Shown: one piece after another, positions 1 through 45,328 of the stretch
Layout: every line of letters begins with the position of its first letter
How positions within the stretch are numbered: position 1 is the stretch's first letter
Origin: an uncultured Rhodospirillaceae bacterium
GTDB taxonomy: Bacteria; Pseudomonadota; Alphaproteobacteria; SP197
Assembly: GCA_937880925.1 (NCBI GenBank)
Contig: CALGGB010000136.1
Coordinates: 1-45,328, forward strand
Reading direction: 5' to 3'
DNA: 45,328 nt
The notes under the pieces: generated by a model
Told to the model about the DNA's origin: nothing
Database searches by the model: none
What the model saw: only the letters and a program-made list of their open reading frames with translations
Made by a program: the position numbers and the translations under genes

Positions 1-2
1 AG

Positions 3-119
3 AAGGCTGCCGCCAAGAAGGCTCCGGCCAAGAAGGCCGCCCCGAAGAAGGCTGCTGCCAAGAAGGCCCCGGCCAAGAAGGCTCCGGCCAAAAAGGCTGC
101 CGCCAAGAAGAAGTCTTAA
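3..119 (+). CDS. Lys/Ala/Pro-rich C-terminal tail of an unidentified protein (partial)
   Basis: Only the last 38 codons are in the window; the frame beginning at base 3 is open and ends with TAA at 117-119. The visible part is almost entirely Lys, Ala and Pro in a repeating AAKKAPAKK pattern, ending KKKS. Such tails are typical of histone H1-like nucleoid proteins and of some DNA-binding proteins with basic C-terminal extensions, so nucleic-acid binding is a reasonable inference. The body of the protein lies outside the window and I cannot name it. In many bacteria murD sits directly upstream of ftsW, and a KKA tail is not a MurD feature, so an extra gene seems to occupy this position. It ends 22 nt before ftsW. 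Confidence 0.75.
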   Translation, partial: KAAAKKAPAKKAAPKKAAAKKAPAKKAPAKKAAAKKKS

Positions 120-141
120 GGGCGGAGGTCGACGGTAGCGC

Positions 142-1266
142 ATGACAACGTTTGCCCGCACGGACCGCAGCGTACTTGGGCGGTGGTGGTGGACGGTCGA
201 CAGGTGGACCCTGGCTGCCGTGATCGTACTCATGCTTTCGGGCGTGGTGCTGATCATGGCGGCCAGCCCCGCTGTGGCCGAACGCATCGGTGCCGATGCC
301 TTCCACTTCGTCCGCAGGCACTTCGTCTTTCTTGTGCCTGCGGTCGGGCTGCTGCTCGCCGTATCGCTGCTGTCGCCTCGCGGTGTCAGACGCGCTGCCG
401 TTTTGGTTTTTGTGTTGTCCGTCGCCATGCTGGTGGTGACGCCGATCATCGGGAATGAGATCAAGGGGGCACGCCGCTGGATCTCGATCGGCGCCTTTTC
501 GCTGCAGGCTTCGGAATTCGTCAAGCCGGCCTTCGCGGTCGTGGCAGCCTGGTTGTTTTCGGAAGCGAAACGTACGCCAGGTTTCCCCGGCTACTGGGTC
601 TCGGCGTTTCTGGCCGCCATGGTTGTCGCGCTGCTGATCTGGCAGCCCGACTTCGGCATGACGGTCACGGTGCTTACAATCTGGGGCGGCCAGCTGTTCC
701 TGGCCGGCCTGCCCCTCATTTTTGTCGTCGGCATGAGCGTCCTTGGCGTCGCGGGGCTGGCTGCAGGCTATTTCTTCCTGCCGCACGTCACCGAGCGCAT
801 CGACAGCTTCCTCAACCCTGCCTCGGGCGACAACTACCAGATCGACACGGCGATCCGGGCTTTCGAGTCCGGCGGCGTGCTGGGTCGCGGACCGGGCGAG
901 GGGGTCGTCAAGGACGTTCTGCCCGACGCCCACTCCGACTTCATCTTTGCCGTGGCGGGTGAGGAGTTCGGCCTGCTGGCCTGTCTCCTGCTGCTCGGCC
1001 TCTTCGCCTTCATCGCCCTGCGCGGCTTCAACCGCATGACGCAGGAGAAGGATCTCTTCGTCATGCTCGCCGTCGCCGGACTGCTCATCCAGTTCAGCAT
1101 GCAGGCGATCGTCAACATGGCGGTTTCACTGCGTCTGGTGCCGTCCACCGGCATGACCCTGCCCTTCGTTTCCTATGGTGGTTCGTCGCTGATCTCGGTG
1201 GCTCTGGGCATGGGCATGATGCTGGCGCTGACCCGCCGCCGGCCCGAACACGGGATATCGGCATGA
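142..1266 (+). CDS. ftsW: Lipid II polymerase / division protein FtsW
   Basis: SEDS-family integral membrane protein of 374 aa. In the family it polymerises lipid II into septal peptidoglycan together with its partner FtsI/PBP3. The sequence shows about ten hydrophobic segments, the first at residues 24-41, and a long periplasmic loop around residues 220-260. The SEDS C-terminal signature is present (TGMTLPFVSYGGSS, near residue 340), and a short basic cytoplasmic tail follows ([10 protein letters not shown]). The start ATG at 142 follows a GGAGG-containing stretch at about 123. Its stop overlaps the murG start as ATGA, which implies translational coupling. FtsW rather than RodA is called because of the position directly before murG in a dcw cluster. 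Confidence 0.96.
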   Translation: MTTFARTDRSVLGRWWWTVDRWTLAAVIVLMLSGVVLIMAASPAVAERIGADAFHFVRRHFVFLVPAVGLLLAVSLLSPRGVRRAAVLVFVLSVAMLVVTPIIGNEIKGARRWISIGAFSLQASEFVKPAFAVVAAWLFSEAKRTPGFPGYWVSAFLAAMVVALLIWQPDFGMTVTVLTIWGGQLFLAGLPLIFVVGMSVLGVAGLAAGYFFLPHVTERIDSFLNPASGDNYQIDTAIRAFESGGVLGRGPGEGVVKDVLPDAHSDFIFAVAGEEFGLLACLLLLGLFAFIALRGFNRMTQEKDLFVMLAVAGLLIQFSMQAIVNMAVSLRLVPSTGMTLPFVSYGGSSLISVALGMGMMLALTRRRPEHGISA

Positions 1267-2396
1267 GCGGACCCGTCATCATTGCAGCCGGGGGAACCGG
1301 CGGCCATCTCTTCCCCGCCCGCGCGCTGGCCGAGGAGCTGCTGGGTCGCGGCCGTGCGGTTGTCGCGGTGACCGACCGGCGCGGTGGCGACATCGCCAAC
1401 GGCCTGGAAGGCATGCCGGTTCACCGCTTGCGCGCCTCCGCCCTGTCGGGCCGCGGTCTGGCGGGCAAGATTTCCGGTGCGGTCGATCTGCTGATCGGCA
1501 CCCTGGAGGCACGCCGCCTGCTGCGCCGCCTGCAACCCTCCGCCGTGGTCGGCTTTGGCGGTTATCCTAGCGTGCCGCCGCTGTATGCCGCCCAGCGCCT
1601 GGGCATCCGTACCGCCATTCATGAACAGAATGCTGTGCTGGGTCGCGCCAACCGGTTGCTCGCCGGCCGTGTCGACCTGATTGCGACATCCTTTGAAACC
1701 ACCGCCGGCCTTGATGGCGCCGCCGCCTCGCGCGTGATGCTGACCGGCAATCCCGTGCGCTCCGAGATCGCCGCGCTTCATCATGGTGCCTACCGGGCAC
1801 CCAACGGCGACGGCCGCCTGCGTGTGCTGGTGTTCGGTGGCAGCCAGGGTGCGCGTATCCTCAGCCAGGTCATGCCGGCTGCGCTGGAAACGCTTCCGGC
1901 CGGAGCACGCGAGCGCTTCGTCCTGGTGCAGCAGTGCCGCCCGGAGGATGTCGCGGCCGTCGCGGAGACCTATGCTCGCCTGGGCGTTGCTGCCGATATC
2001 GCGCCCTTCTTCCACGATATGGCCGCGCGGCTGGAAGCTGCCCAGCTTGTCATCTGCCGCGCCGGCGCCTCGACGGTGGCCGAGCTTTCCGCCGCCGGCC
2101 GTCCCGCGCTTCTGGTGCCGTACCGCTTTGCCACGGACGACCATCAGGCCGCCAATGCCCGTGCGGCCGAAGCCGATGGCGCGGCCTGGCTGATGCCCGA
2201 GGACGCCTTCACGCCCGAGGCCGTGGCCGCGCGCCTCGAGGCCCTGGTCGCCTGTCCGCGCCAGCTTGTCGAAGCCGCCGACGCGGCGCATCGCCGTGGC
2301 CGTCCTGCCGCCGCCGCCACGCTCGCCGATGCGGTCGAGCGCCTGATCCCGGCCAACGGCAACCACGGCCCCACGATCAGGAAGGCCGCGGCATGA
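1263..2396 (+). CDS. murG: UDP-GlcNAc--lipid I GlcNAc transferase MurG
   Basis: GT28-family glycosyltransferase of 377 aa. It adds GlcNAc from UDP-GlcNAc to lipid I at the inner face of the cytoplasmic membrane to give lipid II. Motifs seen in order are the N-terminal glycine loop [12 protein letters not shown] (residues 7-18), [11 protein letters not shown] (about 97), [14 protein letters not shown] (about 120), the second-domain loop [12 protein letters not shown] (about 190) and the donor-binding segment [18 protein letters not shown] (about 262). Length is normal for the family. It begins with an ATGA overlap with ftsW and ends with an ATGA overlap with murC, so it is embedded in a translationally coupled operon. 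Confidence 0.96.
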
Positions 2397-3826
2397 GACA
2401 GCGTCCGGCAGATCTTGGCCCCATCCACTTTGTCGGCATCGGCGGCATCGGCATGAGCGGCATTGCCGAGGTGCTGCACAACCTGGGCTACCGCGTCACC
2501 GGCAGCGATGTCGCCGACGGTGCGAACGTGCTGCGCCTGCGCGACCTCGGCATTGAGGTGGCCATCGGACACGCCGCCGAAAACGTTGGCGAGGCCGCGG
2601 TTGTGGTGACATCTTCTGCGGTCAAGGCCGGCAATCCGGAGGTCGAGGAGTCGCGCCGTCGCTGGATTCCGGTGGTGCGCCGTGCCGAGATGCTGGGCGA
2701 ACTGATGCGTCTGAAGCGGGCGATCGCCGTGGGCGGTACCCATGGCAAGACGACAACCACCTCGATGATCGGCTGGCTGCTCGATCAGGCCGGGCTCGAT
2801 CCGACCGTGATCAACGGCGGCATCGTCAATGCCTATGGTTCCAACACACGCCTGGGCGAGGGCGAGTGGATGGTGGTCGAGGCCGATGAATCCGACGGCA
2901 GCTTCCTGCGTTTGCCTGCGACGGCGGTGATCGTCACCAACATCGATCCCGAACACCTGGAGCACTACGGCACCTTCGACGACATGCGCCATGCCTACGA
3001 CGCCTTTGTCGGCAACATCCCGTTCTATGGCTTTGCCGCGCTGTGCATCGACCACCCTGAGGTGCAGGCCCTGGTCGGCCGCGTCACGGACCGCCGCATC
3101 GTCACCTACGGCCTTTCGCAGCAGGCCGACGTGCGCGGCGCCAATCTGAAGCTGTGCAACGGCGGCTACAGCTTCGATGCCGTGCTGACGGACCGCGTCA
3201 CGCGCAAGTCGCGCACCATCAAGGGCCTCTACCTGCCGATGTGGGGCCAGCACAACGTCACCAATGCGCTGACCTGCGTCGTTGCCGCCCAGGAACTCGG
3301 CATCCCCGACAAGGTGCTGGCCGACGCGCTGGCAAGCTTCGGTGGCGTCAAGCGTCGCTTCACGCGCACCGGCGAGGTCGGCGGCGTCACCGTGATCGAC
3401 GACTACGGCCATCATCCCGTGGAGATCGCCGCGGTGCTGGGTGCTGCGCGCGAGGCCTTCCAGGGGCGTGTCGTGGCTGTTGTGCAGCCCCATCGCTTCA
3501 GCCGCCTTTCGGGTCTGTGGGATGATTTCTGCACCTGCTTCAACGATGCCGATACGGTGATCGTGGCCGATGTCTATCCGGCGGGCGAGGCGCCCATAGC
3601 CGGCATCGACCGCGAGCATTTCGTCGATGCCCTGCGCGCCCGCGGTCATCGCCATGTCGAATCCCTTGCCGACCCCGCCGATCTGCCCGCGCTGATCGCG
3701 CGTCTGACCAGTGCGTCGGATGCGGTGATCTGCCTGGGCGCCGGCTCCATCAGCGCCTGGGCCAATGCCCTTCCGGCCAACCTGCGCGCGCTCAAGGCCT
3801 CCGCATCCGTCGCGGAGGCATCGTGA
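2393..3826 (+). CDS. murC: UDP-N-acetylmuramate--L-alanine ligase MurC
   Basis: Mur ligase of 477 aa catalysing ATP-dependent addition of L-Ala to UDP-MurNAc in the cytoplasm. The N-terminal Rossmann segment [16 protein letters not shown] lies at residues 11-26. The ATP-binding P-loop [12 protein letters not shown] is near residue 116, the central [11 protein letters not shown] motif near 182, and the C-terminal domain motif [10 protein letters not shown] near 342. The open frame extends far upstream (to 1934), but MurC homology starts at [13 protein letters not shown]. The ATG at 2393 overlaps the murG stop as ATGA, which fixes the start there. The stop TGA overlaps the start of murB. Confidence 0.96.
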
Positions 3827-4755
3827 TGGCCGCCGTGGCAAACGACATCCTCACCCGCCTGCCCGTGGTCCGTGGTGCCTATCGCAGCCATGCCGATCTG
3901 GCCGCGACCACCTGGTTCCGCGTCGGCGGCAAGGCCGAGGTGCTGTTCAAGCCGGCCGACGAGGCCGATCTCGCCACCTTCATGGCCAACCGCCCGCTCG
4001 ACCTGCCGGTCACGGTCATCGGAGTCGGCTCCAATCTTCTGGTGCGCGACGGCGGCATCCCGGGCGTCGTTATCCGCCTGGGCCGGGGCTTCGCCGAGAT
4101 CGAAACCGACGGCACGCGGGTCGTTGCCGGCGCCGGCGCGCTCGATCTCAACGTCGCTCGGGTCGCGGCCGATGCCGGCATCGCCGGTCTCGAATTCCTC
4201 GTCGGCGTGCCCGGCACCATGGGCGGCGCGGTACGCATGAACGCCGGTGCCTACGGCGCCGAGCTGAAGGATGTGCTGGTCAGCGCCCGGGCGGTCGATC
4301 CCCGCGGCGGCCGCCACGAACTCGACCCCGAACATCTCGGCCACGGTTATCGCTCCAGCAGCGTGCCCGAAGGCTGGATCTTCACCCAGGCGGTGCTGCA
4401 GGGCACGGTCGGCGTTGCCGCCGCGATCCAGGCCCGCATGGCCGAAATCCAGGACGCCCGCCAGCAGACCCAGCCCGTGCGTTCGCGCACCGGCGGCAGC
4501 ACCTTCAGGAACCCGGAAGGCTACAAGGCCTGGGAACTGATCGAGCGCGCCGGCTGCCGAGGCCTGCGCCGCGGTGACGCCATGGTCAGCGAGCAGCACT
4601 GCAACTTCCTGATCAACACCGGCAGCGCCACGGCCACCGAGCTTGAGGCTCTGGGCGAGGAGGTGCGCCGCCGTGTCGCCGACGCCACCGGCATTGTGCT
4701 CGACTGGGAGATCCGCCGCATCGGCCGCCGTCCCGGGCCGGGAGGCGTGGGATGA
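3826..4755 (+). CDS. murB: UDP-N-acetylenolpyruvoylglucosamine reductase MurB
   Basis: FAD-dependent enzyme of 309 aa that reduces UDP-GlcNAc-enolpyruvate to UDP-MurNAc with NADPH. Visible motifs are the FAD-binding stretch GVGSNLLVRDGGIPGVVIRLG (about residues 65-86), GVPGTMGGAVRMNAGAYG (about 126-143), and the substrate/active-site region RTGGSTFRNPEG (about 224) followed by AWELIERAG and a late HCNFLINTG motif. An in-frame GTG at 3823 is also possible. I prefer ATG 3826 because GGAGG at 3814-3818 is then 7 nt away. Start and murC stop share one base (TGATG). It ends with an ATGA overlap with ddl. Confidence 0.95.
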   Translation: MAAVANDILTRLPVVRGAYRSHADLAATTWFRVGGKAEVLFKPADEADLATFMANRPLDLPVTVIGVGSNLLVRDGGIPGVVIRLGRGFAEIETDGTRVVAGAGALDLNVARVAADAGIAGLEFLVGVPGTMGGAVRMNAGAYGAELKDVLVSARAVDPRGGRHELDPEHLGHGYRSSSVPEGWIFTQAVLQGTVGVAAAIQARMAEIQDARQQTQPVRSRTGGSTFRNPEGYKAWELIERAGCRGLRRGDAMVSEQHCNFLINTGSATATELEALGEEVRRRVADATGIVLDWEIRRIGRRPGPGGVG

Positions 4756-5672
4756 GCAAGCATGTCGTCGTGCTCATGGGCGGCTGGAGCGCCGAGCGAG
4801 AAGTCTCCCTGGTCAGCGGGCGCGCCTGTGCCGCGGCTTTGGAGCGGGCGGGTTATCGCGTCACGTCCATCGATGTCGATCGCGATATCGCGCGAACGCT
4901 CAGCGATCTCGACTGCCGCCCCGATGTGGTCTTCAACGCCCTCCACGGCCGCTGGGGTGAGGACGGCTGCATCCAGGGTCTGCTCGAGATCCTGGGGCTG
5001 CCCTATACCCACTCCGGGCCGATGGCATCGGCCCTGGCGATGAACAAGGAAGTCGCCAAGCATGTCTTCGTCGGTGCCGGCATCCCCTGCGCAGAAGGCG
5101 TGGTGGTGACCCGGGACCAGCTCGGCAAGACCGCGCCGTTGCCGCGACCCTTTGTGGTCAAGCCCAACCGCGAGGGTTCCAGCGTCGGCGTCCGCCTGGT
5201 GCTGCGCCAGGACAACGACGACCGTCTGCTGGAAGAGGACTTCAGCCATGGCGACGAGGTCATGGTCGAAAGCTATGTTCCGGGTCGGGAGCTCTCCGTT
5301 GCCGTCATGGGCGACAAGGCGCTTGCCGTCACCGAGATCGTCACCGACGAGGGTTTCTACGACTACCGCGCCAAGTACGCCCCCGGCGGCTCGCGCCATG
5401 TCGTGCCGGCCGCGATCCATGCCGATGCCTACCGCGCTGCCATGGACCATGCGCTCACCGCGCATCGCGCGCTGGACTGCCGCGGCGTCACCCGTGCCGA
5501 CTTCCGTTACGACGACACCGCCGGCGAACCCGGCCGTCTCTGCCTGCTGGAGATCAACACCCAGCCCGGCATGACGCCGACCTCGCTGGTGCCCGAGCAG
5601 GCTGCACACGGCGGCATGCCGTTCGGCGAACTGGTGTCCTGGATGGTGGAGCATGCGCGATGCGACGCCTGA
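4752..5672 (+). CDS. ddl: D-alanine--D-alanine ligase
   Basis: ATP-grasp ligase of 306 aa making the D-Ala-D-Ala dipeptide for the peptidoglycan stem. The N-terminal motif MGGWSAEREVSL is at residues 9-20. HGRWGEDGCIQGLLE is near residue 65, PFVVKPNREGSSVGV near 134 (ATP-binding Lys and flexible loop), and CLLEINTQPGMTPTSLVPEQAA near 265 (Mg/ATP ligands and substrate-carboxylate contact). Length and motifs match DdlB. It starts at ATG 4752 overlapping the murB stop, preceded by GGGAGG. Its 3' end overlaps ftsQ by 13 nt. The position in the dcw cluster supports the ddlB orthologue. Confidence 0.95.
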   Translation: MSKHVVVLMGGWSAEREVSLVSGRACAAALERAGYRVTSIDVDRDIARTLSDLDCRPDVVFNALHGRWGEDGCIQGLLEILGLPYTHSGPMASALAMNKEVAKHVFVGAGIPCAEGVVVTRDQLGKTAPLPRPFVVKPNREGSSVGVRLVLRQDNDDRLLEEDFSHGDEVMVESYVPGRELSVAVMGDKALAVTEIVTDEGFYDYRAKYAPGGSRHVVPAAIHADAYRAAMDHALTAHRALDCRGVTRADFRYDDTAGEPGRLCLLEINTQPGMTPTSLVPEQAAHGGMPFGELVSWMVEHARCDA

Positions 5673-6523
5673 TGGGAAAGACGCAGAAGGCCGCCAGGGC
5701 CGCAACCCGCGAGCGCAGCGCCACCATGGTCTGGCGCCGTCGACTGCTGCGTGCCCTGCCTGCCGGGCTGCCGGTGCTGGCCGCCCTCGTGCTCGCCGGC
5801 TGGGTCGTGTTGGGCGGCGTTGGCCAGCAGCGCATGGATGCCGCTGCGAGGCTGTTCGACGAGGTTGCGGCCGACGCCGGTCTCACGGTTGAGCGTGTGC
5901 TGGTGGACGGGCGCCTGCGTACCGATCGCCAGTCGCTGATCGATGCCCTGGGTGTCGAGATCGGCGCGCCGATCCTGGGCGTCGAGATCGGCACGGCGCG
6001 CGCCCGTGTCGGTGCCCTGCCGTGGATTCGCGAGGTCACCGTGGAACGCCGCCTGCCCGATACGCTGCTGGTGCGTATCGTGGAGCGCCGCCCACTGGCG
6101 ATCTGGCAGAACGAGGGTGCGATCTCGGTCGTGGATGTCGATGGCCAGGTGATCGACGGCGCCCGGCCCCGCGATTTCCCCGAGCTGCTGCTGGTCGTCG
6201 GCCCCGATGCCCCGGCCATGGCCGCCGAACTGCTGGCCGTGATGGCCCGTACGCCCGATCTCAGCACCCGCGTCACCGCGGCGGTGCGGGTCGGGGGGCG
6301 CCGCTGGAACCTGAAGCTCGACGACGGCATCGAGGTGCAGCTCCCCGAGGACCAACTGGGCGAGGCCTGGCGCATGCTGGTCGATCTGGATCGCGCCGAA
6401 CAGCTTCTGGCGCGCGATGTCCAGTCGGTCGATCTGCGCCTGCCCGACCGCCTGGTCCTGCGCCTGACGCCGGATGCACAAGCCCGCATGGCCCGGTCCG
6501 AGGTCGAGGGTGAGGACACATGA
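5660..6523 (+). CDS. ftsQ: Cell division protein FtsQ
   Basis: Bitopic inner-membrane protein of 287 aa. In the divisome it links the cytoplasmic ring to septal wall synthesis, with FtsB/FtsL as partners. A basic cytoplasmic N-terminus (about 30 aa) is followed by one membrane segment (about residues 33-53) and then a POTRA domain (about 70-140; FxxVxxVxVDGRLRTD-like start and PWIREVTVERRLPDTL). The FtsQ C-terminal beta domain follows, with AIWQNEGAISVVDVDGQVI near 150. GGAG 8 nt upstream supports ATG 5660; another ATG at 5672 overlaps the ddl stop (TGATG) but lacks a clear ribosome site. Sequence divergence is normal for FtsQ. Confidence 0.93.
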   Translation: MRRLMGKTQKAARAATRERSATMVWRRRLLRALPAGLPVLAALVLAGWVVLGGVGQQRMDAAARLFDEVAADAGLTVERVLVDGRLRTDRQSLIDALGVEIGAPILGVEIGTARARVGALPWIREVTVERRLPDTLLVRIVERRPLAIWQNEGAISVVDVDGQVIDGARPRDFPELLLVVGPDAPAMAAELLAVMARTPDLSTRVTAAVRVGGRRWNLKLDDGIEVQLPEDQLGEAWRMLVDLDRAEQLLARDVQSVDLRLPDRLVLRLTPDAQARMARSEVEGEDT

Positions 6524-6533
6524 GGAGAACGAC

Positions 6534-7778
6534 GTGACGAGCCTCGGACCCATCGCAGCCATTGATGTCGGCAGCACCAAGACGGCCTGTTTCGTCGCGC
6601 GCGCCGACGACAACGGCGGTCTGCGTGTCGTTGGCATCGGCTGTCAGGCTTCGCGCGGGATCCAGGCAGGCACCATCGTCAACATGGAGGCTGCCGAGCA
6701 GTCCATCGCAGCGGCCGTCAACGCCGCCGAAGAGATGGCGGGCGAAACCCTGCGCCAGGTCTGGCTCAACGTTTCGGGCGGCCAGCCGCGCTCCAGCTCC
6801 GTCGCGGTCGATGTCACGATCGCCGGTCACGCCGTTGGCGATGCCGACCTGCGCCGCATCATGCAGCACAGCCGCCAGGCCATCGACACCACCGAACGCG
6901 CCGTGATTCACGCCATGCCGGTGGGATACTCCATCGATGGCAACCGCGGCATCCGCGACCCTCGCGGCATGGTCGGCGACCGTCTGGGCGTGAACGTGCA
7001 TCTGGTCACGGTGGGCGAGGGGCCGCTCGCCAACCTGGAGACCTGCGTCTCGCGCTGCCATCTCGATATCGCGGGTCGTGTCTCCACACCCTATGCCTCT
7101 GCCTTGGCCTCCCTGGTCAAGGACGAGATGGATCTGGGCGTCACGGTGCTCGACATGGGCGGCGGCACGACCTCGGTCGCGGTCTTCTTCGATGGCGACT
7201 GCATCCACGTCGACATGGTTCCCGTCGGCGGCCAGCACGTCACCAACGACATCGCCCGTGTGCTCTCGACCCCGGCCGAAAAGGCCGAGCGGCTGAAGAC
7301 GCTCTACGGCAGTGCGCTGGGCTGCGCCGACGACGACCGCGAAATGATCGACGTGCCGCTGATCGGCGAGGCCGAAGGCTCGGGCATCAACCAGGTTCCG
7401 CGTTCCATGCTCACCAGCATCATCCGGCCGCGCATCGAGGAAACGGTAGAGATGGTGAGGACGCGCCTTGCCGCCGCCGGACTCGACAAGCTCGGCGGCC
7501 GCCGCCTGGTGCTCACCGGTGGTGCCGCGCAGCTGCACGGCGCGCGCGATCTGGTCGGTCACATTCTGGGCAAGCAGGTCCGTGTCGGCCAGCCGCTCTG
7601 GCTCAAGGGCCTGGCGCAGGCGACCTCTGGCCCGGCCTTTGCGACCTGCGCGGGCCTGCTGCGCCATGCCGCGCGCGGCCGCGAGAACACCGAAATCGAT
7701 ATCGCCCAATGGCAGAACGCCGGCGGCCTCTTCGGCCGTTTCGGACGTCTCGGTCAGTGGCTGAGGGAGAATTTGTGA
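6534..7778 (+). CDS. ftsA: Cell division protein FtsA
   Basis: Actin-like ATPase of 414 aa that anchors FtsZ filaments to the membrane. Motifs are phosphate-1 IAAIDVGSTKTACFVAR (residues 6-22), phosphate-2 VLDMGGGTTSVAVFFDG (about 205-221) and the adenosine-binding LTGGAAQLHG (about 330-339). The last residues (FGRFGRLGQWLRENL) form a probable amphipathic membrane-targeting helix. The frame is open upstream to 6474, but those codons overlap ftsQ. GTG 6534 is chosen because AGGAG at 6523-6527 precedes it and homology begins immediately after. It ends 3 nt before the terminator-like hairpin at 7781. Confidence 0.95.
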   Translation: MTSLGPIAAIDVGSTKTACFVARADDNGGLRVVGIGCQASRGIQAGTIVNMEAAEQSIAAAVNAAEEMAGETLRQVWLNVSGGQPRSSSVAVDVTIAGHAVGDADLRRIMQHSRQAIDTTERAVIHAMPVGYSIDGNRGIRDPRGMVGDRLGVNVHLVTVGEGPLANLETCVSRCHLDIAGRVSTPYASALASLVKDEMDLGVTVLDMGGGTTSVAVFFDGDCIHVDMVPVGGQHVTNDIARVLSTPAEKAERLKTLYGSALGCADDDREMIDVPLIGEAEGSGINQVPRSMLTSIIRPRIEETVEMVRTRLAAAGLDKLGGRRLVLTGGAAQLHGARDLVGHILGKQVRVGQPLWLKGLAQATSGPAFATCAGLLRHAARGRENTEIDIAQWQNAGGLFGRFGRLGQWLRENL

Positions 7779-7780
7779 TG

Positions 7781-7816
7781 AGGAGGTTCCGCAATGCCCT
7801 GCGGAGTTCCTTTTTT
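7781..7816 (+). terminator. Terminator-like or attenuator hairpin between ftsA and ftsZ
   Basis: TTCCGCA (7788-7794) pairs with TGCGGAG (7800-7806, with one G-T pair) around a short loop. The outer AGGA (7781-7784) can pair with TCCT (7808-7811). A run of T follows to 7816. This has the form of an intrinsic terminator and lies 3 nt after the ftsA stop, 58 nt before ftsZ. A second hairpin follows at once, CCGACGG (7818-7824) with CCGTCGG (7830-7836). If it functions, ftsZ would be partly uncoupled from the upstream operon. Confidence 0.6.
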
Positions 7817-7873
7817 GCCGACGGGCGGGCCGTCGGTTCAAGGGCAGTCACTCAAGCGCTGGAGGCTTAAGGA

Positions 7874-9499
7874 ATGACCATCAATCTCGGGTTGCCCGAA
7901 ACCCAATGCCTGAAGCCGCGTATCACCGTCATCGGCGTCGGTGGCGCCGGCGGTAACGCGGTCAACAACATGATTGCGAGCGGGTTGAACGGCGTCGATT
8001 TCGTCGTCGCCAACACCGACGCGCAGGCTCTTGCCCATTCGGAGGCCGAGCGGCGTATCCAGCTTGGCGTGTCGATCACGCAGGGCCTGGGCGCAGGCTC
8101 GCGTCCCGACATCGGCAAGGCCGCGGCCGAAGAGGCCATGGAAGAGATCATGGAGCAGCTCATCGGCTCGCACATGGTCTTCGTCACCGCCGGTCTGGGC
8201 GGCGGCACCGGCACGGGTGCGACCCCGGTTGTGGCGCGTGCCGCGCGCGAGCAGGGTATGCTCACGGTCGGCGTCGTCACCAAGCCGTTCCACTTCGAGG
8301 GTGCCCAGCGCATGCGTCTGGCCGAGGAAGGCCTGCGCGAGCTGCAGCAGTTCGTCGATACCCTGATCATCATCCCCAACCAGAACCTGTTCCGCGTCGC
8401 CAATGACAAGACGACCTTCGCGGACGCGTTCAAGCTGGCCGACGACGTGCTTCACGCCGGCGTCCGCGGCGTCACCGACCTCATGGTCCAGCCCGGCCTG
8501 ATCAACCTCGACTTCGCGGACGTGCGTACCGTGATGAGCGAGATGGGCAAGGCCATGATGGGCACCGGCGAGGCCGAGGGCGAGCGTCGCGCGCTGGAGG
8601 CCGCCGAGGCCGCCATCGCCAACCCGCTGCTCGACGAGGTTTCGATGAAGGGCGCACGCGGCGTGCTCATCAACATCACCGGCGGTTCCGACATGACCCT
8701 GTTCGAGGTCGACGAGGCCGCGAACCGGATTCGCGAGGAGGTCGATCCCGACGCCAACATCATCTTCGGCGCCGCGTTCGACGAAGGCATGAACGGTTCC
8801 ATGCGGGTCTCGCTGGTTGCCACCGGCATCGAGGCCGAGGGCATGGCCGCCAATCCGGTCGGCCGTCCCGCGCTGACCGCCATCGCCGGCGGCCAGGCTC
8901 AGCGGGTCGCTTCGCCCGCACCCATGGCGGCCAATGTGATCGCGGCCAAGACCCAGGGCCAGCATGCCCTGGCGCTCGATACCTCGGCGGTTGCCGAGGA
9001 GCAGGCTGAACTGCAGGAAGTGGCCGACAACCCAGCGCCCGAGCCGGTTGCCGTCGCGCCCCAGCCTGCTGCTGCCCCGGCTCCCCGTGCCTTCTCCTTC
9101 CTTGGACGCACCGATACCCGTCCCGAGGCGGAATCCGAGAAGGCGGAAGGCGACAGCTTCATCCCCGAAGCCCCGGTCGCGGCGCCGCGCAAGCCTGCGG
9201 TCCAGCCGCAGCAGGCCGACCCGATGGGTTCGGCAGCGCTTGCCAACAATGGGGCCAAGGAGGCCCGCAAGCCCACGCTGTTCGAGCGGATGACCGGTCA
9301 GGGCCGTCACCGCGAGTCTGCGCGTCAGGAGCCTGAAATCCAGCAGGCTGCTGCCCCGCGTCCCGCCCCGGCGGCAGCCCAGCCTGCTCCGCGTCCGGCC
9401 CCGCAGCCGGCGCCGCAGGCAGAAGCCAGAATGGAAGTTCAGGCGGTTGAGGACGACGTTCTCGACATCCCGGCCTTCCTCCGTCGCCAGGCGAACTAA
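7874..9499 (+). CDS. ftsZ: Cell division GTPase FtsZ
   Basis: Tubulin-family GTPase of 541 aa that forms the cytokinetic ring. The nucleotide-binding core covers about residues 13-320 and shows [13 protein letters not shown] (about 18-30), the tubulin signature GLGGGTGTG (about 107-115) and the T7-type synergy segment [15 protein letters not shown] near 211. It is followed by a roughly 200-residue Ala/Pro/Gln-rich, probably disordered linker, as is usual in alphaproteobacteria. The conserved C-terminal peptide [14 protein letters not shown] would bind FtsA and other partners. The ATG at 7874 follows GGAGG at 7861-7865. Two hairpins upstream suggest its expression is set separately from ftsA. 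Confidence 0.97.
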
Positions 9500-9502
9500 G
9501 TA

Positions 9503-9539
9503 CCTGAAATCAGGATTGTTTTGCGCTGAAACATCCTGA
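9503..9539. promoter_or_regulatory. Inverted-repeat cluster just after ftsZ
   Basis: CCTGA (9503-9507) and TCAGG (9510-9514) form a small palindrome. The same TCAGGATTGTTT (9510-9521) also pairs with AAACATCCTGA (9529-9539), leaving one bulged base and a 7-nt loop. The two pairings are mutually exclusive. No T-run follows on the plus strand, so it is not a standard intrinsic terminator. It may be a 3' hairpin of the ftsZ mRNA or a protein site; the function is unknown. Confidence 0.45.
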
Positions 9540-9552
9540 AAGAAAGAGTGAC

Positions 9553-9598
9553 TTGAGCGCCTCGGGAAGGTTTTGTTACACCCTATCCCGAGGCGCTC
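9553..9598 (+). promoter_or_regulatory. Putative lpxC promoter within a 13-bp perfect inverted repeat
   Basis: GAGCGCCTCGGGA (9555-9567) is repeated in perfect inverted form at 9586-9598, with 18 nt between. A possible -35 element TTGAGC (9553-9558) and a weak -10 element TTACAC (9576-9581) are separated by 17 nt and interleave with the repeat. No T-run follows the right arm. This looks more like an operator around a promoter than a terminator. The promoter assignment is tentative; the inverted repeat itself is certain. Confidence 0.5.
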
Positions 9599-9722
9599 GC
9601 CCGCTCCCCCTCATCGGGGAATCAAGAACATAAGCGCAGGCGAAGCGTTAGTACTCCTTAAGGGCCGCTTCCGGCTCAACAGGCCGCCTCCGCGGCCACA
9701 GCGACGGACAACGGTATCCCGC

Positions 9723-10634
9723 GTGACTGGCGCCAGACAAACCACTCTCAAGACCGCCATTTCGTGCAACGGCATTGGCCTGCACTCTGGCGAGAAAGCC
9801 TCGATGACGCTGCGTCCGGCTGCCCCCGATACGGGCATCCTGTTCGAGCGCACCGACCTCAGCAACGGCGCGCGCCTGTTCCCGGCGCGCTACGACTACG
9901 TTGCCGACACCTTCCTTTGCACCACCCTGAAGAATGCTTCGGGTGCGACGCTCTCGACCGTTGAGCATGTCATGGCCGCGCTCTCTGGCTGTGGCATCGA
10001 CAACGCCCTGGTCGAGGTCTCCGGCCCCGAACTGCCGATCATGGACGGCAGCGCCGAGGCCTTCGTTTTCCTGATCGAGTGTGCCGGTATCGTCGAGTGC
10101 GCCGCCCCCCGCCGCGCCGTGCGCGTTCTGCGCGAGGTCGAGGTGGTGGACGGCGACAAGCGCGCCACACTGCGCCCCTCGCGCCTGCGTTCGATCGCCT
10201 GCGAAATCGTCTACGACAACGCCCGTATCTCGCGCCAGCGCGCCGGCTTCGTCATGACCTCGGAGACCTTCAAGGACGAGGTCGCCAGCGCGCGCACCTT
10301 CGGCCTGATGGAGGAGGTTGATGGCCTGCGCGCCAACGGCCTGGCTCTGGGCGGCTCGCTCGACAATGCGGTCGTCGTCAACGGCGACAAGGTGATGAAC
10401 GAGGGTGGCCTGCGCTTCCACAACGAGTTCGCCCGCCACAAGGTGCTCGACGCCGTCGGTGATCTCGCCCTGGCCGGTGCCCCGATCATTGGCGCCTTCG
10501 AAGGCTACTGCTCGGGCCATGCACTCAACGTGCGCCTGCTCAAGGCCCTGTTCGAGAACGACGAGGCCTGGTGCTGGGACAGCGGCGCGGCGACGGCGAC
10601 CTGGCCGGAACTTCCGCTGGCCGCCACGGCCTGA
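9723..10634 (+). CDS. lpxC: UDP-3-O-acyl-N-acetylglucosamine deacetylase LpxC
   Basis: Zn-dependent deacetylase of 303 aa catalysing the committed step of lipid A synthesis in the cytoplasm. Homology begins at QTTLKTAISCNGIGLHSGEKASMTL. Zn-ligand motifs are visible as TVEHVMAALSG (about residues 79-89) and HNEFARHKVLDAVGDLALAG (about 233-252; His and Asp ligands). The substrate motif ELPIMDGSA is near 102 and GHALNVRLLKALF near 266. The frame is open upstream to a TTG at 9573, but that part has no LpxC similarity and crosses the inverted repeat, so GTG 9723 is chosen despite lacking a strong ribosome site. The 223-nt leader after ftsZ suggests independent control. Confidence 0.93.
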   Translation: MTGARQTTLKTAISCNGIGLHSGEKASMTLRPAAPDTGILFERTDLSNGARLFPARYDYVADTFLCTTLKNASGATLSTVEHVMAALSGCGIDNALVEVSGPELPIMDGSAEAFVFLIECAGIVECAAPRRAVRVLREVEVVDGDKRATLRPSRLRSIACEIVYDNARISRQRAGFVMTSETFKDEVASARTFGLMEEVDGLRANGLALGGSLDNAVVVNGDKVMNEGGLRFHNEFARHKVLDAVGDLALAGAPIIGAFEGYCSGHALNVRLLKALFENDEAWCWDSGAATATWPELPLAATA

Positions 10635-10699
10635 ATCCCGGGCGAAGGGTTCGCTCCGGTCGCAGCCGTTCTGCGTGCCGGTGACGGATCACGGTTCTC

Positions 10700-11368
10700 A
10701 TGCCTCTCCTGATCTTCGACTGCGACGGCATCCTGATCGACAGCGAGCTGATCGCCTGCCGTCTGGATGCCGAGGAACTCACAGCCGTGGGATATCCCTG
10801 CACGGTCGAGGACATCGCGCGCGATTTTGTCGGCAAGTCCGGTGCGGAGATGTTTGCCACGGTCGAGCGCCACATCGGCCGCCCGTTGCCTGAGGGCTTC
10901 ATCGAAGAGACCCATCAGCGGCTGATGGAGGTCTTCAGCCGAGAGCTGCAGCCCATGCCCGGCATTGCCGAGGCGATTGCCGGGGTTGCCGCGGCGGGAT
11001 GGTCCGATTGCGTTGCCTCGAGCAGTTCGCCGCCGCGCCTGCGCCATACCCTGGGTCTCACCGGGCTGTGGCCTCATTTCGAGGGCCGCGTTTTCAGCGC
11101 CACCATGGTGGCGCACGGCAAGCCCGCACCTGATCTTTTCCTGCATGCTGCCCAGGCGATGAAGACCGCGCCGGGCGATTGTCTGGTGGTGGAGGACAGC
11201 ACCGCAGGCGTGGAGGCTGCGCGCTCCGCGGGCATGACGGTGCTGGGCTTCACAGGTGGCAGCCACTGTGGCCCCCATCATGGCCCGCTACTGCTGGAAA
11301 GGGGCGCGCAGAGCCTGTTTTCGGACCTGAGAGAACTGCCGGCCCTGATCGGTGCGTTCCCCGGTTAG
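10700..11368 (+). CDS. HAD-superfamily phosphatase / phosphomutase-like hydrolase
   Basis: Protein of 222 aa with the full HAD set. Motif I is FDCDGILIDSE at residues 6-16 (nucleophile and acid Asp). Motif II is the serine region VASSSSPPRLRHTL near 108. Motif III is AHGKPAPDLFL near 138, and motif IV is VVEDSTAGVEAARSAGM near 159. The helical cap between residues 17 and 80 is of the beta-phosphoglucomutase/phosphoglycolate phosphatase type (subclass IA). The substrate cannot be deduced: gph-like, pgmB-like or sugar-phosphate phosphatase are all possible. It starts 65 nt after lpxC and ends 51 nt before bamD; neither neighbour suggests a specific substrate. Confidence 0.88.
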   Translation: MPLLIFDCDGILIDSELIACRLDAEELTAVGYPCTVEDIARDFVGKSGAEMFATVERHIGRPLPEGFIEETHQRLMEVFSRELQPMPGIAEAIAGVAAAGWSDCVASSSSPPRLRHTLGLTGLWPHFEGRVFSATMVAHGKPAPDLFLHAAQAMKTAPGDCLVVEDSTAGVEAARSAGMTVLGFTGGSHCGPHHGPLLLERGAQSLFSDLRELPALIGAFPG

Positions 11369-11419
11369 CGGTGCTATCTTGCGCCGAATCGTTCCCGAAC
11401 CAGAATGGAGATGCCCCTG

Positions 11420-12325
11420 ATGGCGCGTGCGTTGCGGGCTCTGACCTCGGCTGCCGCGATTGCGGCTGCTCTCTGGCTTGGCGCATGCGCCGCCGAGCCC
11501 GAAGTCTATATCGAGCGCCCGGTAGAGGACATCTACAACAACGCCCTCAATCTTCTGGAGGCCGGCAACTACTCCGCTGCCGCCTCGGAATTCGACGAGG
11601 TGGAGCGCCAGCACCCCTACAGCCAATGGGCGACCCGCGCCCAGGTGATGGCTGCCTTTGCGTATTACCAGAACAGCAACTACGACGAGGCCATTCTGAC
11701 GGCCGACCGTTTCATCCAGCTCCATCCGGGCAATCCCGATGCGGCATATGCCTACTACCTGATTGGCCAGTCCTATTACGAGCAGATCTCGGATGTGCAG
11801 CGTGACCAGCGCATGACCCAGCTCGCCCAGAACGCTTTTCTGGAAGTCCTGCGCCTCTATCCCGACTCCGAATACGGCCGCGATGCCAAGCTGAAGGTGG
11901 AACTCACGCAGGACCAGCTGGCCGGCAAGGAAATGGCGATTGGCCGCTGGTACCAGGGCCGCGAGGAATATGTTGCGGCGATCAACCGGTTCCACTCGGT
12001 GCTCTATGACTTCCAGACGACGGGCCATGTGCCCGAGGCCCTGTTGCGTATCGTGGAGTGTTACCTGGCGCTGGGCGTGGTCAGCGAGGCGCAGAATGCT
12101 GCCGCGGTGCTGGGCTACAACTTCCCGGGCAGCCACTGGTACAAGTCAGCCTTCGACCTGCTGAGCGAGCATGGCCTCATCCCCCAGCTCGACCAGAGTT
12201 CCGACATCACGGTCCAGACTGAGGTCGTGACCGATGTCGAGGTCCTGTCGGACGGTACGGTCGAGGAGCAGGAGTTGATCGAGACCGACAAAATCGTCGC
12301 GCCGGCGCTCGAGCCTGCGTACTGA
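11420..12325 (+). CDS. bamD: Outer-membrane assembly lipoprotein BamD
   Basis: Lipoprotein of 301 aa, the TPR-rich subunit that supports BamA in inserting beta-barrel proteins into the outer membrane. The signal peptide ends in the lipobox LGAC (Cys about residue 23). The mature part starts EPEVYIERPVEDIYNNALNLLEAGNYSAAASEFDEVERQHPYSQWA, the usual BamD/ComL opening, followed by further TPR-like helical pairs. The C-terminal 40 residues are acidic. ATG 11405 and ATG 11411 are possible earlier starts. ATG 11420 is preferred because GGAG at 11407-11410 is then 9 nt away and the signal peptide has a normal length. recN follows 18 nt downstream. Confidence 0.93.
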   Translation: MARALRALTSAAAIAAALWLGACAAEPEVYIERPVEDIYNNALNLLEAGNYSAAASEFDEVERQHPYSQWATRAQVMAAFAYYQNSNYDEAILTADRFIQLHPGNPDAAYAYYLIGQSYYEQISDVQRDQRMTQLAQNAFLEVLRLYPDSEYGRDAKLKVELTQDQLAGKEMAIGRWYQGREEYVAAINRFHSVLYDFQTTGHVPEALLRIVECYLALGVVSEAQNAAAVLGYNFPGSHWYKSAFDLLSEHGLIPQLDQSSDITVQTEVVTDVEVLSDGTVEEQELIETDKIVAPALEPAY

Positions 12326-12343
12326 AGCGCGGAGCGGCGCGTC

Positions 12344-16113
<3,770 letters not shown>

Positions 16114-16122
16114 GGATTAGTA

Positions 16123-16320
16123 GGTAGAAAATAGAAAATAGAAAATAGGAAATAGGAAGAGAGATTTTAGGCGATCATTAGGATCCCACCTTACCAAATT
16201 CACTCTCACCCTCCGGCTTGACCGGAGGGTGACATCGATTTTTTGGGGTGGGAGATGGCAAGGGCTCCCTCTCCTGTCTCCTATTTCCTATTTTCTATTT
16301 TCTCTTTCCTAACCCCTACC
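16123..16320. repeat. AT-rich inverted-repeat element between ligA and the P1 peptidase gene
   Basis: Two perfectly inverted 25-bp arms lie at 16133-16157 and 16279-16303. The left arm belongs to a run of 7-nt units (AAAATAG, then shorter GAAATAG-like units). Between the arms lies a hairpin (16207-16231) and a T-run. Outside the exact arms the symmetry continues imperfectly. The arms are far richer in A and T than any neighbouring sequence. No open frame of interest fits inside. It fills the gap between two converging genes; whether it is mobile cannot be told from one copy. Confidence 0.75.
16207..16244 (+). terminator. Hairpin with downstream T-run, possible terminator for ligA
   Basis: CACCCTCCGG (16207-16216) and CCGGAGGGTG (16222-16231) form a perfect 10-bp stem with a CTTGA loop. 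Seven nt later there is a run of six T (16239-16244). The gap between stem and T-run is longer than in a classical terminator. The stem sequence resembles short GC palindromes dispersed in many alphaproteobacterial genomes, so it may be a REP-like unit that also ends transcription. Confidence 0.5.
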
Positions 16321-17446
16321 CCTCCGGCTCCACCCACCGCTCGAAGCGCTTCAGCGTCGCCACAAGCCGCTCCCGGTCGAGGCCCTCGGCGTGGTGGCCG
16401 TCGATGCCGGTCATGGGTTCGCTGACCGCCAGCACGTTCATGATCGCCTCGTCGACCGCCTGGATGACCGCCTCGAACAAGGGGTCCATGCGGTGGTCGG
16501 GCATGATCTCCAGGGGCACGATGGCGTCGTGGCTGGCCAGCGCCTTCTCGTTGGCCGTGGTGAAGGCCATGAAGATGTCGCCCGAGCCGTGGCCGCTGAT
16601 CGAGCCGCCCCGGCCCACACCCAGGCTGATGCGCCGCGCCAGCCGCTTCAACTGGTGCGAGACGAGCGGCGCGTCGGTGCCGACCACGGCGATGATCGAG
16701 CCGGTGTCGCTGTTGTAGGGGTCGCTGCCCGGCAGGTGCTGCGCCATGGGGATGCCGGCGATGGTGAGCTGGCTCCTCAGGCCGAAGTTGGCCTGCACGA
16801 AGGCGCCCAGGGTGATGGTGCGGCCCTCGTAGTCGATCACCCGGCTGGCCGTGCCCGAACCGCCCTTGTGACCGTAGAGCATCATGCCGGTGCCGCCGCC
16901 GACGCTGCCTTCCTCGATCGGGCCGGATTTGGCCGAGGAGATCGCCTCGAAGACATGCTCCTTCTTCACATGGAAGCCGTTGATGTCGTTGAGCCAGCCG
17001 TCATAGGTCTCGCCCGCCACCGGCAGGCCCCAGCTCGGGCCGTCGCCGTACTTCGCGGTGTTGGCGTAGAGCCATTCGATGGTTGCATCGCGCGCCACGC
17101 CGCAGGAGTGCGTGTTGGTGATCGTGATGGGGCCATCGCAATGGCCCACTTCCTCCACCCACCAGCTTCCCGAAAGCTCGCCGTTGCCGTTGAGAGACGT
17201 CTGGCCGGCCCAGACCGCGCCGCCGGCGTTGGCCTTGCCGCGCGGGATGATTGCGGTGACGCCGGTACGCACCAGCCCCTTGCCGACCTCCAGCTTGCCC
17301 TCCCCCTCGATCAGGGCGCAGTAGCCGACCTCGACCCCGGCGACGTCGGTGATGGCATTGTTCTTCCCCGGCGTTCCGTTGAACGGAATGCCCAGCGCCC
17401 TGGCTCGGGTCTTTCCGGCGGGCGTGGCAAGCAGCGGGCTGGTCAT
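16316..17446 (-). CDS. P1-family (S58, DmpA/BapA-type) aminopeptidase
   Basis: Protein of 376 aa similar to L-aminopeptidase/D-esterase DmpA and beta-peptidyl aminopeptidases. These are autoprocessed N-terminal nucleophile-like hydrolases that remove N-terminal or beta-amino-acid residues. Family landmarks are GIPFNGTPGKNNAITDVAGVEVG (residues 19-41), GTHSCG-like TNTHSCGVARD near 110, SVGGGTGMMLYGHKGGSGTASRV near 180, and the predicted self-cleavage Gly-Ser in DTGSIIAVVGTDAPL near 241. There is no signal peptide, so it is probably cytoplasmic. GAGGGGAG lies 6 nt before the start. A small unknown gene lies 40 nt upstream in the same direction. The natural substrate is unknown. Confidence 0.9.
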   Translation of the reverse strand: MTSPLLATPAGKTRARALGIPFNGTPGKNNAITDVAGVEVGYCALIEGEGKLEVGKGLVRTGVTAIIPRGKANAGGAVWAGQTSLNGNGELSGSWWVEEVGHCDGPITITNTHSCGVARDATIEWLYANTAKYGDGPSWGLPVAGETYDGWLNDINGFHVKKEHVFEAISSAKSGPIEEGSVGGGTGMMLYGHKGGSGTASRVIDYEGRTITLGAFVQANFGLRSQLTIAGIPMAQHLPGSDPYNSDTGSIIAVVGTDAPLVSHQLKRLARRISLGVGRGGSISGHGSGDIFMAFTTANEKALASHDAIVPLEIMPDHRMDPLFEAVIQAVDEAIMNVLAVSEPMTGIDGHHAEGLDRERLVATLKRFERWVEPEG

Positions 17447-17486
17447 GGTGTTCTCCCCTCAAAACAAGACGCGGCGTCAGCGGGGA

Positions 17487-17765
17487 TTATCGGCGGGCGG
17501 CACCGTCGGCGTCGAGCACAGCCTTGACCTTGGCGAGCAGCGCCTTGCGTTCGCTCGCGCTCGACACCCTGAACCGCGTGAAATCCTCCGCCGGTTCCAG
17601 CCGCACATCGCAAAACAGCCCCGCTGCATCCTCATGGAAATGCAGAAACGCCCGCCCCCTGCGGTAGAACACCCCGCGCTGCTTCTCCTTCAGCCCCGCC
17701 AGCCCCCGGATCGCCGCCACCAGCGGCTCCAGATCATCGAGCGCATCGGAGCCTGCATGTTTCAT
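17487..17765 (-). CDS. Conserved small protein of unknown function
   Basis: A 92-aa protein, MKHAGSDALDDLEPLVAAIRGL and onward, with a middle segment KQRGVFYRRGRAFLHFHEDAAGLFCDVRL and a Lys-rich C-terminal helix. Comparable short proteins with a GVFYRR...AFLHFHED core are, as far as I recall, annotated as hypothetical in other high-GC bacteria. I cannot assign a domain; a small alpha/beta fold is plausible. An earlier in-frame start at 17789 would run into the adjacent repeat, so ATG 17765 is preferred. It precedes the P1 peptidase by 40 nt and may share its transcript. Confidence 0.7.
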   Translation of the reverse strand: MKHAGSDALDDLEPLVAAIRGLAGLKEKQRGVFYRRGRAFLHFHEDAAGLFCDVRLEPAEDFTRFRVSSASERKALLAKVKAVLDADGAARR

Positions 17766-17790
17766 GGCCGGGCCACCGCCCTGCAACATA

Positions 17791-17947
17791 CCGTCATCCC
17801 GGACAAGGCGCGTAGCGCCGCAGATCGGGGACTCATGCCGGAACGTCGGTCATTCCGCCGGCGCGTGTTGCTTCGTTCCGGCATGGGTCCCGGCTCTCCG
17901 CTTCGCGGAGCCTGCCCCGCACAGCGATGCGGGGGCCGGGATGACGG
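17791..17947. repeat. Complex palindromic repeat, copy 1
   Basis: The outer arms CCGTCATCCCGG (17791-17802) and CCGGGATGACGG (17936-17947) are perfect inverses. Inside are CATGCCGGAACG (17835-17846) with CGTTCCGGCATG (17874-17885), a CTCCGC/GCGGAG hairpin near 17896-17910, and GCCCCGCA/TGCGGGG near 17914-17935. A second copy with the same architecture and a nearly identical right half lies at 41843-41998. It sits between the small unknown gene and the Xaa-Pro aminopeptidase gene and carries no credible ORF. No transposase is nearby, so a REP/BIME-like dispersed element is the best description. Confidence 0.85.
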
Positions 17948-17967
17948 TCGGAAAAGGGACATGCCCC

Positions 17968-20031
17968 TCACGCACCCTCTGCAATCGGCCGGGTCGCCTG
18001 TTCCAGCCACTTGGCCGTCTCGCTATCCACCAGCGGCATCAGCACCTCCCGCACCTGCGCGTGGTAGGCGTCGAGCCAAGCGGCCTCCGCCTCGCTCAAC
18101 TGGTCGGCGTCGATCAGGCGGCGGTCGATGGGCGCCCTGGTGATCGTGGAAAAGCGCAGCATCGGCCTCTCGCTCGGCCCCTCGTCCTCCTCGACCACCA
18201 CAAGGTTCTCGATGCGGATTCCCCAGGCCCCGGTGCGGTAGTAGCCCGGTTCGTTGGAGACGATCATGCCCGGCTGCAGGGCCGTGGGATTGCCGATCTT
18301 GGAGATCCGCTGCGGCCCCTCATGGACTCCCAGATAGCTGCCGACGCCGTGACCGGTCCCATGGTCGAAGTCGGCGCCGATCGCCCAAAGCGGTGCACGC
18401 GCCAGGGCGTCGAGCTGGCTGCCCGTGGTGCCGCGCGGGAAACGTGCGGTGGCGAGTGCGATGTGGCCCTTCAGCACGGCGGTGAAATAGGTCCGCTGGT
18501 CCTCGTCGGGCTCGTCGACGCTGACCGTGCGTGTCACATCCGTGGTGCCGTCGGCATACTGGCCGCCGGAATCCACCAGATAGAGGCTGCCTGCCTCCAG
18601 CTTCCGGTTGGTCCGCGCCGTGGCGTGGTAGTGGACCACCGCACCATTGGGTCCGGCGCCCGAAATGGTGTCGAAGCTGCCGCCGCGATAACCCGGCACC
18701 GCCTGCCGGCAGGCCTCCAGCTTGCCGGAAGCTTCCAGCTCATCGATCTCGATGTTGCTGCCCGGCCGTGTCGCGCCGTCGAGCCAGGCGAGGAAGGTGG
18801 TCAGCGCGGCGCCGTCGCGGACATGGGCCGCGCGCGTGCCCGCAATCTCCACCGCGTTCTTGGCCGCCTTGGGCAGGGCGCAGGGGTCCTGTGCCTCCAC
18901 CACCTTGCCGCCGGCTTCCTCGATGCGCGCGGCGAACCACTGGGGCGTCGTGTCGGCATCGATGCGCACCACGGCGCCATCGGCCGCCACCCGCGACAGC
19001 GCGTGTGCCAGCGCCAGGCGTGGCATCACCGTCACGTTCTCGGGCAGGTGGCCTTCCACCGCCGGGCCGAACTTGCGCCGGTCGCCATAGACGCCGACCC
19101 GCCCGTCTGCCTCGACGATGCCGAAGGCCAGGGCCAGCGGCGTGTTGGGCACGTCGCCGCCGCGGATGTTGAGCAGCCAGGCGAGCGAGGCCGGGTCGGA
19201 CAGCACGGCGGCCGCCTGGCCGTCGGCCGCCAGCAGGGCGCAGACCTCGGCGATCTTCTCTTCTGCCGCGCGCCCGGCGTGTTCGGTTGCCTGCGGGATC
19301 ACCGGCGCCAGGGGGGCGGGCGAACGGTTGGTCCACACGGTGTCGAGCGGATTGGGCTCCACCGGCACCAGCGTGCCGCCCGCCTTGGCGCAGGCCGCCT
19401 CCAGGCGCCGCACGCCCGCGGGCGTGTGCAGCCATGGGTCGTAGCCCAGCCTGCCACCCTTCAGGTTCGCCGCGATCCAGGCCGCGGGCGGGCTTTCGGT
19501 GACATGGTGACGTTCCCAGTCCTGGGTGCGCACCTGGTCCTCGACCTGCAGCGTGTAGCGCCCGTCGACGAAGATCGCGGCCGTTCCGGCCATCGCGATG
19601 GCGACACCCGCACTGCCCGAAAACCCGGTCAGCCAACGCAGCCGGTCGCCGTTGCGCGGGACGTATTCGCCCTGGTGTTCGTCAGCGCGCGGCACCACGA
19701 AACCGTCCAGCCCCAGGCGGGCGAGTTCGCCCCGCAACGCCTTCAGTCGCCACGCCGGCGCCGGCGGTCCGGCCTCCAGCCCGTCGTTGACGCGGCTCGC
19801 CATGGCCTCCTTGAGGCCCTTCAGCGCATCCGCCAGCTCCGGCTCCGCATCGGGCACCACCAGCGCGATCCAGCCCTCGACATCGAACCCCGCCGGTGCC
19901 GCCAGCGCGCCGGCGACAAGGTCCTTCACCGCCGCCACCGACATGCCCGCCCGCGCACGCGCCAGCAGGCGGGCGAGGGCGGCGTCGCCGGGGTAGGGGC
20001 CCTGGGGGGTACTGTACGAATGGCCGCTCAT
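17968..20031 (-). CDS. Xaa-Pro aminopeptidase (aminopeptidase P, M24B) with N-terminal extension
   Basis: Metallopeptidase of 687 aa predicted to release the N-terminal residue from peptides with Pro in second place. The creatinase-like N-terminal domain starts around residue 92 (LKALRGELARLGLDGFVVPRADEHQGEYVP). A second such region follows, and the catalytic pita-bread domain spans roughly 390-620. Predicted metal ligands are the two Asp in VDSGGQYADGTTDVTRT (about 483-499), the His in GTGHGVGSYLGVHEGP, the Glu in VSNEPGYY and the Glu in GIRIENLV. The first 90 residues (LLARARAGMSVAAVKDLVAG and on) precede the usual domain start and are unexplained; internal starts could shorten the protein. 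The stop lies 20 nt from repeat copy 1. Confidence 0.92.
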   Translation of the reverse strand: MSGHSYSTPQGPYPGDAALARLLARARAGMSVAAVKDLVAGALAAPAGFDVEGWIALVVPDAEPELADALKGLKEAMASRVNDGLEAGPPAPAWRLKALRGELARLGLDGFVVPRADEHQGEYVPRNGDRLRWLTGFSGSAGVAIAMAGTAAIFVDGRYTLQVEDQVRTQDWERHHVTESPPAAWIAANLKGGRLGYDPWLHTPAGVRRLEAACAKAGGTLVPVEPNPLDTVWTNRSPAPLAPVIPQATEHAGRAAEEKIAEVCALLAADGQAAAVLSDPASLAWLLNIRGGDVPNTPLALAFGIVEADGRVGVYGDRRKFGPAVEGHLPENVTVMPRLALAHALSRVAADGAVVRIDADTTPQWFAARIEEAGGKVVEAQDPCALPKAAKNAVEIAGTRAAHVRDGAALTTFLAWLDGATRPGSNIEIDELEASGKLEACRQAVPGYRGGSFDTISGAGPNGAVVHYHATARTNRKLEAGSLYLVDSGGQYADGTTDVTRTVSVDEPDEDQRTYFTAVLKGHIALATARFPRGTTGSQLDALARAPLWAIGADFDHGTGHGVGSYLGVHEGPQRISKIGNPTALQPGMIVSNEPGYYRTGAWGIRIENLVVVEEDEGPSERPMLRFSTITRAPIDRRLIDADQLSEAEAAWLDAYHAQVREVLMPLVDSETAKWLEQATRPIAEGA

Positions 20032-20059
20032 GTCGTTTCCTGCATGGTTGCAGGCACTT

Positions 20060-20120
20060 TAGAGCGGATCACGATGACCCGGAACCACTTCATGGTTCCG
20101 GGTCATCGTGATCCGCTCTA
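20060..20120. repeat. 28-bp perfect inverted repeat (large hairpin 1)
   Basis: Arms at 20060-20087 and 20093-20120 are exact inverses over 28 bp, separated by only 5 nt. Both ends read TAGAGCGGATC-type sequence. No ORF is present. It lies 28 nt upstream of the Xaa-Pro aminopeptidase start and is followed within 12 nt by a second hairpin that begins with the same TAGAGC. Confidence 0.92.
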
Positions 20121-20131
20121 CATCAACAAGA

Positions 20132-20195
20132 TAGAGCAAATTCACACCTTTCTGCGCAATCGCGAAGCGATTCCGCAGAAAGGTGATTTGCTCTA
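20132..20195. repeat. Imperfect ~28-bp inverted repeat (large hairpin 2)
   Basis: The left arm from 20132 (TAGAGCAAATTC...) pairs with the right arm ending at 20195 (...GATTTGCTCTA) through a short loop around 20164. One 2-3 nt insertion and one mismatch interrupt the pairing. It shares the terminal TAGAGC/GCTCTA with hairpin 1 but differs inside. The pair resembles short non-autonomous elements or dispersed palindromes of alphaproteobacteria; there is no transposase in the window. Confidence 0.85.
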
Positions 20196-20249
20196 GCGGG
20201 CGGTGGCGCGCCAGGATAATGCCCGGTTCCGCAGTGAGGCCGTCGGAAC

Positions 20250-21170
20250 CTAGTCCTGACCTGTTGCGTCCTCGCCCGTCAGGCCCAGCACCTCCTCGAG
20301 CGGCCGGTTGTCGACGCGCCAGAGGAAGCCGGGATGTTCGCCGCGGTAGCTGAAGGAGTGAAAGCCGAGGAAGGCCTGCAGGCGCGGCGGATAGGCGCGC
20401 ACCTCGTCGATGGAAAGGGCAAAGGGCCAGGCTTCCTCCGGCACGATGAAGTTCATCACCCAGGATGTCGCGATCAGGCGGCGCGCGCGGTTCGCGGTGA
20501 CGTTGGCGCCGCCGCCGTGCAGCACGCGGCCGTTGAGCATCAGGATGTCGCCGGCGTCCAGCAGTGCGGGAACGGTCTGCTCCTGGCTGCCGGGTGCCTT
20601 GTAGTCCTCCCAGCGATGGCTGCCCGGGATGACGCGTGTGGCGCCCATGTCCTCGGTGATGTCGGTCAGCGCCAGCAGCGTGTTGACCAGGATCTCGGTG
20701 CCGCCGGGGCGGTCGATGTCCAGGCGCGCGAGAAAGCCGCGTCCGTCCCGATGGAGTTCCTGGCATTGCTCGCCCGGATGGATCTCGATGGCATGGCTGG
20801 AAAACAGCGACTGCCCGCCGATGCCGCCGTCGACCAGCGCGGCGACGTATTCGGCCAGGGTGTCGTTGGCGACGAAGGCTTCGCGATAGGTTCTGCTGTA
20901 CTTGATGCAATGCTGCAGGCGCTTGGTGTGCGCGCCCATGAACTTGGCCAGATAGTTGTCCTCGGTCATGCCGAACCGGCCATCGGCCGTACCCATGACG
21001 AGATCGAGCTCGGCGTTGATGGCGGCGACCTGCTCGCGCGTGACGGCCCCGGTCAGCACCACCCCGCCGTCGCGGGCGATGACCGCCATGACGTCGGCGA
21101 CCGCGGTGCCGAACGGCATCCGTGCGAGTGTGTCCGTCGCATGGCTGTCGGTGTGTGTGGTCTGAGGCAT
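20250..21170 (-). CDS. Phytanoyl-CoA dioxygenase (PhyH) family protein
   Basis: Fe(II)/2-oxoglutarate-dependent oxygenase of 306 aa. The iron-binding triad is visible as His and Asp in QELHRDGRG (about residues 137-145) and the distal His in NGRVLHGGGANVTANRARR (about 212-230), which also supplies the Arg that normally holds 2-oxoglutarate. The middle segment GATRVIPGSHRWEDY is the typical PhyH stretch. Family members hydroxylate lipids, amino acids or natural products; the substrate here is unknown. There is no signal peptide. It diverges from the phosphodiesterase gene across 138 nt. Two large hairpins lie beyond its 3' end. Confidence 0.88.
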   Translation of the reverse strand: MPQTTHTDSHATDTLARMPFGTAVADVMAVIARDGGVVLTGAVTREQVAAINAELDLVMGTADGRFGMTEDNYLAKFMGAHTKRLQHCIKYSRTYREAFVANDTLAEYVAALVDGGIGGQSLFSSHAIEIHPGEQCQELHRDGRGFLARLDIDRPGGTEILVNTLLALTDITEDMGATRVIPGSHRWEDYKAPGSQEQTVPALLDAGDILMLNGRVLHGGGANVTANRARRLIATSWVMNFIVPEEAWPFALSIDEVRAYPPRLQAFLGFHSFSYRGEHPGFLWRVDNRPLEEVLGLTGEDATGQD

Positions 21171-21308
21171 CCCCGGGCTCCGAGCTGATCACCGGCCCCA
21201 GCATGCGCCTGCCCGTGACCGCTCGCCAGCCCGTTCCTGACCGGCCTGCCCTTGTCATCAAAACCTGCATTGCGATGTAGGATGCTGCCGTCCTGTCCGG
21301 GAATCCGC

Positions 21309-22070
21309 ATGGCCGCCCTTCACGTCGTCCAGATCACCGACTTCCACATCCGCGCCGAGCCTGGCGCGCGTTCGGGCGGGCGTGACACCCACGCCACCCT
21401 CGCAGCGGTGATCGACGCCATCGCCGCGGGCCCCGCGCCCGACCTGGTGCTCGCCACCGGCGATCTCGTCGACGACGCCAGCCCGGCCTCCTACGGGCGT
21501 CTTGCGCCGCTGCTGCGCCGCCTGCCGGCGCCCGTCCATGCCATTCCGGGCAACCACGACGATCCCGCCGCCATGGCCCAACACCTTGCCGGCGGCAACG
21601 TCCATGTCGGCCCCTGCGTCGCGGCTGGCGCCTGGCATGTCGTCCTGCTCGACACCCTGGTGCCGGGCGAGCCCCACGGCCACCTGGGGCCGGAGCGGCT
21701 TGCCGCCCTCAATGCGGCGCTTGCCGCCGCGACCGAGCCCCATCTTCTCATCGCGCTGCACCATCCGCCGGCCCCGATCGGTAGCCCGCTCGACGACGTC
21801 GGCCTGATGGACGCCGAGGCGCTGAATGCCGTGCTCGACCGCCACCAGCGGGTGCGCGCCATGGTCTGGGGCCACAACCACCACATTCACGACAGCACCC
21901 GCAACGGCGTGCGCCGCCTGGGCACACCCTCGACCTGCATCCAGTTCGATGCGCGCCCGGAGATGGGCTTCACGCGGACGGCCGAACCGCCGGCCTGGCG
22001 ACGTCTGACGCTGCATGAGGATGGCAGCCTGGAAACCGAGGTCTGCTGGCTGACCGATGCCGCCGTATAA
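21309..22070 (+). CDS. CpdA-like class III metallophosphoesterase
   Basis: Calcineurin-like phosphoesterase of 253 aa, closest in layout to 3',5'-cyclic-AMP phosphodiesterase CpdA. Metal-binding motifs occur in the canonical order: QITDFHI (residues 8-14), ATGDLVDDAS (about 50-59), IPGNHDDPAAM (about 79-89), LIALHHPP (about 153-160) and MVWGHNHHIHDS (about 187-198). The frame opens earlier at 21252, but ATG 21309 is immediately followed by the family's opening strand. cAMP hydrolysis is the family prediction, but many homologues have other phosphodiester substrates. It diverges from the PhyH gene and ends 27 nt before the converging P-loop gene. Confidence 0.88.
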   Translation: MAALHVVQITDFHIRAEPGARSGGRDTHATLAAVIDAIAAGPAPDLVLATGDLVDDASPASYGRLAPLLRRLPAPVHAIPGNHDDPAAMAQHLAGGNVHVGPCVAAGAWHVVLLDTLVPGEPHGHLGPERLAALNAALAAATEPHLLIALHHPPAPIGSPLDDVGLMDAEALNAVLDRHQRVRAMVWGHNHHIHDSTRNGVRRLGTPSTCIQFDARPEMGFTRTAEPPAWRRLTLHEDGSLETEVCWLTDAAV

Positions 22071-22096
22071 GGATTACCGTTGGGTTCCCTGGAGGC

Positions 22097-22621
22097 TCAG
22101 CGCTGCTGCGGTGCCATCCAGCCCAGCCAGTCGGTGATCTCCTGCACGGTTTCGCGCAGGGGGCGGTCGTTGCTGACGGCAATGTCTTCCATGCCGACGC
22201 CGATGTCCTGCGCGATCCAGTCAGTGGCGGCGGCCAGATCGTCGGCCCTGCCGGAGGTCACCGCGCTGCCCAGACGCGTCCGGGTGGCCGCCAGGGGCAA
22301 GGTCAGACGCACCACGCGCAGGGGAAACGGCAAGGCGGCACGCAGTCCGTCCAGGGCCTGGGCATCGCGGATCGCCCCGGCGAGCATCAGGCGGGCCACA
22401 CCAGCATCGCGGTAGTTCCCGGCCACGGCCTTGAGATTGGCCAGGAACACCTCCTGGCGCCGCGCGTCATCGATATCGGCGTCGAACCACAGCAGCCAGT
22501 CCAGATCGATGGCGCCGTAGGAGAGCCCCTGGTCCTCCATGCGCTCGGCCAGTTCGTCGATCACCGAGGTCTTGCCTGCGCCATAGGCGCCGGTGACGAG
22601 CAGAGCCTGACCGTGGGCCAC
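22097..22621 (-). CDS. P-loop NTPase / small kinase-like protein
   Basis: Protein of 174 aa with Walker A GAYGAGKTSVIDELAERM (from residue 11) and an acidic motif AIDLDWLLWFD near 37. This is the layout of small AAA_33 or gluconate/shikimate-type kinases rather than ABC ATPases. A late Arg-containing LPLAATRTRLGSAV stretch (about 107) could be the lid. The substrate is unknown. The start is GTG 22621, 2 nt after the prmA stop, so the two genes are very likely co-translated. Confidence 0.75.
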   Translation of the reverse strand: MAHGQALLVTGAYGAGKTSVIDELAERMEDQGLSYGAIDLDWLLWFDADIDDARRQEVFLANLKAVAGNYRDAGVARLMLAGAIRDAQALDGLRAALPFPLRVVRLTLPLAATRTRLGSAVTSGRADDLAAATDWIAQDIGVGMEDIAVSNDRPLRETVQEITDWLGWMAPQQR

Positions 22622-22623
22622 GT

Positions 22624-23502
22624 TCAGGCCCTGGCCATCACCAGCGCGGTCCAGCCGCGCAGGTCGTCCTGGCGCACCAGGGAGAGGCCCGCGGCCTCGT
22701 GGGCGGCGATGACGGCAGGCGCCTGTTCGACGAGCAGGCCCGAAAGAATGGCCGTGCCGCCCGGCGCCAGCACTTTGGCCAGTTCCGGGGCCATGGCGAT
22801 CAACGGGTTGGCGAGGATGTTGGCCATCACCAGGTCAAAGGGTGCGCGACGGCCTACCTGCGGCGCGGCATAACCGTCGCCCGCCTGGAGCAGGATGCGC
22901 GCGGCGCAGCCGTTGCCGATGGCCGCTTCACGCGCGAACTCCACCGATGCCTCGTCGATGTCGACCGCCAGCACGGTGCAGTCGTAGAGCTTGACCGCGG
23001 CGATGGCGAGAATTCCCGAACCACAACCCATGTCGAGCGCCTGGGTGGGCGCCTTGCCCTCCTTGCCCAGGCGGGCGAGCGCGAGAAGGCAGCCTTCGGT
23101 GGTGGCGTGTTCGCCCGAGCCGAAGGCGATACCGGCATCGATCAGCAGCGGAATACGCGTCTCGTCGGGCGGTGCCACATGGCCGCCATGGACCCAGAAG
23201 GGACCGATCGGCAGGGGCGGGAAAGCGCGCACCGTCTCGGCGATCCAGTCCTTGTCCTCGACGGCGGCCAGCGACAGGGCAGGGGCCGTGCCGCCCAGGG
23301 TCTGGGCGAGGCTCGCCGACAGTTCCTCGACGCTGGGCTGCCCCTCGAACAGGGCGGTCATGGTCCATGCGCCGCCCTCCTCGATCTCGAAGCTCGCCAC
23401 GGAGAGCGCACCGGCCGCCTCGAAGGCGGAATCGACCGTGGGGACGGCTGCGGCGTCGAGCGTCAGGCTCACTTCCCAGATGCCGTCGTTCTTCTCGCTC
23501 AT
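22624..23502 (-). CDS. prmA: Ribosomal protein L11 methyltransferase PrmA
   Basis: SAM-dependent methyltransferase of 292 aa, predicted to trimethylate ribosomal protein L11. An N-terminal substrate-recognition domain (about residues 1-95) precedes a Rossmann-like domain. That domain has motif I ALDMGCGSGILAIAAVKL (about 156-173), the DIDEASVEFAREAA strand for SAM ribose contact, and DLVMANILANPLIAMAPELAKVL (about 225-247; NILANPL is diagnostic of PrmA). ATG 23502 (MSEKNDGIWEVSL) is chosen over a TTG four codons earlier. It lies 73 nt downstream of the UvrD-type helicase gene and 2 nt before the P-loop gene. Confidence 0.94.
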   Translation of the reverse strand: MSEKNDGIWEVSLTLDAAAVPTVDSAFEAAGALSVASFEIEEGGAWTMTALFEGQPSVEELSASLAQTLGGTAPALSLAAVEDKDWIAETVRAFPPLPIGPFWVHGGHVAPPDETRIPLLIDAGIAFGSGEHATTEGCLLALARLGKEGKAPTQALDMGCGSGILAIAAVKLYDCTVLAVDIDEASVEFAREAAIGNGCAARILLQAGDGYAAPQVGRRAPFDLVMANILANPLIAMAPELAKVLAPGGTAILSGLLVEQAPAVIAAHEAAGLSLVRQDDLRGWTALVMARA

Positions 23503-23575
23503 GTCGGGTTCCAACTATCGATACCTCTGGTTCTTTCCCTTCCCCGCCAGGGGGCAAGGGACGGAGGTAGCCGCC

Positions 23576-25843
23576 TCACGCCGGTTTCACGAAATCGGCC
23601 AGCACCTTCTTGCGACCGGCCTTGTCGAAGGCGATGTCGAGCTTGGAGCCGTCGGTACCCTTGACCATGCCGTAGCCGAACTTCTCGTGGAACACCCGGT
23701 CGCCGGTCTGCGGCACGCCCTGGCCGCGCCCGACCGGGACATAGACCTCCTGGCCATCGCCGAAGCGCTGGCTGCGCGCCTCGATCACCCGGTGGTAGTT
23801 GCTCTGGCGGTTGCCGTAGGCCGGGCGCTTCATGGCGATCTGCCACAGGCTGCCCTCGTCCTGGACAAAGCCGTAGCCCGCCGCCTCGCCGCGTTCGACA
23901 TGGTCGTCGGGCAGTTCGTCGATGAAGCGGCTGGGAATGTTGTTCTGCCACTGGCCGTGGACCGTGCGGTTGGCGGCATAGAGCACGAAGGCGCGTTTCC
24001 TGGCCCGCGTCAGGCCGACGTAGCCCAGGCGGCGCTCCTCCTCCAGGCCTTTGTAGCCGTTCTCGTCGATCGCCATCTGGTTGGGGAAGATGCCTTCCTC
24101 CCAGCCGGGCAGGAACACGGTGTCGAACTCCAGGCCCTTGGCGGCGTGGAGCGTCATCACATTGACCATGTCGTCGGCGCTGTTGTTGTCGATGTCCATG
24201 ACCAGGCTGACGTGGTCGAGAAACTCGTCCAGGCTTTCGAACTCGGCCATCGCGCGCACGAGTTCCTTCAGGTTTTCCAGGCGGCCGGGGGCCTGCACCG
24301 ACTTGTCGACCATCCACATGCCGGTGTAGCCGCTTTCGTCGAGCACGATCTCGGCCAGTTCCGAAGGCGGCAGGTGGCTTGCCTGCGCGCGCCAGCGGTG
24401 GATCGACTCCACGAATTCGCGCAGGCCCGCGCGGCGCTGGGGCGGCAGTTCGTCGGTGGTGACGATCTCCTCGGAGGCCGAGAGCAGCGACTGACCCCGT
24501 CCGCGCGCGATGGTGTAGAGCTGCTGCAGCGACTTGTCGCCCAGGCCCCGCTTGGGCGTGTTGACGATACGCTGGAAGGCCAGATCGTCGTCGCCCTGGC
24601 GGATCAGGCGGAAATAGGCCATGGCGTCGCGGATTTCCTGGCGCTCGTAGAAGCGCAGGCCGCCGATCACGCGATAGGGCACGCCGATGGTGATCAGCCG
24701 CTCCTCGAAGGCGCGGGTCTGGTAACCCGCGCGCACCAGGATCGCCATGCTGTCGAGCCGGGCATCCTTGCGCTGCAGGTCCTCGATGTGCTCGCCGACC
24801 GTGCGGGCCTCCTCGGCCTCGTCCCATACGCCCTGGATCTTTACGGGATCGCCCGCCTCGTCGTCCTTGGCCTCGGTCCAAAGGGTCTTGCCCAGACGGC
24901 CCTGATTGTGCGCGATCAGGCCGGAGGCTGCGCCCAGAATATTGGGTGTGGAGCGGTAGTTGCGCTCCAGACGGATCACCTTGGCGCCCGGGAAATCCTC
25001 CTCGAAGCGCAGGATGTTGCCGACCTCTGCGCCGCGCCAGCCGTAGATCGACTGGTCGTCGTCGCCGACGCAGCAGATGTTCTTGGACCCTTGAGCCAGC
25101 AGGCGCAGCCACAGGTACTGGCTGACGTTGGTGTCCTGGTACTCGTCGACCAGGATGTAGCGGAAGCGCCGGTGATAGTCGGCGAGCACATCAGGGTGCT
25201 TCATGAAGAGCTTCAGGTTGAGCAGCAGCAGGTCGCCGAAATCCGCGGCGTTCAGTTCGCCAAGGCGGGTCTGATAGTCGCGATAGAGGTCGAGCGCCTT
25301 GCCGTGGCCGAAGTCGCCGACCTCGGCCGTGGGCACCTGATCGGGCATCCAGCCCTTGTCCTTCCAGCGCGCGACGATGGTGGTCAGCATGCGGGCGGGC
25401 CAGCGTTTCTCGTCGATCCCGGCGGCCTCGATGATCTGCTTCATCAGGCGCAGCTGGTCGTCCTGGTCGATGATCGTGAAGTTGCTTTTCAAGCCCACAA
25501 GCTCGGCATGGCGGCGCAGGATGCGCGCGCCGATGGCGTGGAAGGTGCCAAGCCACATGCCGTCGGTTGGGCGGCCCATCAGGTGACCGATGCGCTCGCT
25601 CATCTCGCGCGCGGCCTTGTTGGTGAAGGTGACGGCGAGCATCTGGCCGGGTGCGGCGCGCCCGGTCGCCAGGATGTAGGCCAGGCGCACGGTCAGAACG
25701 CGGGTCTTGCCCGTGCCGGCGCCCGCGAGCACCAGCACGGGGCCGTCGGCGGCCTCCACGGCGGCGCGCTGGGCCTCGTTCAGACGGTCGAGCAGGTGGC
25801 TCGCCACGCTCGGCGGGGCGATGGTTTGGCTGGTCTCGTTCAT
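23576..25843 (-). CDS. UvrD/PcrA-family ATP-dependent DNA helicase
   Basis: Superfamily 1A 3'-to-5' helicase of 755 aa. Motifs in order are the Q-motif LNEAQRAAVEAADGPVLVLAGAGTGKT (Walker A about residues 42-49), AVTFTNKAAREM (Ia), LGTFHAIGARILRR, VDEYQDTNVSQY (motif II, about 231), VGDDDQSIYGWRGAE (motif III, about 257), LERNYRST (motif IV), LHAAKGLEFDTVFLPG (motif V, about 567) and VGLTRARKR (motif VI, about 608). A C-terminal Tudor-like segment (GDRVFHEKFGYGMVKGTDGSKLDIAFD) resembles the PcrA/UvrD RNA-polymerase-binding domain. It acts in nucleotide excision repair or replication restart. PcrA versus UvrD naming cannot be settled here. Confidence 0.95.
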   Translation of the reverse strand: MNETSQTIAPPSVASHLLDRLNEAQRAAVEAADGPVLVLAGAGTGKTRVLTVRLAYILATGRAAPGQMLAVTFTNKAAREMSERIGHLMGRPTDGMWLGTFHAIGARILRRHAELVGLKSNFTIIDQDDQLRLMKQIIEAAGIDEKRWPARMLTTIVARWKDKGWMPDQVPTAEVGDFGHGKALDLYRDYQTRLGELNAADFGDLLLLNLKLFMKHPDVLADYHRRFRYILVDEYQDTNVSQYLWLRLLAQGSKNICCVGDDDQSIYGWRGAEVGNILRFEEDFPGAKVIRLERNYRSTPNILGAASGLIAHNQGRLGKTLWTEAKDDEAGDPVKIQGVWDEAEEARTVGEHIEDLQRKDARLDSMAILVRAGYQTRAFEERLITIGVPYRVIGGLRFYERQEIRDAMAYFRLIRQGDDDLAFQRIVNTPKRGLGDKSLQQLYTIARGRGQSLLSASEEIVTTDELPPQRRAGLREFVESIHRWRAQASHLPPSELAEIVLDESGYTGMWMVDKSVQAPGRLENLKELVRAMAEFESLDEFLDHVSLVMDIDNNSADDMVNVMTLHAAKGLEFDTVFLPGWEEGIFPNQMAIDENGYKGLEEERRLGYVGLTRARKRAFVLYAANRTVHGQWQNNIPSRFIDELPDDHVERGEAAGYGFVQDEGSLWQIAMKRPAYGNRQSNYHRVIEARSQRFGDGQEVYVPVGRGQGVPQTGDRVFHEKFGYGMVKGTDGSKLDIAFDKAGRKKVLADFVKPA

Positions 25844-25884
25844 GGTCGGGGCAACCTAGCACAAAACGTGACCATGACAGCCCC

Positions 25885-27648
25885 TCAGGTGCTCCCGCGC
25901 GCCTCCATACCGGCCTCGGCCAGCGCCCGGTTGTGGGCAAGGGTGAGATCGCGCTGCTTCAGGACGCCGGCGATGCGGTGGTCGTCCCTGGTGCGCACCA
26001 CGGGCAGGAAGTCGTCGTCGCTGGCCGCCATGCATTCCAGCGCCATGTCGAGATCGTCCTCGGGCGTCACCACCACCGGTGCTGCGTGCATCAGGGCGCC
26101 CGCGCTGGCCTTGCGTTCGGCGTCGTCCTCCTCGCCGTAGAGCAGCGGGCGCAGGTCTTCCAGGGTCAGCACGCCGGTCAGCCGGTGCTCGCCGTCCAGC
26201 ACCAGGAAGTTGCCGCGCGGATGCTGGCGCAGTTCGCGGCGGATGGCATCGCCGTCGGCCTCCTGGGGCAGGGTGACATAGGCGCTCGCCATGATGTCGC
26301 GCACCCGCTGGCCCTTCAGCAATTGCCGCGCCCTTCCCCCCGAAAGATCGATGCCGCGGTACTCCAGCACCCAGGTGAAAAAGGATCGGCCCACCACATG
26401 GTTGGTGATGAGAGAGGCGAGCGCCGCGCCGATCATCACGGCAATGGTCAGGTCGAAGTTGGCGGTGAGTTCGAAAACGATGAGGATGGTCGAGATCGGC
26501 GCGCCCAGCACCGCGCCCGCGACCGACGCCATGCCGACAATGGCGTAGGTCGATGCTGTGCTGGCGCCTTCCGGATGGACCGATGCGGCCACGATGCCGA
26601 AGGCGCCGCCGACCATGGCGCCGACAAACAGCGAAGGACTGAAGACGCCGCCGCCGAAGCCTGATCCAAGGGTCAGCGCCGTCGCCAGCGTCTTGGCCAG
26701 CGCCAGCGCCACGAGCAGGGAGAATGCAAGACCACCGCGCAAGGCAAGATCGGTCGCCTCGTATCCCACGCCCAGGACTTCGGGCAGGACGACGGCGATG
26801 GCGCCCACGCCCAGTCCGCCGATGGCCGGGGCGATGAGCGTCGGGATGCGCAGGGTGCGCACCGCATCGGCCACCGTGTAGATGCTCGCCATGAAGGCCC
26901 AGGCGACGCCGGCACTGAGCAGCCCGAGCAGGGCGAAGGCCGGCATCTCCCAGAAGGAGACGATGGCGTGGCTGGAGACATCGAAGGCGGGAAAGTCGCC
27001 GAAATGGATGCGCGTCACGATGGTGCCCATGACCGAGGCAAGCACGACGGGCGCAAAGGCGGTGAGGCCGTAATGGCCCACGACCACCTCCAGGGCAAAG
27101 AAGACGCCCGCGATGGGCGCATTGAACGAGGCCGCGATCCCGGCGGCGACGCCACAACCCAGCAGCGTCACCGTGGCGCTGCGCCGCAGGCCCATCGCCT
27201 GCCCCGTCACCGAGGCGATCGTGGCGCCCAGATGCACGACCGGCCCCTCGCGTCCCGCCGACGCGCCCGTGCCCAGGGATGCCGCCGAGCCGATGGCGGC
27301 GACGATGCCGTCGCGCAGGCGGATGCGCCCGCCCTTGAGCGCGGCGGCCTCGATGACATCGGCCACGGCATGGAAGCGGCGGTCGGGAACCAGGAAGTAG
27401 CGAAACAGGCCGACCAGCAGGCCGCCCAGCGCCGGGGCCAGCAGAACGTGCCACCAGGCCAGGCCGGCCGCAAAACTCGCCAGGTTCGCGGTGCTGGAGC
27501 CGTAGAAAACCTCCTGCACCGCGTCGATGGTCAGGCGAAAGGCGATGCCGCCGTAACCTGCTGCCAGCCCGATCAGGACGGCAAGCAGGGCAATGCGGGT
27601 CTGCTCGCCGCGCACAAGGCCGATCGTGCGATCCAGGATTCTCGTCAT
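25885..27648 (-). CDS. ClC-family chloride channel/transporter with C-terminal CBS pair
   Basis: Membrane protein of 587 aa (589 if GTG 27654 is used). About residues 15-430 form the ClC bundle of hydrophobic helices and 450-585 form two CBS domains (start VRDIMASAYVTLPQEADGD; second VVTPEDDLDMALECMAASDDDFLPVV). GREGPVVHLGA (about 131-141) carries the gating Glu, and GSGFGGGVFSPSLFVGAMVG (about 329) matches the GxFxP pore motif. The GSGIP anion motif is not recognisable (FHAVADVIEAA at that place). In FNAPIAGVFFALEVVVGHYG the residue aligned with the internal proton Glu of E. coli ClcA appears to be Val. It may therefore be a channel or a variant exchanger. The gene lies 41 nt upstream of the helicase gene. 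Confidence 0.9.
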   Translation of the reverse strand: MTRILDRTIGLVRGEQTRIALLAVLIGLAAGYGGIAFRLTIDAVQEVFYGSSTANLASFAAGLAWWHVLLAPALGGLLVGLFRYFLVPDRRFHAVADVIEAAALKGGRIRLRDGIVAAIGSAASLGTGASAGREGPVVHLGATIASVTGQAMGLRRSATVTLLGCGVAAGIAASFNAPIAGVFFALEVVVGHYGLTAFAPVVLASVMGTIVTRIHFGDFPAFDVSSHAIVSFWEMPAFALLGLLSAGVAWAFMASIYTVADAVRTLRIPTLIAPAIGGLGVGAIAVVLPEVLGVGYEATDLALRGGLAFSLLVALALAKTLATALTLGSGFGGGVFSPSLFVGAMVGGAFGIVAASVHPEGASTASTYAIVGMASVAGAVLGAPISTILIVFELTANFDLTIAVMIGAALASLITNHVVGRSFFTWVLEYRGIDLSGGRARQLLKGQRVRDIMASAYVTLPQEADGDAIRRELRQHPRGNFLVLDGEHRLTGVLTLEDLRPLLYGEEDDAERKASAGALMHAAPVVVTPEDDLDMALECMAASDDDFLPVVRTRDDHRIAGVLKQRDLTLAHNRALAEAGMEARGST

Positions 27649-27733
27649 TGCCACCAGGCAGGTGTCTGGGTCCGTTGCGGACCACTATAGGTGCGCCGGA
27701 CCCGTTCCCGGAAATGCTCTCTGCCCGGATCGT

Positions 27734-27910
27734 TCAATGTGCGTCGTCGTCGTTTCCGCCCGTTTCGGGCAGCGGCAGGCCGCTGGAGAGATAACGGGTG
27801 GGGTCCTCGTCAAATCCCCGGCCACCCGGCGTGCGCCGCCGCCTCGGGCGCCCGGGTTCCTTCGTCTGGCGTTGCTGCCGCCAGGTCTCCAGATCGATCA
27901 CCTCACCCAT
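27734..27910 (-). CDS. Small basic/acidic protein of unknown function
   Basis: A 58-aa ORF, MGEVIDLETWRQQRQ..., with a cluster of arginines (GRPRRRRTPGGRG, about residues 19-31) and an acidic end (NDDDAH). It looks like a real short protein because its N-terminus is compositionally structured and it sits alone on the minus strand between two genes, diverging from the AsmA gene by about 107 nt. No ribosome site is obvious and I do not recognise a family. A longer frame back to 27997 would overlap the presumed asmA leader and is less likely. Confidence 0.45.
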   Translation of the reverse strand: MGEVIDLETWRQQRQTKEPGRPRRRRTPGGRGFDEDPTRYLSSGLPLPETGGNDDDAH

Positions 27911-28017
27911 GGTTCGTGTGGTCACCTCAGGTTTGTTACCATCCCGCCGCAATTTTAGAGTAACGGAACGCCGGGCGGTGCCAAAGCGTTCGCCCAACGT
28001 CTCCCGGAGGCTTTCTT

Positions 28018-31000
28018 GTGCGCAAGCTGATCTACGGATTCCTGGGCGTTCTGACCCTGGCTGTGGCCGCCGTGGTCATTCTTCTGCTGACGCTCGACCT
28101 CAACGGCTACAAGCCGGAGATCGAGGCCGAGCTGGAAGCCGCGACCGGCCGTGATGTCGTCATCGGCGGCGACATCCACTTCACGGTCCTGCCTGCCCTC
28201 GCCCTGGCGGTCGATGATCTGCGCATCGCGGGTCTGGCGGAAGGCAGCGGCGAGCCCCTGCTTTCCCTGCCGCGCGCCCAGGCGGTGGTCGCCCTGTTGC
28301 CGCTGTTTTCGGGTGAGGTGCAGATCGAGCGTATCCGGCTGGTCGATCCGATGGTGGTGCTTGAGCGCGGCGCGGACGGGCGCGGAAGCTGGGAATTCGC
28401 CACGGCAGGCGACGGCCAGCCGGGCGCCATGAGCGTCAGCATCGACAGCCTGGAGATCGAAGGCGGCACCGTGATCTGGCGCGGCGACGGCGGGGAGCAG
28501 CAGTTCAGCGATGTCACGCTCGCTGCCTCGGCGCTCAGCCTGGAGGGGCCGTTCGAAGCAACGGGCAGCTTCCTCCATGGCGCAACGTCGTGGACGATCT
28601 CGGCCGATGTCGGGCGCACGTCACGTCCACAGGTGCCGATCAATGTCACCCTGGGTTCCGACGGCGACCACTTCAACCTGGCCGGCAGTGTCGATTTTTC
28701 AGGAGCCATGCCGGCCTTTGGCGGCCAGATGCAGGTTGAGGGACAGACACTGGGCGCGGTTCTGGCCCTGACGGGCGTGGAAGCTGCAGGCCTGCCACAG
28801 GGGCTGCGGGATCAGCCGATCTCCCTGGATGCCGGTGTTTCGGTTTCTTCCGATGCCGTGATGCTGGCCGATGCCGCCCTGGTCCTGGGCGAGACGCGGG
28901 CCTTCGGCGAGGGCTCCCTGACCTTTGGGCAGCGCCCAGGCGCCGATATCGTTCTGGATGTCAGCCGGCTCGACCTCGATGCCCTGCTTGCGGAGGCTGC
29001 GTCCGGCGGTAATGCGACGGTGGATGAAATGCCGCCGTTCGCGTTGCCTCGGGACATCGATGTCGCGCTCGATATCTCGATCGATGCGGCAATCTATCGT
29101 GGCCAGGCTCTGCGCCAGGCCCATGTCATCGCGGTTCTTGAGGCCGGCACACTGGCTATCAGTCAGGCCAGCGGCCAGATGCCCGGTGGCACCGATGTGG
29201 CGCTTGCCGGGGTGGTGACCAATGAGGACGGCGTGGCGGTCCTGAGGGGGCCGCTGGAAGCCACCTCGGATAATCTGCGCGCTACCCTGGCCTGGCTTGG
29301 CGAGGATCTGGCCTGGGTTCCTGCCGATCGGCTGCGCCGGGTCGATGTGGTCGCCGATCTCGTGGTGCAGCCGGATGTTCTGGCCATGACCGGCATCGAT
29401 CTGCGGTTCGACTCCAGCCGCCTGACCGGCAGTCTGGCGGCACGCCTGGACGGCCAGCAGGCGATCACGGCGCGTATCGTGCTGGATCGGATCAATCTCG
29501 ATGCCTATCTGATCCCTTCCGTGCAGGAGGATACGGCAAGCGCAGACGGTGCCGCATTCACCATGCCTGTGCTGCCCGATCTCGACCTCGATCTCGACGC
29601 CCGCGTCGAACAGCTTACCTACAACGGTGTGGCGGTTGGCGGTGTGGTGGCCAAGGGCGTTCTGCGTGACGGCGCACTGGCCATCGACAGCCTGGGAGCC
29701 GCCGACATCGCCGGTGCGACGGTTCGCACCTCGGGTACGGTCGATCCCGGAGCGGGTCTTATCGACCTGAAGCTGGGCGTTCAGGCAGAGGATGCCGGTG
29801 ACCTGATGCGCCTGCTCGGCATCACTCTGCCCATCGCGCCTTCGCGCCTGGGCCGCATCGAGCTCACGGGCGAGATCAGCGGTGGCACCGATCAGGCCCT
29901 GGTGCGTCAGCGGCTGGATACCGGGCTTGGCCAGGCCAGCATCGACGGCACGCTGCTTGATGTCCTGGGCTCGCCAGGTTTCGATGGCCGGATCGGATTG
30001 CGCGCGTCGAGCTACCGCGCCCTTGCCCAGGCCCTGGACCTGACTCTGCCCGAGATTGAGGATTCCGAGATTGCCTTCGCCGCCGATATCACGACCGACG
30101 GCGACATCCTCGACAGCAACGCGGTGCTCGAGGTGCTGGGGCTGACGGCGCGCTCGACAGGCAACGCCGAGGGTATCCAGGGTGATGCGTCCTACGACCT
30201 GCGGCTGGTCGCCGAGCACGGTGAACTCGCCGATCTGATGGCAGCCTTCGGCACGCCGAGCCAGGCGCAGCTTGGCGCCCTCAAGCTTGATCTCACGGCC
30301 AGCGGCGACATGGAGCGTGCCGATTTCACGCTCGCGCCCTCCACGCTGGGCAGCTCCAGCTTTCGCGGCACCATGGCACTCGACCTGACGGGAGAGCGCC
30401 CGGATGCGCAGGTTCGCCTGCAGGCCGGCAGCCTGGCCCTGGACCCGTTCCTTGCCCTTTCTTCGGGCGGCACCCTGGGCGATGTGACGCCGGACAGCGG
30501 CGAGCAGACGAACGGGGAGGCCGCCTCGGTGGGGCGCTGGTCGAGCGAGCCCATGGATCTGGCGCTGTTTGATGCGGTCGACGGCCGCCTGGAACTGACC
30601 GCGGAACAAGCTGGCCTCCAGGGTATGACCCTTTCCGGGCCGACCATCGTGGCGATCCTCAAGCAGGGAGCGTTGACCATTGAGCGCTTCGACGGCGGTC
30701 TGTTCGACGGGCGTGTTTCGATGACCGGGGAGGTCATCGCGGGCGTGCCGCATCGGGTGTCGCTGGATCTTGCTCTGGCCGATGCCGATGCGCGGCAGGT
30801 CCTGGGACACTTCGCCGACAGCGACCGTATCAGCGGACGCCTGTTTATCGATGCTACGGTTGAGACGGCCGGTCTGTCACAGCGCGACCTGATCCAGTCC
30901 CTTGCGGGAAGTGGCAAGCTTTCCCTGCGTGATGGCGCGGTCGAGGGCTTTGATCTTGGCGCGATCAGCGACCGTCTGGGCAATCTCGACGACGAGGCCG

Positions 31001-31704
31001 CGATCGTCACCATGCTGTTGGAGGCCAGCAGCGGTGGTGAGACCCCGATCCTGGCTGCCGATGGCACCTTCTCGATGCAGGATGGCGTTGCAACATCGGA
31101 CGATCTCGCGGTCGTGCTGGAGGGCGGCAAGGCTGATTTCACCATGACCGCCGATCTGCCGCGCTGGTGGATCGATCTGGGCGGTGAGGCCCGCCTGAGC
31201 GCCCACCCCGCTGCGCCGACGATCCCTATCACGGTGCGGGGACCGATCGATGGCCCCACGCAAACCCTCGATACCTCAGCGCTGCAGTCCTTCCTTGCCG
31301 CACGTGCTGCCGAAACGGCACTGCGCAAGCTGGGTGGCGACAGCGAGGCCGCCGGTGCGGCAGGCGCCGTGCTGGACCTGCTGACCGGCAGCACGCCGGA
31401 GGCGCCGTCTGCCGGGAACCCGCCACCGGAAGCCACGCCACAAGAAGGGGCGCCTGCCGAGGATGCGCCGGATACGGCAGCGCCCGGGACGAGCGAGCCT
31501 GCGCCAGTGCCCGAGCAGAAGCCCGCGGTTGAGGGGGGCGGTAGCGGCGGCGGTAGCGGTTCGCTGCTCGATCTGCTGACGGGTGGGACGGCACCTGCCG
31601 CGCCCGAGCCTGAACAGCCGGCGCAGGACCAGCAGCCTTCGCAGGATACCGGCCTGAACGGCGACGCCCTGCTCCAGGACCTGCTGCAATCCCTGGGCAA
31701 TTAG
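28018..31704 (+). CDS. AsmA-family envelope protein
   Basis: Large protein of 1228 aa. The N-terminal membrane anchor (VRKLIYGFLGVLTLAVAAVVILLLTLDLNGY) is followed by the AsmA opening ATGRDVVIGGDIHFTVLPALALAVDDLRI (about residues 41-70) and then many beta-strand repeats. A late AsmA-C region is typical (RVSMTGEVIAGVPHRVSLDLALADADARQVLGHF, about 900; LAGSGKLSLRDGAVEGFDLGAISDRL, about 962). The AsmA/TamB/YhdP group forms bridge-like proteins in the periplasm that are implicated in phospholipid traffic to the outer membrane. The C-terminal 120 residues are Pro/Ala/Gly-rich and contain repeated LDLLTG motifs. It starts at GTG 28018 with GGAGG at 28006-28010. Confidence 0.9.
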   Translation: MRKLIYGFLGVLTLAVAAVVILLLTLDLNGYKPEIEAELEAATGRDVVIGGDIHFTVLPALALAVDDLRIAGLAEGSGEPLLSLPRAQAVVALLPLFSGEVQIERIRLVDPMVVLERGADGRGSWEFATAGDGQPGAMSVSIDSLEIEGGTVIWRGDGGEQQFSDVTLAASALSLEGPFEATGSFLHGATSWTISADVGRTSRPQVPINVTLGSDGDHFNLAGSVDFSGAMPAFGGQMQVEGQTLGAVLALTGVEAAGLPQGLRDQPISLDAGVSVSSDAVMLADAALVLGETRAFGEGSLTFGQRPGADIVLDVSRLDLDALLAEAASGGNATVDEMPPFALPRDIDVALDISIDAAIYRGQALRQAHVIAVLEAGTLAISQASGQMPGGTDVALAGVVTNEDGVAVLRGPLEATSDNLRATLAWLGEDLAWVPADRLRRVDVVADLVVQPDVLAMTGIDLRFDSSRLTGSLAARLDGQQAITARIVLDRINLDAYLIPSVQEDTASADGAAFTMPVLPDLDLDLDARVEQLTYNGVAVGGVVAKGVLRDGALAIDSLGAADIAGATVRTSGTVDPGAGLIDLKLGVQAEDAGDLMRLLGITLPIAPSRLGRIELTGEISGGTDQALVRQRLDTGLGQASIDGTLLDVLGSPGFDGRIGLRASSYRALAQALDLTLPEIEDSEIAFAADITTDGDILDSNAVLEVLGLTARSTGNAEGIQGDASYDLRLVAEHGELADLMAAFGTPSQAQLGALKLDLTASGDMERADFTLAPSTLGSSSFRGTMALDLTGERPDAQVRLQAGSLALDPFLALSSGGTLGDVTPDSGEQTNGEAASVGRWSSEPMDLALFDAVDGRLELTAEQAGLQGMTLSGPTIVAILKQGALTIERFDGGLFDGRVSMTGEVIAGVPHRVSLDLALADADARQVLGHFADSDRISGRLFIDATVETAGLSQRDLIQSLAGSGKLSLRDGAVEGFDLGAISDRLGNLDDEAAIVTMLLEASSGGETPILAADGTFSMQDGVATSDDLAVVLEGGKADFTMTADLPRWWIDLGGEARLSAHPAAPTIPITVRGPIDGPTQTLDTSALQSFLAARAAETALRKLGGDSEAAGAAGAVLDLLTGSTPEAPSAGNPPPEATPQEGAPAEDAPDTAAPGTSEPAPVPEQKPAVEGGGSGGGSGSLLDLLTGGTAPAAPEPEQPAQDQQPSQDTGLNGDALLQDLLQSLGN

Positions 31705-31768
31705 ACGCCTCGCACGGATTTGATTGCCGCCCCGCCCTGCTTCGGGTTAACAAGTGCCTTCGTGAGAC

Positions 31769-31783
31769 TGACAATCATTCGCA
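31769..31783 (+). promoter_or_regulatory. Putative Fur-type box upstream of the iron-binding protein gene
   Basis: TGACAATCATTCGCA fits the 7-1-7 Fur consensus TGATAATNATTATCA at 11 of 14 defined positions by my count, with the symmetric core AATCATT intact. It is 25 nt upstream of the start codon of an iron-type periplasmic binding protein. In alphaproteobacteria iron control is shared by Fur/Mur, Irr and RirA, so the exact regulator is uncertain. Confidence 0.5.
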
Positions 31784-31808
31784 CGTTCGACAGTAACGGG
31801 GAGACATC

Positions 31809-32837
31809 ATGCGCAACAAACCTGCCGGCCTGGCTCTGGCTTTCATGCTCTCGACCTCACTCATCGTGTCGGCGCAGGCCGAGGAGGTGGTGAACATCTA
31901 TTCGGCACGCCACTACGACAGCGACCAGCTTCTCTACGATGCCTTCGCAGAGGAGACGGGCATCACGGTCAACGTCATCGAGGACAAGGACGGTTCGCTG
32001 ATCGAGCGGATCAAGGCCGAGGGCGAGAACAGCCCCGGCGACATCATGTTCACCGCCGATGCCGGCAACCTGTCGGACGCCGCCCAGCACGGCATCTTCC
32101 AGCCGGTCGAATCGGAAGTGCTCGAAAGCCGCATTCCCGAGAACCTTCGCGATCCCGAGGGCCTGTGGTTCGCGCTGACCAAGCGCGGCCGCGTGATCAT
32201 GTACCGTGAGGCCGACGTCGATGTGACCGGCCTCACGCGCTACGAGGATCTCGCCGACCCCAAGTGGCAGGGCATGATCTGCATCCGCCCCTCCGGCAAC
32301 GTCTACAACCAGTCGCTGGTCTCCTCCCTGATCGTCGCCGACGGTCCGGAGGCCACGGCCGAATGGGTCCAGGGCGTGGTTGCCAACTTCGCGCGTGAGC
32401 CCGAGGGCAACGATACCGCCCAGATCAAGGCCGTCGCGGCCGGCGAGTGCGACATCGCCGTCGCCAACACCTACTACCTCGCCCGCCTGATGCGTTCGGA
32501 CGATCCGGCCGACGTCGCGGTCGCCGAGTCGATCGGCGTCATCATGCCCAACCAGGGCGATCGCGGCGTTCACATCAACGTCTCGGGCGCGGGTGTGCTG
32601 CTGCATGCCCCCAACCGCGACAATGCGGTGCTGTTCCTGGAGTTCCTGACCTCCGACGAGGCCCAGGAGATCTTCGCCATGGCCAACAACGAGTGGCCGG
32701 TGGTCGATGGCCTGGATCACGCCGAGGTGCTCGATACGCTCTACGGCGAATTCAAGGAGGATGATGTCAGCCCGGCCGAGTTCGGCCGCCATCGCAGCGA
32801 GGCGCTGACCCTGATGGAAGCCAACGGCTGGAAGTAA
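31809..32837 (+). CDS. Periplasmic iron(III)-binding protein of an ABC transporter (FbpA/IdiA type)
   Basis: Protein of 342 aa with a Sec signal peptide (cleavage probably after VSAQA, residue 24). The mature sequence begins EEVVNIYSARHYDSDQLLYDAFAEETGITVNVIEDKDGSLIERIKAEG, the standard opening of the FbpA/FutA/IdiA group. Likely iron ligands are the paired tyrosines in VANTYYLARLM (about residue 220) and the N-terminal Tyr of SARHYD. It delivers periplasmic Fe(III) to a membrane permease. A Fur-like site lies directly upstream. The likely permease gene converges from the other strand 6 nt away; no ATPase gene is present nearby. Confidence 0.92.
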   Translation: MRNKPAGLALAFMLSTSLIVSAQAEEVVNIYSARHYDSDQLLYDAFAEETGITVNVIEDKDGSLIERIKAEGENSPGDIMFTADAGNLSDAAQHGIFQPVESEVLESRIPENLRDPEGLWFALTKRGRVIMYREADVDVTGLTRYEDLADPKWQGMICIRPSGNVYNQSLVSSLIVADGPEATAEWVQGVVANFAREPEGNDTAQIKAVAAGECDIAVANTYYLARLMRSDDPADVAVAESIGVIMPNQGDRGVHINVSGAGVLLHAPNRDNAVLFLEFLTSDEAQEIFAMANNEWPVVDGLDHAEVLDTLYGEFKEDDVSPAEFGRHRSEALTLMEANGWK

Positions 32838-32843
32838 CCTGCA

Positions 32844-34547
32844 TTATCCGTCGTCTCGCGGCTCGGCATTGCCGGGCCGCGAGCGACCTATCTGACGCGA
32901 GAGCAGGATCACGGGAACGATGCCCACCGCCACGATCGCCAGCGCGGCGGTTGAAGCCTCGGCCAGGCGCTCGTCGGCGGCGAGCCGATAGACGCGAACC
33001 GCGAGCGTATCGAAGTTGAAGGGACGCACAATCAGCGTCGCCGGCAACTCCTTCATGACATCGACGAACATCAGCAGCGCGCCGGTCAGCAGGCTGCCGC
33101 GCAGCAGCGGCACATGGACGCGCCACAGGGTGGAACCCAGGCCGTGGCCCAGGGTGCGCGATGCCCCGTCCATGGAGGGTGTGATCTTGGATAGGCCGGC
33201 ATCGACCGCGTTATAGGCCACGGCCAGGAAACGCACGACATAGGCAAAGAGCAGGGCGGCGATCGAGCCGGTCAACAGCAGGCCCGTCGAGATGCCGAAA
33301 GTATCGCGCATGAAGGCATCAAGCGTGTTGTCGAACCAGGCCAGCGGGATCAGCACGCCCACGGCGATCACCGAACCGGGGATGGCATATCCCATGGAGG
33401 CAAAACGCGCCGCCTGGCGTGCCAGGGGGCCGGCCGCCATGCGCGCGCCATAACCCAGCGCCAGCGCCGCGCCGATGCCGAGCACGGCGGCCAGGGCGGC
33501 AACCGTGAACGAATTGGCGGCATATCCCAGGAAGGCCGTGCCCAGCAGCGGGTCGCCGCGCGTGATCGCCAGATCCAGCAACAGAGCACCGGGCAGGGCA
33601 AAGCCGCAAATCACCGGGAGCAGGCAGGCGGCGACGGCGAGCAGAGCCTTGCCGCCGCGAAGCGGGTAGGTGGGCAGCGGCACGAAGCGGGCGCTCCCGC
33701 CCTGGAAACGGGCGCTTCCGCGGCTGCCGCGCTCCAGCGCCAACACGGCGACGACAAAGACCATCAGCATGGTGGCAAGCTGGGCCGCCACCTCGGGCGA
33801 GCCGCGCAGGAACCAGGTGCGGTAGATGCCGGTGGTGAAGGTGCGAACGCCGAAGAAATCGACCGTACCGAAATCCGCCAGAGTCTCCATCAGGGCGAGC
33901 GCCAGGCCGGCGGCGATGCCCGGCCGCGCCATCGGCAGGGCGACCCGGAAGAAGCTGCGCCAGGGGCCGTGGCCCAGGGTGCGGGCCACCTCCAGCGCGG
34001 CGACCGACTGGTTGAGGAAGGCGTTGCGCGCCAACAGGTAGACATAAGGGTAGAGCACCAGCACCAGCATGGCGACCGCGCCCGCCACCGAGCGGATGTC
34101 GGGGAACCAGTAGTCGTGTCGGGTCCAGCCGAAGGCATCGCGCAGCGCGGTCTGCACCGGCCCGGCGTAGTCGAGCAGGTCGGTATAGACATAGGCCAGC
34201 ACATAGGCCGGCACGGCAAAGGGCAGCAGCAGCGCCCATTCCAGGATGCCGCGACCGGGAAAGCGGCACATGGTGACGAGCCATGCCGCGCCCGTGCCGA
34301 TGGCGCCGGCACCCAGGCCGACGCCGGCCATCAGGATCACGGTGTTGACCAGATAGTCGGCCAGCACCGTGCCGACCAGGTCGCCCCAGACATCGCCGGT
34401 GTCGACGAAGACATTGGCGACCACCGACAGGATCGGCAGGGCCACCAGCGCGGCGACCAGCAGGGTCAGCGCGGTCAGCGGCCAGGTACGCCCGCTGGCC
34501 GCCCGTGGTCGGGCGCTGTGGGCGACGGGCGATCCGGCCTCGGTCAT
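32844..34547 (-). CDS. Two-domain ABC permease of iron(III) type (FbpB-like)
   Basis: Inner-membrane protein of 567 aa with about twelve hydrophobic segments in two homologous halves. Each half carries the binding-protein-dependent permease EAA-like loop: LEVARTLGHGPWRSFFRVALPMARPGIAAG (about residue 190) and MDGASRTLGHGLGSTLWRVHVPLLRGSLL (about 457). Such internal duplication is usual in FbpB/SfuB/HitB-type ferric transporters. It converges on the iron-binding protein gene, an unusual arrangement, since these genes are normally in one operon. The 3' coding end contains a 13-bp hairpin (32855-32883). fumC lies 13 nt upstream in the same direction. Confidence 0.9.
   Translation of the reverse strand: MTEAGSPVAHSARPRAASGRTWPLTALTLLVAALVALPILSVVANVFVDTGDVWGDLVGTVLADYLVNTVILMAGVGLGAGAIGTGAAWLVTMCRFPGRGILEWALLLPFAVPAYVLAYVYTDLLDYAGPVQTALRDAFGWTRHDYWFPDIRSVAGAVAMLVLVLYPYVYLLARNAFLNQSVAALEVARTLGHGPWRSFFRVALPMARPGIAAGLALALMETLADFGTVDFFGVRTFTTGIYRTWFLRGSPEVAAQLATMLMVFVVAVLALERGSRGSARFQGGSARFVPLPTYPLRGGKALLAVAACLLPVICGFALPGALLLDLAITRGDPLLGTAFLGYAANSFTVAALAAVLGIGAALALGYGARMAAGPLARQAARFASMGYAIPGSVIAVGVLIPLAWFDNTLDAFMRDTFGISTGLLLTGSIAALLFAYVVRFLAVAYNAVDAGLSKITPSMDGASRTLGHGLGSTLWRVHVPLLRGSLLTGALLMFVDVMKELPATLIVRPFNFDTLAVRVYRLAADERLAEASTAALAIVAVGIVPVILLSRQIGRSRPGNAEPRDDG
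32855..32883. terminator. Strong hairpin within the 3' end of the permease gene
   Basis: Arms at 32855-32867 (CTCGCGGCTCGGC) and 32871-32883 (GCCGGGCCGCGAG) pair over 13 bp with a single G-T pair and a 3-nt loop. It lies inside the last codons of the permease gene and 17 nt after the stop of the converging iron-binding protein gene. There is no T-run on either side. It may limit read-through between converging transcripts, but this is an inference. Confidence 0.4.
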
Positions 34548-34560
34548 GGCGCCGGCCGGC

Positions 34561-35964
<1,404 letters not shown>

Positions 35965-36032
35965 GGCTATCCTCAAGGTCCGGGGATCATTGCGCCCTGC
36001 CTATCACATCACGGTGGTGCAAGGGGAGGGGA

Positions 36033-36404
36033 TCAGCGTTTGCGTCGTTTGGCCCGCGCCCGCCTGGCGGCGCGCAGGGCGGCTTCGGCCCAGTCGATCA
36101 GGCGCGCGCGGTCGGCCCAGACCTCGTCGGGCACCGACAGGAAGGAGAGTTCCACCGGCTTGCCCTGGCGCTGATAGACGAAGGGCCGGGCGCCGCCTTC
36201 CTCGAACATGGCGCGGGTCTCGGGGTCACTTTTCAGCCACAGGGTCTGCTGGAAGGTGAGCGCAACCATGGCGTCGTCGAGAAAGATGCCGTGGCCGCCG
36301 AACATGCGGCGCGCCACCACGGGCCCCAGCGGCATGAGGGCATCGACGGCGCGGGCGGCGAAGTCGGCCTTACTTTTTGCGGAAGCGGTCGAGCGTAACG
36401 ACAT
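36033..36404 (-). CDS. TfoX N-terminal-domain protein
   Basis: Protein of 123 aa with a single TfoX-N domain: DALMPLGPVVARRMFGGHGIFLDDAMVALTFQQTLWLKSDPETR (about residues 19-62) and VELSFLSVPDEVWADRARLIDWAEAALRAA. The basic end is RRARAKRRKR. Full-length TfoX/Sxy proteins, which regulate competence in gammaproteobacteria, have an extra C-terminal helix-hairpin-helix domain that is absent here. Single-domain versions are common and of unknown role. The frame extends far upstream, but ATG 36404 is where domain similarity starts; this start overlaps the sspB 3' end by 35 nt, suggesting co-expression. Confidence 0.85.
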   Translation of the reverse strand: MSLRSTASAKSKADFAARAVDALMPLGPVVARRMFGGHGIFLDDAMVALTFQQTLWLKSDPETRAMFEEGGARPFVYQRQGKPVELSFLSVPDEVWADRARLIDWAEAALRAARRARAKRRKR

Positions 36405-36861
36405 TGTCGGATGCCGCGGTGGGCGGCGCCGCGTCGTCTTCGGTGGGCGCGATCTGTCCGGCCGGCTCGGGTGCTGCCTGACCGTCATCGCCGTCGCCGT
36501 CCTCGACCTGCGGACGGAACTGCAGGCCGAACTTGACGCTGGGATCGACAAAGGCGGTCACCGCGCCATAGGGCACGACCAGGATCTGGGGCGTCTGGTT
36601 GAAGGAAAGCCCGACGGAGAACCCGAAATCGTCGACCTTCAGGTCCCAATACTGGTGCTGCAGGACAATGGTGATCTCCTCGGGGTAGCGCGCCTTGAGA
36701 TCGGCGCTGACCACGGCCCGGGGATGGTCGGTGCGGAAGGTGATGTAGAAATGATGGTCGCCGGGCAGGCCGAACTGTTCGGCATGGCGCAGGGCCTTGA
36801 CCATGACGCCGCGCAGGGCCTCGTCAACCATGTGGTCGTAGAACAGTTCGTTGTCGGCCAT
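36370..36861 (-). CDS. sspB: ClpXP adaptor SspB, alphaproteobacterial type
   Basis: Protein of 163 aa. The folded substrate-binding domain covers residues 1-118 (MADNELFYDHMVDEALRGVMVKALRHAEQFGLPGDHHFYITFRTDHPRAVVS...). An acidic Pro/Ala-rich linker (about 119-150) and a conserved C-terminal ClpX-binding module (DNVVTLDRFRKK) follow. In alphaproteobacteria such as Caulobacter, SspB tethers ssrA-tagged proteins to ClpXP. Here it lies about 30 nt downstream of the tmRNA gene on the same strand, so reader and writer of the degradation tag are adjacent. No terminator is visible between them, which suggests read-through from ssrA. The 3' end overlaps the TfoX-like gene. Confidence 0.93.
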   Translation of the reverse strand: MADNELFYDHMVDEALRGVMVKALRHAEQFGLPGDHHFYITFRTDHPRAVVSADLKARYPEEITIVLQHQYWDLKVDDFGFSVGLSFNQTPQILVVPYGAVTAFVDPSVKFGLQFRPQVEDGDGDDGQAAPEPAGQIAPTEDDAAPPTAASDNVVTLDRFRKK

Positions 36862-36892
36862 GCGCTGTCCTGCCCCTTGCGGACCGGAAATG

Positions 36893-37154
36893 AGTGGAGG
36901 GCTTCTGTTGCCCGGTGCCCTCCGAACCGCGCTTATCGCTACTTACGCAGCGACAGCGTACGCCTCATTGTCGTTGGCGTTTGTCATTGACCCGATAACG
37001 GCGGAATCATACCGGGCAAAAACCACGTCTTTACCGTGCACGTCGAGCCTGGTTCGCCCCCCAAGAGAGAAATGGTGGAGGCGGCGGGTACTGCCCCCGC
37101 GTCCGCAACACTTATTTCACGTGGCGTTTATCGCCATAGTCCGGCGAGCCGAAC
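36893..37154 (-). ncRNA. ssrA: tmRNA, circularly permuted two-piece form
   Basis: On the minus strand the parts come in permuted order. First is an acceptor piece with a T-arm-like stem GCGGG/CCCGC and a 3' strand CGCCTCC-A-CCA ending at 37073. Next is a short intervening loop (37062-37072). Then the coding piece starts GGGGGCG (37061-37055), which pairs with CGCCTCC to form the 7-bp acceptor stem. It continues with a tmRNA D-like TCGAC element (near 37044), ACGTGG able to pair with CCACGT in the acceptor piece, a pseudoknot-like CCCG/CGGG region, the tag ORF and a hairpin GGAGGGC/GCCCTCC (36896-36923) enclosing CCGGGCAACAGAA. tmRNA with SmpB rescues stalled ribosomes. Outer ends are estimates; SmpB is not in the window. 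Confidence 0.9.
36943..36978 (-). other. tmRNA tag-peptide reading frame
   Basis: Eleven codons from GCC (36976-36978) to GCG followed by TAA (36943-36945) encode ANDNEAYAVAA. The ANDN start and the hydrophobic AVAA end match the alphaproteobacterial tag pattern; the C-terminal AA is the ClpX recognition end. The resume codon is taken as GCC by comparison with known tags. Confidence 0.9.
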
Positions 37155-37160
37155 ACTGCA

Positions 37161-37189
37161 GATATAGGCGATCCTGACGGGATTTCCAA
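37161..37189 (-). promoter_or_regulatory. Predicted sigma-70 promoter of ssrA
   Basis: On the minus strand TTGGAA (37184-37189) and TATATC (37161-37166) are separated by exactly 17 nt. This would start transcription near 37154, shortly upstream of the tmRNA acceptor piece. It is the best-matching promoter pair I noticed in the window. Confidence 0.6.
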
Positions 37190-37194
37190 CGTGC

Positions 37195-37223
37195 TTGGCC
37201 GCAGGGCAGGCCGTCGGTATGGT
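37195..37223 (+). promoter_or_regulatory. Predicted promoter of thyX
   Basis: TTGGCC (37195-37200) and TATGGT (37218-37223) are separated by 17 nt and point toward thyX, whose start is 39 nt further on. It lies back to back with the ssrA promoter, with 5 nt between the two -35 elements. Confidence 0.5.
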
Positions 37224-37261
37224 GCGCCAATCACTCTCCAGACCGACCGGAAGCCACCGGA

Positions 37262-38185
37262 ATGCCGCTGACAGCCGAACAGGCCGCCGATATCGACGCC
37301 CAGCGCGCCCAGAGCGCGCCCACCAGGCGCGCCGTTTCGCCCGAGCTGGAAGAGATTCTCTACGAGGCCCTGCCCGTGCTCGACCACGGTTTCGTCCGGG
37401 TGGTCGACTACATGGGCAACGATGAGGCGATCGTGCAGTCGGCGCGGGTTTCCTATGGCCGCGGCACCAAGTCGGTGAGGAACGATGCCGGGCTGATCGG
37501 TTATCTGATGCGCCACCGCCACTCGACCCCCTTCGAGATGTGCGAGATCAAGTACCATGTGAAGCTGCCGGTGTTCGTGGCGCGCCAGTGGATCCGTCAC
37601 CGCACGGCCAACGTGAACGAGTATTCCGCGCGTTACTCCATCCTCGACCGGGAATTCTACATTCCCGCTCCCGCCCAGCTTGCCGCGCAGTCGACCGCCA
37701 ACCGCCAGGGTCGCGGTGACGTGCTGGAGGGCGAGGAAGCCGCATGGGTGCTCGATACCCTGCGGCGCGACGCCGAGACCGCCTACGACCACTATGAGAC
37801 TATGCTGAACGAGGGTGAGGGCGCCGATCCCGATCGCGCCGGTCTGGCGCGCGAACTCGCGCGCATGAACCTGCCGCTCAACATTTACACCCAGTGGTAC
37901 TGGAAGGTGGATCTCCACAACCTGTTCCACTTCCTCTCGCTGCGCGCCGATCCCCACGCCCAGTACGAGATCCGTGTCTATGCCGACGCCATGCTCGAAA
38001 CGGTGAAGCGCTGGGTGCCGCTGGCCTATGACGCCTTCATGGAAAACCGCATGGGTGGGGCCTCAATGACCGCCGGGCAGATCGCCGTGCTGCAACGCAT
38101 GCTGGCCGGCGAAGAAGTGACCAGGGAATCGAGCGGATTGTCCGCGCGGGTGTGGGACGAACTCCAGGCGGTAATACGGACGTGA
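37262..38185 (+). CDS. thyX: Flavin-dependent thymidylate synthase ThyX
   Basis: FAD-dependent enzyme of 307 aa making dTMP from dUMP with methylene-tetrahydrofolate and NADPH. The ThyX signature RHRX7S is present as [14 protein letters not shown] (residues 112-125). [30 protein letters not shown] lies just before it, and [41 protein letters not shown] near 213-253 supplies the conserved His/Arg dUMP contacts. No ThyA is visible in the window. ATG 37262 follows a weak AGCCACCGG stretch. The stop TGA overlaps the GTG start of the next gene (GTGA). Confidence 0.96.
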
Positions 38186-39267
38186 GCGAACTCAAGCGTT
38201 ACGGCCACGAGAACCTTCGTGCCGCCATCGCCGCCGTCTTTCGCGCGGGCAAGGCCGACGACGCCACCGCCAGCGCCGTCGGCGACATGCTGGTCGAGGC
38301 CAATCTCTCGGGCCATGACAGCCACGGTATCCAGATGGTCAGCTACTACGTCGACTGCCTCAACAACGGCACGCTCGATCCCGCCGCCCGGGCTGAACTG
38401 GTGCTCGACGGTGGCGCCGTGCTCCGTTTCGACGGTCACATGGGTTTTGGCGCCGTGGTCGGCGCGGCGACCATGGCCGCGGGTATCGAACGGGCGAAGG
38501 CGCACGGGATTGCGCTGGTCGCCACGGCCAACAGCCATCACCTGGGACGGATCGGCCACTGGGCCGAGGCCTGTCTGCTCGAGGGCCTGGTCTCGCTGCA
38601 TTTCGTGAACGTCCACGGCCACCAGCCGCTGGTCGCCCCATGGGGCGGCATGCGCGCGCGCATGGGAACCAACCCGTTCTGCGCCGGGGTGCCCGCGACC
38701 GACCGCAACCCGCCCTTCATTCTGGATTTCGCGACCAGCAAGATCGCCTTCGGCAAGGTCCATGTCGCCAACGACAAGGGCGTTCCCCTACCGGCGGGCG
38801 CCATGATCGATACCGATGGGGTGCCCACACTGGAACCGGGGACCATGATTCCCGACGCCACCGGCGGGTCGCTCTTGACCATGGGCGAACACAAGGGTTT
38901 CGGCCTCTCCATCCTTTGCGAGCTGCTGGGCGGGGCGCTGACCGGCAGTGGCGCCAACCGGCCCGAGCGGATCACCCAGGAAACCACCACCAACGGCATG
39001 CTTTCGATCATTATCGATCCCGCGGCGCTGGGCGACCTCGCCGGCCTGCGCGAGGAGATCGATGCGCTCTACGGCTGGGTTGTCTCCGCGCCACCCGCGC
39101 CGGGGGAAGAGAGCGTCATCCTGGCCGGGGAGCCGGAGCGCCGCGCCCGCGCCGAGCGCCTTGAGCACGGCGTCCCTCTGGCGGACCAGGCATGGGCGAA
39201 CTTCATTGCCGCCGGCGGGCGCGTGGGTGTTGCCGCCGACACTCTGGAATCGCTCGCGCGTGCGTGA
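38182..39267 (+). CDS. Malate/L-lactate dehydrogenase family (Ldh_2) oxidoreductase
   Basis: NAD(P)-dependent 2-hydroxyacid dehydrogenase of 361 aa of the Ldh_2 group, which includes malate, L-lactate, ureidoglycolate and delta1-piperideine-2-carboxylate reductases. Seen motifs are [19 protein letters not shown] (about residues 36-54, catalytic His), [16 protein letters not shown] (about 114), [22 protein letters not shown] (about 153) and [17 protein letters not shown] (about 183), with [21 protein letters not shown] near 235. Substrate specificity is not evident. GTG 38182 overlaps the thyX stop, so the two are probably translated from one mRNA. Confidence 0.9.
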
Positions 39268-39354
39268 TCGCGATCACCCTTGCTCAAGCCGCCGTTGCCC
39301 GATTTTTCAAGCTGGGGAAGAATGGCGCCGGATCTTCGCTTGAGGGGAAGAGGG

Positions 39355-39753
39355 ATGAAGAAGTTCGTTGGCCTGTTGGCCCTGGCGACCGTCGTTTCGG
39401 CGTTTGCCTTCACGTCGCGTCCGGCATCGGCCGACTTTACCGTTTGCAGCCAGTACCGCGAGATCATCTATGTGGCCTATGGCTACTACGACGGCTCCGA
39501 CTATCTGTCGGAAGGCTGGTGGAGTGTCGATCCCGGCCAGTGCACGGTGGTCTATCAGGGGCCGCTGCCCCAGCGCTTCATGTATCTCTACGGCGAGAAT
39601 GATGACGCCTCGACGGTCTGGGTCGGCACCCAGCCCTTCTGCATAGAGCCCAACAACGGTTTCACGATCTACGGCAACTACGGTTGCAGCGTGAACTTCA
39701 TCGAGATCGACACCGGCAACACGTCGGACTGGACCCACACCCTGACTCCCTGA
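39355..39753 (+). CDS. Secreted DUF1036 protein
   Basis: Protein of 132 aa with a Sec signal peptide (MKKFVGLLALATVVSAFAFTSRPASA; cleavage near residue 26). The DUF1036 body reads VCSQYREIIYVAYGYYDGSDYLSEGWWSVDPGQCTVVYQG (about 30-69), aromatic-rich, with paired Cys (about residues 30 and 63; 90 and 101) that could form disulfides in the periplasm. Function is unknown in the family. ATG 39355 with GGGGAAGAGGG just upstream is chosen over an earlier in-frame start at 39280. Base composition is slightly less GC-rich than its neighbours. It converges on the flavoprotein gene. Confidence 0.85.
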   Translation: MKKFVGLLALATVVSAFAFTSRPASADFTVCSQYREIIYVAYGYYDGSDYLSEGWWSVDPGQCTVVYQGPLPQRFMYLYGENDDASTVWVGTQPFCIEPNNGFTIYGNYGCSVNFIEIDTGNTSDWTHTLTP

Positions 39754-39760
39754 CGGGGAT

Positions 39761-41788
39761 TCAGTTCAGGGTCCGGGCCAGGCGCAGGGCGTCAAGCACG
39801 GCATTGTGGATGTTGCGGCTGGCGACGGCGTCGCCGATGCGGTGCAGGGAAAATCCTTCGCCGGTGGGCTGTGCCTTGCAGGCGAGCAGGGCGTCGATGT
39901 CGGTAACACCGTCGTTGGACGAGGCCGGCGCCAGTTCGTGAAAGATCGCGTCGGCGGGCAGGGTGCCGTGTTCCACGACCACCTGTGCCGCCTTCCGGGT
40001 TTCCTCCTGGCCCGTCACCTCGTTGGCGAAGGTCGCGGCCAGCCGGTTGCCCTCGCGCGCGACACGTACCAGGCGCTGGTCGAAAGCCACGGGAAAGCCC
40101 AGTTCGTAGGCGCGTTTCTTCCAGATCACCCGCTCGGCATAGGTCATCTCGGCCGAGAGCTGGTCGTCGATGGTGGCAAAGGCCAGCGAACGACCGGCCG
40201 CCGCAATGGCCTCGGCCGCGGTGATGGCGCCATGGCGACCGCTGCCGTCCCAGACGATGACGTCCTCACCAGGGGGCACCGCCCCTGCGATGATGTCCCA
40301 GGCGCTGGTGACGTGTTCGGCGCCCTCGATCCAGTCGAGGTCCGGCACGCCCCCGGTGGCGACGATGACGTGGTCGGGTTCGAGGGCCATGACATCGCCG
40401 GTCTCGACAAAGCGGTTGAGATGGAGGGTCACGCCCAGGCGCTCCAGTTCCGCCACGCGCCAGTCGATCAGGCCCACGATGTCGCGTCGCCAACTTGCCC
40501 GCGCCGCCAGCAGCACCTGGCCGCCGGGCCGTTCGGCCGCCTCGAAGACCGTCACATCGTGGCCGCGCTCGGCTGCAACCCGCGCGGCCTCCAGCCCGGC
40601 GGGACCGGCGCCGATCACCACGACCTTGCGCGCGGGACCATCGGTGCGGGGGATGGCGTGGGGCAGGGTTGTTTCCCGTCCGGTGGAGGGATTGTGCACA
40701 CAGGAGGGGCGCGCGGTGCCCTGGCAATGGGTTGCGCCGACGCAGGGCCGAATCTGTTCTTCCTCGCCGCGCATCAGCTTGGCCACCAGATGGGGCTCGG
40801 TGATCTGGGCCCGGGTCATGGCGACCATGTCGAGCAGACCCTCACGGATGGCGTGGCGGGCTGTCGCCAGGTCGGCGATGCGCGCGGCATGGAAGACCGG
40901 GAGGCCGACCTCGCGCTTGAAGGCGCCGGCCTTGTCGAGCCATGGCCCCATGGGCGAGGCCATGCCCGGCATGTTGTCGACCGACAGCCCGATTGCCGTG
41001 TCCATGCGCCCGTAGATGGCGTTGAAGAAGTCGAGCAGGCCTTCGCGCTCGAAGATTGCGGCGATCGCGACGCAATCCTTGAAGGTGAGGCCGCCTTCCT
41101 GGCCTTCGTCCACCGGCAGGCGCATGCCGACCAGGAAGTTCTCGCCCACCCGCTTGCGGATTGCCTCATGCACCTCCAGGCCGAAGCGGACGCGGTTCTC
41201 CAGGCTGCCGCCATAGGCGTCGCTGCGCCGGTTCATGACGGGCGAGAAGAACTGGCCGATCAGGTGACCACCAGCCAGGGTCTCCAGACCGTCCAGCCCG
41301 CCTTCCTTGCAGCGTGCGGCGGCGTCGGCATAGGCCGCGACGACGCGGGCAATGTCGTGGCGGTCCATCTCCTTGGGAAAGCTGCGGTGCAGGGTCTCGC
41401 GAATCGGCGAGGGGCTGATCGTGGGCAGGTGATCGCCGATGGTGGCATCGCCGCGGCGCCCCAGATGGGTGATCTGCACCATCAGCGCCGCGCCCTGGCC
41501 GTGGACCCGACGCGCGAAGTTCTGGAAGTGCGGGATGATGGCGTCGGTGCCGACGTTGAGCTGGCGGAAGACGTTGGGCGAATCGGGCGCGATGTTGCTC
41601 GAGCCGCCGAACATGGTGAGCGCCAAGCCGCCCTTGGCCTTTTCCTCGTGATAGGCCTGATAGCGTTCCAGCGGCAGGCCGCCCTCCTCCAGACCGCAGG
41701 CATGGCTGGTGCTCATGATGCGGTTCTTCAGGGTCAGGTGGCCCAGGCGCAGGGGCTGGAGCAGGGGATCGGAGGAGGGGGCGGTCAT
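39761..41788 (-). CDS. OYE-type FMN/Fe-S/FAD oxidoreductase, N-methylproline (stachydrine) demethylase-like
   Basis: Multidomain flavoprotein of 675 aa. Residues about 1-360 form an old-yellow-enzyme TIM barrel (LGHLTLKNRIMSTSHACGLEEGGLP; AGGHLIGQFFSPVMNRRSDAYGGSLENRVRFGLE). An Fe-S binding stretch RPCVGATHCQGTARPSCVHNP (about 364-384) follows, then an FAD/NAD Rossmann part beginning KVVVIGAGPAGLEAARVAAERGHDVTVFEA (about 400). The CVGAxxC variant, rather than CIGCNxxC of trimethylamine dehydrogenase or 2,4-dienoyl-CoA reductase, recalls the StcD-type demethylases. N-demethylation of a betaine or methylated amino acid is therefore a reasonable guess. The frame opens 38 codons earlier within the repeat; ATG 41788 is preferred. 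Confidence 0.85.
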   Translation of the reverse strand: MTAPSSDPLLQPLRLGHLTLKNRIMSTSHACGLEEGGLPLERYQAYHEEKAKGGLALTMFGGSSNIAPDSPNVFRQLNVGTDAIIPHFQNFARRVHGQGAALMVQITHLGRRGDATIGDHLPTISPSPIRETLHRSFPKEMDRHDIARVVAAYADAAARCKEGGLDGLETLAGGHLIGQFFSPVMNRRSDAYGGSLENRVRFGLEVHEAIRKRVGENFLVGMRLPVDEGQEGGLTFKDCVAIAAIFEREGLLDFFNAIYGRMDTAIGLSVDNMPGMASPMGPWLDKAGAFKREVGLPVFHAARIADLATARHAIREGLLDMVAMTRAQITEPHLVAKLMRGEEEQIRPCVGATHCQGTARPSCVHNPSTGRETTLPHAIPRTDGPARKVVVIGAGPAGLEAARVAAERGHDVTVFEAAERPGGQVLLAARASWRRDIVGLIDWRVAELERLGVTLHLNRFVETGDVMALEPDHVIVATGGVPDLDWIEGAEHVTSAWDIIAGAVPPGEDVIVWDGSGRHGAITAAEAIAAAGRSLAFATIDDQLSAEMTYAERVIWKKRAYELGFPVAFDQRLVRVAREGNRLAATFANEVTGQEETRKAAQVVVEHGTLPADAIFHELAPASSNDGVTDIDALLACKAQPTGEGFSLHRIGDAVASRNIHNAVLDALRLARTLN

Positions 41789-41842
41789 GGTTTCTCGCTG
41801 GCGGCGGTTGTCGCGCACAGCGTGGAGATCAAACTCTCCGTT

Positions 41843-41998
41843 GTCATCCCGGACAAGCGTCGCAGGCGCGCCGATCCGGGACCCATGCCGGAGCATCTCC
41901 AAAAGGACGGGGTCTGTGACAAGCGTTCCGGCATGGGTCCCGGCTCTCCGCCCTTCGGGCGGAGCCTGCCCCGCACGCGATGCGGGGGCCGGGATGAC
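41843..41998. repeat. Complex palindromic repeat, copy 2
   Basis: The outer arms GTCATCCCGG (41843-41852) and CCGGGATGAC (41989-41998) are inverses. The right half (41924-41999) closely matches copy 1 at 17874-17948, including CGTTCCGGCATGGG, a CTCCGC...GCGGAG hairpin and GCCCCGCA/TGCGGGG. The left halves are more diverged. It lies between the flavoprotein gene (start side) and the 3' end of mrp and holds no credible gene. Confidence 0.85.
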
Positions 41999-42018
41999 GA
42001 CTATAAATTTGGGTGGAG

Positions 42019-43137
42019 TTACTCCACCACGAACTTCGGCGTGGCGCGCTTGGGCGCTGCGAGCTGGTCGAGGATGGCGCGGGCGATGTTGCGGTAGGAT
42101 TCGGCATGGGGTCCGTCGGGCTCGGAAGCCACGATAGGGTTGCCGCCGTCGCTGGTTTCGCGGATCGCGATGTCGAGCGGGATTTCGCCCAGGAACGGCA
42201 CGCCCAGCTTGTCGGCCTCCTGGCGCGCGCCGCCGTGGGCGAACACTTCCGTGCGGCCGCCGCAGTGCGGGCAGACGAAATAGCTCATGTTCTCGACGAT
42301 GCCGAAGATCGGCACATCGACCTTTTTGAACATGTTGAGGCCCTTGCGGGCATCGATCAGCGACAGGTCCTGGGGCGTGGAGACGATGACCGCGCCCGAC
42401 AGCGGCGTGCGCTGGGTCAGGGTGAGCTGGGCATCGCCCGTGCCCGGCGGCATGTCGACGATCATGACGTCGATCTCGCCCCAGGCGACCTGGCGCAGCA
42501 TCTGTTCCAGCGCGCTCTGGACCATCGGCCCGCGCCAGACCATGGGCTGGTCTTCCTCGATCAGCAGGCCGATCGACATCGCCTTGATGCCGAAGGCCTC
42601 CTTGGGCCAGAGCATCCTGCCGTCGGTTTCCGGCTTGCCCTTGAGCGCCAGCAGACGGGGTACGGAGGGGCCGTAGATGTCGGCATCGAGCAGGGCGACC
42701 TTCTGGCCCAGGCTGGAAAGCGCCAGCGCAATGTTGACCGCGGTGGTCGATTTGCCGACGCCGCCCTTGCCGGAGGCGACCGCCACGATGGCGGCGACCC
42801 CGGGAATCGGATCGGTGCCGGCGCGCTCACCGCCGCCGCCGCGCGGGGCAGGATGGGCGTGGCCGTGATCGTGGCCGCCGGCCTTGGGCGCGGGGGCCGA
42901 GCCAGCCGCATGATGGGCGGTCAGCACGGCAGTGACCGAAAGCACGCCGGGCAGCGCGGCCACGGCAGCTTCGGCGGCCTTGCGCACAGGCTCCATGGCC
43001 GCCCCCCGGTCGGGATCGACCTCCAGGGCAAAACCGACATTGCCGTCCTTGACCACCAGGCCCGAAACCATGTCGCTCTCGACGCCGGACACGCCTGCCA
43101 GGGCGGCGCGTACCTCGTCTTCAGTGACCCTTGCCAT
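42019..43137 (-). CDS. Mrp/ApbC-type Fe-S cluster carrier ATPase
   Basis: P-loop protein of 372 aa that in the family binds and transfers [4Fe-4S] clusters in the cytoplasm. An N-terminal MIP18/DUF59 domain (about 1-85) is followed by a His/Pro-rich linker. The deviant Walker A VASGKGGVGKSTTAVNIALAL (about 123-143), Switch I DADIYGPSVPRLL and VDMPPGTGDAQLTL come next, and the cluster-binding CxxC sits in YFVCPHCGGRTEVF (about 280). ATG 43137, preceded by AGGAG, is chosen over an upstream in-frame frame to 43236. It diverges from hflK across 158 nt. Confidence 0.94.
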   Translation of the reverse strand: MARVTEDEVRAALAGVSGVESDMVSGLVVKDGNVGFALEVDPDRGAAMEPVRKAAEAAVAALPGVLSVTAVLTAHHAAGSAPAPKAGGHDHGHAHPAPRGGGGERAGTDPIPGVAAIVAVASGKGGVGKSTTAVNIALALSSLGQKVALLDADIYGPSVPRLLALKGKPETDGRMLWPKEAFGIKAMSIGLLIEEDQPMVWRGPMVQSALEQMLRQVAWGEIDVMIVDMPPGTGDAQLTLTQRTPLSGAVIVSTPQDLSLIDARKGLNMFKKVDVPIFGIVENMSYFVCPHCGGRTEVFAHGGARQEADKLGVPFLGEIPLDIAIRETSDGGNPIVASEPDGPHAESYRNIARAILDQLAAPKRATPKFVVE

Positions 43138-43295
43138 GATGGAAACTCCTGGAATTCTTGGGAATACGGCCATCGGGCCGCGTTGCGGGTGCGTGCGCCA
43201 TGACATATAAGCCTTGATCTCGGCTCGGCAAGCCACACCTAAGCGGAACGAGACGTCGGGTGGCAGGCGTCGCGACCCATGGGAAAGCGAGTTTC

Positions 43296-44393
43296 ATGCC
43301 CTGGAACAACAATGACGGAGGCGGGGGCTGGCAAGGCCCCGGCAACAACAATGGCGGACCGTGGGGCCGTGGTCCCGGCGGCGGCTCCGGCGGTGGTGGT
43401 GGCGGTGGCCAGCCCCCCGATCTGGAAGCGCTGATCCGCCGTCTCCAGGAGCGTGGCCGTGGCATTGTGCCCGGCGGCTTCGGCAGCGGCCGTGTCATAG
43501 CGCTGATCGCCGTGGTGCTGATCGCGATCTGGTTTGGTTCGGGCTTCTATCAGGTGCAGTCCAACGAGCAGGGCGTGGAACTGGTCTTCGGCAAGTGGGT
43601 CGCCACCACCGAGGAAGGCCTCAACTACAACTGGCCCACCCCCATCGGCCAGGTGTTCACGCCCACGGTCGATCAGGTCGAGCAGTTCGAGGTCGGCGCT
43701 ACCGCCAGCCAGAGCCTGATGCTGACGGGTGATGAGAACATCATCGACGTTGAATTTGTCGTGAAGTGGCAGATCGCCGATGCCGGCATGTTCCTCTTCA
43801 ATGTGAAGGATCCCGAGGCGGTCACGTTGGCTGCCGCCGAAAGCGCGATGCGCCAGGTGATCGGCCGCACGGCATTGGCCACGGCGCTTGCCGAAGGGCG
43901 CAGCGAGGTCGAGCAGAGGACCCGCGGGCTCATGCAGCAGATGCTTGATGACTACGGCGCCGGTGTGCGCATCCGCGAAGTTCAGCTTCAGAACGTCGAT
44001 CCGCCCGCAGCGGTGATCGATGCCTTCCGCGACGTTCAGGCCGCACGCGCCGACCAGGAGCGCCTGGTCAACGAGGCACAGGCCTATCAGAACCAGATCG
44101 TTCCGGTTGCACGAGGCGATTCCCAGCGCCTGCTGCAGGAGGCCGAGGCCTACAAGGAGCAGGTGATCAACGATGCCGAGGGTGACGCCGCGCGCTTCCT
44201 GTCGGTTTACAACGAGTACATCCAGGCCAAGGACGTCACAGAGCGGCGCCTCTATCTGGAGACCATGGAAGAGGTCCTGAACGGCATGAACAAGATGATC
44301 ATCGACACCAACGTTGGTGGCGATGGCGGCATCGTGCCCTATCTGCCGCTGGATCAGTTACAGCGCGGCGGCAACATGGGGAGCGGCCAATGA
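43296..44393 (+). CDS. hflK: FtsH-protease modulator HflK
   Basis: SPFH/prohibitin-family protein of 365 aa. The first 45 residues are Gly/Asn-rich (MPWNNNDGGGGWQGPG...), typical of HflK. A membrane helix (about residues 70-88, VIALIAVVLIAIWFGSGFY) precedes the SPFH domain (SNEQGVELVFGKWVATTEEGLNYNWPTPIG) and a long coiled-coil (DVQAARADQERLVNEAQAYQNQIVPVARGD). HflK and HflC form a large membrane cage around FtsH. ATG 43296 (MPWNNND) is preferred to an earlier frame start at 43260. The stop overlaps hflC (ATGA). Confidence 0.95.
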   Translation: MPWNNNDGGGGWQGPGNNNGGPWGRGPGGGSGGGGGGGQPPDLEALIRRLQERGRGIVPGGFGSGRVIALIAVVLIAIWFGSGFYQVQSNEQGVELVFGKWVATTEEGLNYNWPTPIGQVFTPTVDQVEQFEVGATASQSLMLTGDENIIDVEFVVKWQIADAGMFLFNVKDPEAVTLAAAESAMRQVIGRTALATALAEGRSEVEQRTRGLMQQMLDDYGAGVRIREVQLQNVDPPAAVIDAFRDVQAARADQERLVNEAQAYQNQIVPVARGDSQRLLQEAEAYKEQVINDAEGDAARFLSVYNEYIQAKDVTERRLYLETMEEVLNGMNKMIIDTNVGGDGGIVPYLPLDQLQRGGNMGSGQ

Positions 44394-45325
44394 ACATTCG
44401 TCGCTTCATCATTCTTGTCCTCGTCGGCCTTGTCCTGATCGGCGCGGCGATGTCGATGTTCACCATCAACCAGCGCGAGCAGGGCCTCGTGCTCCAGTTC
44501 GGCGCCTACAAATACTCCGTCACCGAGCCGGGACTGCACTTCAAGTTCCCCTGGCGCAGCGTGGCGCTCTACGAGAAGCGCGTCATGCAGGTCGACGGCA
44601 GCCCGGAACAGGTGACGGCTTCTGACCAGAAGCGCCTGGTCGTGGATGCCTATGCGCTCTATCGCATCGTCGATCCTCTCGCCTTCCGCAATGCCGCGGG
44701 CACCGTGGCGCGCGCCGAAAGCCTGATCCAGGCGGCGCTGAACGCAAGCCTGCGTTCGGCGATCGGCCGGGTGCCCCTTGTCGATGTGGTCTCTGGCGAA
44801 CGCCAGGCGTTGATGGACCAGGTGCGTTCGGCCATGAACGGCGAGATCGTGCTGGAAGGCAGCGGTGGCGAAAACGAACAGTCCGTCGATGGCCTGGGCG
44901 TCGAAATCGTCGATGTGCGGATCAAGCGCACCGACCTGCCGACCGAGAACAGCGAGGCGATCTACAGCCGCATGCAGACCGAGCGTCAGCGTGAGGCCTC
45001 CGAGATCCGCGCCCAGGGTGAGGAGCAGTCGCTGCGCATCCGCGCCGAGGCAGACCGCACCCGTACGGTGCTCATCTCGCAGGCCCGCCGCCAGTCGGAA
45101 ATCCTGCGAGGCGAGGGCGATGCCGAGGTTGTGCGCATCTTCGCCGAATCCTTCGGCCGCGACATCGAGTTCTTCACGTTCTACCGCACCATGCAGGCCT
45201 ACCGGAACGCGCTCAACGGCGACGACACCACGATCGTGATGTCGCCCGACGGTGATTTCCTGCGCTATCTCAACTCCTTCCAGGGGCTGGGCACGGGCGA
45301 CGAGGCGTATCAGGCAGGGCAGTGA
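44390..45325 (+). CDS. hflC: FtsH-protease modulator HflC
   Basis: SPFH-family partner of HflK, 311 aa, complete just inside the window end. The N-terminal membrane helix (RRFIILVLVGLVLIGAAMSMFTI) is followed by NQREQGLVLQFGAYKYSVTEPGLHFKFPWRSV, the HflC opening. The central VVDAYALYRIVDPLAFRNA and the IVDVRIKRTDLPTENSEAIYSRMQTERQREASEIRAQGEEQ coiled-coil start come next. The C-terminal segment DIEFFTFYRTMQAYRNAL...DFLRYLNSF is also characteristic. Translation is coupled to hflK by the ATGA overlap. In many alphaproteobacteria a DegP-type protease gene follows, but that lies beyond the window. Confidence 0.95.
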   Translation: MNIRRFIILVLVGLVLIGAAMSMFTINQREQGLVLQFGAYKYSVTEPGLHFKFPWRSVALYEKRVMQVDGSPEQVTASDQKRLVVDAYALYRIVDPLAFRNAAGTVARAESLIQAALNASLRSAIGRVPLVDVVSGERQALMDQVRSAMNGEIVLEGSGGENEQSVDGLGVEIVDVRIKRTDLPTENSEAIYSRMQTERQREASEIRAQGEEQSLRIRAEADRTRTVLISQARRQSEILRGEGDAEVVRIFAESFGRDIEFFTFYRTMQAYRNALNGDDTTIVMSPDGDFLRYLNSFQGLGTGDEAYQAGQ

Positions 45326-45328
45326 ACC

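Follow-up and report, generated by a model that had tools for sequence, protein, structure and literature searches.

The window analysed here is a 45,328-nt stretch from the genome of an uncultured Rhodospirillaceae bacterium, and the minus strand between its genes sspB and thyX holds a complete, circularly permuted two-piece tmRNA gene (ssrA). The Rfam alpha_tmRNA model (RF01849) matches this strand at 36893–37193 with 252.5 bits (E-value 2.4e-72, gathering threshold 50) over its entire length (model positions 1–355), a second model, tmRNA_permuted (RF04321), matches at 36943–37135 with 148.1 bits, and ARAGORN independently reports a permuted tmRNA with the tag ANDNEAYAVAA*. An earlier note, made from the sequence of the window, had listed the landmarks of a two-piece tmRNA on the minus strand and had named the alpha_tmRNA model and the permuted mode of ARAGORN as checks; both gave the hits just described, and every landmark it listed is present by RF01849, ARAGORN or direct reading. 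Its remark that ORF-based annotation would leave the region blank holds for ORF callers only, since ARAGORN and Rfam detect the gene immediately. The gene is single-copy in the 4.3-Mb genome (genome-wide search), and a nearly identical tmRNA occurs in a sister genome (G289). This is an ordinary alphaproteobacterial permuted tmRNA gene, and we call the object ordinary because permuted tmRNAs and the alphaproteobacterial type of SspB have been described before and the gene is picked up by standard RNA tools.

The permuted order is seen directly, with the CCA-ending 3' piece encoded ahead of the 5' piece that contains the tag frame. The acceptor RNA (37073–37154, minus strand; RF01849 and direct reading) ends in CCA at 37073 and is 82 nt long if it starts at 37154. 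It is followed by an excised segment of 11 nt, TTTCTCTCTTG (37062–37072, minus strand; direct reading and RF01849 alignment), and by the coding RNA (36893–37061, minus strand), which begins with GGGGGCG at 37061; the 5' end of this piece was taken from the acceptor stem and the 3' end, uncertain by several nucleotides, from RF01849. ARAGORN places the 3' end of the permuted tmRNA at 36852, running past the sspB start codon (36852–36861), and the Rfam end (36893) is the more plausible of the two. The tag frame, ANDNEAYAVAA plus a stop codon, lies at 36943–36978 (minus strand; ARAGORN and direct reading). The acceptor stem, GGGGGCG/CGCCUCC by direct reading, contains the alanine identity determinant, a G.U at the third base pair.

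In all these respects the gene resembles known members of the family. The permuted tmRNA of alphaproteobacteria, its two-piece processing and its tag are well established (PMC11915505; PMC7335160; PMC2873474), and processing into two stable RNAs is known in Sinorhizobium meliloti (PMC2873474) and Orientia (PMC7335160). The RF01849 tmRNAs of Caulobacter, S. meliloti and Orientia share with the present one the order of acceptor piece, excised loop and coding piece, a tag of the form ANDN...AA and a full-length match to the model, and the tRNA-like piece of S. meliloti was mapped as 82 nt (PMC2873474), equal to the acceptor piece predicted here. Compared with the class median, the excised segment is 11 versus 34 nt and the coding piece about 170 (to the model end) versus 180 nt, and we see no essential difference from the other RF01849 tmRNAs.

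Just ahead of the acceptor RNA there is a −35/−10 pair conserved in an alignment of 16 genomes of the same family, with TTGGAA as the −35 (37184–37189, minus strand) and, after a 17-nt spacer, TATATC as the −10 (37161–37166, minus strand), the latter also backed by the class consensus and by a matrix score of 14.3; the predicted transcription start lies at about 37154. Over 135 loci of the class the consensus is CTT..A, some 17 nt, and CC-TATATT, with the CTT block kept 22–24 nt ahead of the −10. It resembles the housekeeping sigma70 consensus of S. meliloti, CTTAGAC-n17-CTATAT (quoted in PMC2245857), and the alignments thus predict a conserved sigma70-type promoter before ssrA. Roughly the first 35 positions of RF01849 (37158–37193 in the window) are probably promoter DNA (−35/−10) and not transcribed RNA, because a start at 37154 yields exactly the 82-nt acceptor RNA mapped in S. 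meliloti. Of the interval given in the earlier note, 36862–37190, the 5' part (about 37158–37190) likewise probably belongs to the promoter and not to the RNA.

Downstream on the same strand, and in the same direction, follow sspB, tfoX and fumC. The sspB gene (36370–36861, minus strand) encodes a 163-aa protein of the alphaproteobacterial type (PF04386, 143.4 bits against a cut-off of 27; PDB 2nys with an E-value of 3e-38, 2qas and 2qaz). SspB acts as an adaptor, handing tagged proteins over to the ClpXP protease. The founding paper on the alphaproteobacterial protein is reportedly Lessner 2007. The SspB-domain sequence is like that of Caulobacter (2qas, 2qaz) and Agrobacterium (2nys), with no essential difference, and the flexible linker and the C-terminal tail VVTLDRFRKK, predicted to bind ClpX, agree with a consensus (VV.LD.FRKK) found in most of 116 class homologues. 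The gene begins 31 nt past the end of the RF01849 match, with AGGA 6 nt ahead of the ATG, so that the gap of about 30 nt and the position of ssrA directly upstream of sspB, both claimed earlier, are borne out by Rfam, ARAGORN and PF04386. The end of sspB is overlapped by 35 nt by tfoX (36033–36404, minus strand; TfoX N-terminal domain, PF04993), and a class II fumarase gene, fumC, follows (34561–35964, minus strand; PF00206 and PF10415). On the other side of ssrA lies thyX (37262–38185, plus strand; PF02511, 193.9 bits), which is divergent from ssrA, the two sharing a short promoter region (37194–37261).

By family alignment and hairpin/U-tract analysis, ssrA ends in a hairpin at 36896–36923 (minus strand) whose arms, GGAGGGC and GCCCUCC, enclose a 14-nt loop; behind it comes a weak U-tract, ACUCAUUUCC. 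A generic scan of the region found no canonical terminator between ssrA and sspB, in line with the earlier statement that none is visible, yet ssrA does end in this hairpin with its weak U-tract. For the class as a whole we used an anchored measure, the number of T in the best 8 of the 16 nt behind the last ssrA hairpin, since a simple comparison of T-runs gave a weak signal. By this measure the U-tracts behind ssrA are above the local background across the class (mean 4.0 versus 2.6 T), so some termination there is likely. They are also poorer where sspB is near, with 3.5 T where it begins less than 60 nt away versus 4.87 T where it is more than 300 nt away or absent (p = 0.007 with one genome per family), in a comparison that is post hoc, chosen after the data had been seen, and whose statistics ignore phylogeny. 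The difference survives adjustment for GC content (t = 3.07 over all loci, phylogeny again ignored). Among the loci with sspB downstream, gap length and U-tract show no correlation (Spearman 0.07).

Scoring with a matrix derived from ssrA promoters gives 14.3 at the ssrA promoter itself and −3.2 or less at every other position of the minus strand up to sspB, and sites of its type appear between ssrA and sspB in 0 of the 117 class loci with sspB downstream. Trained on TATA-containing sites, this matrix covers a narrow range, and weaker promoters would escape it. The generic scan for promoters and terminators returned no minus-strand match and is uninformative, because the ssrA promoter itself (8 of 12) also goes undetected. 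By eye, a TTGACT-N16-TACTGT-like sequence can be seen ahead of sspB in the ssrA–sspB gap of two genomes, G123 (locus L124) and G227 (L086), which suggests a putative separate sspB promoter in lineages with longer gaps.

These data bear on the view that ssrA and sspB are two independent units, the former ending at its terminal hairpin and the latter being transcribed from a weak promoter of its own in the coding piece of ssrA or in the gap. Besides the class-wide excess of U-tracts over background, it could call on a generic 8-of-12 site inside ssrA (37033–37006, with the end of the −10 at 37006) and on Orientia, where a Northern blot revealed a discrete 372-nt tmRNA precursor (PMC7335160); this points to a defined end near ssrA in that organism. 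The internal site is, however, at chance level (0.8 such sites are expected), no internal site exceeds zero with the ssrA matrix, the 31-nt gap is too short to have room for a promoter plus a leader, and the U-tract of the window is poor. We consider two separate units less likely here than one. Given the short gap, the searches that found no strong second promoter site and no canonical terminator, and the weaker U-tracts near sspB, the likeliest arrangement, as judged from sequence comparison, is one in which transcription partly reads through ssrA to reach sspB.

The gene order was followed through a survey of 289 alphaproteobacterial genomes, with RF01849 matches in 266 and PF04386 matches in 253. 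A comparison of the ssrA–sspB order in related genomes had been proposed in the earlier note, and it gave sspB after ssrA on the same strand in 16/16 genomes of the same family; among the best 150 tmRNA loci of the class, 117 have sspB on the same strand within 1.5 kb downstream and 99 have it within 150 nt, with a median gap of 73 nt. As the loci sampled are the better-scoring tmRNA matches, these counts under-represent reduced genomes. At locus L039, sspB follows ssrA at a distance of about 170 nt, again in the same orientation. Where the positions of both genes are listed (107 genomes), sspB lies downstream of the tmRNA on the same strand in 98, on another contig in 8 and on the opposite strand in 1. 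In a subset with one locus per family (68 loci), sspB adjoins ssrA in 56/66 families. In each of four genomes (G096, G109, G134 and G207) RF01849 matches twice, which may reflect a second tmRNA gene or a fragment of one, and five genomes (G030, G049, G098, G134 and G174), all at least 96% complete, have a tmRNA and no SspB match, a possible loss of the adaptor. At locus L043 (1823–2350) the sspB coding sequence runs across two frames, owing to a frameshift or an assembly error.

It is evident that the linkage of ssrA and sspB is far beyond chance, yet the two genes belong to an inherited block in which an unrelated gene is also found. Of the 41 genomes with thyX in the one-per-family subset, 31 have it in divergent orientation no more than 1.5 kb away, and in the same subset fumC lies downstream within 1.5 kb in 1/52 and within 5 kb in 18/52. 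As thyX is functionally unrelated, divergent and nearly as well conserved, part of the linkage is inherited synteny, and conserved adjacency by itself is no proof of functional coupling. One could go further and see in the adjacency the mere remnant of an ancestral block (thyX<, ssrA>, sspB>, fumC>) without regulatory meaning, a view that would agree with the uncertainty expressed in 2007 about functional associations of such small RNAs with their conserved neighbours (PMC2245857). Against it, sspB adjacency is kept in 29/37 loci without an adjacent thyX (one per family), and the U-tract varies with the distance of sspB, so that synteny devoid of any regulatory meaning appears doubtful; inherited synteny and co-transcription are in any case compatible and not mutually exclusive. 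A tmRNA pseudogene, or a resemblance due to chance, is an extremely improbable reading of the match: no point in its favour was found, the model matches over its full length, the acceptor stem with its G.U, the CCA, the tag frame and the promoter are intact, the gene is present once in the genome, and a near-identical RNA occurs in the sister genome.

SmpB is the obligate partner of tmRNA. In other bacteria the smpB–ssrA neighbourhoods likewise place the tmRNA gene beside one that acts in the same pathway; in Alphaproteobacteria, in contrast, the linked partner is SspB, the downstream proteolysis adaptor, and smpB is unlinked, being found within 5 kb of ssrA in 0/63 loci of the one-per-family subset. 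In the source genome (G000), smpB (contig C209, 9246–9452) is cut by the end of the contig at 9452, which accounts for the truncated SmpB of this genome.

Returning to partial read-through, our explanation is that a working permuted ssrA is the promoter-proximal gene of an attenuated unit ssrA-sspB-tfoX(-fumC) that is processed afterwards, and we regard it, with co-transcription as its inferred element, as somewhat more probable than its negation. It builds on the identified gene with its pieces, on the promoter consensus and on the gene order, together with the finding of no strong second promoter site and no canonical terminator. RNA polymerase would start at about 37154 and the precursor would fold, RNase P and tRNA 3' nucleases then presumably removing the 11-nt loop, as in the known biology of the family, so that the 82-nt acceptor and the coding piece of about 170 nt would remain paired. 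At the terminal hairpin of ssrA, whose U-tract is poor, a fraction of the polymerases may read through into sspB, whose message, made from the ssrA promoter, would be less abundant than the tmRNA and would be detached by 3' processing. The earlier proposal that ssrA and sspB form one unit gains from the conserved order, the only good promoter lying before ssrA, the short gap and the weaker U-tract, and is weakened by the insufficiency of adjacency as proof, thyX being linked almost as often; the one-unit interpretation is plausible and better supported than it was from the window sequence alone. More tentatively, and as a possibility that we do not favour outright, ssrA–sspB may be an attenuated unit across the class, in which the terminal hairpin would be both a part of the mature RNA and a partial terminator setting the tmRNA:adaptor ratio, with the U-tract weakened by selection when sspB is close and strengthened when it has moved away.

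The conservation of both genes flanking the S. meliloti tmRNA in its relatives was noted in 2007 (PMC2245857), in a paper that regarded a functional association as uncertain because smpB is unlinked and in whose text a search does not find sspB; S. meliloti ssrA also precedes a co-oriented gene, SMc01450 (PMC2573895). In the literature covered, which is incomplete (Lessner 2007 may mention the neighbourhood), we found nothing on point about linkage or co-transcription of ssrA and sspB. Both the tmRNA and its adaptor are familiar, but as far as we found, no paper treats their class-wide order as a unit. Co-transcription, if real, would couple the capacity for tagging to the delivery step at ClpXP through the arrangement of the genes, and deleting ssrA in Caulobacter, Sinorhizobium or a relative might then have polar effects on sspB that have escaped notice.
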